The position numbers and the translations under genes are program-made. From positions 558,001-622,000 of the forward strand of contig NC_013235.1 of the NCBI RefSeq assembly GCF_000024365.1: a stretch of 64,000 nucleotides of DNA. The letters are read 5' to 3'. This DNA is from Nakamurella multipartita DSM 44233. GTDB taxonomy: Bacteria; Actinomycetota; Actinomycetes; Mycobacteriales; Nakamurellaceae. The notes under the pieces were generated by a model, which saw only the letters and a list, made by a program, of their open reading frames with translations, had not been told where the DNA came from and did not search any database. Below are positions 1-64,000 of the stretch, piece after piece (the first letter of the stretch is position 1; each line of letters opens with the position of its first letter).

Positions 1-442
1 TGGCCCGATCGACCAGCTCGCCGGCCTGCGAGGTCACCTGGGGAGCCAGCACCGCGATCAACCCGCTGAAGATCACCAGCAGGCCGATCAGGGCCACGAT
101 CGCGGCCAGGGCATTGGGCAGCTTGCGCCGCATGAACCGGACCGGCGGCCACAGGATGGTGGCCAGCAGCAGGCCGAGCAGGATCGGCAGGACCACACTC
201 CAGAGCTGGCCCAGGATCCAGAACGCGGCGAACAACCCCACGCCGATGATCAGCAGGCGCAGCGTCCACTGCGAGTACTCCACGAGCCCGCGTTCCAACC
301 GGCGCGCGGAGGCGGTGCTGACCGGTCCGGTGGGGCGATGACCGGCCAGGTCGTCGGCATCGGTACCGCCATCGGCACCGGTCCGGGAGTCGGGATCGGC
401 GGCGACGGCCCGGCCTGCTCCCGGTGAGCGTCGTCCGAACAT
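1..442 (-). CDS. AI-2E family transporter (UPF0118-like), 3' end outside window
   Basis: The gene starts with ATG at 442 and reads leftwards off the window, so only about 147 N-terminal residues are visible. A charged, Gly/Asp-rich cytoplasmic leader of about 50 residues is followed by two hydrophobic segments (around LLIIGVGLFAAFWILGQLW and the LPILLGLLLATILWP stretch) and then by a third (ALAAIVALIGLLVIFSGLIA). The order of segments and the PPV-RRKLP linker are typical of the AI-2E/PerM/YdiK exporter family, which are 7-8 TM integral membrane proteins of poorly defined substrate. Assignment rests on this N-terminal pattern only. Confidence 0.75.
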   Translation of the reverse strand, partial: MFGRRSPGAGRAVAADPDSRTGADGGTDADDLAGHRPTGPVSTASARRLERGLVEYSQWTLRLLIIGVGLFAAFWILGQLWSVVLPILLGLLLATILWPPVRFMRRKLPNALAAIVALIGLLVIFSGLIAVLAPQVTSQAGELVDRA

Positions 443-609
443 GGTGCCTCCCCTGCGGCCGGCCCGAACGGGCCGGCGTCGGGTTCATCTTTCCCTGCGG
501 CCGGACCGGGCAACCGCCCGGACACCGGTCACGAAGTGGTCTCGGTCCGCTGGCGTACCGCCCCGGCCGGCCGCACAGTGGTCGCACACATTCAGCTCAG
601 GGGGCACGG

Positions 610-1548
610 GTGGACGGGGAGCCGATCGGGGGGATCGCGGGCCGCCGGGCGGCCGTCGCGATCGCGGTGAGCCTGGGGGTGGTGTTGCTGGTCGCGGCGG
701 CCGTGGTGCTGGTCACGGGCAACACCGGGGTCGCCGGTGAGGCGGTGGCCGCGCCGGTGTCCGAGCGGCCGCAGGCCGGTGACTGCCTGCTGGACGACCC
801 GATCGGCGTGGTCTATGGCTCGCCGGGTGGCTCCAGCGAGTTGCCCGCCCTGCGAACCGCGGCCTGTGACGGGGCCCGGTACGGCGAAGTGGTCACCATC
901 GGCGCCGGCACCGACCAGGACACCGCCGCCGACGACGGCACCCAGGACCAGTGCTGGAGTGCCGCCTACGGGTACCTGGGCGTCCCGGACCCGGTGACCA
1001 CGGACCTGGACCGGGTTCCGGTGGCCGATGTCTGGCCCCTGCTGATCGGCCCCGACGATCGGCAGCGGGCCGCCGGTCAGGTCTGGTCGGCGTGCGTGGT
1101 CCACCTGGCCCCCAGCAAGTCCGACGACGGGGTCACGATCGACCATTCCCTGCGCGGGGCCTGGGCCCGACCCGAGGACGCGCACCTGTTCTCGATGTGC
1201 CTGGTGGACGGCGACTCGCAGGATCCGATCAACTGCGCCTGGAGTCACGGCGCCGAGCAGATCAGCTATGCGTGGGGCGACTCGACCCAGACGCCGGAGA
1301 CGGCCACCGCGGCCTGCCGGGCCGATGCCGTCGATGCGCTCGGCTCGCCGGCCGCGCTGGACCGCGGCGACCTGGCCGTCTCGGTGGTCGCGTCCAGGTA
1401 CGACGACGGGGAGCTGGTCACCGGTCCCGAGGCGGCCAGCGCGGACGGCGATTACTTCCTGGACTGCCTGCTGGTGCCGGCCCGGGCCGGTCAGGAGCTG
1501 GTCGGTCCGCTGCGCGGGCTCGGCGAGGCGCCCGCTCCGCTGCGGTGA
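610..1548 (+). CDS. Membrane-anchored/secreted protein of unknown function
   Basis: About 312 residues from a GTG start at 610. The open frame extends further upstream to 424, but that part overlaps the start region of the divergent gene and is Pro/Arg/Gly-rich, so the start just before the hydrophobic segment is preferred. A single membrane segment lies near residues 14-36 (AVAIAVSLGVVLLVAAAVVLV), followed by an extracytoplasmic region with several well-spaced cysteines (GDCLLDD, TAACDGA, DQCWSA, WSACVV, FSMCLV, INCAWS, TAACRA, LDCLLV), suggesting a disulfide-bonded, septum-formation-like duplicated domain. No catalytic motif was recognised and the function is unknown. Confidence 0.7.
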   Translation: MDGEPIGGIAGRRAAVAIAVSLGVVLLVAAAVVLVTGNTGVAGEAVAAPVSERPQAGDCLLDDPIGVVYGSPGGSSELPALRTAACDGARYGEVVTIGAGTDQDTAADDGTQDQCWSAAYGYLGVPDPVTTDLDRVPVADVWPLLIGPDDRQRAAGQVWSACVVHLAPSKSDDGVTIDHSLRGAWARPEDAHLFSMCLVDGDSQDPINCAWSHGAEQISYAWGDSTQTPETATAACRADAVDALGSPAALDRGDLAVSVVASRYDDGELVTGPEAASADGDYFLDCLLVPARAGQELVGPLRGLGEAPAPLR

Positions 1549-1573
1549 GCACTGATGCGGTGAGCGGGCCTGC

Positions 1574-2566
1574 TCAGCGCAGGGCCAGCAGCACCGCGTA
1601 CACGGCCATCGAGACCACGTACAGCGCAACGATGATCGCGTACCCGGCGACCTGGGTGCGGGCCGGGCCCGGCCGCATCCACCACTTGAACCGCCGGAAC
1701 GCCCACGGCACCAGCAGCCAGCCCAGCAGCTGGGTGCTGACCAGGTTCCCGATGAACAGGGACAGCCAGAACGGCACGCCGTGGGCGGCGAACAGCGGGT
1801 CGGCGATGAAGTAGCCCCAGGCGAAGACCACCGGGTAGAGCATGAGCAGGACCAGCAGGTTGCTCTTGAACACCGGGTCCGGGGCCGCGGTGGGCTCCTG
1901 CCCGGACCAGAAGCCGAACCCGTAGGCGGAGCGGACCAGCCGCAGCTGCTGGGTGAAGCGTTCGCCGTCGGCCAGCAGGGCGGTGCGCTCCGGGGAGGCC
2001 AGCCAGGCGTCCAGGTGCTCGTCGGAGTCGAAGCTGAGCAGGACCACCCAGTCCTCCTGGACGCCGGGCACGGGGCGCTGCACCTTGTGCCCGACGAAGC
2101 CGTCGAACCGCGACTCGGCCGCGGCGACGGTCCGTTGCCAGGCCAGGAAGTCACGTTCCAGGCCGGGCGCGACGCGGGAGGAGATCAGCGCAGACACGGC
2201 GGTGCTGCGGTCCCGGTTGTTCTCGACGATCAGGTGGATCTCGTCGTTGCCGACGAAGTGGTCGCTGATCTGCGCGGCCAGGTCGGCCCGGTCCGGGCTC
2301 TGCAGCCAGGCCCGGGCGCTGTGCACGTCCCGGAACCGCTGCACGATCACCCAGTCCACCTGCACCGGTGGATTGGGTGGGATGACCCGCCGGTCCAGGA
2401 ACCCCGGCCAGCTGGCCAGCCGGGCGGCCACCTGCTCCTGCCAGGCCTGGTAGGCCGGCGCCGAGGACTCGGCCAGCCGCCGGTGCACGACCAGGGCCAC
2501 CGGGCCGTCGGGTCCGGCCGGACCCCAGGAACCGGGCCGGGCCGGGGAATTGAGCGAGGTGCTCAC
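1574..2566 (-). CDS. Antibiotic biosynthesis monooxygenase (ABM) domain protein with C-terminal membrane domain
   Basis: A 330-residue protein. Two tandem ABM-like ferredoxin-fold units are recognisable at about residues 20-120 (VVHRRLAESS...YQAWQEQ, VIVQRFRD) and 120-215 (ISSRVAPGLERDFLAWQ, WVVLLSFDSDEHLDAWLASPER). The C terminus (about 235-330) has three hydrophobic segments, so the enzyme-like domains are probably tethered to the membrane. ABM domains often act as cofactor-free monooxygenases or quinone/haem-related enzymes; the substrate cannot be read from sequence. It lies just downstream of guaD on the same strand with 5 bases between them, so the two are probably co-transcribed. Confidence 0.8.
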   Translation of the reverse strand: MSTSLNSPARPGSWGPAGPDGPVALVVHRRLAESSAPAYQAWQEQVAARLASWPGFLDRRVIPPNPPVQVDWVIVQRFRDVHSARAWLQSPDRADLAAQISDHFVGNDEIHLIVENNRDRSTAVSALISSRVAPGLERDFLAWQRTVAAAESRFDGFVGHKVQRPVPGVQEDWVVLLSFDSDEHLDAWLASPERTALLADGERFTQQLRLVRSAYGFGFWSGQEPTAAPDPVFKSNLLVLLMLYPVVFAWGYFIADPLFAAHGVPFWLSLFIGNLVSTQLLGWLLVPWAFRRFKWWMRPGPARTQVAGYAIIVALYVVSMAVYAVLLALR

Positions 2567-2571
2567 CGCGA

Positions 2572-3969
2572 TCAGGGCTTCCGGTACGCGCGCTCGCCCA
2601 TCAGCCAGGTCTGCTCGACGGCCCGCTCGTCACCGACCATCATGATCCCGAACAACACCTCGGCGGCGTCCTGCATCGTTCGCGGGGCCCCGTCGGGCAG
2701 CAGCAGGCTCATGTGCCAGGCGGTGGCCGGCGGGCCGCCGTTCCAGTCGAGCACGACGAAGTCGGCCTCCTTGCCGACGTCGAAATTGCCGACCAGGTCG
2801 TCGATCTCCAGCGCCTGGGCGCCACCCAGGGTGATCGAGTAGAACGCCCGGTACGGGGAGAGCTTGTTGCGCTCGGACTCGGCCAGGTCCTGCTCGCTGG
2901 GAACGACGCTGCCGTCGAGCAGGGTGTTGTTGAGCATGCCGACCTTGTAGGCGTCCTCGAGCACATTGAGCATGCTGAAGCGGTTGCCGCCGCCCATGTC
3001 GGTGCCGAAGGTGAGCTTCACCCGGTGTTCCGGGTCGGTCGCCCGGCCCAGCCGGAACAGGCCGCTGCCCAGGTACAGGTTCGAGCAGGGACAGAAGGTG
3101 ACCGCGCCGCCGCTCGCGGACAACCGCCGGAACTCGTCGTTGGTCAGCCAGACGCCGTGCCCGCCGGTGAATTTCGGGCCGACCAGGTCGAACTTCTCGT
3201 AGACCGAGAGGTAGTCGGTGCAGCCGGGGTGCAGCGGCGGGACGCCGCGGACCTCGGCCGGGTTCTCCGAGATGTGGGTGTGCACCCACAGGTCCGGGTA
3301 CTCGTGCTTGAGCCGCTGGCAGGTCCGGAACAGCTCCTCGGTCGCGCCGAAGGCGAACCGCGGAGTGATCGCGTACAGGTTGCGGCCCTGCCGGTGGAAG
3401 CGGGCGATTTGGTCCTTGGCCGCGGCCTCGAAGTCGGCCGGCGAGATGGTGAACCAGTCGGGTGCGTTCTGGTCGATGGCGGTGATGCCGGAGATCACCC
3501 GCAGGTTGCGGCGGGTGGCCTCCAGGAACAGCTCCTCGGTACAGACCGGCGCGCTGGAGGTGAACGCCTGGATGGTCGTGGTGCCCGAGGCGAGCAGGTT
3601 GTCGAAGAAGTGTTGCCCGCCCAGCTGGGCGTACTCGCGATCGGCGTACTTGCGTTCCTCGGGGAACACCGACTTCTGCAGCCACGGCAGCAGCTGCTCG
3701 CCGTAGGCGCCGAGCACGCGGGTCTGCGGGAAGTGGATGTGCCCGTCCACGAAGCCGGGCAGGATCAGCCGGTCGGCGATCTCGGTGACCGGGACCTGCG
3801 GGTGCCGGGCCCGGACCTCGGCGTAGGGACCGAAGTCGGCGACCCGACCGTCGCTGATGACCAGCAGCCCGTCGGCGTGGAACCGGGCCGACTCCTGTTC
3901 GGCGCCCACATGCCGCCAGGGGTCGTCGACGAAGTCGAGGAAGGTGCCGCGGACCGCCGTGGTGGCCAT
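2572..3969 (-). CDS. guaD: Guanine deaminase (amidohydrolase superfamily)
   Basis: A 465-residue cytoplasmic enzyme converting guanine to xanthine and ammonia in purine salvage/catabolism. Family signatures are visible in order: PGFVDGHIHFPQ (metal-binding HxH, near residue 75), HTHISENPAEV (His ligand), GGHGVWL, CPCSNLYLGSG and TFGTDMGGGNRFSML (catalytic/metal Asp region). The length matches guanine deaminases (about 440-470). The ATG at 3969 is preceded by a GGGGG Shine-Dalgarno-like tract five bases upstream; the frame is open further upstream but with non-protein-like composition. It is divergent from hrpA across 178 bp that must hold both promoters. Confidence 0.93.
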   Translation of the reverse strand: MATTAVRGTFLDFVDDPWRHVGAEQESARFHADGLLVISDGRVADFGPYAEVRARHPQVPVTEIADRLILPGFVDGHIHFPQTRVLGAYGEQLLPWLQKSVFPEERKYADREYAQLGGQHFFDNLLASGTTTIQAFTSSAPVCTEELFLEATRRNLRVISGITAIDQNAPDWFTISPADFEAAAKDQIARFHRQGRNLYAITPRFAFGATEELFRTCQRLKHEYPDLWVHTHISENPAEVRGVPPLHPGCTDYLSVYEKFDLVGPKFTGGHGVWLTNDEFRRLSASGGAVTFCPCSNLYLGSGLFRLGRATDPEHRVKLTFGTDMGGGNRFSMLNVLEDAYKVGMLNNTLLDGSVVPSEQDLAESERNKLSPYRAFYSITLGGAQALEIDDLVGNFDVGKEADFVVLDWNGGPPATAWHMSLLLPDGAPRTMQDAAEVLFGIMMVGDERAVEQTWLMGERAYRKP

Positions 3970-4147
3970 GAATCCCCCTGTGTTCGCCCCCATGCCGCAG
4001 CATCGAGGCCGATGAGTGTCCGAACGACAAGATGTGCGCCCTGAGACTAGTCCTAATGAGCAACTCCGGCACGAGTGGAGTAATGACGGGTCGCGAGCGG
4101 CCGGTGGGGGTCGCACCCGCGGTGCGGCGACCTATCCTGGCGGGGAC

Positions 4148-7100
4148 ATGAGCGTGCATCAGGCCCCGGACGCCGAACGGACCGAACGGCTGGCCGACCT
4201 GACCATCGTCGACCGGCGTCGGCTGCAGGGGCGGCTGCGCAGTGCCGAACGGATCCCGGACCCGGCCAAACGCGACCTGGTGCTGGCCGAGATCGATCAC
4301 CAGCTCGAGGCCGGGGCAGCCCGGCTGGCCCGGCGTCAGGCCGCGGTCCCCACGATCACCTTCCCGGCCCAGCTGCCGGTCTCGGCCCGGGTGCAGGACC
4401 TGGCCCGCACCATCGCCGAGCACCAGGTGGTGATCGTGGCCGGGGAGACCGGGTCGGGCAAGTCGACCCAGTTGCCCAAGTTGTGTCTGCAGCTGGGGCG
4501 GGGGGTCCGCGGCATGATCGGGCACACCCAGCCCCGGCGGATCGCCGCCCGGGCGCTGGCCGAACGGATCGCCGAGGAGACCGGCACCCAGCTGGGCGGC
4601 GCGATCGGCTACTCGATCCGGTTCGGCGACCACACCGGCCCGACCACCCTGGTCAAGCTGATGACCGACGGCATCCTGCTCACCGAGATCGCCCGGGACC
4701 GGATGCTGTGGGCCTACGACACGATCATCATCGACGAGGCCCACGAGCGAAGCCTGAACATCGACTTCCTGCTGGGCTACCTGCAGGGCCTGCTGCCGCA
4801 GCGTCCCGATCTCAAGTTGATCATCACCTCGGCCACCATCGATCCCGGCAAGTTCTCCCGCCACTTCGCCGACGCCCCCGTCGTCGAGGTCTCCGGGCGG
4901 ACCTTCCCGGTCGAGATCCGTTACCGGCCCTACGGTCTGGACGCGCTGCCGGAGGTGGACGATCCGGACGCCGAGCAGTCCCGCGGTTCCTCCGAATCGG
5001 CCGACCAGGGTCAGGCGATCACCGCCGCGGTCGACGAGCTGCTGGCCGCCGGGGACGGCGACATCCTGGTCTTCCTGTCCGGCGAGCGGGAGATCACCGA
5101 CACCACCGAGGTGTTGCGCGGCCACCTGGCCGGCCGGCGGGGCCTGACCGAGGTGCTCCCGCTGTACGGGCGGCTGTCCTCGGCCGATCAGCACAAGGTC
5201 TTCTCCGCGCACCCCGGACGGCGGATCGTGCTGTCCACCAACGTGGCCGAAACCTCGCTGACCGTCCCCGGGATCCGGTACGTGATCGACCCCGGCACCG
5301 CCCGGATCTCGCGGTACTCGCCGCGCAGCAAGGTGCAGCGGCTGCCGATCGAGCCGATCTCGCAGGCCTCGGCCGGTCAGCGGGCCGGCCGCTGCGGCCG
5401 GGTGGCCAACGGCATCTGCATCCGGCTGTACTCGGAGAAGGACTTCGACGAGCGGCCCGCCTACACCGACCCGGAGATCGCCCGCACCTCGCTGGCCTCG
5501 GTCATCCTGCAGATGGCCGCCCTGGAACTCGGCGACATCGTCGACTTCCCGTTCCTGGACCCGCCCGACCAGCGGCAGATCACCGACGGCGTCACCGTGC
5601 TCACCGAGCTGGGGGCGATCGACCGCAGCGCCGGCGACCGGGTCCGGCTGACCCCGACCGGCCGGGAGATGGCCGACCTGCCGCTGGATCCCCGGCTGGC
5701 CCGGATGCTGGTGGAGGGCGAGCGGCGCAACGTCCGGCGGGAGATGCTCGTGCTGGTCTCCGCGCTGGCCGTCATCGACGTCCGCGAGTACCCGCTGGAC
5801 GAGCGGGACAAGGCGACCGCCGCGCACGCCCGTTTCGTCGACGGCAACTCGGACTTCAACGCCCTGATCAGCCTCTGGGCGTACCTGGAGGAGCAGGCGA
5901 AAACTCAGTCCGGCAACGCCTTTCGCCGGATGTGCCGCCGCGAGTACCTGAACTACCTGCGCATCCGGGAATGGCAGGACCTGCACGCCCAGCTCAGCCA
6001 ACTGCTCGACGGCGGGCGCCGTCGCGGTGGCCGGCGCCGGCCGGATCGGCCCGCCCCGGCCGACCGGGGCAGCCTGCCCCAGCGACGCGATCCGGACGCC
6101 ACTCAGGGTGGCCGCGGCTCGCTGGCCGTGGACGTTGACACCGAGCGGGTGCACACCGCCCTGCTGGCCGGGCTGCTCTCGCACATCGGGCTGCGCAAGG
6201 AGGGCACCCGCGAATACCAGGGCACCCGCGGCATCTCCTACTCGATCTGGCCCGGCTCGGCGCTGGCCCGCACCGGCCCGGTCCTGGTGGTGGCCGCCGA
6301 ACTGGTCGAGACCAGCCGGTTGTGGGCGCGGATCTGCGCCCGGGTCGAACCCGGCTGGGTCGAGCAGGTCGGCGCGGACCTGTTGCGCCGCAACTACTCC
6401 GAACCGCGGTGGAACGGCAAGCGGGCCAGCGTGGAGGCCACCGAGAAGGTGACCCTGCTCGGCGTCACCCTAATCGCCGCCCGCACGGTGCAGTTCGACC
6501 GGATCGACCCGGAACTGTCCCGGGAACTGTTCATCCGCCATGCCCTGGTCGAGCGGGACTGGCAGACCCGGCACCGGTTCTTCGCCGACAACCAACGGGC
6601 CCTGGAACAGGTCACCGAGTGGGAGGAACGGGCCCGGCGGCGGGACATCCTGATCGACGACGACACCATGTTCGCCCTCTACGACGCGCGGATCCCGCCG
6701 CAGGTCACCTCGGGCCGGCACTTCGACTCCTGGTGGAAGAAGGCCTCCCGCACCCAGCCCGACCTGCTCACGCTCACCCCGGACATGCTGATCGCGGCCG
6801 GCGCCGAGCGGTTCGACTCGGCCGCGTTCCCCGACCGGTTCACCTCCGGCGAGGTGGAGCTGCCGCTGGACTACGTGTTCGACCCCGGTCGGGCCGACGA
6901 CGGGGTGACCGTGAGCATCCCGCTGCCCGTGCTGGCCCGGGTGGACCCGGCCGGCTTCGAGGCCCAGATTCCCGGCCTGCGCGCCGATCTGGCCGTCGCG
7001 CTGATCCGCACCCTGCCCAAGACGCTGCGGCGCAACTTCGTGCCCGCCCCCGATTTCGCCCGGGCCGCGTTGGACCGTATCGATGCCGCCCGCCCGCTGG

Positions 7101-8197
7101 CCGAAGAACTTGCCGGCGCGTTGACCCGGATGACCGGGGTGGTCGTCCGTACGGCCGACTTCGACCCGGACAAGGTGCCCGAGCACCTGCGGATGAACTT
7201 CCGCATCGTCGACGAGCACGGCGCCACCGTGGCCAGCGGCCGGGACCTGCCGACGCTGCAGTCGACGCTGCGCACGGACACCCAGCGGGCGGTGGTCCAG
7301 GCCACCAAGTCGCTGGAACGCCATGGCCTGACCGCCTTTCCCGAGCCCGGGGTGCCGCGGCGGGTGCGGGCGCGGGTGGCCGGGCACGAGGTCACCGGGT
7401 ACCCGGCGCTGGTGGTGGAGGGGCCGGGCACCGTCGGTGTAGCCGTCTTCGACAGCGAGGCCGACCAGCGCCGCGCCATGCGGGCCGGCACCATCGAGCT
7501 GCTGGCCGCCGCGCTGACCCCGTCGCTGACCCGGGTCCGGCAGCTGCTCACCCGCGAGCAGCAGATCACCCTGGCCACCGCGCCCGGCACCACCATCCCA
7601 ACCCTGGTCGCCGACGCCACCCGGGCCGCGGTGGACGCCCTGCTCGACTGGGCGGGCGGGCCGAGCTGGAGTGCGGCCGGCTTCGCCGCGGTCCGGACCA
7701 AGCTGACGCCGAGCATGCTCACGTCGGTCCGCGACGTGCTGGCCGCCGCCGAGACGGTGCTCAGCGCGGCCGGCGCGGCCGCGCGAGCGCTGGACACCGC
7801 GGAGCGAGGCCCAGGGGCGGCCGCGGTCGCCGACCTGACCCGGGACATGCGCGCCCAGTGGCGGGCGGCGGTGGCCCCCGGGTTCATCGTGGCCACCGGC
7901 GCGGCCGGCCTGCCCGACCGGGCCCGGCAGCTGCAGGCACTGCGGATCCGGGCGGAGCGGGTCCGCGAGGCGGCCGGGCGGGACCGGGAGCGCCTCGCCG
8001 AGATCCGCGAATTGCAGGCCGAGGTGGACCGCGCGGTCGAGGAGCTCCCCGAGGAGCGCCGGTCGGACCCGGACGTGCAGGCCCTGCACCACCTGCTGGC
8101 CGAGTACCGCGTCGCCCTGTTCGCGCAGCCGATGCGCACGTCGGTGCCGGTCTCGGCCAAGCGCATCCGATCGGCCGCCGCGGCGCTGGGCGGCTGA
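4148..8197 (+). CDS. hrpA: ATP-dependent RNA helicase HrpA (DEAH box)
   Basis: About 1349 residues, the normal size of bacterial HrpA. Helicase motifs in order: Walker A GETGSGKST (residues 99-107), TQPRR, DEAHERS (196 onward), SAT (228-230), STNVAETSLT (about 363-372) and QRAGRCGR (411-418). The HA2/OB-type region and the long HrpA-specific DUF3418 C terminus follow. HrpA resolves stalled ribosomes and remodels RNA in the cytoplasm. The ATG at 4148 is chosen because the extension upstream is low-complexity and the family begins shortly before the LADLTIVDRRRLQGRL helix. A charged insertion (ADQGQ region near 280-290) separates the two RecA domains. Confidence 0.95.
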   Translation: MSVHQAPDAERTERLADLTIVDRRRLQGRLRSAERIPDPAKRDLVLAEIDHQLEAGAARLARRQAAVPTITFPAQLPVSARVQDLARTIAEHQVVIVAGETGSGKSTQLPKLCLQLGRGVRGMIGHTQPRRIAARALAERIAEETGTQLGGAIGYSIRFGDHTGPTTLVKLMTDGILLTEIARDRMLWAYDTIIIDEAHERSLNIDFLLGYLQGLLPQRPDLKLIITSATIDPGKFSRHFADAPVVEVSGRTFPVEIRYRPYGLDALPEVDDPDAEQSRGSSESADQGQAITAAVDELLAAGDGDILVFLSGEREITDTTEVLRGHLAGRRGLTEVLPLYGRLSSADQHKVFSAHPGRRIVLSTNVAETSLTVPGIRYVIDPGTARISRYSPRSKVQRLPIEPISQASAGQRAGRCGRVANGICIRLYSEKDFDERPAYTDPEIARTSLASVILQMAALELGDIVDFPFLDPPDQRQITDGVTVLTELGAIDRSAGDRVRLTPTGREMADLPLDPRLARMLVEGERRNVRREMLVLVSALAVIDVREYPLDERDKATAAHARFVDGNSDFNALISLWAYLEEQAKTQSGNAFRRMCRREYLNYLRIREWQDLHAQLSQLLDGGRRRGGRRRPDRPAPADRGSLPQRRDPDATQGGRGSLAVDVDTERVHTALLAGLLSHIGLRKEGTREYQGTRGISYSIWPGSALARTGPVLVVAAELVETSRLWARICARVEPGWVEQVGADLLRRNYSEPRWNGKRASVEATEKVTLLGVTLIAARTVQFDRIDPELSRELFIRHALVERDWQTRHRFFADNQRALEQVTEWEERARRRDILIDDDTMFALYDARIPPQVTSGRHFDSWWKKASRTQPDLLTLTPDMLIAAGAERFDSAAFPDRFTSGEVELPLDYVFDPGRADDGVTVSIPLPVLARVDPAGFEAQIPGLRADLAVALIRTLPKTLRRNFVPAPDFARAALDRIDAARPLAEELAGALTRMTGVVVRTADFDPDKVPEHLRMNFRIVDEHGATVASGRDLPTLQSTLRTDTQRAVVQATKSLERHGLTAFPEPGVPRRVRARVAGHEVTGYPALVVEGPGTVGVAVFDSEADQRRAMRAGTIELLAAALTPSLTRVRQLLTREQQITLATAPGTTIPTLVADATRAAVDALLDWAGGPSWSAAGFAAVRTKLTPSMLTSVRDVLAAAETVLSAAGAAARALDTAERGPGAAAVADLTRDMRAQWRAAVAPGFIVATGAAGLPDRARQLQALRIRAERVREAAGRDRERLAEIRELQAEVDRAVEELPEERRSDPDVQALHHLLAEYRVALFAQPMRTSVPVSAKRIRSAAAALGG

Positions 8198-8248
8198 GGT
8201 TCACCCGGACCACACGGCGATCGCTCCCGGTCCAGGAACAATGAGCGG

Positions 8249-9295
8249 GTGAAACCGGCCCGGACAGCGATCGCCGTGCTGGCGGGCGCCCTGCTGCTCG
8301 CCGCCTGCGGATCGGCCGCGACCCCGCGGCCGGCCCCGGCGTCCACCACCGCGCCGTCGGCGAGCGTCCCGTCCGCCGTCGGGCCGGCCGCCCCGGTCGA
8401 TCCCGCCGGCCCGGCCGCGTCGGACGATCCCGCCGGTCCGCCGTCCGAACAGGCCGGCGACCCGTCCGGAGACGCGCCCGGGGACCCGTCCGGCGCTCTG
8501 CCGGCGGCGTTCTCCGACGACGAGACGATGGTCTGGATCCCGGCCGGCGACCATCGCGTCCCCGGCACGCTCGCCCTTCCCGCGGCGGCCCCCGGCCGGC
8601 CGGTGCCGGCGGTGCTGCTGCTGCACGGCGATCTGAGCAGCCGGGACGAGAACGCGCAGATGTTCGCGCGGCTGGCGGCGGCGTTGGCGGCGCGGGGCAT
8701 CGCCTCGCTGCGCATCGACTTCGCCGGAACCGGGGATTCGGAGGAACCCGATCTGGCCCTCGACTACCCCGACATGGTCGCCGACGCCACCGCGTCCCTG
8801 GACTACCTGCGCGCCGATGAGGTCGTCGACCCGGCCCGGGTGGCCGTCCTGGGCCTGTCCCGTGGCGGCGGCGTCGGGGCGACGGTGACGGGCACCGAGC
8901 CGGGTGTCGCGGCCTTCGTCTCCTGGAGCGGGGCCGTCTACAACGGGTACGACGAGGACCCGGACGGCCATGACCTGGCCCGCGAGGATGGGTACGTGCC
9001 GCTGGATGTCGGCGACCGCACGTTCAAGCTCGGGCTGAACTGGTTCGACACCATCGAGCAGTCGCACCCGTTGGACGACATCAGCGGCTACACCGGGCCG
9101 GTGCTGGCCGTGGTCGGCTCCGACGACCAGATCGTGGACCCGGAGGTGTCGACGATCTTCCTGGACACCGTGGCCAGCCCCGACACCACCTTGCATGTGG
9201 TGGACGGGGCCGACCACGGCTTCTCGGCCGACCAGGCCGTGGGGGACGAGGCGATCGGCGTCACCACCGACTGGCTCGTCGCCCGGCTCGGCTGA
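8249..9295 (+). CDS. Lipoprotein alpha/beta-hydrolase
   Basis: About 348 residues from a GTG start. A signal peptide with lipobox LAAC (Cys20) predicts a lipid-anchored extracellular protein. A Pro/Ala/Ser-rich linker (about 22-90) leads to an alpha/beta-hydrolase domain with an oxyanion-type LLLHGDLSSRDEN segment, nucleophile elbow GLSRGGG, the acid-bearing strand VVGSDDQIVD and a GADHGF histidine, i.e. a complete Ser-Asp-His triad. The substrate is unknown; dienelactone hydrolase/esterase-like. An ATG eight bases upstream runs into a stop after three codons, supporting the GTG. Confidence 0.85.
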   Translation: MKPARTAIAVLAGALLLAACGSAATPRPAPASTTAPSASVPSAVGPAAPVDPAGPAASDDPAGPPSEQAGDPSGDAPGDPSGALPAAFSDDETMVWIPAGDHRVPGTLALPAAAPGRPVPAVLLLHGDLSSRDENAQMFARLAAALAARGIASLRIDFAGTGDSEEPDLALDYPDMVADATASLDYLRADEVVDPARVAVLGLSRGGGVGATVTGTEPGVAAFVSWSGAVYNGYDEDPDGHDLAREDGYVPLDVGDRTFKLGLNWFDTIEQSHPLDDISGYTGPVLAVVGSDDQIVDPEVSTIFLDTVASPDTTLHVVDGADHGFSADQAVGDEAIGVTTDWLVARLG

Positions 9296-9301
9296 CCGGC
9301 C

Positions 9302-9508
9302 TCAGACCACCGGGGGCGGCGGCTGCTGGTCGGTGCCGGCGGCCTGGTCGACCAGGCCGTGCAGCTTCTGCTCGATCGGATCGACCTTGTCGTGCCCGAC
9401 CTTGTCGCCGACGAAATCCCCGGTCTTGGTGATGCCGTCCTTGATGGTGTCGGCGTGCTGGGCGACCAGCCCCTGCGCCTTGTCCTTGAGTTCGTTGAAG
9501 TCGACCAT
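9302..9508 (-). CDS. MT0933-like (Rv0909-type) small protein
   Basis: A 68-residue acidic/lysine-rich helical protein (MVDFNELKDKAQGLVAQHAD then KTGDFVGDKVGHDKVDPI). The pattern LKDKAQ..A......I.DGI.K.GDFV.DK matches the MT0933-like family, annotated as antitoxins in mycobacteria. No toxin gene is adjacent: the neighbours are a hydrolase and a glucanase, so a toxin-antitoxin role is not supported here; a stress or DNA-associated small protein is equally possible. A GGGGAGCAC ribosome-binding-like tract precedes the ATG. Confidence 0.7.
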   Translation of the reverse strand: MVDFNELKDKAQGLVAQHADTIKDGITKTGDFVGDKVGHDKVDPIEQKLHGLVDQAAGTDQQPPPPVV

Positions 9509-9560
9509 GGCTGTGCTCCCCGAGTCGGAATGGTGCTGACCCGATCAAGCCTAGCCAGCG

Positions 9561-11171
9561 CTAGGACTGCAGACCGGCGCCGAATTCCTCGATCTCGATC
9601 AGCGGCCGGATCTGCCGGCGGATGTCCCCGGTCGCGAAGGCGTTGCGGATCACCCCGCCGCCGATCACGTTGCCGATCGAACCCATGATCATGGCCTGGT
9701 CCAGCGAAAGGTAGCGCTTGGCCACGGTGCGCGACCTGACGGCCACCGCGTCGTAGAAGCCGCCCTCGCCGTAGGCGCCGAGATCCACCAGCTTGACCAG
9801 GTTGTCGTAGGCCGGGCCGGGCTCCATGTGCATGGCCAGGAACAGGGCGTGCGGGGTGACCACGCCGTCGCCATAGGTCGGCGTCGGGTTGGTGCCGGCC
9901 CGGCACCCGTCGTACCCGGCGTCGTAGTTGGTCTTCTCCGCGTCCGAGAGGTACCCGTCGGGGTTGAGCCCGATCGCGTCCACGCCGTACTCCCGGTACC
10001 CACCGCCGGGTTCACTGGCCGGGGAGAAACCCCAGTAGCCGTACTGGGCCTCGTCCAGACCGTGCTCGCGCTGGGCCCGGACGGTCAGCCGGTGGTTGAC
10101 GCCCCAGGACCGGGGCGCCCACTCCTCCTCGGGGACGAACATTGCCGGCATCAGCGATTCGAACATCGAGCCGCCCCAACCGGGCACGATCCGCATGCCT
10201 CGGTAGGTGTAGGCGCCCTCGAAGACGTCGATGCCCAGGTAGGTCCGGGTCTGGCCGATCGGCCGCTGTTCCTGCCAGGACCAGGCGCAGCCGACATCGG
10301 GGAAGGTGCGCCAGGTTCCGAAATAGTGCTGGGCCGGTACCTGCCCGCGGGCGATCGCGATGTAGGAGGCGATGCGGGTTTCGGACACGGTGGTGTCGTA
10401 GTGGAAGCCGGTGTACCAGACCTCCGGTCCGCTGCCGAGGTAGTTGCCGCGCACCGCCGTCGTTTCCTTGTCCGGCTTCTCGCCGTCCCAGAAGCCGCCC
10501 CGCAGCAGTCCGACACCCAGATCGGCCCGTGCCGCCGGGTTGTAGAAGACCGCGAAGTTCATCGGGTCCCAGAGTTTTCTGGCCAGTGCCGCGTTAGGCC
10601 GGTCGGCCTGCTGCACCACCATCAAAGCTGCCGCCAGCCAACCGTTGTCGACGCTGGACAGGAACGGGTAGACCCGGCTGCCGTCGGTGGGCCAGGTGGT
10701 CAACACCTCGCCGGTGGCCTCGTCGTACCAGTTGTAGAACATCCCACTCGGTTCGTGCCGGGTCATCGTCGACAGCGTGCGCAGCGTCGAGCGGATCCGG
10801 CTGCTGCATTCGGGCTTGGAGATCAGGCCGAGCTCGCGGGCGACGATTGCGCTCCACAGGTAGCCGCCGATGTTGGTGGGGGAGGTGTAGCCGCTGCGGT
10901 GCGGTGCGGCCAGCGGGCCGTCGATGTTGTCGGCGGTCAACCCGGTCCGCTCGTCGGTCATCGCCACCAGCGACGCCCAGGTGTCGGCCGCCCACCGGCG
11001 GACCTGCCGGACCGCCGCGGCCGGCAATCCGTCTCCGGGACGGGGCCCCGGGCCGCCGGCGCCGGGCGGCCGCGGGTCGGCTGCGGCCGTGCTGGTGGTG
11101 ATACCGAAGGCGCCGGCGGCCGCCACGGCCGCCCCGCCGATGAGCAGGGTGCGACGGTTGAATGAGGTCAT
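9561..11171 (-). CDS. Tat-exported glycoamylase-like glucanase (GH144-like)
   Basis: A 536-residue secreted protein. The N terminus has a twin-arginine signal (NRRTLLIGG, residues 5-13, hydrophobic core, Ala-rich cleavage zone near residue 31). The mature part carries hallmarks of the glycoamylase-like (alpha/alpha)6-barrel family: TSPTNIGGY (96-104), MFYNWYD, FLSSVDNGWLAAAL, GWGGSMFESLMPAMF, EYGYWGFSPAS-like YGYWGFSPAS and VVTPHALFLAM. Relatives in this fold include endo-beta-1,2-glucanases (GH144) and the glycoamylase domain of cyclic beta-1,2-glucan synthase. As the last gene of a sugar ABC-transporter operon with a GH1 beta-glucosidase, it probably cuts an extracellular glucan whose oligosaccharides are imported. 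A GGGAG tract precedes the ATG. Confidence 0.8.
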   Translation of the reverse strand: MTSFNRRTLLIGGAAVAAAGAFGITTSTAAADPRPPGAGGPGPRPGDGLPAAAVRQVRRWAADTWASLVAMTDERTGLTADNIDGPLAAPHRSGYTSPTNIGGYLWSAIVARELGLISKPECSSRIRSTLRTLSTMTRHEPSGMFYNWYDEATGEVLTTWPTDGSRVYPFLSSVDNGWLAAALMVVQQADRPNAALARKLWDPMNFAVFYNPAARADLGVGLLRGGFWDGEKPDKETTAVRGNYLGSGPEVWYTGFHYDTTVSETRIASYIAIARGQVPAQHYFGTWRTFPDVGCAWSWQEQRPIGQTRTYLGIDVFEGAYTYRGMRIVPGWGGSMFESLMPAMFVPEEEWAPRSWGVNHRLTVRAQREHGLDEAQYGYWGFSPASEPGGGYREYGVDAIGLNPDGYLSDAEKTNYDAGYDGCRAGTNPTPTYGDGVVTPHALFLAMHMEPGPAYDNLVKLVDLGAYGEGGFYDAVAVRSRTVAKRYLSLDQAMIMGSIGNVIGGGVIRNAFATGDIRRQIRPLIEIEEFGAGLQS

Positions 11172-11258
11172 CGTTGACTCCCTTGGTGGACCGCGATGGT
11201 CGGATGGTGCGCCGCGCCGGTCGGGCCGGCGCCAGGTCGGCCGGTGCCGACCCGCTCC

Positions 11259-12464
11259 TCAGGGGGTGCCGACCCGCTCGTCGGCGGGGCCGAGCGCGTT
11301 CGCCCGGGCCACCCGTCCGAGCCAGCCCAGGCTGTTCTTGGGGTGCCGGGCGAAGGTCTGGCGGTCCCACGCGATCAGACCGAAAGTCGGCCGGTAGGAA
11401 CCCCATTCGTAGTTGTCCAGGGCGGACCAGTGCAGGTAGCCCAGGACGTCGACGCCGTCGCTCATGGCCTGGTGCAGGCCGGTGAGCGCGCCGCGGGTGT
11501 AGTCGATGCGCCGCTGGTCGTCCGCGGTGGCGATGCCGTTCTCGGTGACGAACACCGGCACCCCGCCGGTCCGGGCCCACGCGTTGCGCACGCCGATGCC
11601 CAGCGCCGGCGGGAAGTACTCCCAGCCGGTCAGGGTGGTCTCGGTGCCCTCGGGGATCGGGCGGGGCCCGTCGGGTCCGATGAAGGTGCGGGTGTACGCC
11701 TGCACGCCGACCCAGTCGTCGCCGCGGGCGGCGTCCAGGAAGAAGTCCTCCCGGGGGTAGCCGTAGTCGCGGGTCTGCTGCTCACAGCCCGGTTCCGCGT
11801 GGAACGCCTGAGTCGCGACGGACCAGCCGGTCCGCAGCGCCGGGGCCGAGCCCAGGACCTGCCGCGAGCGGACATGAGCCTGCCGCATCACCTCGGAGAT
11901 GGCCTCGTCCGGGGCCGGCAGGCCGGAGGCCACCAGGTCGGTCTCGCGCCGGCCGTGGATCATCGACACGATGTTGGGTTCGTTGATCGTGCAGACCCAG
12001 TCGACGCCGTCGGCGACGATGGGCAGGCTGAACTCGGTGAACCGGGCGAAGCGGTCGACGGCGTCCGGATGCCGCCAGCCGCCCCGGGCGTCCATCCAGC
12101 GCGGCACCGTGAAGTGCAGCATGGTGACCATCGGTGTGAGCCCGAACTCGTGGCAGGCGGCCACCATTCGCCGGTAGTGGTCGATGGCGGCGCGGGAGAC
12201 GAAACCCTCCTCGGGTTCGATCCGGCTCCATTCCAGGCTGAACCGGTAGGCGTTCAGGCCGGCGTCGGCGAGCAACGCCATGTCCTCGCGGTAGCGGTGA
12301 TAGCTGTCGCAGGCGTCACCGCTGGGTTCGGCGATGCCGCTGCCGGGGGTGTGTTCGCGGGCCCACCAGTCATTGTTGACGGTGTTGCCCTCGACCTGGT
12401 GGGCGGCGGTGGCCGCCCCCCAGGCAAAGCCCTCCGGAAATGCCAGGGTGGCCGTCGTCGTCAT
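11259..12464 (-). CDS. GH1 beta-glucosidase
   Basis: A 401-residue TIM-barrel glycoside hydrolase without a signal peptide, so cytoplasmic. The acid/base TINEPN (Glu162) and nucleophile VTENG (Glu308) of family GH1 are both present, together with the N-terminal FPEGFAWGAATAAHQVEG and the YRFSLEWSRIEP signatures. It is shorter than the usual 440-470 residues of GH1 but appears complete through the C-terminal YEWGSYRPTFGLIAWD region. It lies between the permease genes and the exported glucanase gene, so it most likely hydrolyses imported beta-linked gluco-oligosaccharides to glucose. Confidence 0.9.
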   Translation of the reverse strand: MTTTATLAFPEGFAWGAATAAHQVEGNTVNNDWWAREHTPGSGIAEPSGDACDSYHRYREDMALLADAGLNAYRFSLEWSRIEPEEGFVSRAAIDHYRRMVAACHEFGLTPMVTMLHFTVPRWMDARGGWRHPDAVDRFARFTEFSLPIVADGVDWVCTINEPNIVSMIHGRRETDLVASGLPAPDEAISEVMRQAHVRSRQVLGSAPALRTGWSVATQAFHAEPGCEQQTRDYGYPREDFFLDAARGDDWVGVQAYTRTFIGPDGPRPIPEGTETTLTGWEYFPPALGIGVRNAWARTGGVPVFVTENGIATADDQRRIDYTRGALTGLHQAMSDGVDVLGYLHWSALDNYEWGSYRPTFGLIAWDRQTFARHPKNSLGWLGRVARANALGPADERVGTP

Positions 12465-12537
12465 CGAGAGAAGTCCTTTCGGAGCGCCGGAGGCGCCGTC
12501 GAGTCGTCGGGGTCGGGCGGCTGACGTTCCGGTCAGC

Positions 12538-13443
12538 TCACTTGATGCCGGCGGTGGCCACGCTCTGCACGAAGAACCGTTGCAGCAGCACGAACAGCAG
12601 CACGATGGGCCCGATCACCAGCACGGACCCGGCCTGCAGCAGGCCGTAGTTGGTGGCGTTCTCGCCGGTGGAATACAGCGACAGGGCCACCGGCAGGGTG
12701 TACATCTGCTCGCTCTGGGCGGCGACCAGCGGCCACAGGAAGTTGTTCCAGGAACCGAGGAAGGTCAGGATGCCCAGCGTGGCCAGCGGCGGCCCGCACA
12801 ACGGGATCACCACGCGGAAGAAGATCCGCAGCTCGCCGGCCCCGTCGATCCGGGCGGCCTCGATCAGCGAGTCCGGGATCCCCATCATGAACTGCCGCAT
12901 CAGGAAGACCCCGAGCGGCGAGGTCAGGAACGGCAGGATCAACGCCGGGTAGGTGTTGAGCAGGCCCAGCTTGCTGACCAGCACGAACAGCGGCACGAAG
13001 GTCACCACGCCGGGGACCATCAGGGTGAGCATCGCCAGCAGGAACAGCAGCCGTTTGCCGGCGAACTCCATCTTGGCCAGCGCGTAGCCGATCATCGAGC
13101 AGAACAACAGGTTGCCCAGCACGGTGACGACCGCGACGATCAGGCTGTTGACGAAGAACGTGCTGATGTTCAGGTCAGTGAACCAGGTCGCGTAGTTGCT
13201 CAGCGTCGGCTCCTGGGGCAGGAAACCCGAGGGATCGCGCAGGATCTCGCCGTCGGTCTTGACCGAGCCCAGCAGCATCCAGACGAACGGCATCAGGGTG
13301 GCGACCACTCCGATCACCAGCAACAGATAGACGATCAGCCGTCGCCGCCGACGGCTACGCCGTCGGGGATTCGCGGTCAGGGTGGGCGCCCCGCCCGGTT
13401 CGAGCGCGAGCGGGGTCTCATCGGAAATGGTCATGGTGGCCAT
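12538..13443 (-). CDS. Carbohydrate ABC transporter permease (MalG-like)
   Basis: A 301-residue inner-membrane protein with six predicted hydrophobic segments and the EAA loop EAARIDGAGELRIFFRVVIPL-type sequence near residue 190 that docks the ATPase. Its ATG at 13443 overlaps the TGA of the upstream permease by one base (TGATG), which indicates translational coupling; an in-frame ATG three codons in (13434) is the alternative. No ATP-binding subunit is encoded in this operon, so the pair probably uses a shared MsiK-type ATPase encoded elsewhere, as is common in actinomycetes. Confidence 0.9.
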   Translation of the reverse strand: MATMTISDETPLALEPGGAPTLTANPRRRSRRRRRLIVYLLLVIGVVATLMPFVWMLLGSVKTDGEILRDPSGFLPQEPTLSNYATWFTDLNISTFFVNSLIVAVVTVLGNLLFCSMIGYALAKMEFAGKRLLFLLAMLTLMVPGVVTFVPLFVLVSKLGLLNTYPALILPFLTSPLGVFLMRQFMMGIPDSLIEAARIDGAGELRIFFRVVIPLCGPPLATLGILTFLGSWNNFLWPLVAAQSEQMYTLPVALSLYSTGENATNYGLLQAGSVLVIGPIVLLFVLLQRFFVQSVATAGIK

Positions 13444-14387
13444 CAGTCCTTGGATCGCAGGGCGCGGAACTGGACGACGCTGAGCAGGGCGATCGCCACG
13501 AACAGCACGTAACTGGCCGCCGAGGCGTAGCCGTACTTGCCGAACCCGAACTGGTTGAAGGTGAAGTAGCTGATCGACAGGGTCGAGTCCAGCGGGCCGC
13601 CCTTGGTCATCACGAAGGGTTCCTCGAAGAACTGCAGGTACCCGACCGAGGACAGGACGGCGCCGAGCAGCAGGGTGGGCCGCAGCAACGGCAGGGTGAT
13701 CCTGGCGAACCGCTGCCACGGTCCGGCGCCGTCGATCGCGGCGGCCTCCTTGACGTCCTCCGGGATGGTCTGCAGGCCGGCCGGGAAGATGATCATCAGC
13801 GTGCCCATGCTGCGCCAGACGGCCATCAGGATCAGCGCCGGCATGGCCCAGGTCGTGCTGTTCAGCCAGTCCGGACCGGTGATGCCGACCCAGCTCAGCA
13901 CCGAGTTGAGCAGGCCGTCCGGTTGCAGGATGAACCGCCAGACCACCGCGATGGCAACGATGCTGGTCACCACCGGGGTGTAGAAGCCGACCCGGAACAC
14001 GGTGCGGAACTTGGTGATTCCGCTGTTCAGGGCGACCGCCAGGAGCAGCGCGACCATCATGGTCAGCGGAATCCCGACGATCACGAAGTACCCGGTGTTG
14101 ACCAGCGAACGCAAGAATTGCGGGTTGCCGAAGAGGTCGGCGTACTGGTCGATCCCGACGAAGCCGACGGCCAGCGGGGTGGTGACGTCGCGGCTGGTGA
14201 AGTCGGTGAACGACATCAGGAACGAGGACAGCAGCGGGAACACCATGAACACGCTGAAGACCAGGACGAACGGCAGGGCGAACAGCCAGGCGATGAGCGT
14301 CTGCCGGCGGCGGCGCGAGATGCCGGGGTCGACCCGCGCCCCCCCGGGGCCGGCGACGGCCCCCGGGAGGGCGGTGGTGGTGGCCAT
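13443..14387 (-). CDS. Carbohydrate ABC transporter permease (MalF/UgpA-like)
   Basis: A 314-residue membrane protein with an Arg-rich cytoplasmic N terminus (SRRRRQT) and about six hydrophobic segments. The EAA-type motif (EAAAIDGAGPWQRFARITLP) is present. It is the first permease of the operon, two bases downstream of the binding-protein gene, and overlaps the second permease by one base. The two permeases form the heterodimeric membrane channel for the sugar taken up by the lipoprotein encoded just upstream. Confidence 0.9.
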   Translation of the reverse strand: MATTTALPGAVAGPGGARVDPGISRRRRQTLIAWLFALPFVLVFSVFMVFPLLSSFLMSFTDFTSRDVTTPLAVGFVGIDQYADLFGNPQFLRSLVNTGYFVIVGIPLTMMVALLLAVALNSGITKFRTVFRVGFYTPVVTSIVAIAVVWRFILQPDGLLNSVLSWVGITGPDWLNSTTWAMPALILMAVWRSMGTLMIIFPAGLQTIPEDVKEAAAIDGAGPWQRFARITLPLLRPTLLLGAVLSSVGYLQFFEEPFVMTKGGPLDSTLSISYFTFNQFGFGKYGYASAASYVLFVAIALLSVVQFRALRSKD

Positions 14388-14389
14388 GG

Positions 14390-15670
14390 TCAGCGACCGA
14401 TACCGATCGAGGCGGCCTGCGACTGCAGTTCCTGCAGGGCCTGCGCGGGATCCTTGCCGGCCTTGACGATCTGCTCGACCTGGCTGTCGGCGGCGGCGCT
14501 GACCTGGGTCCAGGTCGGGACCGCCGGCGGGGAATTGGTGTCCTTGAGCTGGTCGCCGAACACCGAGAGCATCGGGTCGTCGGCGAGCACGCCCTCCTGC
14601 CAGGCGCTCTGCACCGAGGGCAGGTCACCGGTGGCCTGGTACCACTTCACCTGGACCTCGGGCTGTGAGAGCCACTGCACGAGCTTCCAGGCGGCGTCCC
14701 GGTTGGGGCTGTCCTTGAAGACCACCAGGTTGGAGCCGCCGACGAAGGAGGTGGCGGACTTGTCCTTGGGCAGCGTGGCCACGGCGTACTTGTCGGTGAA
14801 GTCGGCCCCGCCGGCCTTCTCCAGATTGCCGATCTCGTAGGGACCGGAGATCATCATCGGCGCGGACCCGTCGACGAACGCCGATTCCGCGGCGCCGGCC
14901 CCCATGTTCGGCGCCGGGTTGGCGATGCCCTCGGTGAAGAAGCTCTGGTAGTAGGTCAGCGCATCGACCCACTGCGGGGAATCCAGGGTCCAGGCGTCAT
15001 TGCCACTGTCCATCAGCGAGGCGCCGGCCGACCAGCCGAACGGCAGGGTGCTCTGGAAGGAATCCGTGCCACCGGCCAGGAGCTGGATGCCCCACTGCGC
15101 GCCGGCCTTGTCCTGCAGGGCCTTGGCCATCGCCTTGAAGTCGTCGTAGTTGGTCGGAAAGGTGGTGTACCCGGCCTTCTCGGCCAGGTCCTTGCGGTAG
15201 AAGACGACCCGGGTGTCGACGTACCAGGGCACACCGACTGCGGTGCCGTCGACCTCGGTCGAGTTGACCGAACCGGGGAAGAACCCGGCGTCGGTGAGCT
15301 CGGCGGGGGTCGGATCGAACGCGTCGGCGAAGTCGCCCATCCAGGTGGTGCCCATCTGTGCGATGTCCGGCGTCTGACCGCCGGCGATGGCCGTCTGGTA
15401 CTTGTTGTGCGCCGCGTCCCAGGGGATCGCGGTGACGTCGACGGTGACGCCGGGGTTGGCGGCCTCGAACTCGTCGAGCAGGGCGGGCAGATCCTGGCCT
15501 TCGGCGCCCTGCGCCCACATGGTCAGCTTGCCGGTGGCCGGGCCGGCGGAGATGCTGGCGGCGGGCGCGGAGGTCCCGGCCGCACCCGCGGTGTCGCTGC
15601 TCCGTCCGCAGGCGCTGAGCACGACCAGCCCGGCCAGCAAACCGGCCGTGATTGCTTTCTTTCGGAACAT
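14390..15670 (-). CDS. Extracellular sugar-binding lipoprotein of ABC transporter
   Basis: A 426-residue family-1 solute-binding protein. The signal peptide ends in the lipobox LSAC (Cys21), followed by an Ala/Ser-rich linker and the mature fold beginning KLTMWAQGAEGQD. Characteristic segments include FEAANPGVTVDVTAIPW, PDIAQMGTTWMGDFAD and VGVPWYVDTRVVFYRKDL. The ATG at 15670 has an AAAGGGA tract six bases upstream, whereas the open frame further 5' is not protein-like. As first gene of the operon with operators about 90-120 bp upstream it is expected to be induced when the LacI-type repressor releases. The ligand, by context, is probably a gluco-oligosaccharide. Confidence 0.92.
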   Translation of the reverse strand: MFRKKAITAGLLAGLVVLSACGRSSDTAGAAGTSAPAASISAGPATGKLTMWAQGAEGQDLPALLDEFEAANPGVTVDVTAIPWDAAHNKYQTAIAGGQTPDIAQMGTTWMGDFADAFDPTPAELTDAGFFPGSVNSTEVDGTAVGVPWYVDTRVVFYRKDLAEKAGYTTFPTNYDDFKAMAKALQDKAGAQWGIQLLAGGTDSFQSTLPFGWSAGASLMDSGNDAWTLDSPQWVDALTYYQSFFTEGIANPAPNMGAGAAESAFVDGSAPMMISGPYEIGNLEKAGGADFTDKYAVATLPKDKSATSFVGGSNLVVFKDSPNRDAAWKLVQWLSQPEVQVKWYQATGDLPSVQSAWQEGVLADDPMLSVFGDQLKDTNSPPAVPTWTQVSAAADSQVEQIVKAGKDPAQALQELQSQAASIGIGR

Positions 15671-15757
15671 CGGTGTCCCTTTCAGTTTTGGTTCCCCAGC
15701 AGACATCGCCCACCGGACGAGAGCACAAGAACGCGGCGTGGTCGCTGTCGACCAGCA

Positions 15758-15773
15758 AGCTAAGCGCATAGCT
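15758..15773. promoter_or_regulatory. LacI-type operator 1
   Basis: The 16-bp near-perfect palindrome AGCTAAGCGCATAGCT has a central GCGC and a single asymmetric position pair. A second GCGC-centred site lies 25 bp to the right. Both lie upstream of the binding-protein start at 15670 and next to the 3' end of the lacI-type gene. The repeated octamer AAGCGCAT and the dyad symmetry fit a LacI-family binding site; repression of the uptake operon is inferred. Confidence 0.65.
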
Positions 15774-15783
15774 CGTAGGCCGA

Positions 15784-15797
15784 TTAAAGCGCATTGA
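15784..15797. promoter_or_regulatory. LacI-type operator 2
   Basis: TTAAAGCGCATTGA repeats the AAGCGCAT core of operator 1 exactly 25 bp away (centre to centre) and is itself an imperfect dyad with TNAA/TTNA arms. Two sites at this spacing, about two and a half helical turns, suggest binding of two dimers in front of the sugar-uptake operon. Confidence 0.55.
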
Positions 15798-15851
15798 CCG
15801 CACGGAGGCAAGCCTTCGGCCGGATTCGCGCACCGGCCCGGGGGGCGGTGA

Positions 15852-16961
15852 CTAGCTCGTCGGGCAGCCGCAGCTTTCCCGGATGACGACGCGGGTGGGC
15901 AGTTCGCGCCGGATCGGCGGCTGGCCCGGCTGGTCGAGCTGGCTGACCAGGATGTCGACCACCTCACGGCCCATCTGCTCCATCGGCTGGCGAACGGTGG
16001 TCAGGGTGGGGTGGCCGATCCGGCCGGCGACGATGCCGTCGAAGCCGACGACGGCTACGTCGCCGGGCACGGTCACGCCCGCCCTGCGCAGCGCATCGAT
16101 CGCGGCCAGGGCATCCTGGTCGGTCGCGCAGACCAGGGCCTTGGGCAGGTGACCGGACGCGACCAGGCGATCGACGATCGCGCCGGTGTCGAAGGTGGTG
16201 GTGCCGTTCGGCGACAACGACTTTCGGGGCACGCGCAGCCCGGCCGCGCGCAGGGCGGCGCGAAACCCGGTGAACCGGGCCTGCTGGTCGGAACCGGTCG
16301 TGTCGCCGAGAAATCCGAAGTCGGTCAGCCGGTGGGCGGTGATGAGGTGGTCGGTGACCGCCCGCGTTCCCCGAACGTTGTCCACCGTCACGTGATTGAG
16401 CTCGTCGAGCTGGCCCGGCTCGGACAGCTCCACCACCGGCATCCGGCGGCTGATGCGCTGCAACGTGTCGGCCGGGACGGTGCGCGGGAAGACCGCGAGA
16501 GCATCGACACGGCCGGCGATGTCGGCGATCACCGCGTCGGTGTCGGCGTGCCCGCGACCGCCGATCAGCAGGGCGTAGCCGCGTCGCCAGCACTCCAGCC
16601 CCACCCCCCGCTGGATCTCATCGACGTACAACGGGAACAGCCGGAAGTCCTCGTTGGGGTCCGCCACCTCGACCACGCCCGCCGGGTCGGCCGGGCCGGA
16701 ACCGGCGGCGGCGGTAGGCGGCTGGCGATCGAGCGAGTCCAGCAGGTAGTCGAAGGCGAACAGCCCGATGGCCCGGGTGCGGCCGTGGGCCAGCCCGCGG
16801 GCGCTCGCGCTGGGCACGTACCCCATCTCGCGGGCGACGGCCAGCACCATGTCCCGGGTCGAGGCCTTGACCTTCTCCGGCCGCCGGAAGGCGAAGGAGA
16901 CGGTGGCGATCGAGACTCCGGCCCGCTCGGCGACGTCGTACACGGTTGGTGCCTTGGCCAC
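15852..16961 (-). CDS. LacI-family transcriptional regulator
   Basis: A 369-residue regulator. The N-terminal LacI helix-turn-helix and hinge are clear: TVYDVAERAGVSIATVSFAF (residues 6-25) and the hinge helix near SASARGLAHGRT. The periplasmic-binding-protein-like effector domain follows, with ELNHVTVDNVRGTRAV, GFLGDT and VPGDVAVVGFDGI. It is the natural local regulator of the downstream sugar-uptake and glycoside-hydrolase operon. An insert of about 20 residues (PTAAAGSGPADPAG region) is unusual between the first strands of the effector domain. A degenerate operator copy in its own promoter suggests autoregulation. Confidence 0.92.
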   Translation of the reverse strand: MAKAPTVYDVAERAGVSIATVSFAFRRPEKVKASTRDMVLAVAREMGYVPSASARGLAHGRTRAIGLFAFDYLLDSLDRQPPTAAAGSGPADPAGVVEVADPNEDFRLFPLYVDEIQRGVGLECWRRGYALLIGGRGHADTDAVIADIAGRVDALAVFPRTVPADTLQRISRRMPVVELSEPGQLDELNHVTVDNVRGTRAVTDHLITAHRLTDFGFLGDTTGSDQQARFTGFRAALRAAGLRVPRKSLSPNGTTTFDTGAIVDRLVASGHLPKALVCATDQDALAAIDALRRAGVTVPGDVAVVGFDGIVAGRIGHPTLTTVRQPMEQMGREVVDILVSQLDQPGQPPIRRELPTRVVIRESCGCPTS

Positions 16962-17013
16962 GTTGCTTCCCCCGTCGACGAAGGTCCGGTATGCGGCGGG
17001 ACCGGGACGAGTC

Positions 17014-17023
17014 TACGCGCTTA
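17014..17023. promoter_or_regulatory. Possible LacI-type operator in the regulator's own promoter
   Basis: TACGCGCTTA (read on the other strand TAAGCGCGTA) shares the TAAGCGC half-site of the two operators upstream of the uptake operon and lies about 55 bp before the lacI-type start codon. It is only an imperfect dyad, so it may be a weak autoregulatory site or chance. Confidence 0.3.
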
Positions 17024-17100
17024 TAGTTCTGCGCCACCGGTCGGCGCCGCTCGGCCGGTTGCGGGGTGACTTGTCCGGCCGGGTGCGCGATAGTGACCGC

Positions 17101-17589
17101 ATGGCAGAACCGCTGCAGTTGTTGATCGTCGGCGACGGCCCGGTCGCCGAGGCCCTGATGCAGATCACGCCCGTCCTGGGCTGGTCGGCATCGGTGACCT
17201 CCGCCCGGCCGGCGATCGGGCCGGACCTGGACGCGGTCGTGATCACCAGTCATCACCAGGACGTCGACGGCCCCACGATCAAGGACGCACTGGCCGCCGG
17301 GACCGGTTACATCGGGGCGATGGGATCCCGCCGGACGCAGGCGCGGCGGCGGGAGTGGTTGCTGGGCAACGAGGTGGAGGAGGCGGCGCTCGCCGCGGTG
17401 CATGCCCCGATCGGTCTGGACATCGGGGCCGACCAGCCGGCCGAGATCGCGCTGTCAATCCTGGCCGAGATCGTCGGCTGGCGATCGGGCCGGCTGGCCG
17501 CCAGCTCGGCGCCGGCCTCGATCGGGGATCGCTCGGGGCCCATCCACCCGGAAATGGCCCCCGGTGACGCGACCTGCCCCGGCGGCTGA
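17101..17589 (+). CDS. XdhC-like Rossmann-domain protein (C-terminal domain only)
   Basis: A 162-residue protein. The region YIGAMGSRRTQARRREWL and APIGLDIGADQPAEIALSIL matches the C-terminal Rossmann domain of XdhC/CoxI proteins, which help to insert the sulfurated molybdenum cofactor into xanthine dehydrogenase-type enzymes. The N-terminal XdhC_CoxI domain with its cysteine is absent, so this is a stand-alone C-domain. No xanthine dehydrogenase subunits are visible in the window. It converges with the hydrolase gene across nine bases. The ATG at 17101 fits the start of the LLIVGDGPVAEAL nucleotide-binding strand. Confidence 0.75.
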   Translation: MAEPLQLLIVGDGPVAEALMQITPVLGWSASVTSARPAIGPDLDAVVITSHHQDVDGPTIKDALAAGTGYIGAMGSRRTQARRREWLLGNEVEEAALAAVHAPIGLDIGADQPAEIALSILAEIVGWRSGRLAASSAPASIGDRSGPIHPEMAPGDATCPGG

Positions 17590-17598
17590 CGCAACCGG

Positions 17599-18417
17599 TT
17601 AGGGCAGCTTCCCCGGGAACACCCGGTCCAGGGCGGCCAGCAGCGCCCGCGGCCCGTCGGCCTCGTGCAGCCAGCTGTGGAACCCGTCGACCAGGTGCAC
17701 GCCGTCGTTGGCCGGCGTCGACCGGTCGAGCATGCCCTGCACGATGACCGGCCGGATGCCACGCAGGTTCAGATCGTCCAGGATGGCGGCCGTCCGGCAA
17801 CTGAGCAGCAGCGCCAGGGTGGCCTGCAGCCGCCGGTACGGCCGCAGCTCCCGGTCCAGGAGCATGTCCAGGATGGACTGAAGCAGCCGCCCGGCGTGAT
17901 AGAGCTCGTTGCGGTCGACGTTGGAGTCGTCGTAGCCGAGTTCCTGGACCAGGCGCAGGAACCGCCAGGGCTGCCGCCAGCACCGCCGCAACTTGCTGTC
18001 CCAGGGCGCGCCCAGGGCCGGGTTGATGAAGATCGGTTGCAGTTCTGCACCCGCCAGGTCCGCGGCCATCAGGGCGGCCAGCTGCCCGCCGAAGGAGTGC
18101 CCGACCAGGACCGTGGGTTCGATGCCCAGGGCCCGAACGGTTTCCGTGATCAGGGCGGAGAAATGGCGAACCCGGAAGTGGAGCAACCCGACCGTCCCGC
18201 TGCGGCCGTGGTTGGGCAGATCGATGGCGTAGATGCGCAGGCCGTACCGCTGCGACAGGGCGGTCAGCGCCGGCAGGTTCTGTTCGGTACGGCCGCCCAA
18301 ACCGTGCAGCGCGACGGTGGGCCGGCCGTCGACCGGGCCGACCAGGGTGACGTGCATTCGCCGTCCCCGGCTGACCGGGACGGTCAGGGATGAGGCCGGG
18401 CCGGCCGCGTCGGTCAT
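17599..18417 (-). CDS. Alpha/beta-hydrolase
   Basis: A 272-residue hydrolase. Visible motifs are the oxyanion-type ALHGLGG (about residue 33), IDLPNHGRSG, nucleophile elbow GHSFGG, and an acid strand PVIVQGMLDRSTP followed by the likely catalytic His in GFHSWLHE. The substrate is unknown; it resembles the broad esterase/haloperoxidase-like group. The ATG at 18417 is preferred over a longer frame because the upstream part is low-complexity; no clear ribosome-binding site is present, so the start is tentative. Confidence 0.8.
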   Translation of the reverse strand: MTDAAGPASSLTVPVSRGRRMHVTLVGPVDGRPTVALHGLGGRTEQNLPALTALSQRYGLRIYAIDLPNHGRSGTVGLLHFRVRHFSALITETVRALGIEPTVLVGHSFGGQLAALMAADLAGAELQPIFINPALGAPWDSKLRRCWRQPWRFLRLVQELGYDDSNVDRNELYHAGRLLQSILDMLLDRELRPYRRLQATLALLLSCRTAAILDDLNLRGIRPVIVQGMLDRSTPANDGVHLVDGFHSWLHEADGPRALLAALDRVFPGKLP

Positions 18418-18703
18418 CGGCCGGGTTCCGGCGGAGCCGGCCGGGCCGGCCGAGCGTGAGCTGATTCTGGGCAGGAGCACGGTCGACCTTGCTGCGTGAG
18501 TGGTCGTCAACGAGGCGGGCGCGGAGAGGCGATCCCGGCCGGGGCCGCGGCCGTCAGGCGGCGGTCCGGATCCCACGCGGCTGTGCGTTCAGCGCTTCCC
18601 AGCAGACGCCTGTTCGTTCGATCTGTCAAACGCCGCGATCCGCCCGGCGACTGAAGGTCCGGCCGCGCGGGTACAGCACGGCCATGTCGATGCAGGTGGC
18701 GCC

Positions 18704-19783
18704 ATGAACAACTCGGGTCCGAGGGTTCACCGGCCGGCCGGTCCCACGGACGGCGCACCACCACCGGCGCAGGAGCCGGCCGGGGCGGCGCCCGCCGGAC
18801 CGACCGATGCCAGGCCGCGCGCGGATCGCCGGCGGGTGGACCGGTTGCGCCATACCGAGCCCTGGCACCGGGACGGGGCCGGCCCGGTGCCCACCGCGGA
18901 TGGGCCGGTCCGCCGGCGCTGGCGCAAGGTGGCCCGACGAACCCTGGCCAAGGCCTGGGGCGACTCACTGTTCGGTATGAGTGCGCAGGCCGCCTTCTGG
19001 AGCGCGCTGTCCACCGCGCCCCTGTTGCTGGCCCTGCTCGGGTTGTCCGGATACGTGGCCCGGGCGATCGGGCCGAACACCACCGGCGAGATCCGGGAAC
19101 AGGTGAACGTTTTCCTGCACACCATCTTCAACCAGGAGGTCGCCGACAACCTGATCGGGAACACCGTCGACGTCATCCTGAACAGCAGTCAGACCGACGT
19201 CGTCTCCGTCGGGTTGATCATCAGTCTGTGGGCCGGCTCCTCGGCCATGACTGCATTCGTCGAGTCGATCGCCATCGCCTACGGCCAGCACGAGTTCCGC
19301 CATCCTGTGCTGGAGCGGTTCTTCGCCCTCGGCCTGTACGTCGGCGCGCTCGCGGCCGGGATCGTGATGGTCCCGTTGCTGGCCATCGGACCCGATTACC
19401 TGCCCCGGTTGTTCCCGCCCGACTGGCGGTCGGCGGTCAGCGAGATCATCGGCTGGCTTTACTATCCCGGCCTGGCGATCGGGCTGATCCTGCTGCTGAC
19501 CACCCTGTACAAGGTGGCGCCCAAGGACAAGCACCGGTGGATGCGCGGGTTGCCGGGAGCCTTCCTGGCCGCCGCGGTTTTCCTGACGGCCAGCACCGGA
19601 CTTCGGTTGTACCTGTCCTACGTCTACGAGCACGGCCTGACCTACGGTGCGCTGGCCACGCCGATCACCTTCCTGCTGTTCTACTACTTCATCTCGATGG
19701 CCATCATCATCGGCGCCCAGTTCAACAATGCCCTGCTGGAGTACTACCCGCCGCGGACGTCGCGCCGGCAGCGGCGCGGCTGA
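18704..19783 (+). CDS. YihY/BrkB family integral membrane protein
   Basis: A 359-residue protein with a long Pro/Arg-rich cytoplasmic N terminus (about 85 residues) and six hydrophobic segments. Family hallmarks include FGMSAQAAFWSALSTAPLLL, a LWAGSSAMTAF segment, YYPGLAIG and the C-terminal ATPITFLLFYYFISMAIIIGAQ-like run. BrkB/YihY proteins (formerly mis-assigned as RNase BN) are of unknown transport function. The gene ends eight bases before the convergent aminotransferase gene. Confidence 0.88.
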   Translation: MNNSGPRVHRPAGPTDGAPPPAQEPAGAAPAGPTDARPRADRRRVDRLRHTEPWHRDGAGPVPTADGPVRRRWRKVARRTLAKAWGDSLFGMSAQAAFWSALSTAPLLLALLGLSGYVARAIGPNTTGEIREQVNVFLHTIFNQEVADNLIGNTVDVILNSSQTDVVSVGLIISLWAGSSAMTAFVESIAIAYGQHEFRHPVLERFFALGLYVGALAAGIVMVPLLAIGPDYLPRLFPPDWRSAVSEIIGWLYYPGLAIGLILLLTTLYKVAPKDKHRWMRGLPGAFLAAAVFLTASTGLRLYLSYVYEHGLTYGALATPITFLLFYYFISMAIIIGAQFNNALLEYYPPRTSRRQRRG

Positions 19784-19791
19784 CCGCGACC

Positions 19792-20925
19792 TCAGCGTCC
19801 ATCCAGGTACCGGCGCAGCGCGACCAGAGCCGCGCCGGGATCGCGGCGTCCGACGCCGATCCGGAACCGGTCGGCCGGCACCGGCGCCAGATCGGAGGTG
19901 TACACGCTGGCCGGAAGCAGGAGCACCCCTTCGGTTTCCACCAGCCGCCGGCAGAACGCCTCGACGCCGTCCGCCCCGCGGTAGCGCGGGAACGCCACCG
20001 CCCCGCCCTGCGGCGGGGCCCAGTCGAACAGATCGGGGTAGCCGGCGAAGAACTCGTCCAGCACCGGGATGTTGTCGGCGATGATCTGCCGGTTGCGGGC
20101 CTGGATCTCCGGGCCGCGGCGCAGCGCGAGGGTGGCCAGGAACTCACTGGGCCCGGCGTTGCAGATCGAGGTGTAGTGCTTGTGCCGCTCCAGCCGTTCC
20201 AGCAGGGCGTGGTCGCGGCAGGCGATCCAGCCGACCCGCAGCCCCGGCAGCCCGTAGGACTTGCTCATCACATTCACCGAGACGGCCGTGGGGGATGCGT
20301 CGGCGGCCTGGCGCAGGGTACGGGCCGGGTCGAGTTCCAGCCCGCGGTAGACCTCGTCGCAGATCAGCCGGATCCCGCGTTCCTCGCACAGCTGGACCAG
20401 TTCCGACCACGTCTGCTGGTCCGGCACCGCGCCGGTCGGATTGTTGGGGAAGTTGACCGCGATCACCCGGGTGGTCGGGCGCAGGGCGGCCCGGACGGCA
20501 TCCAGGTCGAGCCGCCAGTGGTCGTCCGGGTCGAGCGGTACCCCGGTGACCTGGAGCCCGGCGGCGACCGGGATCGTCTCCAGCGCTTGATAGTTCGGGA
20601 CGGTGACGATCGCGTGCTGGCGGGGTTCGGCGACCAGCTGCAGCAGCCAGAACAGGGCCTCCTCGGCGCCGGCGAACAGCAGGATGTCCTCCGGCCCGCA
20701 CTGCTGATAGGTGTCCGCGACCGCGGTGCGCAGCGCGTCGGATCCCCATGTCGGCACGTAGCCCAGCGGCAGCTCGGTGAAGGCGGCGCGGTCGTCGTCG
20801 GTGCCCATGGCCAGCAGCTCGCCGATGGTCGTGGTCTGCGCGTCGGAGGCCGTCAGGTGGTACTTGGCGGTGAATTCCCACCGGGCGAAGTAGGACTCCA
20901 GGCGGAACGGCGGCAACGTGGTCAT
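19792..20925 (-). CDS. Class I/II PLP-dependent aminotransferase
   Basis: A 377-residue fold-type I enzyme. Visible features are the N-terminal FRLESYFARWEF, NFPNNPTGAVP (PLP-site Asn), ICDEVYRGLE (Asp binding the pyridine N), the Schiff-base lysine in VMSKSYGLPGLRVGW and the C-terminal RFRIGVGRR (carboxylate Arg). It belongs to the family often annotated near capreomycidine-synthase-like enzymes; the amino acid substrate is not known. Its ATG overlaps the stop of the regulator upstream (ATGA), so the two are translationally coupled and probably functionally linked. Confidence 0.88.
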   Translation of the reverse strand: MTTLPPFRLESYFARWEFTAKYHLTASDAQTTTIGELLAMGTDDDRAAFTELPLGYVPTWGSDALRTAVADTYQQCGPEDILLFAGAEEALFWLLQLVAEPRQHAIVTVPNYQALETIPVAAGLQVTGVPLDPDDHWRLDLDAVRAALRPTTRVIAVNFPNNPTGAVPDQQTWSELVQLCEERGIRLICDEVYRGLELDPARTLRQAADASPTAVSVNVMSKSYGLPGLRVGWIACRDHALLERLERHKHYTSICNAGPSEFLATLALRRGPEIQARNRQIIADNIPVLDEFFAGYPDLFDWAPPQGGAVAFPRYRGADGVEAFCRRLVETEGVLLLPASVYTSDLAPVPADRFRIGVGRRDPGAALVALRRYLDGR

Positions 20926-21536
20926 CGGGATTCCTCTCGTGTACGAACGGTTTTCAGCAGGTCGTAGACGGTGGCCCGGGACACGCCGAGGGAGGTGGCG
21001 ACATGGCCGGCCGCGTGCCGGACCGCGAAGACGCCCTTGCCGTCCAGGTGCGCGACCAGCTCCAGCCGCTGCGGACGGCTGAGCCGGGACCGCGGCACCT
21101 GGGCGGCGCGGCACCAGTCGTCGACCAGGACGTTGACCTCGTGCGGCCAGTCCCGTTCGAACAGGGCGTCCGGACGGGGCTGCACCGCGGCGGCGAACCG
21201 GGTGAGGAGCTCGGCCGCGCCGTCCACCGCCGAGCGGTCGAAGTTGATGCACAGCAGTCCTTGCCCCTGGCCCAACGGCACGCTCACCGACGTCCACCGG
21301 CCCCCGTGCTCGTCGACCTTCGGATACGGGCCGATCACCGCATCGGACCGCTGCGCCTGCAGCAGCTCGGGTTCCAGCAGTGACGGGTCACCGATCTTGC
21401 GACCGGACAACGGGTTCCACACCGCCACCACCCGGTCGCGGCGTATATCGTGCGCGACCACCTCGACGTGCGGGTGGAACAACGCCACCACCGCCGCCAC
21501 CACCGGCGCTTGCGGGGCCCACCACTGGTCATCCAT
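20922..21536 (-). CDS. YheO-type PAS/HTH transcriptional regulator (DauR-like)
   Basis: About 204 residues from ATG 21536; a TTG at 21566 would add ten residues. The N-terminal PAS-like YheO domain (VEVVAHDIRRDRVVAVWNPLSGRKIGD, then GLLCINFD) precedes a C-terminal helix-turn-helix (HVATSLGVSRATVYDLLKTV). Related DauR proteins repress amino acid catabolic genes. The TTG lies inside a palindromic operator, which favours the internal ATG, possibly on a leaderless transcript. It overlaps the downstream aminotransferase by four bases and is the likely autoregulator of the pair. Confidence 0.82.
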   Translation of the reverse strand: MDDQWWAPQAPVVAAVVALFHPHVEVVAHDIRRDRVVAVWNPLSGRKIGDPSLLEPELLQAQRSDAVIGPYPKVDEHGGRWTSVSVPLGQGQGLLCINFDRSAVDGAAELLTRFAAAVQPRPDALFERDWPHEVNVLVDDWCRAAQVPRSRLSRPQRLELVAHLDGKGVFAVRHAAGHVATSLGVSRATVYDLLKTVRTREESR

Positions 21537-21541
21537 GAGGA

Positions 21542-21574
21542 TGGACAATAAATCCAGAGTGGACAAGTTGTCCA
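21542..21574. promoter_or_regulatory. Double palindromic operator and promoter of the YheO-type regulator/aminotransferase pair
   Basis: A perfect dyad TGGACAAGTTGTCCA at 21560-21574 is followed by an imperfect copy TGGACAATAAATCCA at 21542-21556, 18 bp apart centre to centre. On the minus strand the dyads provide a TGGACA -35-like and a TATTGT -10-like hexamer 18 bp apart, placing the start of transcription close to the ATG at 21536. A regulator bound here would block the promoter directly. This is inference from sequence alone. Confidence 0.6.
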
Positions 21575-21642
21575 GACCCGGTACGCGCGGCGGGCCGCCC
21601 CCCTGGTGGGAGGCGGCCCGCCGCCGATGGCGCCGAACTGGT

Positions 21643-22341
21643 TCAGCCGGCGACCGGCTGCGGGACGGTCAGATTCGCCCGCTGGATGAGCCGCAGGCCG
21701 ACCACCACCAGCGGCGCCGAGGCCAGCCCGGCGACCAGGGCACCCCACGGCGCGGGCAGGAACGCCGGGACGACCCAGACGGCCACGTAGACCGGTGCCG
21801 CCCACCAGCCGATGACGCCGGCCCGGGCCAGCCCGGCCAGCATCAGTGGGACGCCCAGCAGGGCGGTCACCATGGCACTGGACAGCCAGAACTGGGTCCA
21901 GATGCTGCCGTTCGCGGCGTCGAAGATGCCGGCGCCGACGTCCGGTGGCAGCACCCCGAGGGCGGCGACGTAGTGGTCGGCCAGCAGGAATCCGGAGAAC
22001 TGCATGGCGCCGAAGGCGGCGATCACCGCGGCGGCGGCGGTCCACGCCCGCCCGCGCGGACCCCGGACCAGCCCGATCGCCGCCAGCACGCCGAAGGCCA
22101 GCGTGATCCAGCCGTAGTGGTACAGCCCCGCCGACACCGCCGAGATTCCAGGATCGGCAGCCAGCGAGGCGATGTAGCCGGCCGAGCTCTCGTCGGGCTG
22201 CGGCGGCGAGGTGAGGTTGCCGCCCAGGGTCAGCAGCGGGGACGCGATGAGCGCGATCCCGCCGAGGCGGGTGAGCACCCGGCCGGTGCGGGACTCGGCC
22301 GTGGTCTGGATGCCGGCGGTAGGGGTGACGGTGCTGGTCAT
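21643..22341 (-). CDS. Polytopic membrane protein of unknown function
   Basis: A 232-residue protein with about six hydrophobic segments (for example LGGIALIASPLLTLGG, YGWITLAFGVLAAIGLV, WTAAAAVIAAFGAMQFSGFLLA). No catalytic or binding motif was recognised. A GGAG tract lies about eight bases before the ATG. It is divergent from the two-component system genes, with which it might share regulation; the role is unknown. Confidence 0.75.
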   Translation of the reverse strand: MTSTVTPTAGIQTTAESRTGRVLTRLGGIALIASPLLTLGGNLTSPPQPDESSAGYIASLAADPGISAVSAGLYHYGWITLAFGVLAAIGLVRGPRGRAWTAAAAVIAAFGAMQFSGFLLADHYVAALGVLPPDVGAGIFDAANGSIWTQFWLSSAMVTALLGVPLMLAGLARAGVIGWWAAPVYVAVWVVPAFLPAPWGALVAGLASAPLVVVGLRLIQRANLTVPQPVAG

Positions 22342-22473
22342 GAGGAGAACTCCCGGAGTGATGCGGCGCCGCGGTTCGGTGCCTGACGGGACAGAACGCT
22401 ACGAATCGCCGGGCGCCGGCGGATCGTCCTGACCGGCCGCTTTTCCCGGCTCGCGAACGGACATCGGCGGCCC

Positions 22474-22497
22474 GGGGTCCTCCTGCGGGAGGACCCC
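22474..22497. promoter_or_regulatory. Perfect 10-bp hairpin in a divergent intergenic region
   Basis: GGGGTCCTCC and GGAGGACCCC flank a TGCG tetraloop. The hairpin lies between two divergent genes, 65 bp before the kinase ATG, so it is not a normal terminator position; it could be a leader structure or a regulator site. No role can be assigned. Confidence 0.4.
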
Positions 22498-22562
22498 GCA
22501 GCCGGGGCCATCGTCTCCGGAACCGATGCCAGGGCGGGGCAGGAGGACCTAGGGTCACCCGC

Positions 22563-23762
22563 ATGCGTCCACCTGCGAACCGGATCAGCCTGACGGCCGC
22601 GGTCGGCGGTGCGGTCGGCATCGTCCTCGGGGTGGCGTCGCTGCTGGAGGCCTCGACCGATCCGGCCGGCGTGGGGCTGGATGCCCAGACGGTGACCACG
22701 GCCCTGGCCATCGCACTCGGCTGCGGGATCGCGCCGTTCCTGCCGGTGCTCGGGTTGGCGGTCGGACTGGCCCCGATGGTGTTGGCCGTGCTGGTATTCC
22801 CGGCCACCCCCGGCCCGGCCGGGTCGCTGCTGATTGCGCTCATCCTGCTCGTCGGCTATGCCAGCTTCCGGCTGCCGCCGCGCCCCGGGCTCGCGGCGTA
22901 CGTCGCGGCCTCCCTGGTCAGCGGCACCTGCGTGGCCGTCCAGTCCGGCAGCGTGTGGGAGGCGGTGTTCTTCCCGCTCATCCTGGGCGCCGGCTACGGG
23001 TTCGGAGTGTTGTTGCGGCGGGAGCGGTTTCGCTCGGCCGAGCTGGCCCGGTTGGCCGATGAGCTGCGCGCCGAACGGGAGGCCCGGACCCGGGATGCGG
23101 TGCTGGCCGAGCGGGCCCGGATCTCCCGCGAGCTGCACGACGCGGTTGCGCACACCGTCAGCGTGATGACGCTGCAGGCGGGGGTGGTGCGCCGGCGGAT
23201 GCCGGACGGCTCGCCCGAGCAGGAGATGCTGCGGTCCGTCGAGGGGTTGGGCCGGCGGTCGGTGGACGAGCTGCGTCAGGTGGTCGGGTTGCTGCGCACC
23301 GGCCCGTCCGGTTTCGAATCGGCCGACGAGGTGGGCCGGCAGCCGTCGCTGAGGAACCTGCCGGACCTGACCGCCGACGTCCGGGCGGCCGGCCTGCCGG
23401 TTCGGCTGGACGTGCGGGGGGAGGCCGTCGAGCTGCCGGACGCCGTCGACCGGTCCGCCTACCGGATCGTGCAGGAGGCGCTGTCCAACACCAGCCGGCA
23501 CGCCGGGCCGGGGACCACCGCGACCGTCCGGATCGATTACGGGCCCGACCGGGTCGTCATCGAGGTGCTCGACGACGGCCGTCCCGGCGTCGTCGAGCCG
23601 GCGTCGGGCGGGGGGTACGGGCTGGTGGGGATGCGGGAACGGGTCTCGCTCATCGGCGGGTCCCTGACGGCGGGACCGCTTGCCCAGGGTGGGTTCTCGG
23701 TCCGCGCGGACCTGCCGGTGACGGCCGGGGCGACCGGTGGTTCCACGGCGGTCCGGCGATGA
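22563..23762 (+). CDS. NarL-family sensor histidine kinase
   Basis: A 399-residue membrane kinase with four to five N-terminal hydrophobic segments (to about residue 150), a short coiled linker, the HisKA_3 phosphoacceptor region ERARISRELHDAVAHTVSVM (His about 191) and an HATPase domain with VQEALSNTSRHA (N box), VLDDGRPG and GYGLVGMRERV (G boxes). The TGA overlaps the ATG of the response regulator (ATGA). The signal is unknown. An AGGAGGACC tract precedes the start by 10-15 bases. Confidence 0.92.
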   Translation: MRPPANRISLTAAVGGAVGIVLGVASLLEASTDPAGVGLDAQTVTTALAIALGCGIAPFLPVLGLAVGLAPMVLAVLVFPATPGPAGSLLIALILLVGYASFRLPPRPGLAAYVAASLVSGTCVAVQSGSVWEAVFFPLILGAGYGFGVLLRRERFRSAELARLADELRAEREARTRDAVLAERARISRELHDAVAHTVSVMTLQAGVVRRRMPDGSPEQEMLRSVEGLGRRSVDELRQVVGLLRTGPSGFESADEVGRQPSLRNLPDLTADVRAAGLPVRLDVRGEAVELPDAVDRSAYRIVQEALSNTSRHAGPGTTATVRIDYGPDRVVIEVLDDGRPGVVEPASGGGYGLVGMRERVSLIGGSLTAGPLAQGGFSVRADLPVTAGATGGSTAVRR

Positions 23763-24451
23763 CCACATCCGCCGACGCGCTGCGGGTGGTGCTCGCCGAC
23801 GACGAGGCGCTGGTCCGGGCCGGCCTGCGGATGCTGATCGACGGTGAGCCGGACATGCAGGTGGTCGGGGAGGCCGGTGACACCGCCGCCGTGGTCGCGG
23901 TGGTCGGGCGCACCCGCCCGGACGTGGTGCTGATGGACGTGCGGATGCCGGGCGGCGGCGGCATCGAGGCCACCCGGCGGTTGGCGGCGCAGAGCCCGCA
24001 GGTGCGGGTGATCGTGCTGACCACGTTCGACGAGGACGCTGCCATCGACGGGGCGTTGCGGCTCGGGGCGGCGGGGTTCCTGCTGAAGACCTCACCGCCG
24101 GAAATGCTGCTCGACGCGATCCGCCGGGTCGCCGCCGGGGGCGGGCAACTGGACCCGATGGTGGTGCCGCGGGTCATCGCCGGGTACGCCGCCGCACCCC
24201 GGATGGGGGAGCGGGCCCCCGAGCTGGACCGGTTGACCCCCCGGGAAACCGAAGTGCTGCAACTGGTTGCCCGGGGACACAACAACGCCGAGATCGCGGC
24301 ACTGTTGCACTTGGGCGAGACCACGGTGAAAACCCACCTCGGACGGGTGCTCGACAAGCTGGGTTTGCGAGACCGCAACAAGGCCATCGCCTTTGCCTAC
24401 GACAGCGGGCTGGTCACACCGGATGCCGGCGGCCCGCCCCGGCGACGATGA
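23759..24451 (+). CDS. NarL/FixJ-family response regulator
   Basis: A 230-residue regulator. The receiver domain shows DDEALVRAGLR, phosphoacceptor Asp in DVVLMDVRMPGGGG and the lysine in FLLKTSPPE. The LuxR-type HTH is LTPRETEVLQLVARGHNNAEIAALLHLGETTVKTHL. It is translationally coupled to the histidine kinase. It converges with the glycolipid-binding-family gene, 18 bases away. Confidence 0.93.
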   Translation: MTTSADALRVVLADDEALVRAGLRMLIDGEPDMQVVGEAGDTAAVVAVVGRTRPDVVLMDVRMPGGGGIEATRRLAAQSPQVRVIVLTTFDEDAAIDGALRLGAAGFLLKTSPPEMLLDAIRRVAAGGGQLDPMVVPRVIAGYAAAPRMGERAPELDRLTPRETEVLQLVARGHNNAEIAALLHLGETTVKTHLGRVLDKLGLRDRNKAIAFAYDSGLVTPDAGGPPRRR

Positions 24452-24469
24452 CTGCGGCCGGGCGGCCGA

Positions 24470-25054
24470 TCAGCGCAGCCGGTAGGACAGGTGCGCGACG
24501 TCGAGCACGAAACCCTCGCTGTCCACGGACAGTTCGTGGTGCCCGTTGGGCCCTTGATGCCGCAGCCGGGCACCGTGCTCGGTCAACTCGATCGTCCGGT
24601 AGTGGTGCACCACGGGCTCGACCGTCAGGTCCGGGAAGTTGACCTCGGCGACTACCACGGACTCCTGCCCGAGGCGCTGGTGCAGGCCCAACCGGCGGAT
24701 GGCCATGGAGTTGCTGAACACGCTGGCGACGAAATCGACGTCCAGGGCCAGATCCAGGTCGGGCATCGGCGGTGATTTGCCGGCGCCGTCCAGCCACGGG
24801 CCGCCCGGGGTCCGGGTCAGCGACAGGCCACGTTCGGTGATCGCCGAATCGCTGTGCAGGGTCACCCGGCGGGTTCGGCCGGCGGCGTCGCACAGCACGG
24901 AGTACGAGGCCCCGAAGCTGTTGCGGCCCACCCGGACCAGGTAACCGGAGGCGCGCAGACCCCGTTCGGTGATCACCACCCGGACCGTTTCCAGGCGCCG
25001 ACCATCGTCGGAGGACCAGGCAAAGAACCTGGCGGGGCCCTGATCGGCGCTCAC
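24470..25054 (-). CDS. Putative glycolipid-binding family protein
   Basis: About 194 residues from a GTG at 25054; the size and the W-S-x-D-DGRRLETVRV beginning match the putative glycolipid-binding domain family (PF06475 type), a soluble beta-rich fold. Recognisable parts are ASGYLVRVG, SYSVLCDAAGRTRRVTL, DVDFVASVFSNSMAIRRLGL and VHHYRTIELTEHGARLRHQG. The frame is open 37 codons further upstream, but that region has no plausible start/ribosome-binding site and lies beyond the family's usual start. Function unknown. Confidence 0.75.
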   Translation of the reverse strand: MSADQGPARFFAWSSDDGRRLETVRVVITERGLRASGYLVRVGRNSFGASYSVLCDAAGRTRRVTLHSDSAITERGLSLTRTPGGPWLDGAGKSPPMPDLDLALDVDFVASVFSNSMAIRRLGLHQRLGQESVVVAEVNFPDLTVEPVVHHYRTIELTEHGARLRHQGPNGHHELSVDSEGFVLDVAHLSYRLR

Positions 25055-25201
25055 GATGCGTACGCTATCGGTTACTGGCAGGTCCTGGCGCGTCGACCGG
25101 CCGCTGCCATGTGGGGGCTTTTCGCCCCATTCGGCCCCGGCCCGGTCGTGGACGGGCAAACACATTGACGCAGCGCACGTTCTCGGTCACCCTCGACGCC
25201 C

Positions 25202-26884
25202 ATGGGCCACCTGGAGTTCAGTGCTGTGTCGCTTGCCCTGCCCGACGGGCGGCCCCTGCTCTCCGACGTCTCCTTCCGGGTGTCCGCGGGGGACGTGACG
25301 GCGTTGGTCGGGCCGAACGGCACCGGCAAGACCACCCTGCTGCGGGTGGCTGCCGGTTCGGTCGTGCCGGACGAGGGCGCCGCGGTGTGTTCCGGGTCGC
25401 TGGCCTACATGCCCCAGTTCGTCGGCTCGGTGCGGGACTCGTCCACGGTGCGGGATCTGTTGCTGGCCGTCTCCCCGGAACCGGTCCGCCGGGCCGCGGC
25501 GGCCATCGACGCGGCCGAACTGGAGATGATGACCGACGAGAGCGAGCCGGTCGCCCTGGCCTACGCGCAGGCGCTGGCCGACTGGGCCGACGTGGACGGG
25601 TACGGGCACGAGAACGCGTTCGACAAGGCCACCGTCGCGGCACTCGGCATCCATTACGACCGGGCCAAGTACCGGTCGGTGACCAGCCTGTCCGGCGGTG
25701 AGCAGAAGCGGTTGGTGCTCGAACTGCTTCTCGGCGGATCGGCCGACGTGCTGCTGCTGGACGAGCCGGACAACTACCTGGACGTGCCGGGCAAGCAGTG
25801 GCTCGAGCAGCGGCTGGCCGCCAGCGCCAAGGCGGTGCTGCTGGTCTCGCACGACCGCGAGTTGCTGGCCACCGCGGCGAGCCGCATCGTCACCCTCGAA
25901 CCCGGCGCGGCCGGGGCCACCGCCTGGGTGCACGGCGGGTCGTTCGCCACCTATCACCAGGCCCGGGAGGACCGGAACTCGCGGCTGGAGGAGCTGCGCC
26001 GGCGCTGGGACGAGGAGCACGCCAAGCTCAAGGCGCTGGTGCTGATGTACAAGACCAAGGCCGCCTTCAACGACGGTCTGGCCTCCCGCTACCAGGCCGC
26101 GCAGACCCGGTTGGCCAAGTTCGAGCAGGCCGGGCCGCCGCTGGCCGTGCCGCACCAGCAGCGGGTGTCGATGCGGCTCGGCGGCGGCCGGACGGCCAAA
26201 CGGGCCCTGGTCTGCCGGCGCCTCGAGCTGACCGGGCTGATGCAGCCCTTCGACCTCGAGGTGCACTTCGGTGACCGGGTCGCGGTGCTGGGCGCCAACG
26301 GATCCGGCAAGTCACATTTCCTGCGGCTGCTGGCGGCCGGGGGCTCCGATCCGGACGTCGAGCACCAGCCGGTGTCGGACGAGCCGATCGAACCGGTGCC
26401 GCACACCGGATCGGTGGTGCTGGGCTCCCGGGTGCGACCCGGCTACTTCCGGCAGACCCACGGGCACGCCGAATGGCAGGGCCGCACGCTGCTGGACATC
26501 CTGCACCGCGGCGACGAGCACCGGGCCGGCATGGGCCGCGAGCAGGCGGCTCGGGTGCTGGACCGGTACGGGCTGGCCCGCTCGTCCGAGCAGCTGTTCC
26601 CGACGCTGTCCGGCGGGCAGCAGGCGCGGTTGCAGATCCTGCTGCTGGAGCTGTCCGGCGCCACGTTGCTGTTGCTGGACGAGCCCACCGACAACCTCGA
26701 CCTGCACTCGGCCGAGGCTCTGGAGCAGGCGCTGGACGCGTTCGACGGCACCGTCGTCGCCGTCACCCACGACCGGGCGTTCGCGCGCACCTTCGACGCT
26801 TACCTGATCTTCGACGCCGACGGCACCGTCCGCCTCAGCGACGAACCGGACTGGGCGATCGCCCGAGTCCGCCGCGCCCGCTGA
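25202..26884 (+). CDS. ABC-F family ATPase
   Basis: A 560-residue soluble protein with two ABC ATPase cassettes and no membrane segments. First cassette: Walker A GPNGTGKTT (37-45), signature LSGGEQKR, Walker B LLLDEPDNYLD, switch SHDRELL. A basic alpha-helical linker (ELRRRWDEEHAKLKALVLMYKTK zone) follows. Second cassette: GANGSGKSH, LSGGQQAR, LLLDEPTDNLD, THDRAF. The second Walker A ends in His instead of Thr, which is unusual. ABC-F proteins act on the ribosomal E site in translation regulation or antibiotic protection; which applies is unknown. The 184-bp palindromic repeat follows the stop after eight bases. Confidence 0.93.
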   Translation: MGHLEFSAVSLALPDGRPLLSDVSFRVSAGDVTALVGPNGTGKTTLLRVAAGSVVPDEGAAVCSGSLAYMPQFVGSVRDSSTVRDLLLAVSPEPVRRAAAAIDAAELEMMTDESEPVALAYAQALADWADVDGYGHENAFDKATVAALGIHYDRAKYRSVTSLSGGEQKRLVLELLLGGSADVLLLDEPDNYLDVPGKQWLEQRLAASAKAVLLVSHDRELLATAASRIVTLEPGAAGATAWVHGGSFATYHQAREDRNSRLEELRRRWDEEHAKLKALVLMYKTKAAFNDGLASRYQAAQTRLAKFEQAGPPLAVPHQQRVSMRLGGGRTAKRALVCRRLELTGLMQPFDLEVHFGDRVAVLGANGSGKSHFLRLLAAGGSDPDVEHQPVSDEPIEPVPHTGSVVLGSRVRPGYFRQTHGHAEWQGRTLLDILHRGDEHRAGMGREQAARVLDRYGLARSSEQLFPTLSGGQQARLQILLLELSGATLLLLDEPTDNLDLHSAEALEQALDAFDGTVVAVTHDRAFARTFDAYLIFDADGTVRLSDEPDWAIARVRRAR

Positions 26885-26892
26885 CCCCCTCC

Positions 26893-27076
26893 CCGCGCGG
26901 ATCAATTACGCCGGCGCGGCTGAAGTCGTCGACTCGCTGCACATGCGTCACATTTGGTTGGACTTCATCCGCGCCAGCTGTCCACACCGGATCCGCGCGG
27001 ATGAAGTGGTTGACACCGGTCCCACCAGTCAAATTCGGTGCGAGTTGATCCGCGCCGCCGTAGTTGATCCGCGCGG
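26893..27076. repeat. 184-bp dispersed palindromic repeat, copy 1
   Basis: This fills the gap between two convergent genes. It begins CCGCGCGGATCAATTACG and ends GTAGTTGATCCGCGCGG. The outer 27 bases form terminal inverted repeats with two mismatches. Inside are two related units, each bounded by GCGCGG and CCGCGC hairpin arms. A second copy of exactly the same length lies at 55671-55854. No open reading frame of note is inside. It probably folds into a long structured RNA that could terminate both flanking transcripts. Confidence 0.85.
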
Positions 27077-27140
27077 GGAAAGGGCCCGCCGGAGTTGATC
27101 CGCGCGGGAAAGGGGCCGCCGGAGTTGATCCGGCGGGAAG
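27063..27140. repeat. 30-bp tandem repeat, about 2.6 copies
   Basis: GTTGATCC recurs at 27063, 27093 and 27123, each followed by a GCGCGGG/GGCGGG run, an A/G-rich spacer and a CCGCCGGA or related tail. The first unit overlaps the terminal inverted repeat of the 184-bp element, so the array looks like a serial duplication of its end. It ends just before the stop codon of the minus-strand gene. Confidence 0.75.
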
Positions 27141-27144
27141 TGGG

Positions 27145-28599
27145 TCAGCCGAAGGCGGAGATGACGGGGGCGAACTGCTCGATCTCGGCCGGCCCGGACA
27201 GATCCGGCAGGCTGACGAACACCGTGTCCACGCCCGCCTCGGCCAGGCGCGTGTAGCGGGCGACGTGCGCGTCCGGCGTCCCGGCATGGTGGGCTGCCGC
27301 GTAGGCGGTGGCCTTGCTCCGGCCGCGGTGTCGCTCGACCAGGCGGGCCACCGCGTCGGGGTCGGCACCGACGATCGGCACGTCGAGCACGGTGATCCGC
27401 AGCCCGGCGGGGTCGCGGCCGGCGGCGACGGCGTGCGCTCGGAACACCGCCAGCTTGCGGTCCAGGTCGACGGTGGACGGCAGGTTGCAGCCATCGGCCA
27501 GGGTGGCGGCGATGCGCAGGGTGTGCCGTTCGCCGCCCCCGCCGACCAGGATCGGGATCGGGCCGGGCCGCGGGTAGCAGGTGGTCTCCGGGAACGGTCC
27601 GTACGGCTTGGTGCCGGCGCCCCAGAACGCGCGCAGCACCCCGATGGTCTCTTCCAGGGCGTCGAGCCGGGCTCGCGGGGACGGCAGATCGATCGCCTCG
27701 AACGCGCTCCCGGGCAGGCCGTAGGCGGCGTGCTCGCGGGCGTACCAGCCGGCGCCGAGCCCGCAGAACACCCGGCCCGGGGCCACGGTGTCCAGCGTGG
27801 CCAGCATCTTGGCCAACAGCGGGGCCGACCGGAACGTCACCGGCGTCACCAGCGGCCCGAGTTCGATCCGCTCGGTCACCCCGGCCAAGTAGCCGAGCGT
27901 CACGTACGCCTCGGGGATCGGGTCCCAGGCCCGGCCCACCTGCGGGATCTGCAGCAGGTGGTCCATGACCGACAGCGCGGCGAAGCCGGCCCGTTCGGCC
28001 GCCACCGCCACATCACGCAGCCAGCCGCGCGGATCCGCGCCCCAACCGAATGCCGACACCTGCAGGCCGAACCGCAACCCGGGCCGTGGGGGTGGCGCGG
28101 GTCCAGCGGCGGCGACGCCCGCCCGGACGGGCTCGCCGGCGGTGTCCACCCGCAGGATGCGATCGAAGCCGTCGTCACCCAGCTCGATCTCGGCCGTCCG
28201 GCGGTGCTGGGAGCGGAGCGCGGGGGCCGGCACCGGCCGGTCGCGAGCCCGGTTCCGGGTGCGGCACACCTCCAGCGCGGTGGTGAACACGACCGCGACG
28301 CAGGGCAGCCCGGCCCGGCGGCCGAGGGCGACGGCGGTCCGGCGCCGGTCGCCGTCCAGGCCGAGGGTGTCGATCACCGTGGTCAGGCCGCGTCGCAGCC
28401 GGGCCGCGACGACGGTGTCCAGCACGGCGAACGCGTCCACCGACGCATCCAGATCGCCTTCCCCGCTGCCCACCGTCGCCCGGAGGGCGTCCGCGGAGAC
28501 GACCTCGTTCGCGGCGAAATGCGTTCGCGCCCAGGTGGTCTTGCCCGCTCCGGACGGGCCGACGAGCACGACCAGGGCTGGCCGCGGCAGGTCGATCAT
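27145..28599 (-). CDS. Fusion of P-loop kinase-like (AAA_33) domain and LLM F420-dependent oxidoreductase
   Basis: A 484-residue two-domain protein. Residues 1-165 form a P-loop kinase-like domain (VGPSGAGKTTWA Walker A, VIDTLGLDG, NRARDRP lid) of the type found in small-molecule/polynucleotide kinases. Residues 175-484 are a luciferase-like domain (GLRFGLQVSAFGW start, SVMDHLLQIP, FCGLGAGWYAREHAAYG, PIPILVGGGGERHTLRIAA), typical of F420-dependent oxidoreductases. A Pro/Ala linker joins them and no frameshift is visible. The gene is coupled by an ATGA overlap to the AsnC-type regulator. The joint reaction is unknown. Confidence 0.85.
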   Translation of the reverse strand: MIDLPRPALVVLVGPSGAGKTTWARTHFAANEVVSADALRATVGSGEGDLDASVDAFAVLDTVVAARLRRGLTTVIDTLGLDGDRRRTAVALGRRAGLPCVAVVFTTALEVCRTRNRARDRPVPAPALRSQHRRTAEIELGDDGFDRILRVDTAGEPVRAGVAAAGPAPPPRPGLRFGLQVSAFGWGADPRGWLRDVAVAAERAGFAALSVMDHLLQIPQVGRAWDPIPEAYVTLGYLAGVTERIELGPLVTPVTFRSAPLLAKMLATLDTVAPGRVFCGLGAGWYAREHAAYGLPGSAFEAIDLPSPRARLDALEETIGVLRAFWGAGTKPYGPFPETTCYPRPGPIPILVGGGGERHTLRIAATLADGCNLPSTVDLDRKLAVFRAHAVAAGRDPAGLRITVLDVPIVGADPDAVARLVERHRGRSKATAYAAAHHAGTPDAHVARYTRLAEAGVDTVFVSLPDLSGPAEIEQFAPVISAFG

Positions 28600-29066
28600 C
28601 GGCCGGCCACGCTGCGCACCAGCGGCCCGGTGCGGTGCCGGACCGGGGTGTCCAAGGCGATCGCGGTCGACGCGCGGACCACGGCGGGATCGCGCACCAC
28701 GTCATCGATCACCCGTTGCAGGTCGGCATTGTCTCGGGACACCACCTGCACCAGCAGATCCGCCTGGCCGGTGATGGTGTGCACCTCGATCACCTCGGGG
28801 ATGGCGGACAGGTGATCCACGACGTCGCGCCGGCCGCGGCCCTGCGCGATCTCGACGGTGACGAACGCGGTCACCGGGAAGCCGAGCGCGGCCGGATCGA
28901 CGGTCGGGGCCAGGTCGGCGATGACCCCGCTGCGCTGCATCCGGTCGAGCCGGGCCTGCACGGTGTTGCGGGCCGCACCGATCCGGCGGGCCGCCTCCAG
29001 GACCCCGACCCGCGGCTCGGCCGAGAACAGCTCCAGGATCTGCGCGTCCAGCCGGTCGATCGTCAC
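28596..29066 (-). CDS. Lrp/AsnC-family transcriptional regulator
   Basis: A 156-residue regulator from a GTG start. The N-terminal winged helix (RLDAQILELFSAEPRVGVLEAARRIG..RNTVQARLDRM) and the C-terminal RAM effector domain (AFVTVEIAQG, VIEVHTITGQADLLVQVVSRD) are intact. It is divergent from hppD, making it the probable amino-acid-responsive regulator of tyrosine/phenylpyruvate catabolism here, as seen for other actinobacterial hpd loci. It is coupled to the P-loop/LLM fusion gene by four overlapping bases. Confidence 0.92.
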   Translation of the reverse strand: MTIDRLDAQILELFSAEPRVGVLEAARRIGAARNTVQARLDRMQRSGVIADLAPTVDPAALGFPVTAFVTVEIAQGRGRRDVVDHLSAIPEVIEVHTITGQADLLVQVVSRDNADLQRVIDDVVRDPAVVRASTAIALDTPVRHRTGPLVRSVAGR

Positions 29067-29091
29067 CGAATTCCTCTACACAGTGCTCAGT

Positions 29092-29118
29092 CAATCTGCT
29101 ATCTGACTCAACAGATTG
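29092..29118. promoter_or_regulatory. Inverted repeat between asnC-type gene and hppD
   Basis: CAATCTG at 29092 and its complement CAGATTG at 29112 are separated by 13 bases, with a second nested dyad AGTCA/TGACT (29089-29108). The region lies in the 152-bp divergent promoter and is noticeably AT-richer. Lrp/AsnC proteins bind such loose dyads, so this is a candidate operator. Confidence 0.45.
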
Positions 29119-29179
29119 CACAGGATGTTGCCTGCCGGCACCCAGTATTGCCCACCAGCAGCACCCGCGCCCATGCTGA

Positions 29180-30424
<1,245 letters not shown>

Positions 30425-30438
30425 ACGGCGCCGGGCCA

Positions 30439-31644
30439 TCAGCCCGCGGCCGGCCGCACAGCCCCGGTCACCTCGCCCAGGGTCAACCGGCCGCCACCGG
30501 TCGACGGGGCGGTCGCCGTGATCGTGACGACGTCGCCGTCGGCCAGGAAGGTCCGCGACGTGCCGTCGCCCAGCGGCACCGGCCGGGTCCCGTTGGCCGA
30601 GAGCTCCAGCAGCGAACCGGCCTGGTCGGCGGCGGGCCCGGACACGGTGCCGGACGCCAGCAGATCCCCGGTGCGCAGGCGCGCGCCGTTGCTGGTCAGG
30701 TGCGCGATCAACTGGGGCCCGGTCCAGTACATGGCGGCGAAAGGCGGCCGGCTGACCACGGTCCCGTTCACCTCGACGGTCAGGGCCAGATCCAGGCCCC
30801 AAGGCAGCCCGGCATCGTCGGCCAGGTAGGGCAGCAGCCGGTGGGTGCGCGGCGGCGGGGCGACCCGGGCGGCGGCCAGCGCGGCGAGCGGGGTGATCCA
30901 GGGGCCGACCGAAGTGGCAAAGGATTTGCCGAGCATCGGCCCGAGCGGGCGGTACTCCCAGGCCTGGATGTCGCGGGCGCTCCAGTCGTTGAGCAGGCCG
31001 ACGCCGAACACGTGCCGGGCGAACGCGCCGGCCGGCACCGGGGAGCCCAGCGGCGAGCCGACCCCGACGACGAACGCGACCTCCGCCTCCAGGTCCAGCC
31101 GCTGCGTCGGACCGAACGTCGGCGCCGCGCCGGGCAACCGGGTCTGCCCGCGGGGCCGGCTGACCGGGGTGCCGGACACGACCACGCTGCCGGCCCGGCC
31201 GTGGTAGCCGATCGGCAGATGTTTCCAGTTGGGCGGCAACGGGTCCGCGTCCGGCCGGAACATCCGGCCGACCGCGGTCGCGTGCCACTGGCTGGCGTAG
31301 AAGTCGACGTAGTCGGCGACCGTGAATGGCAGCAACAGGCGCACCGACTCCAGCGGGTGCAGGTGGGACTCGACGAGGGTGCGGCAGTCCGGATCGGTCA
31401 CCGCCCGGTGCGCCAGGGAGCGGGCGGCCGCCCAGGTCGCCGGGCCGGCGGCCAGCAGCGGATCCAGCGAACCGGCCGCCAGAACGCCGGCCAGCTCAGG
31501 GGTGTCGGCCACCGCGGCCAGGTCGAGCACGGAGGAGCCGATCCGCACGCCCACCCGGCGGCCGGCACCCGCGTCGAACACCCCGTACGGCAGGTGGTCG
31601 TCGTCGAACCCCGACCCGGCGGCACCGGGCACCCAGGAAGCCAC
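30439..31644 (-). CDS. fahA: Fumarylacetoacetase
   Basis: A 401-residue enzyme splitting fumarylacetoacetate into fumarate and acetoacetate. The active-site segments of the family are conserved: DFYASQWHATAVG (metal Asp and catalytic His), RLDLEAEVAFVVG (Glu-x-Glu metal ligands) and LLNDWSARDIQAWEYRPLGP (metal Asp, substrate loop). It starts at GTG 31644 and is convergent with hppD (14 bp) and divergent from hmgA (28 bp between starts), so the fahA and hmgA promoters overlap each other's leaders or genes. Confidence 0.96.
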   Translation of the reverse strand: MASWVPGAAGSGFDDDHLPYGVFDAGAGRRVGVRIGSSVLDLAAVADTPELAGVLAAGSLDPLLAAGPATWAAARSLAHRAVTDPDCRTLVESHLHPLESVRLLLPFTVADYVDFYASQWHATAVGRMFRPDADPLPPNWKHLPIGYHGRAGSVVVSGTPVSRPRGQTRLPGAAPTFGPTQRLDLEAEVAFVVGVGSPLGSPVPAGAFARHVFGVGLLNDWSARDIQAWEYRPLGPMLGKSFATSVGPWITPLAALAAARVAPPPRTHRLLPYLADDAGLPWGLDLALTVEVNGTVVSRPPFAAMYWTGPQLIAHLTSNGARLRTGDLLASGTVSGPAADQAGSLLELSANGTRPVPLGDGTSRTFLADGDVVTITATAPSTGGGRLTLGEVTGAVRPAAG

Positions 31645-31672
31645 GGCGGAACCCTAGACCCCAGGAGCGGTG

Positions 31673-32893
31673 ATGGCCCACTACCGGCGCGTCGGTGAGG
31701 TCCCCCCGAAGCGGCACACCCAGTTCCGGGACGCCGGCGGGCAGCTGCGGCGGGAGGAGCTGATGGGGGAGGAGGGCTTTTCCTCCGACTCCTCGCTGCT
31801 GTACCACCGGGGTATCCCGTCGGCGATGGTCGACGCCCGGATCTGGGAGCTGCCCGACCTGGGCACGACGCCGAACCACCCGTTGATGCCGCGGCACCTG
31901 AAACTGCACGACCTGTTCGCCTCGGGCGAGGGCATCGACGGCCAGGGAATCGACGGCGGGGGAATCGATGCTGTCATCGGCCGCCGATTGGTGCTGGGCA
32001 ACGGCGACGTGCGCATCTCCTACGTCGTCGCGGCCGAGCCGAGCCCGTTGTACCGCAACGCGATCGGCGACGAGTGCGTGTTCGTCGAGGCCGGCTCGGG
32101 CACGGTGCAGACGGTGTTCGGCGAGCTCCCGGTGCAGGCCGGCGATTTCGTCGTCATCCCGCGGGCGACCGTGCATCGCTGGGTGCCTGACGGGCCGCTG
32201 CGCGCCTACATCGTGGAGGCCAACAGCCACATCGGCCCGCCGCGCAAGTACCTGTCCCGGTTCGGCCAGCTGCTGGAACACTCGCCCTACTGCGAGCGGG
32301 ACCTGCACGGACCGGCCACGCCCCTGCTGATGGACGGGCCGGACGTGCCCGTCTACGTCAAGCACCGCGGCAACGGGCCGAGCGGGATCGTCGGGTCGAT
32401 CGTCGTCGGCCCGCACCACCCGTTCGACGTGGTCGGCTGGGACGGCTGCCTGTACCCGTACACGTTCAACGTCCGCGACTTCGAGCCGATCACCGGCCGC
32501 GTGCACCAGCCGCCACCGGTGCACCAGGTGTTCGAGGGCACCAACTTCGTCATCTGCGCGTTCGTCCCGCGCAAGGTCGACTACCACCCGCTGGCCATCC
32601 CGGTGCCCTACTACCACTCCAACGTGGACAGCGACGAGATCATGTTCTACGTCGCCGGCGACTACGAGGCCCGCAAGGGCTCCGGCATCGGGCCGGGGTC
32701 GGTCAGCGTGCACCCCGGTGGCCACTCGCACGGGCCGCAGCGCGGCGCGGTGGAGGCGTCCCTGGGCAAGGACTCCTTCGACGAGCTGGCCGTCATGGTC
32801 GACACCTTCCGGCCGCTCGAGCTCGGCGAGGGCGGCCGCGCGGTGGATGACGGCGCCTACGCCTGGAGCTGGTCGGGCCGCGGCCCCGGCTGA
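31673..32893 (+). CDS. hmgA: Homogentisate 1,2-dioxygenase
   Basis: A 406-residue cupin enzyme opening the ring of homogentisate to maleylacetoacetate. Visible features: VFVEAGSGTVQTVFGELPV cupin strand, PRATVHRW, VVGWDGCLYPYTFN, the iron-ligand segment YYHSNVDSDEIMFY (His and Glu) and HPGGHSHGP (His). AGGAG lies five bases before the ATG at 31673; a GTG directly before it is less well spaced. It is shorter than eukaryotic enzymes but of normal length for the actinobacterial type. Confidence 0.96.
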   Translation: MAHYRRVGEVPPKRHTQFRDAGGQLRREELMGEEGFSSDSSLLYHRGIPSAMVDARIWELPDLGTTPNHPLMPRHLKLHDLFASGEGIDGQGIDGGGIDAVIGRRLVLGNGDVRISYVVAAEPSPLYRNAIGDECVFVEAGSGTVQTVFGELPVQAGDFVVIPRATVHRWVPDGPLRAYIVEANSHIGPPRKYLSRFGQLLEHSPYCERDLHGPATPLLMDGPDVPVYVKHRGNGPSGIVGSIVVGPHHPFDVVGWDGCLYPYTFNVRDFEPITGRVHQPPPVHQVFEGTNFVICAFVPRKVDYHPLAIPVPYYHSNVDSDEIMFYVAGDYEARKGSGIGPGSVSVHPGGHSHGPQRGAVEASLGKDSFDELAVMVDTFRPLELGEGGRAVDDGAYAWSWSGRGPG

Positions 32894-32914
32894 GACCCGG
32901 GCGCCGCCTGTGGC

Positions 32915-33580
32915 TCAGGGGCGGCGGACCAGTACCACCGAGTCCTCCAGGGTCGATTCCTGCCCGTCCGGGCCGGTCGCCGGGCGCGTGCGGACCTCGC
33001 AGACCAGCACGTCCCAATCATCGGACAGGGCCAGCGCGGCCAGGTCGCCGGCCGGGGTCGGGAAGACGATCGAGGGGTCACCGGCCAGCCCGGACCACGG
33101 CGGCGCCGCGGCGTGGGCGACGACCAGCAGATGGCCGCCCGGGGCGACCAGGGTGGCGGCGCGGCGCAGCACCTCGTCCCGGGCGAACTCCACCGGTGAC
33201 TGCAGGAAGCAGGCGCAGACCAGGTCGTACCGCTCGTCGGTCCGCCAGGTCTGCAGGTCCGCGGCGACGAAGTTGACCCGGCCGGTGGCGACCCCGCGGT
33301 CGGCGGCGGCGGCGACGGCCCGGGCGATGGCGATGCCGGACAGCTCGACCCCGGTCACCTGCCAACCGCGTTCGGCCAGCCAGATGGCGTCACCGCCCTC
33401 GCCCGAACCCAGATCCAGGGCCCGGCCGGGCGGCAGCTCGGCCACCGTGCGCACCAGCATGGTGTTGGCCCGGCCGGACCAGATGCCGTCCTTCTCCCGG
33501 TAGCGGTTCTCCCAGAACTCCCGGGGATCGTCGGTGGTGGTTCCGGCGCCGTGGCCGGTGTGGGTGTGCGGGGGCGTCAT
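32915..33580 (-). CDS. Class I SAM-dependent methyltransferase (TehB-like)
   Basis: A 221-residue enzyme. The N-terminal FWENRYREKDGIWSGRAN segment and the SAM-binding motif ALDLGSGEGGDAIWLAERGW are typical of the TehB/thiopurine-methyltransferase-like group; further motifs are VELSGIAIARA, FVAADLQTW and YDLVCACFLQSP. The substrate is unknown (tellurite/thiol-type detoxification is common in the group). The protein is complete and predicted cytoplasmic. Confidence 0.85.
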   Translation of the reverse strand: MTPPHTHTGHGAGTTTDDPREFWENRYREKDGIWSGRANTMLVRTVAELPPGRALDLGSGEGGDAIWLAERGWQVTGVELSGIAIARAVAAAADRGVATGRVNFVAADLQTWRTDERYDLVCACFLQSPVEFARDEVLRRAATLVAPGGHLLVVAHAAAPPWSGLAGDPSIVFPTPAGDLAALALSDDWDVLVCEVRTRPATGPDGQESTLEDSVVLVRRP

Positions 33581-33619
33581 GACCCCAGCGTGCCCAGGCG
33601 GCCGGTGACTGGCAAGTAT

Positions 33620-33638
33620 CTTTGCCGTTTCGGCAAGG
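33620..33638 (-). terminator. Hairpin downstream of tyrA
   Basis: TTGCCG and CGGCAA flank a three-base loop, with one more pair possible on each side, immediately after the tyrA stop codon on the minus strand. There is no clean U-run, so it is a modest terminator candidate. Confidence 0.45.
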
Positions 33639-34673
33639 TCAGAGCTGATCGGGGTAGTGCGCCTGCACCCGCAGGTCCGCCCCGGCGCCGGTCAGGCCGC
33701 TGACGTAGCCGCCGGCCGAGCCGACGGCCAGCAACTGCTCGACCAGGTGGTCGCCGGTCAGCGTCATCGGTTCCAGGCCCGACCCGCGGGCGTCGAACTG
33801 GCCGCGGGCCCGGTGCCCGCCCTCGGTGAGCTTGAGCAGCGACCCGGTGGAGGCCAGCGAGGCGCGGGCCACCCCGAGCAGGGCCAGGGCGTCGTCCAGG
33901 GCCTCGACCAGGGCCTCCTGGTTGGCCTCGCACATCGCCCGGACCAGCTCCGGGCGGGTCCCGGCGACCCGGGTGCCGTCGGCGAACGACGAGGCAGCCA
34001 GCGACAGGGCCAGTTCGCCGCCCTGGGCGCCGGCCTGGGCCAGGGCCAGCGCCATCAGGTGCGGCAGGTGGGAGATCCGGGCCACCGCGGCGTCGTGGGC
34101 CTCGGCCTCGGTCGGCACCACCCGGCTGCCCACGGTCAGGGCCAGCGCCGCCACGGCCGACCAGTCGGCCACCTCGGTGTCCTCGGTCAGGCACGTCACC
34201 CAGGCGGCCCCGTCGAACAGGGTCGCGTCCCCGGCCGCCCAACCGGAGGCGGCCGTGCCGGCCATCGGGTGCGAGCCGACATAGCGGGCCTGCGGGACGA
34301 GCTGGGCGACCTCTTGGGCCACCACCGCCTTGACACTGGCCACGTCGGTCAGCCGGACCTGCGGCGCGTGGTGGGCGACCTCCCGCAGCAGGGTGCGGAA
34401 GGTCGTCACCGGGGACGCCAGCACGACCAGGGCGTCCGCGCGGACCGCCGCCTGCAGCGCTGCCTCCAGGGTGCCCGCGACGGCCAGGCCGTCGGCCGCG
34501 GCCGCGTCCCGGGTGGACACGCTGGGCGACCAGCCGGTCACCGGCAGCCGGTCCTGCAGGGCCCGGACCAGCGAACCGCCGATCAGGCCGAGGCCGAGCA
34601 CGCAGACCGCCGGGGGCAGCAGGGAGGACAGGGCGGCGGAGGCGGACGCATCGGTGGACGGTGCGGAGGGCAT
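33639..34673 (-). CDS. tyrA: Prephenate dehydrogenase
   Basis: A 344-residue NAD-dependent enzyme of tyrosine biosynthesis (prephenate to 4-hydroxyphenylpyruvate). Visible are the dinucleotide-binding CVLGLGLIGGSL (about residues 23-34), VVLASPV, TDVASVK and the substrate segment YVGSHPMAGTAASGW. The C-terminal helical dimerisation domain follows (HDAAVARISHLPHLMALAL). An upstream ATG at 34754 would add 27 mostly Pro/Asp residues; the ATG at 34673 is preferred. Synthesis and degradation of tyrosine are thus encoded within 5 kb. Confidence 0.92.
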   Translation of the reverse strand: MPSAPSTDASASAALSSLLPPAVCVLGLGLIGGSLVRALQDRLPVTGWSPSVSTRDAAAADGLAVAGTLEAALQAAVRADALVVLASPVTTFRTLLREVAHHAPQVRLTDVASVKAVVAQEVAQLVPQARYVGSHPMAGTAASGWAAGDATLFDGAAWVTCLTEDTEVADWSAVAALALTVGSRVVPTEAEAHDAAVARISHLPHLMALALAQAGAQGGELALSLAASSFADGTRVAGTRPELVRAMCEANQEALVEALDDALALLGVARASLASTGSLLKLTEGGHRARGQFDARGSGLEPMTLTGDHLVEQLLAVGSAGGYVSGLTGAGADLRVQAHYPDQL

Positions 34674-34782
34674 GGCCTCATCATCGCCGGTCGGAGCGTC
34701 GGCCGGGTCCCGGGGGCCGGCGCCGATCGGCTGGGGGGACCGGCGATGGCTCATCGGGCGCCTAGGCCGTAACGTTGCCCGC

Positions 34783-35277
34783 GTGAGCACTGCCGGGACG
34801 AACACGACTGAGGGCTTCGGGGTCGCGGTCACCCGCGAGGACAGCACGTGGCGGTGCTCGCTCCTCGCGCCCGAACTGCTCGACGATCTGGACGGTGTGA
34901 TCACCGGCCTGCGTCGGGTGGCCAGCAGCGGTCCGGTGTTCGCCATGCTGGCCGTCGACGACGAGTTCTTCGTGATCGTGCGGCCCATCCCGGGCGGGGC
35001 GGCGTTGCTGCTCTCGGACGCGACCGCCGGGCTGGACTACGACATCGCCGCCGACGTGCTCGACCTGCTCCAGGTGCAGATCCCGGAGGACGACGAGGTC
35101 GACGACGAGCCTTGGCCCGAGGGCGATCTGGGCCTGCTGGCCGATCTGGGCGTGGCCGAGCAGGAGATGCAGCTGATCGTCGACGACGTCGACCTGTACC
35201 CGGACGAGCAGCTGTCCATGATCGCCGCCCGCTGCGGGTTCGCCGACGCGTTCAGCGCGATCCTCGAGAAGGTCTGA
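34783..35277 (+). CDS. tRNA adenosine deaminase-associated protein
   Basis: A 164-residue acidic protein from a GTG start. It has the actinobacterial family pattern of a beta-rich N terminus (GFGVAVTREDSTWRCSLL, FAMLAVDDEFFVIVRPIPGG, LLLSDATAGLDYDIAADVLD) and an Asp/Glu-rich tail (PEDDEVDDEPWPEGD, DDVDLYPDEQLSMIAARCGF). These proteins are almost always encoded directly before tadA, as here with 11 bp between the genes. The exact role is unknown; a partner or regulator of TadA is inferred from conserved linkage. Confidence 0.9.
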   Translation: MSTAGTNTTEGFGVAVTREDSTWRCSLLAPELLDDLDGVITGLRRVASSGPVFAMLAVDDEFFVIVRPIPGGAALLLSDATAGLDYDIAADVLDLLQVQIPEDDEVDDEPWPEGDLGLLADLGVAEQEMQLIVDDVDLYPDEQLSMIAARCGFADAFSAILEKV

Positions 35278-35288
35278 CCCGCGCCGTC

Positions 35289-35768
35289 ATGCCGGGGGCC
35301 CGCGACGCCGCGGACGCGGAGCTGATCCGGCAGGCCCTGAACCTGGCCCGCCGGGCCCCGGACACCGGGGACCTGCCCATCGGGGCGCTGGTGCTGGACC
35401 CCGACGGGGTCGTCATCGGGCGGGGCCGGAACGCGCGGGAGGCCACCGGCGACCCGACCGCACACGCCGAGATCCTGGCCCTGCGGCAGGCCGCCGCGGC
35501 CCGCGGGCAGTGGAACCTGACCGGGTGCACGTTGGCCGTGACCGTCGAGCCGTGCACCATGTGCGCCGGGGCGGTCGTGCTGGCCCGCATCGAGACCGTG
35601 GTGTTCGGCTGCTGGGAGCCCAAGACCGGCGCCGCCGGCTCGTTGTGGGACGTGCTGCGCGACCGGCGGCTGACCCACCGGGTCCAGGTCCGCGGCGGGG
35701 TGCTGGAGCAGGAATCGGCCCAGCTGCTGCGCACCTTCTTCGCCGACCATCGACAACCGGGAGAATGA
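35289..35768 (+). CDS. tadA: tRNA(adenine34) deaminase TadA
   Basis: A 159-residue zinc deaminase forming inosine at the wobble position of tRNA-Arg(ACG). The zinc and catalytic motif is intact: HAE (TAHAEILAL, about residue 59) and PCTMCAG, with the C-terminal helix LLRTFFADHRQP. The ATG at 35289 fits the family length (150-165). It sits in an apparent operon with its associated protein and, seven bases on, an LLM oxidoreductase. Confidence 0.94.
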   Translation: MPGARDAADAELIRQALNLARRAPDTGDLPIGALVLDPDGVVIGRGRNAREATGDPTAHAEILALRQAAAARGQWNLTGCTLAVTVEPCTMCAGAVVLARIETVVFGCWEPKTGAAGSLWDVLRDRRLTHRVQVRGGVLEQESAQLLRTFFADHRQPGE

Positions 35769-35774
35769 GCACTC

Positions 35775-36824
35775 ATGCAGCTCGGTGTGTACAGCTTCGG
35801 TGACATCCACCCCAACCCGGTGACGCACGAAAAGGTCTCGCCCGCCCAGCGGATGGCCGACCTGCTGGAGCGGATCCGGTTGGCCGAGCAGGTGGGCCTG
35901 GACTTCTTCGGCATCGGCGAACACCACCGACCCGATTACGCCGTCTCCGCGCCGGCCACCGTGCTGGCCGCGGCGGCCGGGCAGACCAGCCGGATCGGGC
36001 TGGGCAGCGCGGTCACGGTGCTCTCGACCGAGGACCCGGTGCGGGTCTACCAGCAGTACGCCACGATCGACCTGATCTCCCGGGGCCGGGTCGAGCTGAT
36101 GGCCGGCCGCGGCTCGTTCATCGAGTCCTACCCGCTGTTCGGGGCCGAGTTGAGCGACTACGACGCCCTGTACGACGAGAAGATCCAGTTGTTGCTGCAG
36201 ATCGATGCCGGCAACCCGGTGACCTGGTCCGGGCAGTTCCGGCCGCGGCTGGACAAGGCGGTGATCCTGCCCCGGCCCTACCCCAAGCCCGAACTCGGTG
36301 AGCACCTGCGGATCAGCGTGGCCACCGGCGGAAATCCCGAATCCTCCGTCCGGGCCGGGCTTCTCGGCCTGCCGGTGAACTACGCGATCATCGGCGGGCA
36401 GCCGGCCCGGTTCGCCCCGCTGGTCGACCTGTACCGGCGCGCGTGCGCCCAGTCCGAGCGTCGCGGCGCGGTGCCGCAGGTCGCGGTGTCCGGGATGGGC
36501 TTCATCAGCGACGACGGCCGGGCGCTGGACACGTTCTTCCCGTACTGGTTCGACTCCATGCGCCGGATCGCTCGCGAGCGACGGTTTCCCGCGCCCGACC
36601 GGGCCTCCTACGAGGCGCAGGCGGCCCCCGGCGGGGCCTATTTCATCGGGACGCCCGAGCAGGTCGCCGAACGCATCGTGACGCTGCACGGGGTGCTCGG
36701 CCACGACCGCCAGCTGTTCCAGATGGACCTGTCCAGTGTCCCGCAGGCCGACTCGCTGCGGGCCATCGAGCTGCTGGGCACCGCCGTCGTCCCGCTCGTA
36801 CGGGCGGAGATCGGCACCGCCTGA
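35775..36824 (+). CDS. LLM-class flavin-dependent oxidoreductase
   Basis: A 349-residue luciferase-like monooxygenase-family TIM barrel. Typical segments are LGVYSFGDIHPNP, DFFGIGEHHRPDYAVSAP, IGLGSAVTVLSTEDPVRVYQQYATIDLISRGRVELMAGRGSF (split here as two recognisable pieces) and a C-terminal GTPEQVAERIVTLHGVLGHDRQLFQMD. FMN or F420 dependence and substrate cannot be told from sequence. It starts six bases after tadA and is probably co-transcribed. Confidence 0.88.
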   Translation: MQLGVYSFGDIHPNPVTHEKVSPAQRMADLLERIRLAEQVGLDFFGIGEHHRPDYAVSAPATVLAAAAGQTSRIGLGSAVTVLSTEDPVRVYQQYATIDLISRGRVELMAGRGSFIESYPLFGAELSDYDALYDEKIQLLLQIDAGNPVTWSGQFRPRLDKAVILPRPYPKPELGEHLRISVATGGNPESSVRAGLLGLPVNYAIIGGQPARFAPLVDLYRRACAQSERRGAVPQVAVSGMGFISDDGRALDTFFPYWFDSMRRIARERRFPAPDRASYEAQAAPGGAYFIGTPEQVAERIVTLHGVLGHDRQLFQMDLSSVPQADSLRAIELLGTAVVPLVRAEIGTA

Positions 36825-37050
36825 CCGCGAGTTGTACGGACAAGTGCGGACGAGTTCGGTCCTGTCTATTGCGCTGAACCGAGTCAGCGGTCACACTGGT
36901 CGGACGCCGCCATGCGGCCGGGGGAGCAGTGGCGCTCCCTCGCGCAGTGCGGTGTCCCCGGTCCGCACCCGGCGCTGTGTGCGGACCCGTGGCGGCTGCG
37001 CCACCATGGCCGTTGTCCACCATCCGATGCCCGAACGAAGGAGTTCTCGC

Positions 37051-38076
37051 ATGCGAGCAGTACGCGTGGTCGGTTACCACCGCAACCTCGAGCTGACCGA
37101 GGTGCCCAAGCCCGAGATCACCGGGCCGCACGACGTGATCGTCAAGATCGGTGGGGCCGGGGTCTGCCGGACCGACCTGCACATCCTCGAAGGCCAGTGG
37201 GAGCCCAAGACCCACGTGGCCCTGCCGTACACGATCGGGCACGAGAACGCCGGCTGGGTCGACGCCGTCGGCAGCGCCGTCACCAACGTCAAGGTCGGCG
37301 ACAAGGTGATCATGCATCCGCTGATCACCTGCGGGCTGTGCCGGGCCTGCCGCTTCGGTGACGACGTGCACTGCGAGAACTCCCAGTTCCCGGGCATCGA
37401 CACCGAGGGTGGTTACGCCGACTACCTCAAGACCTCCGCCCGCAGCGTCGTCAAGATCGACGATTCGCTGGAGCCGGCCGACGTCGCCGCGCTGGCCGAC
37501 GCCGGGCTGACCGCCTACCACGCGGCCGCCAAGGCGGCCCGCAAGCTGCGCCCCGGCGACCGGTGCGTGATGATCGGCGCCGGCGGTCTGGGACACATCG
37601 GGATCCAGGTGCTCAAGGCGCTCTCGCCGGCCGACCTGATCGTGGTCGATCGCAACCCGGCCGCCCTGGAGCTGGCCAAGTCCATCGGCGCCGACATCAC
37701 GGTGGTGGCCGACGGCACCGAGGTGCAGCAGATCCTGGACATCACCGGCGGGCACGGGGCCGAGCAGGTCATCGACTTCGTCGGTGAGGGCGGGTCCACC
37801 GCCAAGGGTCTGGACATGACCCGGCGGGCCGGCGACTACCACGTCGTCGGGTACGGCGAGAACGTCGACATCGCGACCATCGATCTGATCTCCACCGAGC
37901 GCAACATCATCGGCAACCTGGTCGGCAGCTACAACGACCTGGTCGAGCTCATGGCGCTGGCCGCTCGGGGCAAGGTCACCCTGCATACGGCCAAGTACCG
38001 CCTCGATCAGTTCCAGGACGCCCTGGACGACCTGGACGCCGGCAAGGTGCGCGGACGGGCCATCCTCATCCCGTAG
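37051..38076 (+). CDS. Zinc-dependent alcohol dehydrogenase (MDR family)
   Basis: A 341-residue medium-chain dehydrogenase. Catalytic zinc residues are seen in AGVCRTDLH (Cys) and IGHENAGWV (His-Glu). The four structural-zinc cysteines are in the segment CGLCRACRFGDDVHC. The nucleotide-binding motif is GAGGLGHIG followed by IVVDRNP, an acidic strand end suggesting NAD. An AAGGAG box is seven bases before the ATG. A 226-bp promoter region without genes precedes it and a strong hairpin terminator follows, so it is monocistronic. Substrate unknown. Confidence 0.92.
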   Translation: MRAVRVVGYHRNLELTEVPKPEITGPHDVIVKIGGAGVCRTDLHILEGQWEPKTHVALPYTIGHENAGWVDAVGSAVTNVKVGDKVIMHPLITCGLCRACRFGDDVHCENSQFPGIDTEGGYADYLKTSARSVVKIDDSLEPADVAALADAGLTAYHAAAKAARKLRPGDRCVMIGAGGLGHIGIQVLKALSPADLIVVDRNPAALELAKSIGADITVVADGTEVQQILDITGGHGAEQVIDFVGEGGSTAKGLDMTRRAGDYHVVGYGENVDIATIDLISTERNIIGNLVGSYNDLVELMALAARGKVTLHTAKYRLDQFQDALDDLDAGKVRGRAILIP

Positions 38077-38105
38077 GTCCGGTCCCGCCGGCGGGGTCCG
38101 AAGCC

Positions 38106-38152
38106 ACCAACCCCGGTGAGCAGCCAATGGCTGTCTGCTCACCGGGGTTGGT
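38106..38152. terminator. Bidirectional hairpin terminator
   Basis: An 18-bp perfect stem (ACCAACCCCGGTGAGCAG with its complement at 38135-38152) encloses an 11-base loop. It lies between the convergent alcohol dehydrogenase and DHA2 transporter genes and would serve both strands. In the plus direction it is followed by TTCATG rather than a T-run. Confidence 0.85.
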
Positions 38153-38163
38153 TCATGCTCGGA

Positions 38164-39738
38164 TCAGCTTTCGGCGCCCTTGCCGCGCAGCGTCACCCAG
38201 ACCAGGGCGGCGGCCGCGAGGACCAGGACCACCGCGATACCCGACGTCAGCACGACACCGCCGTCAAAGGCGTGCCGGGCCGAGTCGAGCAACTCGGTGG
38301 CGGCCGGCTCGGGCAAGGTGGCGGCGACCGTGGTCGCCCCGCCGAGGGTTTCCGACGCGCTGGTCGCGGCGGCCGCGTCCAGACCGGCCGGGACGACGAC
38401 CCGGGCGCTGTAGACCGCGGACAGGATGCCGCCCAGGACCGCGGTGCCCAGCACCGCGCCCAGCTCGTAGGCGGTCTCCGAGATGGCCGAGGCGGCGCCG
38501 GCCTTGTCGGCCGGCACGCTGGAGACGATCACGTCGTTGGAGATCGTCTCCGCGGCCCCGATGCCCAGGCTGAGCAGCACGAATGCGGCGCCCAACCCGA
38601 ACGCGCTGGGGTCGTTCGCGGTGAACAGGATCGCCGTGTAGCCCGCGGCGCTGATCAACAGGCCGCCGGCTACCACCACCCGCGGTGGCACCACTCGCAC
38701 CAGCGGCACCACGGCCAGCCCGGCGACGATGGTCACGATCAGGCCGGGCAGCAGGATCAGGCCGGCCTGCATCGGGCTGTGGCCCAGCACCAGCTGCAGG
38801 TGCTGTGCGACGAAGAACAGGAACCCGACCAGCGCGAACACGGCCAGCAGGTTGGCCAGCACCGCGCCGGTGAAGGCGCTGCGCCGGAACAATCGCACGT
38901 CCAGCATCGGGTTCGGGCGGGTCAGCTGCCGGCGCACGAATGCCGAGCCGGCCAGCAGGCCGACCGCGACCAGGCCGATGGCCAGGGTCGAGATGCCGTC
39001 GTGCGCGACCGCCTTGATCGCGTAGACCAGCGGGGCCATGGTCAGCAGCGACAGCGCGATGCTGACCAGGTCCAGCCGGCCCGGGTTCGGGTCCTTGGAC
39101 TCGGGCACGAAGATCGGCGCCAGGATCAGCAGCAGGACCAGGACGGGCACGGCCATCAGGAAGGCCGAACCCCACCAGTAGTGCTCCAGTAGGAACCCGC
39201 CGACGATGGGGCCGAGCGCGGCGCCACCGGAGAACCCGGCCGCCCAGATCGCGATGGCCAGCCGGCGCTGTTGCCGGTCGACGAACAGGTTGCGCAGCAG
39301 CGACAGGGTCGCCGGCATCAGCATGGCGCCGAAGAAGCCCAGGGCGGCGCGGGCGGCGATCAGCCACTGCGCGCTGGGGGCGTAGGCGGCCAGGGCCGAG
39401 ACGGCGGCGAAGCCGACGGCGCCGATCAGCAGCAGCCGGCGCCGACCGATGCGGTCGGCCAGGCTGCCCATGGAGACCAGCAGGCCGGCCAGCACCAGCG
39501 GGTAGATGTCGACCATCCACAGCAGTTGGGTGCCGGTCGGGGTCAGCGACTGCGAGATCGAGGGCAGGGCGAAGCTGAGCACGGTGGCGTCCACGGCGAC
39601 CAGCAGCACCGGCAGCATCAGGACCGCCAGGGCGATCCACTCGCGGACGCCGGCGCGGGGCCCGGCCGACGGGGTCGTCGAAAGGGTGACCGGTGCGCCG
39701 GTCGCCGAGGTGGCGATCGGGTGCAGGGTCGAGGTCAT
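38164..39738 (-). CDS. DHA2-family MFS drug efflux transporter (14 TM)
   Basis: A 524-residue transporter with about 14 hydrophobic segments. The family signature is visible in WIALAVLMLPVLLVAVDATVL-type first helix (Asp in the D-x-T-V motif), GSLADRIGRRRLLLIG (motif A) and the later FSGGAALGPIVGGFLLEHYWW (motif C-like). It resembles LfrA/QacA/EmrB proton-driven exporters of cationic or hydrophobic drugs. It is divergent from a TetR regulator with a palindromic operator between them, the classic arrangement of a drug-inducible pump. Confidence 0.92.
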   Translation of the reverse strand: MTSTLHPIATSATGAPVTLSTTPSAGPRAGVREWIALAVLMLPVLLVAVDATVLSFALPSISQSLTPTGTQLLWMVDIYPLVLAGLLVSMGSLADRIGRRRLLLIGAVGFAAVSALAAYAPSAQWLIAARAALGFFGAMLMPATLSLLRNLFVDRQQRRLAIAIWAAGFSGGAALGPIVGGFLLEHYWWGSAFLMAVPVLVLLLILAPIFVPESKDPNPGRLDLVSIALSLLTMAPLVYAIKAVAHDGISTLAIGLVAVGLLAGSAFVRRQLTRPNPMLDVRLFRRSAFTGAVLANLLAVFALVGFLFFVAQHLQLVLGHSPMQAGLILLPGLIVTIVAGLAVVPLVRVVPPRVVVAGGLLISAAGYTAILFTANDPSAFGLGAAFVLLSLGIGAAETISNDVIVSSVPADKAGAASAISETAYELGAVLGTAVLGGILSAVYSARVVVPAGLDAAAATSASETLGGATTVAATLPEPAATELLDSARHAFDGGVVLTSGIAVVLVLAAAALVWVTLRGKGAES

Positions 39739-39773
39739 GACTTCACAGCTCCAGGTCGTGCGTACGTGTGCTA

Positions 39774-39803
39774 GTTACTATACCGACCAGACGGTACAGT
39801 AAC
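39774..39803. promoter_or_regulatory. TetR-type operator
   Basis: GTTACTATACCG and CGGTACAGTAAC form a 12-bp inverted repeat (one mismatch) around six central bases, in the 115-bp gap between the divergent efflux and tetR genes, 36 bp from the pump start. Position and symmetry support binding of the adjacent TetR dimer(s), repressing the pump and possibly itself. Confidence 0.8.
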
Positions 39804-39853
39804 AAGCCTGGCGGGGTGGTGGTGCAGGGCATCACACCCGCTACCGTTGACCG

Positions 39854-40441
39854 GTGCCTCCGCCGCCTGCCGCCCGCGACCGGGTGCTCGACGCGCTCGA
39901 ACGCCTGCTGGTCGCCAGCGGGGAGCGGGCCGCCACCCTGGAAGCCGTGGCCCGGGAGGCCGGTGTGTCCAAGGGCGGCCTGATCTACCACTTCCCCTCC
40001 CGTGAGGCGATGGTCGAGGGGCTGCTCGACCGGATGCGGGCGCGGGCCGCCGACGACCTGGCCCTGATGGCCGCCGCCCCGGAGGGCGTGGTCGCCTACT
40101 TCCTGCGGACCTCGCAGAACGCCGACACCCCGTTCGACCGGAGCCTGGTGGCCGCCACCCGCCTGCGCTCGCACGCCAGCGCCCGTGAGGCTCTGGGTGA
40201 GGTGCAGCGTCAGTGGTACGACGCGATCCTGACCGCCGTCGGCGACCAGACCGTGGCCCAGATGGTGATGCTGATGGGGGACGGGCTCTACTACAACGCC
40301 TCCGCCCCGGATGCCCTGGCCAGCGTGGGCACCCCGCAGTACCAGGCCAAGGTCGAGGACATGGTCGAGCTGGTCGCCGCCCTGGTCCGGCTCCGTGGCG
40401 AGGCCGGGCAGGGCCGGAGCACCCCCGCGCAGCCGGTATAG
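39854..40441 (+). CDS. TetR-family transcriptional regulator
   Basis: A 195-residue regulator from a GTG start. The N-terminal helix-turn-helix reads RVLDALERLLVASGERAATL and then VAREAGVSKGGLIYHFPSREAM. The C-terminal domain (about 60-195) resembles TetR_C ligand domains (DDLALMAAAPEGVVAYFLRTS). It is likely the repressor of the divergent DHA2 pump through the palindrome between them. It ends eight bases before the tRNA-Ser gene. Confidence 0.9.
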   Translation: MPPPPAARDRVLDALERLLVASGERAATLEAVAREAGVSKGGLIYHFPSREAMVEGLLDRMRARAADDLALMAAAPEGVVAYFLRTSQNADTPFDRSLVAATRLRSHASAREALGEVQRQWYDAILTAVGDQTVAQMVMLMGDGLYYNASAPDALASVGTPQYQAKVEDMVELVAALVRLRGEAGQGRSTPAQPV

Positions 40442-40449
40442 TTTCCGCC

Positions 40450-40539
40450 GGTAGCGTGTCCGAGCGGCCGAAGGAGCACGCCTCGAAAGCGTGTGAGGGG
40501 GCAACTCCTCCGTGGGTTCAAATCCCACCGCTACCGCCA
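40450..40539 (+). tRNA. tRNA-Ser (anticodon CGA)
   Basis: A class II tRNA with all arms: acceptor GGTAGCG/CGCTACC, anticodon stem CACGC/GCGTG around loop CTCGAAA (anticodon CGA), a long variable arm (GAGGGGGCAACTCCTC zone), T arm GTGGG-TTCAAAT-CCCAC and an encoded CCA. It reads serine codon UCG. The 3' 59 bases from the anticodon loop are also part of a direct repeat found 5.1 kb downstream, so this gene is the integration site of the element that follows. Confidence 0.97.
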
Positions 40540-40550
40540 CGATCAGCGCA
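40481..40550 (+). repeat. Left attachment repeat (att site) in tRNA-Ser
   Basis: Seventy bases starting CCTCGAAAGC in the anticodon loop and running 11 bases past the CCA end are identical to 45625-45694. Tyrosine recombinases commonly cross over in the anticodon or T loop of tRNA genes and restore the tRNA from the element's copy. The intact tRNA lies at this end. Confidence 0.92.
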
Positions 40551-40586
40551 AACGCCGAGCGCCTCCGCCAGGAGCGCTCGGCGTTT
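40550..40586 (+). terminator. Hairpin terminator after tRNA-Ser
   Basis: AAACGCCGAGCGC pairs with GCGCTCGGCGTTT (13 bp) around an 11-base loop, followed by CGCTCTTAG. It ends the tRNA transcript. A decayed version of the same hairpin follows the right-hand att repeat (45694 onward). Confidence 0.85.
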
Positions 40587-40591
40587 CGCTC

Positions 40592-40612
40592 TTAGTCTCA
40601 GTTTTAGTCTCA
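40592..40612. promoter_or_regulatory. Left arm-type recombinase-binding repeats (putative)
   Basis: TTAGTCTCA occurs twice at a 12-bp spacing (40592, 40604), 42 bp beyond the left att core. The same pair in slightly altered form occurs at 45511 and 45523 inside the right end. Paired direct repeats at both ends of a tyrosine-recombinase element are typical of arm sites. Confidence 0.55.
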
Positions 40613-40839
40613 TTCGCCTCAGAGGGGCCTGCCCGGGTCCTCTTGGCAGTCGAGTAGATCTGGTTGCCTTCCGCCAGGCGCACACCAAGTAGGTGAGGGG
40701 TCGACCTAGCACCTGGAAGATTTCCGGGTGTCGCGATGAGCGGCGGTTGCCTCGCCGACTCAGCCGGTGCGCTGCATCTCGGCTTTGTCTCATGGCAGGC
40801 TGAACATCAACGAGAGCGACGTCGATAGGAAGGCAGCAG

Positions 40840-41184
40840 ATGGTCAGCGACGGTCAGCCCCGATCCCACCTGCTGGGAACCTTCGCCAGGATTGTGACCG
40901 AGGAGATGGCTGGTGAGCGGAAGGCCGCGAGCGATCCGAACTGGAAGGGCCGGCTGCTCAGCGAGGTCTTGGAAGAGACCGGAGGCCAATATGAGTATGT
41001 CTTGGACATCCCAGATCGCGTCATGGCTGACCTGCAACGTCACGTCGACTTGGTAGACGACCCGGTAGCCCGTCAGGTCCTCGAAACTGGCAGGCTTGTT
41101 GTCCCGTTCGAGAACCTGAACGGACTCGATCCCGCGACGACCCGCGTTGCGCTCGGCTTCGGCTTCGGCGGTCACCCAGCCTAA
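40840..41184 (+). CDS. Hypothetical protein of the integrative element
   Basis: A 114-residue protein, MVSDGQPRSHLLGTFARIV onwards, mostly helical and acidic with no recognised domain. A GGAAGG tract six to ten bases before the ATG supports translation. It converges with the recombinase gene. An open frame on the opposite strand over the same bases (40807-41175) has no ribosome-binding site and is less protein-like. Its position next to the att site would suit a recombination directionality factor, but no winged-helix motif is visible. Confidence 0.5.
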   Translation: MVSDGQPRSHLLGTFARIVTEEMAGERKAASDPNWKGRLLSEVLEETGGQYEYVLDIPDRVMADLQRHVDLVDDPVARQVLETGRLVVPFENLNGLDPATTRVALGFGFGGHPA

Positions 41185-41323
41185 AGTCGCCTATCGAACC
41201 GCGTTCTCGGTCTGCTACTCACCGTCTCGCAGCTGTACCAGCAGCGGATCCCGCCTACTCGGAAGGGCCCAGTTCTGCTCCATGGTGAGGATTGGGCGAC
41301 CTGCGCCCGGCGCCACGCTTGCG

Positions 41324-42058
41324 TCAGGGCGAGCGCCAGATCAGCTCGCCGACGCGGTTCGCGATGTCCCGTTGAACGTGCACGGTCACGTGCTGGTAGC
41401 GCGATGCCATGGCCGAGTGCGACCACCCCATGATCTTCATGACGGCCTGCTCCGGCACGCCCAGGATCAGCAGAACAGTCGCCGCCGTGTGGCGGGCATC
41501 ATGCAGGCGAGCGTCGCGAACGCCGGACGCCGCGAGCAGCCGCTTCCACTCGGTGTAGTCAGTACGTGGGTTGATCGGAGCACCGGTCGGCGTGGCGAAC
41601 AGCCAATCGCCCTCCGTCCATAGCTGGGCCGCCACGTCCCGCTCGGCGGCCTGGGCCACGCGATGCTGACGCAGCAACAAGACCAGCTGATCGGGCAGCC
41701 CGACGGTCCGGCGCCCGGCTCGCGACTTGGTTTCCGCCGTCTCCGTCCGCTCGGGAATCCGCTGCGGGCACCGCCCGCCGTGTTGCTGGCCGCAGCTCCC
41801 GTCACAGCCATGTCGCCACCGTGGACGCAGGCGCGCCCGTCGCACGATCAGGATCCCGGCGTCCAGGTCGACATCCGACCACTTCAGGCCAAGCGCCTCG
41901 CCTTGACGCAGGCCCAGCGCCAGGGCGACGGCCCACCGCGCTCCATTGCGGGAGTTCATGGCCGTGCTCAGCAAGTGCTGAACCTCTTCGACCCCGAACG
42001 GTTCGACCTCGTGCTCGGTCAGCCGAGGCGCCTTTGCGAGCGACGCCGGATTCTGGAC
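41324..42058 (-). pseudogene. Tyrosine recombinase (integrase), truncated: catalytic domain only
   Basis: The catalytic domain is complete: GLRQGEALGL (Arg), LHDARHTAAT (His-x-x-Arg), GWSHSAMASRYQHV (His and nucleophile Tyr). Upstream codons still read integrase-like (VQNPASLAKAPRLTEHEVEP) to about 42058, where homology stops. The N-terminal core-binding and arm-binding domains are gone and the frame continues into unrelated sequence. The first ATG in the remaining part is at about 41974. At the same junction a plus-strand gene remnant begins, so one deletion or rearrangement truncated both genes. Confidence 0.8.
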
Positions 42059-42059
42059 G

Positions 42060-42479
42060 AAGCAGTTCCTAGGGCATCCGTCATTCCTGCTCGTTGGAGC
42101 AAATGCCCGCTTAGCTCCCGAAGCAGAAGGCGCTGCTCTCTCTATTGCAGATTCTGCCCTGGCTTGGCTTTGCGCAGACGTGCGAAATACGCTCGTGCGG
42201 GACGCTGTCCAGTTGTTCGACTATCGACGAAATGATATTCGTGTCGGCCCTGCAATGGCCAGGATGGCGTATGTTCGCGGGGTGGCGACTGGCCGCGGCT
42301 GGATTCGCGACTTGGAGGCGCCTCGAAGTGTGATTCCACTGAACGCCGACTTCTTGCCCCGGACGCGATGGCCGGAAAATCAGACGATCCGCTCTGATCT
42401 ACGTCAAGCGGTTCAGGCTCTTCATTGTTCGATTTTGCAAGTAGGGGATATAGTTGCTCAGAATCTCTCGCTATGGTAA
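42060..42479 (+). pseudogene. 5'-truncated gene remnant of unknown function
   Basis: From 42060 the plus strand is open for 139 codons to a TAA, with protein-like composition (KQFLGHPSFLLVGANARLAP, ALSIADSALAWLCADVRNTL, PLNADFLPRTRWPENQ). There is no start codon before GTG 42180, and the frame begins exactly where integrase homology ends. I read it as the C-terminal part of a gene cut by a deletion. It may belong with the HEPN-motif fragment downstream. No family was recognised. Confidence 0.45.
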
Positions 42480-42666
42480 TGCATCGAGTTCTACGCTGGC
42501 ACCGTGAAATTGGCAAGGCATTAGGGCCGGCGCAACGCAGAGCTTTGCGAGAGGCGATATTGACCTGCTAGACATGGACGCCGGAGCAATCGATTATTCC
42601 GGGTAATGTCGTGGAGATTCTAAATAGTCCTCCGCTCCTACTGCGCTTCCGTACCAGGCTACTTCG

Positions 42667-42897
42667 CGATAGGTTCCGTTCACCACCAATGAATTGCAGA
42701 TCATAGAGCGGCTGTGGAAAGCGCGTAACGATGCCGTCCATGGAATCGCGCCGACTCCGCCCGAACCCTCGAACCTGAGGTTGGGTGTGCACTGGATGTC
42801 ACGAGCACTGGTAACTGCTTGGGCTGAGTCGGCACCTAAACCATCTCCGTCTCCGCTCCGAACGTACATAGACGTGCCCGCGGGCTTCTCTAAGTGA
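42667..42897 (+). pseudogene. Gene fragment with HEPN-type RNxxxH motif
   Basis: A frame after an in-frame TAG reads VPFTTNELQIIERLWKARND then AVHGIAPTPPEPSN and ends SRALVTAWAE...GFSK before a TGA. The R-N-D-A-V-H hexapeptide in a helical context matches the R-N-x3-H catalytic motif of HEPN ribonucleases common in defence and toxin systems. No ATG begins it and the upstream bases contain stops, so it appears to be a fragment. The 187 bases between this and the previous remnant hold nothing I can assign; 42898-43015 likewise. Confidence 0.4.
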
Positions 42898-43015
42898 ATG
42901 CGCTAGAATGACTGTTCGTCGGTGCCTATTATCGTTCTATGCGAATAGAGGTCATGGGTTCCGTCTTAATTGCGTCCGAGTGGGCCTTTCGCAGAGGCGC
43001 GGGTTTTCCGAGGAA

Positions 43016-45217
43016 CTACCCGAACTTCGAAGCAAACTCCTCGCGCACAGCGGAAAGGCCACCGTATGCCTTCACGCCAAGCCGAAGCCGCTCCGCATCA
43101 AGTGTGTCCCGTACCCTTCTTCTGATCAAACGCTCAGAAATCTCCCCACTCTCGCGCCGGATCTCCTCAGCCGTCTCGACCAGGTTGACCGGGAAGTTGC
43201 CAAACCGCCCCAGGTCGGTAACGACTGGCAGGTTCACGCGCAATTCCTGGTCGATTGCCGTACGCAATGAGCCTAGGCGGAGGAACTCGGAGAGAAAGTC
43301 CGGACTGATGATCGGGGAGCCTGGCGCTTTCGGCCCGATCCGCCGCGGAAGTTCGTCAACCAGAGAAAATGCAGTCCGATCCATCGTTAAGAACCAAGAC
43401 CTATATCCGACGGGCGAGGCGGGCTGGCCTTTTCGGAGCTGAATTACTCCTACGCAGTTCTCAACATCGTGTGCAACAAGTCTGTTTACCGTCATCGAAT
43501 CTAGATCGGAATTGGCGCCCGTCCCTCTCCTTCGGTCGTGCGCTTCTTGCCACACTTCCTGAACAGCGCCCCTGAGACTCAAATCTGCTGCATCAGAATA
43601 CTGCAGGAGGTCACGCTTTCCTACCCTGAAGAGACCCCAAAGCGCCTCTGCGACGTCGTCCTCGGGGCGAACGTCCCCCCGGAACTCTTCCGTCCACCCC
43701 GAGAAACTTGCACGAGACCTCCCCGACAGAGCAAATACGCCATACAAGAATGGCACCGATCCGCGCCATTTTTCGCGTGTTCCTCGCGCAAAGGTCAGGG
43801 ACCGGTTGATGTGTCGCTCTACTTCTTCGACGATTCCGCTTGTGACGAACAATTGGATACCCGATTCGCGAGCGGCCTTAAGGAGGACCGTAAATGGCCG
43901 TTCACTGGGTTCCAAGATTAGCGTCTCGGCAAGCATAGGGAGAATCACTGTGGTGTCTAGCCAGATATGTCCTCCGTCGAATAGCTTCACAATAGTCTTC
44001 TGCACGTCGGGGACCTGGCGCAGGAAGGCGAAAAGTGTGTAAGCGTCGGCTAGTCGGCGGAGGTGACGACGAGTTGAGCCCAGCGGTCGTTGCATCACTT
44101 CCACAATGATGCCAACTGCCTGCTCTACCGTAACGGGGAATTCTGTGGGCACCAACGACACCACGGCGGCGCGAACCTGCTCCGCGTCCAGTTGTACCAT
44201 TCGCCCCGATGAGACGGCTCCCGCAAAGGCCTCCCCTTTTTCCAGTAGCAGCTGCTCTATGGCGCCTCGGAGATTTCGGGCGCACGCATCGAAGACTTCT
44301 CCTTCGATTGCGCCAATCTCGCCATCAGCTGCTGCATTGACCAAGTCTTTGATCTGGAGTTCGAGTGACGTCTCATCGTTGACGTACTCGGCCATTCGTT
44401 CGCGGACCTGGGTAGCCTTTTCGTGCGAGAGGCAATAAGAGTCGGACGACTTATGGAAGTGGACGGGACCGCCCTTGCTTGTCAATCGCCTCAGAGCGCT
44501 TGTCGCTTGTTCCTGAACCTGGCGCGGATTGCCAGAGGGCATCATGGCACAAACTCGTTGAATGATCTGGTCCGAACCGATGGTTCGGTCCGAAGTCGTG
44601 CCTTCAAGTGCTGCGATCACCAAGGTCTCGAACGACGTCTTTGTCAAGCCCTTGTCGGTCGCTTTGTCTTGGACGTCCAATGCCAAGTGTAGAAGCGCAA
44701 CCTGCGCTTCTGAGTCGTCCAGGACGGTGGCGACTGTTTGCTTGACTCCCCGGGCTGACAGAAGCGGATCCACGAATCGTTCAGCCAGTTCGGCGGCCGC
44801 AACCTGCCGTTGAGGTGACGTCAGCTCGCGCTCGAGAAACCAACTTTGGTCCCTCACGTCGACCGTAATTCCTTTTTCCTGAATCTTCCTCTTAAGCTCG
44901 TCCGCCGACGGTCCAATGCGTTGATTAGTTACGTATATCAGAGTTCTGAGGTTAGGCATGGTTTCTTCGAGTCGCTTCAGGGTCTTAGATATTTTGTCCT
45001 TCCAGTTCTCGGCGACTGAGTACTGAATGGCCACGCTCGAAGAGTTTTCTGAGGGTGAAAAGAGCTCTCCGTCACGCCCTTTGTCTCCGGTGCTTGCCGC
45101 CATAGTGCGCAGGCTTGGATAGTCAGTTACAAGAAACTCGGCGGCAAGAACTTCGAATTCGCGCCAATTGTCTGGTCCCACTTGATCCAGCGCTAGCTTG
45201 AAGCGTTCAGAAGCCAT
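43016..45217 (-). CDS. Putative dual-nuclease defence protein: PD-(D/E)XK/Mrr-like plus PIN-like domains
   Basis: A 733-residue cytoplasmic protein. Residues 15-125 resemble an Mrr/PD-(D/E)XK nuclease: FEVLAAEFLVTDYPS helix, KGRDGEL (Asp49), VAIQYSVAENWKDKI (Gln65 with Ser67 where Q-x-K is usual), LIYVTNQRIG strand. Residues 190-280 look like a winged helix. Residues 415-620 resemble a PIN domain: HIWLDTTVILPML (Asp421), FVTSGIVEEVERHI (Glu464/465), DLDSMTVNRLV, WFLTMDRTAF (Asp613). Composition is less GC-rich than the chromosome. It is the only large intact gene of the tRNA-Ser element; anti-phage or anti-plasmid function is inferred from domains and location. No strong ribosome-binding site precedes the ATG. 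Confidence 0.7.
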   Translation of the reverse strand: MASERFKLALDQVGPDNWREFEVLAAEFLVTDYPSLRTMAASTGDKGRDGELFSPSENSSSVAIQYSVAENWKDKISKTLKRLEETMPNLRTLIYVTNQRIGPSADELKRKIQEKGITVDVRDQSWFLERELTSPQRQVAAAELAERFVDPLLSARGVKQTVATVLDDSEAQVALLHLALDVQDKATDKGLTKTSFETLVIAALEGTTSDRTIGSDQIIQRVCAMMPSGNPRQVQEQATSALRRLTSKGGPVHFHKSSDSYCLSHEKATQVRERMAEYVNDETSLELQIKDLVNAAADGEIGAIEGEVFDACARNLRGAIEQLLLEKGEAFAGAVSSGRMVQLDAEQVRAAVVSLVPTEFPVTVEQAVGIIVEVMQRPLGSTRRHLRRLADAYTLFAFLRQVPDVQKTIVKLFDGGHIWLDTTVILPMLAETLILEPSERPFTVLLKAARESGIQLFVTSGIVEEVERHINRSLTFARGTREKWRGSVPFLYGVFALSGRSRASFSGWTEEFRGDVRPEDDVAEALWGLFRVGKRDLLQYSDAADLSLRGAVQEVWQEAHDRRRGTGANSDLDSMTVNRLVAHDVENCVGVIQLRKGQPASPVGYRSWFLTMDRTAFSLVDELPRRIGPKAPGSPIISPDFLSEFLRLGSLRTAIDQELRVNLPVVTDLGRFGNFPVNLVETAEEIRRESGEISERLIRRRVRDTLDAERLRLGVKAYGGLSAVREEFASKFG

Positions 45218-45250
45218 CTAGGCAGGCTATCTTGTCCTCTATCCGCCGCG

Positions 45251-45532
45251 CTAGCCGGGGTGTCCGATAGGCGATCCCACTTCGCCTGGACTGGGTTTCT
45301 GCCCACACGGCGCGCTTGAAACCACCTGGATACGTTCGATTTCGAAGTTTGACAAGATCACAGATCGTGGAATCGTTCTCGAGGACTTGTACATCACCAT
45401 CCGTTCAGTCGGCGAACCGTTGGCCTCTTTGATGGTGATGCTGTCTCGAGCGGACGCGGGGCCGGCTCGGATCTCCAGGACCCGATCGCCCCGTGGGTTG
45501 ATCTTGGGCTTTAATCTCAGTTCTAGTCTCAT
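45251..45532 (-). CDS. Small hypothetical protein at the right end of the element (doubtful)
   Basis: A 93-residue frame (MRLELRLKPKINPRGDRVLE start) lies upstream of the dual-nuclease gene on the same strand, 33 bp before it. It is basic with a beta-strand-like pattern. Its first codons overlap the right arm-type repeats. The homologous right-end remnant at 47301-47338 retains the KPKIN codons, which could reflect either coding or site conservation. No domain recognised. If it is not a gene, 45218-45624 holds only the nuclease promoter and the element's right end. Confidence 0.35.
   Translation of the reverse strand: MRLELRLKPKINPRGDRVLEIRAGPASARDSITIKEANGSPTERMVMYKSSRTIPRSVILSNFEIERIQVVSSAPCGQKPSPGEVGSPIGHPG
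45511..45531. promoter_or_regulatory. Right arm-type recombinase-binding repeats (putative)
   Basis: TTAATCTCA (45511) and CTAGTCTCA (45523) repeat the spacing and sequence of the left arm sites. They lie about 95 bp inside the right att core, compared with 42 bp on the left, giving the asymmetric arm layout usual for tyrosine-recombinase attachment sites. Confidence 0.5.
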
Positions 45533-45624
45533 TCGGTGGGGTCCGCGGCCGTTGCCTATGGACGGGGCAGCCCTCTGATCAGGGCATATGAGATTGGCGA
45601 CCCCGTCTGACCCCCGAGTTCAGA

Positions 45625-45694
45625 CCTCGAAAGCGTGTGAGGGGGCAACTCCTCCGTGGGTTCAAATCCCACCGCTACCGCCACGATCAGCGCA
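45625..45694 (+). repeat. Right attachment repeat: copy of tRNA-Ser 3' end
   Basis: Identical over 70 bases to 40481-40550, covering the anticodon loop through CCA and 11 bases beyond. The 5' half of the tRNA is missing (the preceding bases are GAGTTCAGA), so it encodes no functional tRNA. It marks the junction between the first element and a second, degenerate relative. Confidence 0.92.
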
Positions 45695-45780
45695 CACGCC
45701 GGGCGTCTCCCTCAGGAGAGGTCGGCGTTCGGCTTCTTGGTCCAGTTCTGGTCTCAGTTGCGGCCCCAGCAGGCGTTTCG

Positions 45781-47171
45781 GGGCTCTTCAGAGTTAGCAG
45801 GGCTTCGCGTGGCTGGTTGACGCCCGGGATTTCCGGGTGCAGGCGTAGCGTACCCGGCGCTTCTGGTTGTCCTGGTTGCGGAAGCCGAAGGCGATCCGGC
45901 CGATGTGTTTGACGATCCGGTTGTAGCCCTCGGTGCGGCCGTTGCTGATCCCGGTGTGCAGCCCGGCGATGATCGAGTTCTGCCAGGCGTGCACCGTCCA
46001 CGCCAGCCGCCGCAGCTGCGCGACCCCGGAGTCGGCGCAATGCAGATAGAACGCGGTCAGCGCGTTGAAGATCCGTCCGCGGTCCGGGTTCGTGCCAGCC
46101 AGCTTGAGCAGCTTGCGGAGCAGTTCCTTGCCCTGCCAGCACTTCTCAAGGCCGCCGGACGGGTCCGCCCGACGCATCGCATCCTGCACCTTGGCCAGCT
46201 CGTCGTCGGTCAGGGACTCCGCGGCCCGCAGCAGCCGGTTCCGTTGCGCCCACTCCGGGTCGCTCTTGCGGCCCCGCCGGCCACGCAGCGCCCAGGCCAA
46301 CTCCCGCCGGTAGTCGGTGACCGCCTTGTTGGCCAGGGCGGACAGATGGAACCGGTCCACGACCACGACAGCATCGGGCAGGGCCAGCCGGGCGGCCCGG
46401 GCGTAGGTCGCGCTGGTGTCCATCGAGATGTGGGTGATGTTGGCGAGCCAGTCCGGGTCCTGCGCCTGCAGCCACTCGATGAGGACCTTGCTGGTGCGGC
46501 CGTTGACCTGCGCGAACAGCCCGCCGTTGCCGCTCAGATCGACCAGGCCGGTGTCGAAGCGGTCCACCCAGGTCTTCGCCCCGGTGGTGGGGTCGGTCTC
46601 GTAGTGGGCCTTGCCGCGGCGGGTCTCGTCGACGCCCAGCACGGTCACCGGCGGCGGCTGCTCGGGCAACACCTGCGCGGCGTGCGCGACGAACGCGTCG
46701 TGCGCAACGCGCCAGTCCATGCCGAATTCGGCCGCCACACCGGACACCGGCCGGGTGTGGTCGCCGATCGCCTCGGCCGCCAGTCGGCGGGCCCGGGTGG
46801 TGATCCGGGCCCGGGCGGGGATCTGCTCGGGCAGGCACTCGGTGAACACCTTCCGCTCGCAGCCGTCGACCTGGCAGCGCCATTTGCGTTTGCGCCACAA
46901 CAGGATCGGCCGATCCTCGCCCAGCCGGACGTCCCGCGGGCGGGTCGTCACCCACGCCTTCGGCGACCTCGACTGCTCACCGCACTCCGGGCACCAGCCG
47001 GCCAGCTGCGGGTCGGTCGAGCAGTGCACGACCCGTCGGCCGACGTCGTCGCGGACGACCTGGTCGACGACCAGCCCGTCGATGTCCAACAGCAGCGAAC
47101 TACTCTGGTCCATGCTCGTGGTCCTTCGGCAGGTTGCGTAGAGAACAACCAGTTTCGAAGGCCACGAGCCC
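45781..47171 (-). mobile_element. ISL3-family insertion sequence
   Basis: The element carries one transposase gene. Its ends are tentatively placed at GGGCTC (45781) and the complementary GAGCCC (47166-47171), giving about 1.39 kb. Only the outermost six bases match clearly and no 8-bp target duplication flanks them (GCGTTTCG versus TCATCTCA), so the ends are uncertain or adjacent DNA was deleted. Confidence 0.6.
45794..47113 (-). CDS. ISL3-family transposase
   Basis: A 439-residue DDE transposase. An N-terminal zinc ribbon (CPECGEQ with CQVDGCERKVF) precedes the helix-turn-helix region and the DDE core: VTVLGVDETRRGK (first Asp), ISMDTSATYARAARLALPDA (second Asp zone) and the C-terminal GLHTGISNGRTEGYNRIVK (Glu). 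This arrangement is typical of the ISL3 family (formerly transposase_12). The reading frame is intact, so it may be active. High GC content like the chromosome suggests an actinobacterial source. Confidence 0.93.
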   Translation of the reverse strand: MDQSSSLLLDIDGLVVDQVVRDDVGRRVVHCSTDPQLAGWCPECGEQSRSPKAWVTTRPRDVRLGEDRPILLWRKRKWRCQVDGCERKVFTECLPEQIPARARITTRARRLAAEAIGDHTRPVSGVAAEFGMDWRVAHDAFVAHAAQVLPEQPPPVTVLGVDETRRGKAHYETDPTTGAKTWVDRFDTGLVDLSGNGGLFAQVNGRTSKVLIEWLQAQDPDWLANITHISMDTSATYARAARLALPDAVVVVDRFHLSALANKAVTDYRRELAWALRGRRGRKSDPEWAQRNRLLRAAESLTDDELAKVQDAMRRADPSGGLEKCWQGKELLRKLLKLAGTNPDRGRIFNALTAFYLHCADSGVAQLRRLAWTVHAWQNSIIAGLHTGISNGRTEGYNRIVKHIGRIAFGFRNQDNQKRRVRYACTRKSRASTSHAKPC

Positions 47172-47241
47172 TCATCTCACCCGACACGCCGCCGCAGGTC
47201 GGAGGCCCGGAGCCCTATCAAGTCCGAAGACCCCGTTTCGG

Positions 47242-47280
47242 ACCCAACGCCAGGGCGACGGCCCGCCGCGCTCCGTTGCG
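47242..47280 (-). pseudogene. Fragment of a second integrase gene
   Basis: Thirty-nine bases match the first element's recombinase gene at 41912-41950 with four differences. On the minus strand they encode RNGARRAVALA, corresponding to RNGARWAVALA of the truncated recombinase. All other parts of this gene are missing. Confidence 0.6.
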
Positions 47281-47342
47281 TGACGGTGCCGTTGAAGACG
47301 GGACCCGATTCGCCCGTTGCGAGTTGATCTTGGGCTTAGTTT

Positions 47343-47360
47343 GGACAGAGATCACTGTCC
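47343..47360. promoter_or_regulatory. Palindrome in front of the NmrA-like reductase gene
   Basis: GGACAG and CTGTCC flank six bases, 15 bp before the ATG at 47376 and partly overlapping the probable transcription start; GGGAG further on serves as ribosome-binding site. It lies directly at the right edge of the element remnant. A repressor site is possible; no regulator gene is adjacent. Confidence 0.4.
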
Positions 47361-47375
47361 GACCGTGGGAGCCGT

Positions 47376-48047
47376 ATGGCCGTATCAAAGACCCAGCATG
47401 TCGTCGTTGTCGGGGCAGCGGGCGCCATCGGCCGTCTCGTGGCGGTCGATCTGCTGCGAAAGGGTCACGAGGTGAGCGCCGTGGTCCGCAGCCCCGGCAA
47501 GTTCCAGGACCTCGATGTGACGCGCGAACTGACGACGGATCAGGCGCAGCGGCTGCGGATTGTGCAGGCGGACGCGCGAGACGCGGCGACGCTCACGACA
47601 GTGATCACGCCGAAGAGCATCGTGGTGACCGCCTTCGGGGTGTCCAAACGGCGGTCGAACGGGTTGTTCGCGGAAGCTGCCGTCGCGATCGTCGATGCGA
47701 TGCGGTGTTGCGGGGCAGCGCGCGTCATCGCTATCACGTCCTCGGGCGTGCGCGCAGACGATCATGAACTCGCCGCGTGGTATCGACTTCTGGTCCGTCC
47801 CTTGCTCAGAGACGTCTACGAGGACATGGCGCGGATGGAGCAGATCTTCACGAACGCGGAACTCGAATGGTGCTTCGTGCGCCCGGTCTTCCTCACCGAT
47901 CGCGAGGGCGAAGACCCGCCCCGTATCGAAGATGCGCAGACACCGGCAGGTGGCCGGACTGTGAGTCGAGGTGCCGTCGCGCGCTTCATCGTCGGTGAGA
48001 TCGAGTCCCGCCGGTGGACGCGCAAGGCGCCGACGCTCGCGGTGTGA
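47376..48047 (+). CDS. NAD(P)-binding NmrA/SDR-like protein
   Basis: A 223-residue Rossmann protein: VVVVGAAGAIGRLVAVDLLRKGHEV (here given only as a motif region, residues 9-33), VQADARD, VVTAFGV, VIAITSSGVRAD and the WCFVRPVFLTDREG segment. The Gly-x-x-Gly-x-x-Gly pattern GAAGAIG and length fit atypical SDRs (NAD(P)H-binding, NmrA-like). The classical YxxxK is not evident, so a sensor rather than an oxidoreductase is possible. It is the first gene beyond the mobile region. Confidence 0.8.
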   Translation: MAVSKTQHVVVVGAAGAIGRLVAVDLLRKGHEVSAVVRSPGKFQDLDVTRELTTDQAQRLRIVQADARDAATLTTVITPKSIVVTAFGVSKRRSNGLFAEAAVAIVDAMRCCGAARVIAITSSGVRADDHELAAWYRLLVRPLLRDVYEDMARMEQIFTNAELEWCFVRPVFLTDREGEDPPRIEDAQTPAGGRTVSRGAVARFIVGEIESRRWTRKAPTLAV

Positions 48048-48073
48048 GAATGGCGGCGTGCGAGATTGCCGTG

Positions 48074-48721
48074 TCAGATGCGGCCGGTCTCGTGGGCCCA
48101 CATGGCGACCTCGACACGGTTTCGGGCGCCGAGCTTTCGCATGAGGCTGGCCACATGGGCTTTGACGGTGCTTGATGTGATGAAGAGCTGGCTGGCGATC
48201 TCACTGTTCGTGCGGCCTTGGGCGACGGTCACGAGGACTTCCTCTTCGCGGGCGGTCAGCGGTTCCAGCGGCTGCCTTGGGGGTGAGGTCGGTGCCTGAG
48301 CGAACGCGGCGAGCAGTCGGACTGTCACGCTGGGTGCGATCAGTGCGTCTCCGTCGGCGGCAGCGTGAATGGCCTGGGTCAGCAGGGCGGGTCCGGCGTC
48401 CTTGAGCAGGAACCCGCGGGCGCCGGCCTTGAGCGCCCCGTGAACGTACTCGTCCAGGTCGAAGGTGGTGATGACCACGATCGGCAGGGGGTCGGTGACG
48501 TCGGGGCCGGCGAGGAGTCGGGTGGCTTCGATGCCATCCATCAACGGCATCCGGATGTCGAACAGGCCGACGTCGGGGCGCAGCTGGAGCGCCAGCCTGA
48601 CTGCCTCGCGCCCGTCGGCGGCCGCGCCGACTACGTCGATGCCGGGTTGGGCGTCGAGCAGCATCGTCAGCCCGGTGCGCACGATGGGCTGGTCGTCGGC
48701 GATCAGGACCCTGATGCTCAT
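48074..48721 (-). CDS. NarL/LuxR-family response regulator
   Basis: A 215-residue regulator from the ATG at 48721, which overlaps the kinase stop (ATGA). The receiver domain has VLIADDQPIVRTGL, phosphoacceptor DVGLFDIRMPLMDG, ITTFDLDEYV and the lysine in FLLKDAGP; the HTH is LTAREEEVLVTVAQGRTNSEIASQLF, with ITSSTVKAHV as recognition helix. The pair with the kinase upstream is complete; target genes are unknown. Confidence 0.92.
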   Translation of the reverse strand: MSIRVLIADDQPIVRTGLTMLLDAQPGIDVVGAAADGREAVRLALQLRPDVGLFDIRMPLMDGIEATRLLAGPDVTDPLPIVVITTFDLDEYVHGALKAGARGFLLKDAGPALLTQAIHAAADGDALIAPSVTVRLLAAFAQAPTSPPRQPLEPLTAREEEVLVTVAQGRTNSEIASQLFITSSTVKAHVASLMRKLGARNRVEVAMWAHETGRI

Positions 48722-49866
48722 CGCGGCCTCCCGGTTCGGGGCAGGACCGCCTCCACCCGCCAACCCCGCTCGGCGGCGGGGCCCGCGTCGAAGGTGCCGC
48801 CGAGCAGTAGAGCGCGTTCCCGCATGCCCACCAGGCCGTAGCCTGCTGGGCCGCGTCCGCCGGCGGCGGAGCCGTCGTCGTCGACGGTCAGCCGTACCTG
48901 GTCGGCGTCGCCGTGGACGGCGACGGAGACCTGGGTCGCGTGGCGGGCATGCCGTCGAGCGTTGGTGATGGACTCCTGGGCCAGCCGGTAGATCGCGGCC
49001 CCGACTGCCGGGCTGAGGTTGTCGAACTCGCCGGAGAGCGTCACCTCGACGCAGGGACGCGTCAGGCCATCGGTGGCGAGCTGCTCGACCTGCGCCACGC
49101 CGGGCTGCGGCGCCAACTCGGTGTCCTGCGAGGCGCGGAGCACGCCGACGATGGCCCGCAACTCGGTGAGGGTTCGGGTCGCTGCGTCCTCGATGACGGC
49201 CAGGGCCTCGACGGCCTGCTCGGGGTGCGACGCCGCGACGGCACGTCCGGCTTGGGCCTGGATGACGATCCCCGAGACGTGGTGGGCGACCGTGTCGTGA
49301 AGTTCGCGAGCGAGCTGTTCACGTTCCCGGGCCTTGGCGTGGTCGATCTCGCGGATGCGGATCTTCGTGCGATAGCGGATCGCGGCGCCCAGCGCAGCCG
49401 CGAACAGGAAAAACGCGTATCCCGCGACCGCCTCGGCCAGGCTGGTGGGGTCGGCGCCGTGGATGGTGATGGGCAGCCAGAGCAGGACGATGCCGAGCCC
49501 GCAGACCGCTTCCCGGCCTGAGCCCCACCGGAACAGGGCGTAGGTCAGGATCAGCGTCGCAGCGGTGCTGTTCAGCAGAGCGCCGTGCGGCCCGGTGAGG
49601 ATTCTGACCAGGTCGACGATCGTCAATGTGCCGAAACAGACCACCACTGCGAGAAGCGGGTGAGTGCGCCGCCACAGCAGGGGGCCGATGACCGCGAGCG
49701 CAGCGAGCAGCAGCAGCGGGCCCGACGCCAGGTCCTGACGAAGCACCGCCTCGATCACCGACCAGCAGGTCAGTGCCGCGACCAACGCCCAGTCCCGCGG
49801 GCCTAGGTCCGGGGCATTCGTGGGTCGAGGTTCGGCCCACAGCGAGCGGAGTGCGCTGGTGGCCAC
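48718..49866 (-). CDS. NarL-family sensor histidine kinase
   Basis: A 382-residue membrane kinase with about five hydrophobic segments up to residue 170, a HisKA_3 phosphoacceptor segment REREQLARELHDTVAHHVSG and an HATPase domain with LAQESITNARRHA, LTVDDDGSA and GYGLVGMRERALLLGG. It is translationally coupled to the response regulator. The organisation resembles DesK-like kinases sensing the membrane. It is divergent from the DUF6326 protein across 161 bp. Confidence 0.92.
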   Translation of the reverse strand: MATSALRSLWAEPRPTNAPDLGPRDWALVAALTCWSVIEAVLRQDLASGPLLLLAALAVIGPLLWRRTHPLLAVVVCFGTLTIVDLVRILTGPHGALLNSTAATLILTYALFRWGSGREAVCGLGIVLLWLPITIHGADPTSLAEAVAGYAFFLFAAALGAAIRYRTKIRIREIDHAKAREREQLARELHDTVAHHVSGIVIQAQAGRAVAASHPEQAVEALAVIEDAATRTLTELRAIVGVLRASQDTELAPQPGVAQVEQLATDGLTRPCVEVTLSGEFDNLSPAVGAAIYRLAQESITNARRHARHATQVSVAVHGDADQVRLTVDDDGSAAGGRGPAGYGLVGMRERALLLGGTFDAGPAAERGWRVEAVLPRTGRPR

Positions 49867-50027
49867 CCGGCCAGCCTAGGCAACCGGCGGACTCGGTGTA
49901 TTGGCCGAAAGTACGAGAGTTCGGCTGGGCCAACGGCCAGGTCGAGTCAGGCTCCGGGGCTGATGCGCCCGACGCCGGCAGCGGTGACGGTGGACGCACT
50001 CACCCGATCAAGGCAAGGAGCACCGTG

Positions 50028-50552
50028 ATGAGGACGCTTCAATCCCACACCGCACAAGAGAATCCGCCGTCCCGCAGCCCGCTGGAAGTTCTGCGTCTGC
50101 CCGTGCAGGCCAAGCTCGCAGCAGCATGGACCAGCTTGATGTTCTTCGTCATCTATATCGACTACTTCCACCTTTACCAGCCCGGCGCCATCGACCAAAT
50201 CCGGGGCGGCGGCGTCTACGAGTTCGACATCACCCCGACGTTGGTGACGATTTTCCTTGTGGTCATTGGGATCCCGGCCCTCATGGTGATGCTCTCCATG
50301 ACGCTGCCCGGACGGGTGAACCGAGCGACGAACGTCATCGCGGCGTCGCTCTACATCCCCGTCATGGTGTTCAACGCGGCCGGTGCGTCCTCGGACTGGG
50401 CCTTCTACTACGGCCTCTCCATCGGAGTCGAGGTGGTGCTCCTGGCCTTCATCGTGCGCTCCGCCTGGACCTGGCCGCGGCGCACCGCATCACCGGCGAC
50501 CCTGGCAGCCGGCCTCAACAACGAGCCTCCCCGCACGACGCAGCAGGCGTGA
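50028..50552 (+). CDS. DUF6326-like membrane protein
   Basis: A 174-residue protein with four hydrophobic segments (SLMFFVIYIDYFHLY, TLVTIFLVVIGIPALMVMLS, ATNVIAASLYIPVMVFN, GLSIGVEVVLLAFIV) and the FHLYQPG motif. The pattern fits a small family of four-helix membrane proteins of unknown function. AAGGAG lies seven bases before the ATG at 50028; the GTG directly before it is less well spaced. It lies divergent from the two-component system and may be its target. Confidence 0.78.
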   Translation: MRTLQSHTAQENPPSRSPLEVLRLPVQAKLAAAWTSLMFFVIYIDYFHLYQPGAIDQIRGGGVYEFDITPTLVTIFLVVIGIPALMVMLSMTLPGRVNRATNVIAASLYIPVMVFNAAGASSDWAFYYGLSIGVEVVLLAFIVRSAWTWPRRTASPATLAAGLNNEPPRTTQQA

Positions 50553-50608
50553 CAGCCCGTCCCGGGCCGGTGGCAGGCTTGGTCTTGGTCAACTCGGGAG
50601 GAGGGCAG

Positions 50609-51181
50609 ATGGCGCTGGTGACCGTCGAGCAACTGGTCGGGGACCTCGGTGCTCTTGGTATCGCGCGGAGTTCGGTGGTACTCGCCCACACCTCGCTATC
50701 GCGGCTCGGCCGGGTCGTCGGCGGCGAACAGGCGGTCATCGCGGCGCTGCTGCAGGCCATCGGCCCGGCCGGGACGCTGGTGATGCCGTCGCAGTCCTGG
50801 CAGTTGTGCGACCCCGGTTACCTCGACGATCCCGACGTTCCTCCCGAGGTCTGGCCCCTCGTCCGTGACCACCTGCCCGCCTACGACCCCGCAGGCACGC
50901 CGACCCGGACGATGGGCGCGGTCGCGGAGTTGTTCCGCACCCTCCCCGGTGCGGTGCGCAGCCATCACCCCCACCGGTCGTTCGCCGCGCTGGGGCCGCA
51001 TGCCGCTGAGATCGTCGCGGTGCACGATCTGGACTGCCCCAACGGCGAGCGATCACCCCTCAAGACGATGTACGACCTCGACTCGTGGACGCTGCTGCTC
51101 GGGGTGGGCGGCCGTCCTGAGGTTCTCAGGCCCGGCCGCGCAGCGCGGCGGTCACGATCGCCAGCGCCTCATCTCGGCTGA
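50609..51181 (+). pseudogene. Aminoglycoside N(3)-acetyltransferase-like protein, 3'-truncated
   Basis: A strong ribosome-binding site (GGAGGAGGG) precedes the ATG. The first about 165 residues match AAC(3) enzymes: SSVVLAHTSLSRLG, GPAGTLVMPSQSW, GTPTRTMGAVAELFR, VRSHHPHRSFAALGPHA, NGERSPLKTMYDLDSWTLLLGVG. Homology then stops at about 51115; the last residues (RPGRAARRSRSPAPHLG) are simply the antisense of the neighbouring gene. Full-length enzymes have about 260 residues, so the acetyl-CoA/active-site C terminus is missing and activity is doubtful. Confidence 0.8.
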
Positions 51182-51488
51182 CCCCGAGACGGTCGACGGT
51201 CGTGACGTAGTCCGCCGCCGCGGCGGCCACCCGAGTCCGGCTGGCGTCACCGCTGGCGGCGACGAAGGTGCCGGCGCGACCACGAGTTTCGATCATGCCG
51301 GCCGTCTCCAACTCGCGGTAGGCACGGGCGACGGTGTTGGTGGCCAGGCTCAGGTCAGCGGCCAGCGCACGCACGGTCGGCAGCTTGGTGCCGACCGGCA
51401 ACGTGCCATCGGCGATGCGGTGGGCGAGCTGGGCACGCACCTGTTCGAACGGCGGAACCGCGGACTCGGGGTCGATCACCACGTTCAT
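51126..51488 (-). CDS. Short GntR-family (YtrA-like) transcriptional regulator
   Basis: About 120 residues from ATG 51488; an ATG at 51497 is an alternative. The N-terminal winged helix is complete (PPFEQVRAQLAHRIADGTLP, then LPTVRALAADLSLATNTVARAYRELE, GRAGTFV). The short helical tail (about 45 residues) is typical of YtrA-like regulators that lack a ligand domain and usually control ABC transporters; none is adjacent here. The 3' end overlaps the broken acetyltransferase frame on the other strand. Confidence 0.87.
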   Translation of the reverse strand: MNVVIDPESAVPPFEQVRAQLAHRIADGTLPVGTKLPTVRALAADLSLATNTVARAYRELETAGMIETRGRAGTFVAASGDASRTRVAAAAADYVTTVDRLGVSRDEALAIVTAALRGRA

Positions 51489-51540
51489 GCCGGCCATTGT
51501 GGTGCACCGGATCCGCAATCCGACGCGGCGACGGTGTCGT

Positions 51541-51921
51541 TCAGTCCCGGGCGATGACGGAGAAGATGTTGCCGGCGGGGTCGGTGAACCAGGCGATGTC
51601 GGGGCCGTTGCCGCGCATCACCCCGTCTTCGTCCTGCGGCATGCCGGGGTAGCGCTCGAAGCGCACCCCGCGGCCGGTCAGTTCACGCACCGCCGCGCCG
51701 ACGTCGGCGACCGGGAAGTTCAGCACGGTGTAGCTCGCCGGCTCATGGTTCGGCCTCGGGTAGACCAGCACATTCGTGTCACCACCCAGGTGCAGGGTGA
51801 GCAGACCGCCCATCTCGGTGTTCTGCTCGACCCGCAGTCCGAGCACGTCGGTGTAGAAGCGTCGGGCCGTCTCCACATCGGAGACCGCGAATCCGCTGAA
51901 GGCGGGGCTGTCGGTCAGCAT
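51541..51921 (-). CDS. VOC-superfamily (glyoxalase/bleomycin-resistance-like) protein
   Basis: A 126-residue single VOC domain: [25 protein letters not shown], then [29 protein letters not shown] and [26 protein letters not shown] tract eight bases before the ATG at 51921 fixes the start, although the frame is open further upstream. The substrate is unknown. It follows the VWA gene on the same strand after 53 bases. Confidence 0.88.
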
Positions 51922-51974
51922 GAGGTTCTCCCTTCCTTGGTCGTCCCCAGGCAGACCGGCCCGGCGGCCCGAAC

Positions 51975-53918
51975 TCATCGCCGATGCCGCAAGTAGTCGG
52001 CGACCACCGAGGCCCCGAGCCCGTCCAGGTCGGGGGCGACCACCCGGCCGCCGCAGCGGCGAGCCAGTTTGTCGGTGAACAGGGCCAACCGCGGGTCGTC
52101 ACCGAGGATGAAGAAGGTGACGGCGGCGCGCAGCCCGGTCAGCCGGTCCAGTTCGCCCACCGTCGCATGCACCGTCTCCGGATCCGGCGGGTACGAGAAG
52201 TGCGGCGAGCCATCGGGTTCCAGGTGCGCGGTGGGTTCGCCGTCGGTCACCACCAGGACCACCGGGGTGGCATCGGGGTGCCGCCGCAGGTGCGCGCCGG
52301 CCAGCAGCAGCGCGTGGTGCAGGTTGGTGCCCTGCACGTAGGCACCCTCCAGCCCGACCAGCTGCCCCAGCTCGACCTTCTCGGCGTGCCGGCCGAAGGT
52401 GATCAGGGCCAGGTCGTCCCCGCGGAACCGGGTGGAGATCAGCTGGTGCAGGGCCAGGGCGGTGCGTTTCATCGGCACCCACCGGCCCTCCTGCACCATC
52501 GACCAGGAGGTATCCACGCACAGCGCCACCGCGGCGCGGGCCCGTCGCTCGGTCTCCACGACCTCGACATCGGTGACGTCCAGCACTCGGGGATCGCCGC
52601 CGGCCCGCCGCACCTGGGCGTTGAGCAGGGTCCGCGGCACGTGCCACGGTTCGGTGTCGCCGAAGGCCCACGGCCGGGTCGCCCCGGAGGCCTCGCCGGC
52701 CGGCCCGGACCGACGGGTCTCCCGCTCCCCGGAGCGGCCGGCGACCTGGTCCGCGATGTCGCGCAACGCGGTCTGGCCCAACCGGCGCAGTGCCTTGGGG
52801 GACAGCTGCAGGGAGCCGTCGGCGGCCCGCTCGAGCAGGCCCTGTTCGCGCAGTTCACGTTCCAGCTCGGCCAGCGCCCGGGCGTCCACCCGGGCCTGCT
52901 CGCCCAGCACGTCCTGCAGCAGGTCCAGGTCGATGTCGTCCAGGCTGGCGCCCGGGTAGCCCTGGGCGAGTTGCTCGCCCAGCGACTCCAGCCGGCCCAG
53001 CTCCTCCAGGGCTCGGGTGGCCTCGCCCATGCCCATCGGGTTGTCGCCGCGGAACCTGCCGGAGCCGTCCCAGTCCTGGCCGGGCCGTAACTGCTGCAGC
53101 ATCGCGTCCAGCTGGGCCAGCGACTGCGCCAGCCGGGGATCGCCGAACGCCTGCTCGGTCAGCGCGGCCAGCTCGGCCCGCTGGTCGGCCGACAGTGAGT
53201 TCATCATCCGTTGCGCCGCCGCGGATCTGGCCGCGAGCACGTCGATCAGCTCGTCGGTGGTGCGCGGTTGCTCGGGGAAGAAGTGGCCGTGCCGGTTCAT
53301 GAACTCGCCGAACCGCTCGGTGGTGTCCTCCAGCCGGGCGTGCGCCGACAGCAACTCGTTGAGGTCGGCCAGCATGTCCCGGATGGCTTGGACGTCCTGC
53401 GATGTCGCGTTCTCCAGCGCCTGTTTCATGCCGGCGAACCGCTGGTCGAGCATCTCCCGCCCCAGCAGGTCGCGGATCTGCTCGTAGGCGGCCCGCCCGT
53501 CGGGGGACTGCCAGTCGTAATTCTCCAGCTCGCGGACGGCGCCGGCGGCGTCGGTGGGCAACGCGTCCAGCTGCAGCTCGCCGAACCGCGCGTCGTCCGA
53601 ATCCTGGCGGGCCAGCGCCTTTCGCTCGGCGGTCAGCGCCCGGTCGAGCAGTTCCCGGACCTGCTGCAGGGTGCCGTCGAGCCGGTTGTTGCGTTGCAGT
53701 TCCCGCCGCCGCTGCCACAACTGGCGGGTCAGCTCGTCCAGCCCGCGCCGTTCGCCCAGCCCGCGGCGCAGCAGTTCCTGCAGGGCCTGCCGCGGAGAGC
53801 TGCCGTCCAGCACGTCGGCGCCGATCCGGTCGATTGCCTCGCGCAGGTCGAACGGCGGCGCGAGCGGGTCCGGGCCGCCGTCGTAGGCCCGGTAGGAATA
53901 CCGGCGACGTGCGGTCAT
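51975..53918 (-). CDS. VWA-domain protein (MoxR partner)
   Basis: A 647-residue cytoplasmic protein. The first 450 residues are rich in long charged helices ([35 protein letters not shown]) and the C-terminal 200 residues form a von Willebrand A domain with the MIDAS motif VDTSWSM, the TNLHHAL threonine region and [10 protein letters not shown]. Its gene follows the MoxR/Mg-chelatase-like ATPase gene by three bases, and such AAA-VWA pairs act as metal-insertion or protein-remodelling machines. The client is unknown. Confidence 0.88.
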
Positions 53919-53921
53919 CGG

Positions 53922-55316
53922 TCAGCCGTACTGGACGGTGTCGTCATCGGCGCTCTTGGCCAGCTTTCGGGTGAGAAAGAGCAGTTCGAGGGCAAGTTCG
54001 GCGGCGGAGGCCATCGGTCCGGGATCCTCGGTGCCGGCCGCGCCGAGCCGGGTGGCCACGTCGGTGACGGTGGCTACCGGAGGCAGCGAGGCGACCACCG
54101 CGGCCGCCGGGACCAGATCCCCGGTGCGCACCGGGGTGGCGGTCACCGCCTCGGCCAGCGGGGTCAGATCGACCCCGCGCAACGCCCGGCGCGCGGTGTC
54201 GGCCGTGGCCCGCCGCAGCAGGTGTTCCAGGATCTCGTCCTCCCGGCCCTCCTCCCCGGCGGCGAACTCCAGCTTGCCGCGCAGCACCGATGGCACCGAG
54301 AGCAGGTCGACCGGCCGTGCGGTGGCCGTGCTTTCGCGGGACAGCGCGGCCCGGCGCAGCGCCGCGGCGGCCACCGTCTCCGCCGCGGCGACCGAGAATC
54401 GGGCCGACACACCGGATCCCTGGTCGATCGCGGAGGATTCACGCAGCAGCCGGGTGAACCGGGCCAGGATCTCCAGCAGGTGCTCGGGTACCGCGGCCAC
54501 CAGGTGGGCCTCCTGCCGGATGACCGCGACCTCGTCGGACAGCTCCAGCGGGTAGTGGGTGCGGATCTCGGCGCCGAACCGGTCCTTGAGCGGGGTGATG
54601 ATGCGGCCGCGGTTGGTGTAGTCCTCCGGGTTGGCCGAGGCGACAAGCAGCACGTCCAGCGGCAGCCGCAGGGTGTAGCCGCGGACCTGGATGTCCCGCT
54701 CCTCCATCACGTTGAGCAGCGAAACCTGAATGCGCTCGGCCAGATCGGGCAACTCGTTGATCGCGATGATGCCCCGGTGCGCGCGCGGGACCAGGCCGTA
54801 ATGGATGGTTTCGGGATCGCCCAGGGAGCGACCCTCGGCGACCTTGACCGGGTCGACGTCGCCGATCAGGTCGGCCACGGCCGTGTCCGGGGTGGCCAGC
54901 TTCTCCGCGTACCGCTGGGACCGGTGCCGCCAGGCCACCGGCAGGTCATCGCCCAGGTCGTTGGCCCGTCGGACCGAGACCGGGGTGATCGGCTCGTACG
55001 GATGCTCGCCGAGATCGGAACCCTCGATGACGGGGGACCATTCGTCCAGCAGCAACGGCAGGGTGCGCAGCAGCCGGGTCTTGCCCTGCCCGCGTTCGCC
55101 CAGCAGCACGATGTCGTGGCCGGCCAGCAGGGCTCGCTCCAGCTGCGGCAGCACGGTGGTGTCGAAGCCGACGATGCCCGACCACGGGTTGACGCCGGAA
55201 CGCAGCGAGAGCATCAGGTTTTCTCGGATCTCGTCCCGGACCCCACGCAGCCGGTGGCCGGACGCGCGCAGCGCCCCGAGGGTCCGCGGCAGATCCGCGG
55301 GTGCGGTGATCGTCAC
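53922..55316 (-). CDS. MoxR/magnesium-chelatase ChlI-like AAA ATPase
   Basis: A 464-residue AAA+ ATPase from a GTG start with GGGAG just upstream. Motifs are Walker A LLGERGQGKTRLLR (about residue 72), the chelatase-type Walker B and adjacent segment GIIAINELPDLAERIQVSLL, sensor 1 VLLVASANPEDYTNRG, and PLKDRFGAEIRTHYP (arginine finger zone). It is immediately followed by the VWA gene. The pair resembles ChlI/ChlD-type partners but no chlorophyll or cobalamin genes are nearby, so a general remodelling role is inferred. Confidence 0.9.
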   Translation of the reverse strand: MTITAPADLPRTLGALRASGHRLRGVRDEIRENLMLSLRSGVNPWSGIVGFDTTVLPQLERALLAGHDIVLLGERGQGKTRLLRTLPLLLDEWSPVIEGSDLGEHPYEPITPVSVRRANDLGDDLPVAWRHRSQRYAEKLATPDTAVADLIGDVDPVKVAEGRSLGDPETIHYGLVPRAHRGIIAINELPDLAERIQVSLLNVMEERDIQVRGYTLRLPLDVLLVASANPEDYTNRGRIITPLKDRFGAEIRTHYPLELSDEVAVIRQEAHLVAAVPEHLLEILARFTRLLRESSAIDQGSGVSARFSVAAAETVAAAALRRAALSRESTATARPVDLLSVPSVLRGKLEFAAGEEGREDEILEHLLRRATADTARRALRGVDLTPLAEAVTATPVRTGDLVPAAAVVASLPPVATVTDVATRLGAAGTEDPGPMASAAELALELLFLTRKLAKSADDDTVQYG

Positions 55317-55438
55317 GCTCCCGACGCTACGCCCGCCGCCCGCGGGCCCGGGGGAGTTGTTCGCCCTCGGCGGACGGCCAAACCCACTCGCTCCGGCCGC
55401 GCCCGGCACCGGAACCGTCGCCTTCGTAGACTCGTGCC

Positions 55439-55654
55439 ATGGCGAAGCGAAAGTGGTCCGAACTGAGCACTCCGGCGAAGGTGGGGGTGGTCGGGTTGGC
55501 GGCCGTCGAGGCCGTGGTCACCACGATCGCCGCCCGCGACCTGGCCGGCCGCACGGATTCCCAGGTCAACGGGCCCCGCTGGCTGTGGCGGGTCGCGTTC
55601 TTCGTACAGCCCTTCGGCCCGGCCGGCTACCTGCTCTTCGGCCGCAAACGCTGA
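55439..55654 (+). CDS. Small PLDc_N-like membrane protein
   Basis: A 71-residue protein, MAKRKWSELSTPAKVGVVG onwards, with two short hydrophobic stretches (VGVVGLAAVEAVVTTIAA and WRVAFFVQPFGPAGYLLFG). The W-x5-Q-P-F-G-P-x-x-Y-L-x-F-G-R-K ending resembles the phospholipase-D-nuclease N-terminal membrane domain. The role is unknown. It ends 16 bases before the second copy of the 184-bp palindromic repeat. Confidence 0.75.
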   Translation: MAKRKWSELSTPAKVGVVGLAAVEAVVTTIAARDLAGRTDSQVNGPRWLWRVAFFVQPFGPAGYLLFGRKR

Positions 55655-55670
55655 CCCGGCCCCCGGTGTC

Positions 55671-55854
55671 CCGCGCGGATCAACTACGCCGGCGCGGCTG
55701 AAGTCGTCGATTCCCTTCACTTCCGTCACTTCTGGTGCGGTTTGATCCGCGCAGCCTCTGCGGTGGATCCCCGCGCGGATGAAGTCGTTGATTCCTGCCC
55801 CACCGGTCACATCTGGTGCGGTTTCATCCGCGCCGGCGTAGTTGATCCGCGCGG
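55671..55854. repeat. 184-bp dispersed palindromic repeat, copy 2
   Basis: The same length as copy 1 and collinear with it. The 27-base ends 55671-55697 and 55828-55854 are perfect inverted repeats (start CCGCGCGGATCAACTACG). Internally two 61-bp units, 55692-55752 and 55773-55833, are homologous to each other; each begins GCGCGG(C/A)TGAAGTCGT and ends ATCCGCGC. GTTGATCC-type sequence repeats once more 31 bp further (55872, GTTGATTTACGCGG), running into the stop region of the minus-strand gene. Like copy 1 it lies between convergent genes. Confidence 0.88.
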
Positions 55855-55885
55855 TCAGGAGGGGCGGCGTGGTTGATTTACGCGG

Positions 55886-56893
55886 TTAGGAGGGGCCGGC
55901 GTCGGGGGTCGGGGTTGCCGCGCGGCGGGCCCGCGCCCGGCGTTTGCCCTCGTGCATGGCCGCCACCCGGGCCACCGGGATCGTCCGGCCGTGCTCGACC
56001 AGCTCGGCCGGTAACCGCTGCGGCGGCGGCATCGAGGCCCGCCACGGATCGGCGTCGCCGAGCCGGGCCGCCGCGTTGCCGATGGTGAAGTCCGACGGAT
56101 GGCAGCGGTCCAGTTCGGCCCACGACACGGGAAACGAGACCGGCAGGCCCGGCCGCAGCCGCGGGCTGTAGGCGGCGACCACGGTCGCCCCGCCCGAGCG
56201 GGTGGCGTCGATGAACACCTTGCCCGCCCGGTCCTCGACGATGTACGCGGTCGTGGCGACCTGCGGGTCCAACTGAGCGGCCCGCACGGCGATCGCCCGG
56301 GTGGCCGCCGCGGACTCCTCGACCTCGACGTCGTCGGTCAAGGGCACGAAGATGTGCACGCCCTTGGACCCGCTGGTCTTCACCGCGCCGGCCAGCCCCA
56401 GCTCGTCCAGGGTGCGCCGCACCAGGTGCGCGGTGGCCACCACCACGTCGAACCCCGCGCCGGGCGGCGGGTCCAGGTCCAGGATCAGGTGGGTCGGGCC
56501 GGTCCGGCCGACCGGGATGAGCGCCGGGTGGTACTCGACCGCCCGTTGGTTGGCGAACCACAGCAGCGTCCGGCGGTCGTTGCCCAGGGCGTAGCGGATC
56601 TCCCGGTGCGAGGCGTGCGCCCAGACGGTGGTGGTGGCGACCCAGTCCGGGGTGTACGTCGGCAGGTTCTTCTGCATGAACGGTGGCTGCCCGGGCCGTA
56701 CCCGCACCACCGACAGCGCGCGGTCGGCCAGCACCGGGATCAGCCGGTCGGCCACCGCGTCCAGGTAGTCGACCAGTTCCCGTTTGGTCTCCGGGCCGTC
56801 GGCCAGCGGCACGTCCAGGTTGGTCAGCTCGACCCCGTCGCGGGTCTCGGCCGGGCGCGGTCGTCGTCGGGGACGGGCGCTGTCCGGAGCCAT
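55886..56893 (-). CDS. LigD-type DNA polymerase/primase domain protein (NHEJ)
   Basis: A 335-residue stand-alone polymerase domain of the LigD family (archaeo-eukaryotic primase fold), which fills gaps and adds nucleotides in non-homologous end joining. Catalytic segments are visible: THLILDLDPPPGAGF (Asp-x-Asp), KTSGSKGVHIFVPL (Ser/Lys/His nucleotide contacts) and KVFIDATRSGGATVVAAYSP (third Asp). Neither a ligase domain nor ku is in the window. The ATG at 56893 starts just before a basic leader; longer frames run antisense through the next gene and are rejected. Confidence 0.92.
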   Translation of the reverse strand: MAPDSARPRRRPRPAETRDGVELTNLDVPLADGPETKRELVDYLDAVADRLIPVLADRALSVVRVRPGQPPFMQKNLPTYTPDWVATTTVWAHASHREIRYALGNDRRTLLWFANQRAVEYHPALIPVGRTGPTHLILDLDPPPGAGFDVVVATAHLVRRTLDELGLAGAVKTSGSKGVHIFVPLTDDVEVEESAAATRAIAVRAAQLDPQVATTAYIVEDRAGKVFIDATRSGGATVVAAYSPRLRPGLPVSFPVSWAELDRCHPSDFTIGNAAARLGDADPWRASMPPPQRLPAELVEHGRTIPVARVAAMHEGKRRARARRAATPTPDAGPS

Positions 56894-56938
56894 GCCCCGA
56901 ACGGTAGTCCCGACCGGGCCGGCACCGGGTGACCTAGG

Positions 56939-57847
56939 GTGGCCGGTGTGCGCAAAGCCCCCCTGCCGGTCCGGGACGGGCTCAATCCCAGCCGGATCCG
57001 GCTGCCCGACGAGGGCTCGGGCACGGTGGTCGAGTACCTGCTGGAGCGGTTCGCCGCGGACGCCACCCGGGTCCGGGAGAAGGTCGACGCCGGTGAGGTG
57101 GTCGACGGCGAGGGCCGGGTGGTCGACCCATCGACGCCGCTGACGTCGTCCCAGTGGGTCTTTCTGTACCGCGACCCGGCGCCCGAACCGCGGGTGCCGT
57201 TCGAGATCGAGATCCTCCACCGGGACAGCGATCTGCTCGTCGTGGACAAGCCGCACTTCCTGGCCACCATGCCCCGCGGGCTGCACATCGTGGAGTCCGC
57301 CCTGGTTCGGTTGCGGCGCGAGCTGGACCTGCCCGAGCTCAGCCCGATCCACCGGCTGGACCGGGTGACCGCCGGCGTGCTGGTGTTCTCGCTGCGACCG
57401 GCCAACCGCGGCGCGTACCAGACCCTGTTCGCCCAGCGGAAGGTCACCAAGTACTACGAGGCGGTCGCCGGCCACCGGGCCGACCTGACGCTGCCCACCA
57501 CCGTCGAGTCGCGGATCGTCAAGTTTCGGGGAACGCCCACCGCGCAACAGGTTCCGGGGGAGCCGAATGCCCGCACGGTGGTCGAACGGCTTGCTGCCCG
57601 CGGCGAGCGCGCCCTGTACGGGTTGCATCCGCACACCGGCAAGGTGCATCAGCTGCGCCTGCACATGACGTCGTTGGGGGTGCCGATCGTCGGCGACAAC
57701 TTCTACCCGACCCTGCTGGACACCCCGCGTGACGACTACTCCGACCCGCTGCAGCTGCTGGCCAGGTCGATCGAGTTCCCGGACCCGTTCACCGGCCGGC
57801 GGCGCCGGTTTGAGAGCCGCCGCACCCTGGCCGCCTGGCCCGGCTGA
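56939..57847 (+). CDS. RluA-family pseudouridine synthase
   Basis: A 302-residue enzyme isomerising uridine in rRNA or tRNA. The catalytic motif HRLDRVTAGVLVF contains the active Asp; other family segments are DLLVVDKPHFLATMP, KYYEAVAGH and LHPHTGKVHQLRLHM. No separate S4 domain is recognised, although residues 30-75 (TVVEYLLERFAADA..VREKVDAGEV) resemble an S4-like N terminus. GTG 56939 and GTG 56948 are both possible starts. The target nucleotide is unknown. Confidence 0.9.
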   Translation: MAGVRKAPLPVRDGLNPSRIRLPDEGSGTVVEYLLERFAADATRVREKVDAGEVVDGEGRVVDPSTPLTSSQWVFLYRDPAPEPRVPFEIEILHRDSDLLVVDKPHFLATMPRGLHIVESALVRLRRELDLPELSPIHRLDRVTAGVLVFSLRPANRGAYQTLFAQRKVTKYYEAVAGHRADLTLPTTVESRIVKFRGTPTAQQVPGEPNARTVVERLAARGERALYGLHPHTGKVHQLRLHMTSLGVPIVGDNFYPTLLDTPRDDYSDPLQLLARSIEFPDPFTGRRRRFESRRTLAAWPG

Positions 57848-57868
57848 CCCCCGGGCACCCGGGCACCC

Positions 57869-57944
57869 GAGTTGATCATGGCGTTCTCTGCTCGACACGC
57901 CGACGACACGCCGACCGCGCGACAGAGATTGCCATGATCAACTC
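57869..57944. repeat. Palindromic element with GTTGATCATGGC ends
   Basis: GAGTTGATCATGGC at 57869 and its exact complement GCCATGATCAACTC at 57931 bound a 76-bp element; the next bases (GTTCTCTG against AATCTCTG) extend the symmetry imperfectly. It fills most of the 118-bp gap between the pseudouridine synthase gene and glsA. It may act as terminator or as a small non-autonomous repeat; its GTTGATC core is shared with the 184-bp family. Confidence 0.7.
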
Positions 57945-57965
57945 CAAGGGTAAGGGAGCGGGCGG

Positions 57966-59771
57966 ATGAAATCGCTGGTGCAGGACTACATCGACGGGGT
58001 GTACCGGGACCTGACCGGGGAGCGGTCGGGGTCGGTGGCCGACTACATCCCCGAGCTGGCGGTGGTCGACCCGGACTCGTTCGCGATCTGCCTGGCCACC
58101 AGCGACGGCTACGTCTACGAGGCCGGGGACAGCCGCAAGAAGTTCGCGATCCAGTCGATCTCCAAGCCCTTCACCTACGCCCTGGCCCTGGCCGACCGGG
58201 GGCTGGCCGCGGTGGCCACCAAGGTCGACGTCGAACCGTCGGGCGAACCGTTCAACGAGATCAGCCTGGACCCGGTCACCGAACGCCCACGCAACCCGAT
58301 GATCAACGCGGGGGCGATCACGTCCGCCTCGCTGGTCGCCGGCGCGACCGTGGCCGAACGGTTCGAGCGGATCCGCCGGTTCTACTCCCGCTTCGCCGGC
58401 CGTGAGCTGACCCTGAACGAGTCGATGTTCGAGTCCGAGGACCGCACCGGCAACCGCAACCGGGCGATCGGCTACCTGCTGCGCGAGTACGGGATCCTCG
58501 AGGAGGACCCGCAGACCACCCTGGGGGTGTACTTCCGGCAGTGCTCGATCGAGGTCGACTGCCGGGACCTGAGCCTGATGGCGGCCACGCTGGCCGACAG
58601 CGGCGTGCACCCGGTCAGCGGGGACCGGGTGCTCGACGCCGGCCTGAACGAGCGGGTGCTGTCGGTGATGACCACCTGCGGCATGTACAACGCGGCCGGC
58701 GACTGGGTGACCGAGGTCGGGCTGCCGGCCAAGAGCGGCGTCGGCGGCGGCATCCTGGCCGTGCTGCCCGGCCAGCTCGGGCTCGCGGTGTTCTCCCCGC
58801 GGCTGGACGAGCACGGCAACAGCGTGCGCGGCGTCCGATCGTGCCGGCGGATCTCCAAGGACCTGGAGCTGCACTTCATGCACGTCAGCCGGGCCGCGCG
58901 GTCCGCGGTCCGGGCGTCCTACGACGTGATCGACCGGCCGTCCCGGCGCCGGCGCAGCCCGGCCGAGCACGACCTGCTGCTCCGGGTCGGCCAGCGGGCC
59001 CGGATCTACGAGCTGCACGGCGACCTGCTGTTCGCCGGGGCCGAGTCGGTGGTCCGCAAGCTGACCCTGGACGCCGACGAGCTGGACGTGATCGTGCTGG
59101 ACATCCGCGGCGTCGACGAGACCGCCGCGGTCACCCGGACGATGATGCGCACCGTGCGGGACTGGCTGCGGGCCGACGGAGTGGAGGCGGTGATCGTCGA
59201 TCCGCAGTCGACCGTGCTGGAACTGGACCCCGACCCGGCCAAGCGGCTGCGGCACTTCGGCGACCTGAACGAGGCCGTCGGCTACGCCGAGGACGTGTTG
59301 CTGGCCCGGCACGCCGGGGCCGATGCCCAGGCCCGGGCGATCCCGATCCGCGACCATCCCCTGCTCAGCGGGCTGCCGCCGGAGCAGCTCGAGGCGATCG
59401 TGACCCGGCTGGTGCCGCACACCTACGATGCCGGCGACTCCGTCGTGCGCAGCGGCGATCCGACCCAGGGCCTGTTCCTGATCACCGCCGGACCGGTCGA
59501 GGTCAGCGTGGAGCTGGCCGGCACCCGGCACCACCTGTCGATGTTCACCGCCGGCACGACGTTCGGTGTCGCCTACGCGGTGGCCGGTCGGGAGTACGAC
59601 GTGGACGCCACCGCTCAGGGTGAGGTGGCGGCGATGGTCCTGCCGGCGCCGGCCATCGCCGAGCTGACCGCCACCGCGCCGGACTTGATGCTGACCCTGA
59701 TGAGCCGGCTGGTCACCGGCGCGTTCGACCATCTGGACTGGGTGACGCGGGCGCTGGTGTCCCCGAGCTGA
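57966..59771 (+). CDS. glsA: Glutaminase A fused to STAS and cyclic-nucleotide-binding domains
   Basis: A 601-residue protein. Residues 1-310 are a serine-dependent glutaminase (glutamine to glutamate plus ammonia): QSISKPF (Ser-x-x-Lys), RNPMINAGAI, ESEDRTGNRNRAIGYLL, MTTCGMYNAAGDW, LPAKSGVGGGI. Residues about 345-450 are STAS-like (ARIYELHGDLLFAGAE, VIVLDIRGVDETAAV). Residues about 455-590 are cNMP-binding-like (HPLLSGLPPEQLEAIV, GLFLITAGPVEVSVE, TTFGVAYAVAGREYDVDATA). Plain glutaminases have about 310 residues. AAGGGAG precedes the ATG. Control of glutaminase activity by a ligand or partner is inferred. Confidence 0.93.
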   Translation: MKSLVQDYIDGVYRDLTGERSGSVADYIPELAVVDPDSFAICLATSDGYVYEAGDSRKKFAIQSISKPFTYALALADRGLAAVATKVDVEPSGEPFNEISLDPVTERPRNPMINAGAITSASLVAGATVAERFERIRRFYSRFAGRELTLNESMFESEDRTGNRNRAIGYLLREYGILEEDPQTTLGVYFRQCSIEVDCRDLSLMAATLADSGVHPVSGDRVLDAGLNERVLSVMTTCGMYNAAGDWVTEVGLPAKSGVGGGILAVLPGQLGLAVFSPRLDEHGNSVRGVRSCRRISKDLELHFMHVSRAARSAVRASYDVIDRPSRRRRSPAEHDLLLRVGQRARIYELHGDLLFAGAESVVRKLTLDADELDVIVLDIRGVDETAAVTRTMMRTVRDWLRADGVEAVIVDPQSTVLELDPDPAKRLRHFGDLNEAVGYAEDVLLARHAGADAQARAIPIRDHPLLSGLPPEQLEAIVTRLVPHTYDAGDSVVRSGDPTQGLFLITAGPVEVSVELAGTRHHLSMFTAGTTFGVAYAVAGREYDVDATAQGEVAAMVLPAPAIAELTATAPDLMLTLMSRLVTGAFDHLDWVTRALVSPS

Positions 59772-60983
59772 TCAGCGCTTGAGGCCGACCGAGGCCAGCG
59801 CGCCGAGCACCATCAGCGTCATCGTGCCGACCACCGCGGTCAGCAGTGAGGCCGACCAGGCCCCGGTGGAGTCGCGCAGGACGCCCAGCACGGTCGGCCC
59901 GAGGCAGGCCACGCAGTACCCGCCGGTCTGCACGACCGAGGAGAGCTGCCGGTTCTCCCGCAGCGAGCGGGCCCGCCAGACGACGACCGTGAAGATGGTG
60001 ACGAACCCGCCGCCCTGGGCAATGCCGCTGGCCGCGCTCCAGACCGCCCACAGCTCGGGCGCGAGGAGCAGCCCGAGCGGCAGCGCCGTCCACAGCACGC
60101 CGTTGACCAGGAACGCGACCAGCGGCCCGCCCATCCGGTTGATGATCACCGGCGCCCCGAACGCGCCGATCAGCGCGGCGATCTGGAAGATCGACGAGGC
60201 CGCGCCGGCCTCGCCCCGGGTCATCCCGACCTGGTCGCCGAGCACCGTCGGCAGCCACGCGGTCAGCCCGTAGTAGGCGTAGGCCTGGCCGGCGAAGGCG
60301 CCGGTGAGCAGCCAGGTGGAGGGCCGGCGGAGCACCGAGACCCGCGGGACGCTTTCCCGGGGCCGGTCCGGCTGGGCGGGGGTCGGTCGGGCGGCCGCGG
60401 CGGCCCTCCGGCGCCGGGCCCGGGCGGTCAGCGGGACCCAGACGACCGCGGCCAGCACCGGGACCACCGCGCCGGCGGCCAGGGCGACCTGCCAGCCGAA
60501 GGCGACCGCCAGGGGCCCGCTCACCGCCAGCGCCACCATCGACCCCACGTTGAGCGCCGCCGTGTAGGCGCCGGTCATCTGGGCGACGCGGGTGCGGAAG
60601 TCACGGCCGACGATCAGCGGCCCGAGCACGTTGCCGACGGTGATGGCCAGGCCGATCAGCAGGGTGCCGACGAACGCCGCCGGCACCGCCCCGGCCGAGC
60701 GGACCAGGATGCCGATGAAGATCACCAGCAGGGTGGCCAGCACCGCGATCTCAATGCCCAGCCGGCCGATCAGCCCGGACGCCGCCGGGGAGGCGAGCCC
60801 GAAGCACAGCACCGGCAGGCTGGTCAGGAGCCCGACGGTGCCGGCGGTCATGCCCAGGTCGGTCTGCAGATCCACGGCGACCGCCGAGATGGCGACCAGC
60901 GGGCCTCGCAGGTTCAACGCGAGCAGCACCAGGCCGACCGTCGCGCCGACCCGCGAAGGGGCCGGGGTGTGCGGCTCGGACAC
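59772..60983 (-). CDS. MFS transporter (CynX/NimT-like)
   Basis: A 403-residue transporter with about 12 hydrophobic segments. The first helix (GLVLLALNLRGPLVAISAVAV) has the NLR motif typical of the cyanate/nitroimidazole (CynX/NimT) branch. A basic loop (RARRRRAAAAA) divides the two halves. The GTG at 60983 has AAGGAGG ten bases upstream; a longer frame from 61118 is rejected because it overlaps the divergent gene's leader. The substrate is unknown. The stop touches that of glsA (convergent). Confidence 0.9.
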   Translation of the reverse strand: MSEPHTPAPSRVGATVGLVLLALNLRGPLVAISAVAVDLQTDLGMTAGTVGLLTSLPVLCFGLASPAASGLIGRLGIEIAVLATLLVIFIGILVRSAGAVPAAFVGTLLIGLAITVGNVLGPLIVGRDFRTRVAQMTGAYTAALNVGSMVALAVSGPLAVAFGWQVALAAGAVVPVLAAVVWVPLTARARRRRAAAAARPTPAQPDRPRESVPRVSVLRRPSTWLLTGAFAGQAYAYYGLTAWLPTVLGDQVGMTRGEAGAASSIFQIAALIGAFGAPVIINRMGGPLVAFLVNGVLWTALPLGLLLAPELWAVWSAASGIAQGGGFVTIFTVVVWRARSLRENRQLSSVVQTGGYCVACLGPTVLGVLRDSTGAWSASLLTAVVGTMTLMVLGALASVGLKR

Positions 60984-61120
60984 GTGCGCCGAACCTCCTT
61001 CGGGTGTGGGTCCCCCATCTTCGCTGCCCCGCTGGGGTGCCGCCGACCACCCAGCGTCCCCGAACCGCCCGATCCGGTCGTATCCACGCAGCGTCATCGC
61101 GGGCGAGCGACAATTCACCG

Positions 61121-62020
61121 ATGGCGACCTCTGAAGCGTCCCGCGACGAATCCGTGCAGACCGTCTCGACCGCTCGGGGCGAGGTGGACTGCGTGATCGT
61201 CGGTGCCGGTCCGCCGGTGCTGGTGGTGCACGGCTCCCCGGGCGGGCACGACGCCGGCCTGGCCATGGCCCGGTTCCTGGTCGCCGAGGGTCTGCGCGCG
61301 ATCGTGGTCGACCGGCCGGGGTATTTCGGGACGCCGCTCGGCTCCGGGGTCACCCCCGACGAGCAGGCCGAGCTGTACGCCGCCCTGTTCGATGCCCTGG
61401 GCCTGGCCGCCGCCGGCGTGCTGTGCTGGTCGGGTGGTGGGCCCTCGTCCTACCGGCTGGCCGCGCGCCATCCCGACCGGGTGCGCGCCCTGGTATCGGT
61501 CGCCGCGGTCAGCCACCGCTACCACTTCGACGGTGAGAAGGGCGCGGAGAAGGTGCTGATGGGCACCGGCCTGGGTCGCCGGATGCTGCAGCTGATGGCC
61601 GCCCACACTCCGGAGAAACTGGTCTCGGCCACCATCGCCGCCGAGGGGCACCTGAGCAAGGAGCATGTCGCCGAGCGGGTCGCGCAGATCATGGCCGACC
61701 CGGACAAGGAGCGCTTCACCCTCGAGCTGGCCGTGTCGGCCAACCACTCCGGGCCGCGCAAGGCCGGCTTCGACAACGACATGGACCAGTTCGCCCGGAT
61801 CGACTCGCTGGAGCTGGATCGGATCACCGCGCCCACGCTGGTGGTGTCCGGGACCGCCGACTCCGATGTCGATCCCGAGTTCAGCCGGTTCGCGGCCGCC
61901 CAGATTGCCGGGTCCGAGCTCGTGCACCTGGACGCGGGCACCCACCTGGCCTTCTGGGTGCACCCGGATTCCGGCCCGGTGCGCCGGCGGGCCGCCGAGT
62001 TGCTGCGGGCCGGCGGGTAG
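61121..62020 (+). CDS. Alpha/beta-hydrolase
   Basis: A 299-residue cytoplasmic hydrolase: oxyanion segment VLVVHGSPGGHDAG, VDRPGYFGTPLG, a nucleophile elbow CWSGGGPSSYRLAARHP, acid strand PTLVVSGTADSDVD and HLDAGTHLAFW histidine. The elbow reads W-S-G-G-G with Ser in the usual position. The substrate is not known; similar to carboxylesterases of the pimeloyl-ester carrier type. The ATG at 61121 is chosen over an upstream frame that reads antisense into the divergent promoter. Confidence 0.87.
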   Translation: MATSEASRDESVQTVSTARGEVDCVIVGAGPPVLVVHGSPGGHDAGLAMARFLVAEGLRAIVVDRPGYFGTPLGSGVTPDEQAELYAALFDALGLAAAGVLCWSGGGPSSYRLAARHPDRVRALVSVAAVSHRYHFDGEKGAEKVLMGTGLGRRMLQLMAAHTPEKLVSATIAAEGHLSKEHVAERVAQIMADPDKERFTLELAVSANHSGPRKAGFDNDMDQFARIDSLELDRITAPTLVVSGTADSDVDPEFSRFAAAQIAGSELVHLDAGTHLAFWVHPDSGPVRRRAAELLRAGG

Positions 62021-62033
62021 GTCCGTCGGGGAG

Positions 62034-62444
62034 TCAGGGCAACTGCTCGACGAGGGAATCGAGCACCGACTGCCAGTGTGCGCGCTGCCTGTCCCGCTCG
62101 TCCGGGTCGGCCAGGCGCTCCTGGTGGAAGCGGAGGACCGTTCGACCGTTGCGCCGGGACACCGTCACCTGCACCGTCGACTCGTGGTTCCAGTCCGGCG
62201 GTCGCCAGGTCAGCCGCACCCGGTCGTGCGGGTGGAAGCTGCGGACCTCACCCGTGGTCCCGGTGGCCGTCCGGTACGGGGCGCCGGCGGCCGACGGGAG
62301 CTGTACGTCGGCGCCGAGCCAGGTTCGGACGCCGGCATCGCTGACGAGCGTGTCCCAGACCTGTTCGAGGGGAACGGCCACGCTCCGGGAGACACCGATC
62401 TGGAAACCGGCGTCGCGGGTGAGGCCGACGGGTCGCGAGGTCAT
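62034..62444 (-). CDS. SRPBCC (AHSA1/START-like) domain protein
   Basis: A 136-residue single-domain protein: FQIGVSRSVAVPLEQVWDTL start, WLGADVQLP, GEVRSFHPHDRVRLTWRPPDW, TVLRFHQERLADPDERDRQ. This is the Bet v 1/AHSA1 hydrophobic-ligand fold. The ATG shares one base with the stop of the CGNR regulator (TGATG), showing translational coupling; CGNR-SRPBCC pairs recur in actinobacteria. The ligand is unknown. Confidence 0.88.
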   Translation of the reverse strand: MTSRPVGLTRDAGFQIGVSRSVAVPLEQVWDTLVSDAGVRTWLGADVQLPSAAGAPYRTATGTTGEVRSFHPHDRVRLTWRPPDWNHESTVQVTVSRRNGRTVLRFHQERLADPDERDRQRAHWQSVLDSLVEQLP

Positions 62445-63037
62445 CAATCGTCTCCGTCCGGTGGGGAGCTCTCTCGGGATCGGTAGTCGCGCACCTTGTG
62501 CCGGTTCCCGCATCGCTGCATGGAGCACCAGCGACGGGCACCCGGGCGGGACGTGTCCAGGAAAACCAACCGGCAATCGTCGGCGGCACATTCGCGCACC
62601 CGGTGGCCGTCGACGGCCAGCACGGTGATCGCGTCGCGGGCGATCGTGGACAGCACCGCGGGTGCGCCGGCGGGGGTGTGCCACCGGGACCCCCACAGGG
62701 GGATGAGCGGCGGGGCCGCGGCGATTCGTTCGATGGCCCGCGTGTCGCCGTCGGTGACCGCGATCCCGGCACTGGCGGCCCGGGTGGCGCGCCACAGTGC
62801 GTCCCGCAGGAGCCGCGCCGGCCCGAGGTCGGCCGGGCTCACCGCGACGTCCGTCCCGGCCAGGCCCAGCCGGCTCGCACCGATCCAGTGCCGCAGATCG
62901 TCGGGCTCGTGCAACCGGTCGAAGACGGCCAGCTCGCCGGGGCCGCCGGTCAGCAGGAATTCCAGGAACAACGCGCCGGGGTCGAACCGCCACGCCCCGC
63001 CGTGGCGAGGGGTGAGCACGATCCCGGGTCCGACCAT
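62444..63037 (-). CDS. CGNR zinc-finger transcriptional regulator
   Basis: A 197-residue protein with an N-terminal ABATE-type stress domain (FLEFLLTGGPGELAVFDRLH, LLRDALWRATRAA) and a C-terminal CGNR zinc finger: CAADDCRLVFLD then RWCSMQRCGNRHKVRDYR, with the four cysteines and CGNR intact. The ATG at 63037 lies six bases after a TATAGT -10 box, suggesting a leaderless transcript. It is coupled to the SRPBCC gene and divergent from tgt. Confidence 0.9.
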   Translation of the reverse strand: MVGPGIVLTPRHGGAWRFDPGALFLEFLLTGGPGELAVFDRLHEPDDLRHWIGASRLGLAGTDVAVSPADLGPARLLRDALWRATRAASAGIAVTDGDTRAIERIAAAPPLIPLWGSRWHTPAGAPAVLSTIARDAITVLAVDGHRVRECAADDCRLVFLDTSRPGARRWCSMQRCGNRHKVRDYRSRESSPPDGDD

Positions 63038-63043
63038 GACACC

Positions 63044-63057
63044 ACTATAACCGGTTA
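63044..63057 (-). promoter_or_regulatory. Promoter and palindrome of the CGNR gene
   Basis: On the minus strand TATAGT (63049-63044) is an excellent -10 hexamer six bases before the ATG, giving a leaderless mRNA. It overlaps the perfect palindrome TAACCGGTTA (63048-63057), a likely binding site, possibly for CGNR itself. Confidence 0.5.
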
Positions 63058-63094
63058 CAGGGGTCGATGGGCGGCGGGCTGGTTGGATCGGCCT

Positions 63095-64000
63095 GTGCAC
63101 AACGGTTCAGGGTTCGGGTTCGTGGTGGGCAGCCGGCTGCCCGACCGGCAGGGGCGGACCGGGGTGATCACCACCCCACACGGCACGATCCGCACGCCGG
63201 CCTTCGTCGCCGTCGGCACCAAGGCGACCGTGAAGTCGTTGCTGCCGGAGTCCGTCGCCCAGCTCGGCGCGCAGGCGGTGCTGGCCAACGCCTACCACCT
63301 GTACCTGCAACCCGGTCCCGACATCGTGGAAGCCGCCGGGGGTCTGGGCGCCTTCATGCACTGGCCGGGGCCGACATTCACCGACTCCGGTGGCTTCCAG
63401 GTGATGTCGCTGGGGGTCGGGTTCAAGAAGGTGCTGGCCATGAACACCGCCGGGCTGCAGTCCGACGACGTCATCGCCCCGGGCAAGAACCGGCTGGCCA
63501 CCGTGGACGAGGACGGGGTGACGTTCAAATCGCACCTGGACGGCTCGCTGCACCGGTTCTCACCGGAGATCTCGATGGGCATCCAGCACCAGTTGGGGGC
63601 GGACATCATCTTCGCCTTCGACGAGTGCACCACCCTGATGAACACCCGCGGCTACCAGGAACGCTCGGTCGTGCGCACCCACGAGTGGGCGGCCCGCTGC
63701 GTCGCCGAGCATCGCCGGCTGACCGACGAACGGGTCGGCCGCCCGTACCAGGCGCTGTTCGGGGTGGTGCAGGGCGCCCAGTACGAGGATCTGCGCCGGC
63801 AGGCGACCCGGGACCTGCTCACCCTCGGGTTCGACGGCTTCGGCATCGGTGGCGCGCTGGAGAAGGAGAACCTGGGCACCATCGTGCGCTGGGTCTGCGA
63901 GGAGCTGCCGGAGCATCTGCCCCGGCACCTGCTGGGCATCAGTGAACCCGACGACATGTTCACCGCGATCGAGAACGGCACGGACACCTTCGACTGCGTC
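63095..64000 (+). CDS. tgt: Queuine tRNA-ribosyltransferase, 3' end outside window
   Basis: The visible 302 codons run from GTG 63095 to the end of the window. The TIM-barrel base-exchange enzyme replaces guanine 34 in GUN-anticodon tRNAs. Characteristic segments: GVITTPHGTIRTPAFVAVGT, VLANAYHLYLQPG, FTDSGGFQVMSLG (catalytic Asp), FGVVQGAQYEDLR, GFGIGGALEKEN and DIIFAFDECTTL. The zinc site near the C terminus lies outside. Bacterial enzymes have about 375-430 residues, so some 80 or more remain. Confidence 0.94.
   Translation, partial: MHNGSGFGFVVGSRLPDRQGRTGVITTPHGTIRTPAFVAVGTKATVKSLLPESVAQLGAQAVLANAYHLYLQPGPDIVEAAGGLGAFMHWPGPTFTDSGGFQVMSLGVGFKKVLAMNTAGLQSDDVIAPGKNRLATVDEDGVTFKSHLDGSLHRFSPEISMGIQHQLGADIIFAFDECTTLMNTRGYQERSVVRTHEWAARCVAEHRRLTDERVGRPYQALFGVVQGAQYEDLRRQATRDLLTLGFDGFGIGGALEKENLGTIVRWVCEELPEHLPRHLLGISEPDDMFTAIENGTDTFDCV

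Follow-up and report, generated by a model that had tools for sequence, protein, structure and literature searches.

Multi-domain defence proteins that carry a PIN or an REase domain are a kind already known. Avs4, a STAND NTPase defence protein of about 1,540 residues, begins with an Mrr-like PD-(D/E)XK fold, and a related REase module is found in the Argonaute-associated REase-TIR proteins (PADLOC profile PDLC02416) and in the Mrr-nSTAND3 proteins (PDC-S73). Mrr and the type IV enzymes AspBHI and MspJI have a PD-(D/E)XK endonuclease fold as well. A PIN fold with conserved acidic residues is present in VapC, which is a stand-alone protein with an antitoxin, and in protein-only RNase P (HARP/PRORP), where HARP is stand-alone and processes tRNA. 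Both domain types can occur in one chain in the TPR - GreA/B-C - PIN system, which was predicted by comparative genomics to counter invaders and has a swappable N-terminal effector that includes REase (eLife 2021, PMC8195603). DS-3 of DefensePredictor is a validated single-protein anti-phage system in which the PIN catalytic residues are required (PMC13092281).

In a window of 64,000 nucleotides from Nakamurella multipartita DSM 44233, by which we mean the whole stretch of DNA that was analysed, a gene was found whose product resembles each of these systems in part. The protein consists of an REase-like domain, a winged helix, a helical linker and a PIN domain (Table 1). The top structural match of its N-terminal domain was Avs4, but the window protein has only 733 residues and ends in a PIN domain, and no Pfam match to a STAND ATPase or to C-terminal sensor repeats was obtained. 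In contrast to the PDLC02416 and PDC-S73 proteins, it is without TIR, pAgo partner and nSTAND. Like some members of the TPR - GreA/B-C - PIN system, it combines an N-terminal REase with a C-terminal PIN, whereas the winged helix, the helical linker and the use of one REase throughout the members seen set it apart. In this comparison, which was made by description, neither TPR nor GreA/B-C gave a Pfam match and the model had no beta-rich domain at residues 265-416. DS-3 was likewise compared by its description and not by sequence; its PIN is split between the N and the C terminus and an REase is unmentioned. VapC and HARP share the PIN fold with the window protein but stand alone, and AspBHI and MspJI share the endonuclease fold, whereas the window protein has Q-x-S for Q-x-K, a fused PIN and no modification-reader domain that we could find.

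PADLOC, Pfam and NCBIfam contained no model for the whole protein, and relatives matched PADLOC only in part, by their REase. A literature search by accession and by architecture, covering main texts available without subscription, found no description, and no useful paper on the active site of Avs4 was obtained. The preliminary description of this DNA, made from the sequence alone, had known of no named system with this domain order, and the fixed REase-winged helix-PIN family indeed appears to be unnamed in the sources that were searched.

Table 1. Features of the tRNA-Ser element, with positions in the window, and the plasmid-borne homologue from E. coli
Feature	Position	Strand	Basis
tRNA-Ser(CGA), integration target	40450..40539	+	repeat of its 3' part at 45625
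attL-side repeat	40481..40617	+	137 nt, 86% to 45625-45761; first 70 bp identical
ORF of 114 aa, possible second cargo gene	40840..41184	+	ORF list
Tyrosine integrase, C-terminal part only	41324..41974	-	Phage_integrase, 3.3e-22
Degraded stretch with RNDAVH fragment at 42724	42142..42900		broken frames
Two-nuclease gene, 733 aa (REase-like, winged helix, helical linker, PIN)	43016..45217	-	ORF, alignment, structure models
PIN domain, residues 415-651	43265..43975	-	VIA-align; invariant acidic residues
Winged-helix domain, residues 188-274	44396..44656	-	VIA-align; secondary-structure order
Mrr-like PD-(D/E)XK domain, residues 2-148	44774..45214	-	VIA-align; invariant residues
attR-side repeat	45625..45761	+	second copy of tRNA 3' part
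E. coli plasmid homologue			WP_016156503

The ORF list of the window contains the gene as one intact frame of 733 codons. It lies on the minus strand, which had been left unsaid, and the plus strand across the same positions has many stops. The residues that had been named for the two nuclease modules, Asp49 in KGRDGEL, Gln65 in AIQYSVA, Asp421, Glu464/465 and Asp613, were all found at the positions given for them. The GC content of the gene is 56%, compared to 70% for the window.

A tRNA gene together with a repeated copy of its 3' part is the usual sign of a tyrosine-integrase element. Since the gene lies between tRNA-Ser(CGA) and a second copy of the tRNA 3' part, we assign it to such an element, of about 5.1 kb, bounded by the tRNA gene and the direct repeat 40481/45625 with an identical core of 70 bp. 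Inside the element (42.0-45.6 kb) the GC content is 56.6% versus 70.4% for the window, so the integrative element of lower GC that had been proposed at tRNA-Ser was borne out. The remaining integrase aligns only with residues 135-404 of the 408-residue integrase of a sibling element (74% identity). It has no counterpart of the sibling residues 1-134 and is thus truncated at the 5' end, and the element therefore looks stranded. From 42.1 to 43.0 kb every frame is broken. The claim that the two-nuclease gene is the sole intact cargo was therefore roughly right, with the reservation that the 114-residue ORF, which resembles DNA found elsewhere in the genus (67% identity along some 220 bp), may be a second cargo gene. 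The proposed neighbouring HEPN-motif fragment did not hold up well. RNDAVH is found in an ORF of 67 residues that has no family match and, with six RNxxxH strings in the open segments of at least 60 codons in the window, the string alone is no evidence of a HEPN gene. At 45511-45535, shortly before the right end of the element, there is a 25-nt copy (92%) of the att-flanking sequence 40592-40616, as if it were left over from a previous right end or from a nested att site. An ISL3-family transposase gene (45794-47113) lies immediately outside the right att repeat.

In genus mates, this tRNA-Ser site is occupied by different cargo together with a related integrase. One sibling element (L045 1329-13977), which has the intact 408-residue integrase, carries an Mrr_cat-nSTAND3 protein of 781 residues (PDC-S73, 5.4e-120) that also matches PDLC02416, a 259-residue unknown protein and a TIR_2 protein. 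Another, at the same tRNA-Ser(CGA) (L044 5711-7964), encodes a 219-residue unknown protein and a 545-residue protein without a match in Pfam or PADLOC; judging from its motif FEFGKDFVAK, the latter is possibly another REase. In the genome of the window itself, a second related integrase is encoded by a 441-residue ORF at tRNA-Ser(GGA) (L048 9003-10497; contig C1, about 709-710.5 kb). It adjoins large genes of possible integrative-element type and might provide integrase in trans.

The folds were assigned with an AlphaFold2 model built from the alignment of homologues (mean pLDDT 79.7, pTM 0.67; residues 40-58 around Asp49 locally poor). Foldseek alone gave no match with E ≤ 0.001 in PDB or BFVD, and its matches for the C-terminal half alone were likewise non-significant. 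The model-based assignments depend on VIA-align Z scores of 8-10.6 and on the motifs. Residues 2-150 aligned with the Avs4 N-terminal nuclease domain (Z 10.5, 135 residues, 3.3 Å), and further matches were AspBHI (Z 8.6) and MspJI (Z 8.1). The predicted core has the order alpha-beta-beta-beta-alpha-beta, and residues 2-148 include the motifs GD-x-GRD with Asp49 and Gln65-x-Ser67. Asp49 on strand 2 and Gln65 on strand 3 are of catalytic type, fit PD-(D/E)XK and are invariant in all 26 aligned proteins. The canonical Q-x-K is absent, its last position being always Ser67, and the domain was placed in the PD-(D/E)XK superfamily by its fold and not by the strict motif. The Pfam model Mrr_cat (PF04471) gave 16.2 bits (E 0.012), below its gathering cut-off of 21, and the REase part of PDLC02416 was matched by 17 of the 26 members (best 1.9e-6), spanning residues 18-124 in the one member displayed.

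In the model, the helix that follows the Q-x-S strand has an invariant Lys75 in its first turn. A displaced lysine had been suggested before, and the invariant Q-x-S together with the invariant Lys75 fits this idea. The Q-x-S motif could mean that the REase is inactive, and a conserved DNA-binding role of the REase-like domain is possible. Since Asp49, Gln65 and Lys75 are kept over such divergence, a displaced lysine is favoured over simple decay, and the REase may be active via Lys75.

Residues 188-274 matched the retron-Ec86 effector (Z 8.2) and, with Z 6-8, a large number of other winged helices, and have the order helix-helix-helix-strand-strand in the model. For residues 415-650 of the full model, the VIA-align matches were VapC (Z 9.7, 129 residues, 2.5 Å) and protein-only RNase P (Z 8.4). 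When the C-terminal half was folded alone (pTM 0.75), protein-only RNase P was matched with Z 10.6 and 10.3, PRORP with 9.9 and VapC with 9.2, among a long series of VapC and other PIN domains. This consistent run of matches makes the PIN assignment coherent down the list. The acidic set of a PIN domain is complete (D421, E465, D584, E586, D613), and an alpha-helical insertion of about residues 480-570 separates Glu465 from Asp584. The Pfam models PIN_3 (17.4 bits, E 0.008, cut-off 27) and PIN_12 (13.6 bits, cut-off 32) both scored below their cut-offs. The fold search on the predicted structure thus returned an Avs4-type nuclease, a winged helix and a PIN domain, and the models and the invariant catalytic-type residues support the two nuclease folds with a winged-helix middle that the preliminary description had proposed.

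Full-length relatives with 31-48% identity were found in four bacterial phyla, on enterobacterial plasmids and on viral contigs. Searching with the single sequence, we obtained a relative at 46% from another genome of the class and, at 31%, full-length relatives that are carried by plasmids of E. coli, Citrobacter and Klebsiella. The genome pattern scan gave no relatives with the single sequence, whereas the same scan with the alignment gave 25 genome loci, in addition to four viral contigs; with the PIN part alone, one further viral copy (L051) was obtained. No homologue was detected by tblastn in annotated phage records. Single-sequence phmmer against PDB gave no match, and profiles of the three domains gave no meaningful match to PDB sequences. 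The 26 full-length proteins, which share 31-47% identity with the window protein, align end to end, showing that the architecture is constant. Invariant in all of them are Glu22, Asp49, Glu51, Gln65, Ser67 and Lys75 in the N-terminal part and Asp421, Glu465, Asp584, Glu586 and Asp613 in the C-terminal part. Asp49, Gln65, Asp421, Glu465 and Asp613, which had been named from the sequence of the window, are accordingly invariant in the homologues, with Glu464 as the exception, kept in 18 of the 26. The viral copy L051, read by eye, has a threonine in place of Glu51 and keeps the other ten invariant residues.

In a tree, the Actinomycetota, the Alphaproteobacteria and the Gammaproteobacteria formed one clade each, and the phage copies were placed beside beta- and alphaproteobacterial ones. 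By this tree, the family is old, patchily kept and carried by phage. With such a clade-wise tree, recent long-range transfer is suggested in one form only, as carriage by phages and plasmids. The gene is rare. Two out of 301 good genomes sampled across the phylum had it, as did 5 of 5,426 E. coli genomes, in E. coli always on a plasmid.

For many homologues the context is one of mobility or defence, and the gene is not always found among housekeeping genes. The Idiomarina homologue is an integron gene cassette, in which its own attC lies across the 3' end and an upstream recombination site with GTTAGCA is found ahead of the start codon; the same array also holds PDC-S06, a candidate defence gene. 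In a Pseudomonadales genome, a copy cut by the contig end adjoins an integron integrase (TIGR02249, 2.7e-127). On the viral contig L051 the homologue is located beside a P2-type portal gene, at the gpA-gpQ locus, which has been described as a hotspot of antiviral genes (Rousset et al., PMC9122126). In L033 and L035 it adjoins P2-like tail genes. In Methylobacter, the homologue is next to an ApaLI-type restriction enzyme and a methyltransferase, and in Leifsonia a TIR-TM gene is nearby. Some chromosomal homologues, such as L011 and L015, are beside ordinary genes. When the neighbours were clustered across the loci, it was mainly integrases, serine recombinases, transposases and phage structural genes that repeated; the other repeated pairs belonged to distant or generic families, and no recurring partner or antitoxin gene was found.

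Three neighbours were considered and set aside. A 258-residue gene convergent to the homologue in L002 (L002 3778-4554 / L047 8309-9085) contains RNVTLH, a HEPN-type motif; it has no similarity to the fragment in the window and no Pfam match, and was rejected as a shared HEPN partner. The 146-residue gene preceding the enterobacterial copies has no PADLOC match and does not recur elsewhere. A GajB-like helicase in the vicinity of L024, perhaps an ordinary UvrD, was left out of the evidence.

Two conserved active sites of nuclease type, a winged helix of DNA-binding type, no partner gene, a patchy distribution and location at known defence-cargo sites argue for a single-gene defence system, as had been proposed. 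We consider it probable that the gene is a single-gene system against phages or other mobile elements, i.e. defence in a broad sense, with anti-phage activity as a prediction. The best single account, to which we give a probability of about 0.6, is that the PIN domain is an RNase effector and that DNA is engaged by the winged helix and the REase; beyond architecture and conservation, we infer its mechanism. The resting protein would be autoinhibited and would engage invading or abnormal DNA through its winged helix and its atypical REase. This DNA the REase may also cut with Asp49, Gln65 and a lysine (Lys75) provided by the following helix rather than by the Q-x-K strand. The PIN domain would then be released to cleave cellular RNA, for which the analogy to VapC and protein-only RNase P suggests tRNA or rRNA, leading to a growth stop or aborted infection. 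As effector, the PIN is assigned more securely, and the order from sensor to effector is a guess. It is a tentative and rather doubtful extension that a single chain, without ATPase, nucleotide messenger or partner, would destroy invading DNA, with the lysine moved to the helix, and would shut down the RNA of the cell as well.

The main rival to a PIN effector is that the roles are exchanged, with the REase as the effector and the PIN and helical part as a sensor or RNA-binding switch; a DNase at the N terminus would then be triggered by recognition at the C terminus, as in Avs4 or Mrr-nSTAND. Effectors usually sit at the N terminus. A related REase is N-terminal in Avs4 and in the nSTAND3 sibling, and the N-terminal domain matches the Argonaute-associated REase profile. 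However, the PIN acidic residues are kept in 26 of 26 proteins, which would be needless for a pure sensor, and the usual lysine of Q-x-K is missing, so we regard this exchange as unlikely. A type IV-like restriction enzyme, in which the winged helix reads DNA, the REase cuts modified or foreign DNA and the PIN acts like FEN1 or Exo1, would agree with the modification-dependent AspBHI and MspJI among the REase matches and with the weak appearance of Exo1 and FEN1 in the Foldseek list for the C-terminal half. It is improbable, as the top PIN matches are RNases and not flap nucleases and a modification reader was not found. Toxins for element maintenance would fit the mobile contexts too. A lone RNase toxin that stabilises its carrier element or excludes competitors, and is not directed against phage, would explain the VapC-like fold and why plasmids, integrons, prophages and tRNA elements carry the gene, but no antitoxin gene recurs alongside, and the protein is far larger than VapC, with an REase-like domain and a winged helix in addition. 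This is about as improbable, if anything slightly more so. Finally, some homologues beside ordinary chromosomal genes would be expected if the protein were a housekeeping or DNA-repair nuclease that came to lie in an island by chance. Its sporadic distribution, in less than 1% of the sampled genomes and on phages, plasmids and integrons, largely refutes this idea, and its likelihood is very small.

If the PIN-effector account is confirmed, the proteins would form a defence family that is compact, consists of one gene without an ATPase and unites two different nuclease folds in each chain; its carriers in at least four bacterial phyla are integrons, P2-like phages, plasmids and small tRNA elements. 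As E. coli plasmids have a copy, the family is directly testable in laboratory strains, and the invariant residues of both domains offer clear mutants. With the moved lysine, active-site rearrangement within the PD-(D/E)XK superfamily could be put to the test.

Two observations concern the plasmid loci. A gene for a TrlF-family AAA-like ATPase adjoins the plasmid copies in E. coli (L004 14575-17196) and Klebsiella (L005 12575-15196) as part of the same block. The Gordonia plasmid pCP113 (L006 8001-8594) has retained a remnant of the PIN part only, corresponding to query residues 505-683, which adjoins genes for a DUF262 protein and an EcoRI-type methyltransferase.
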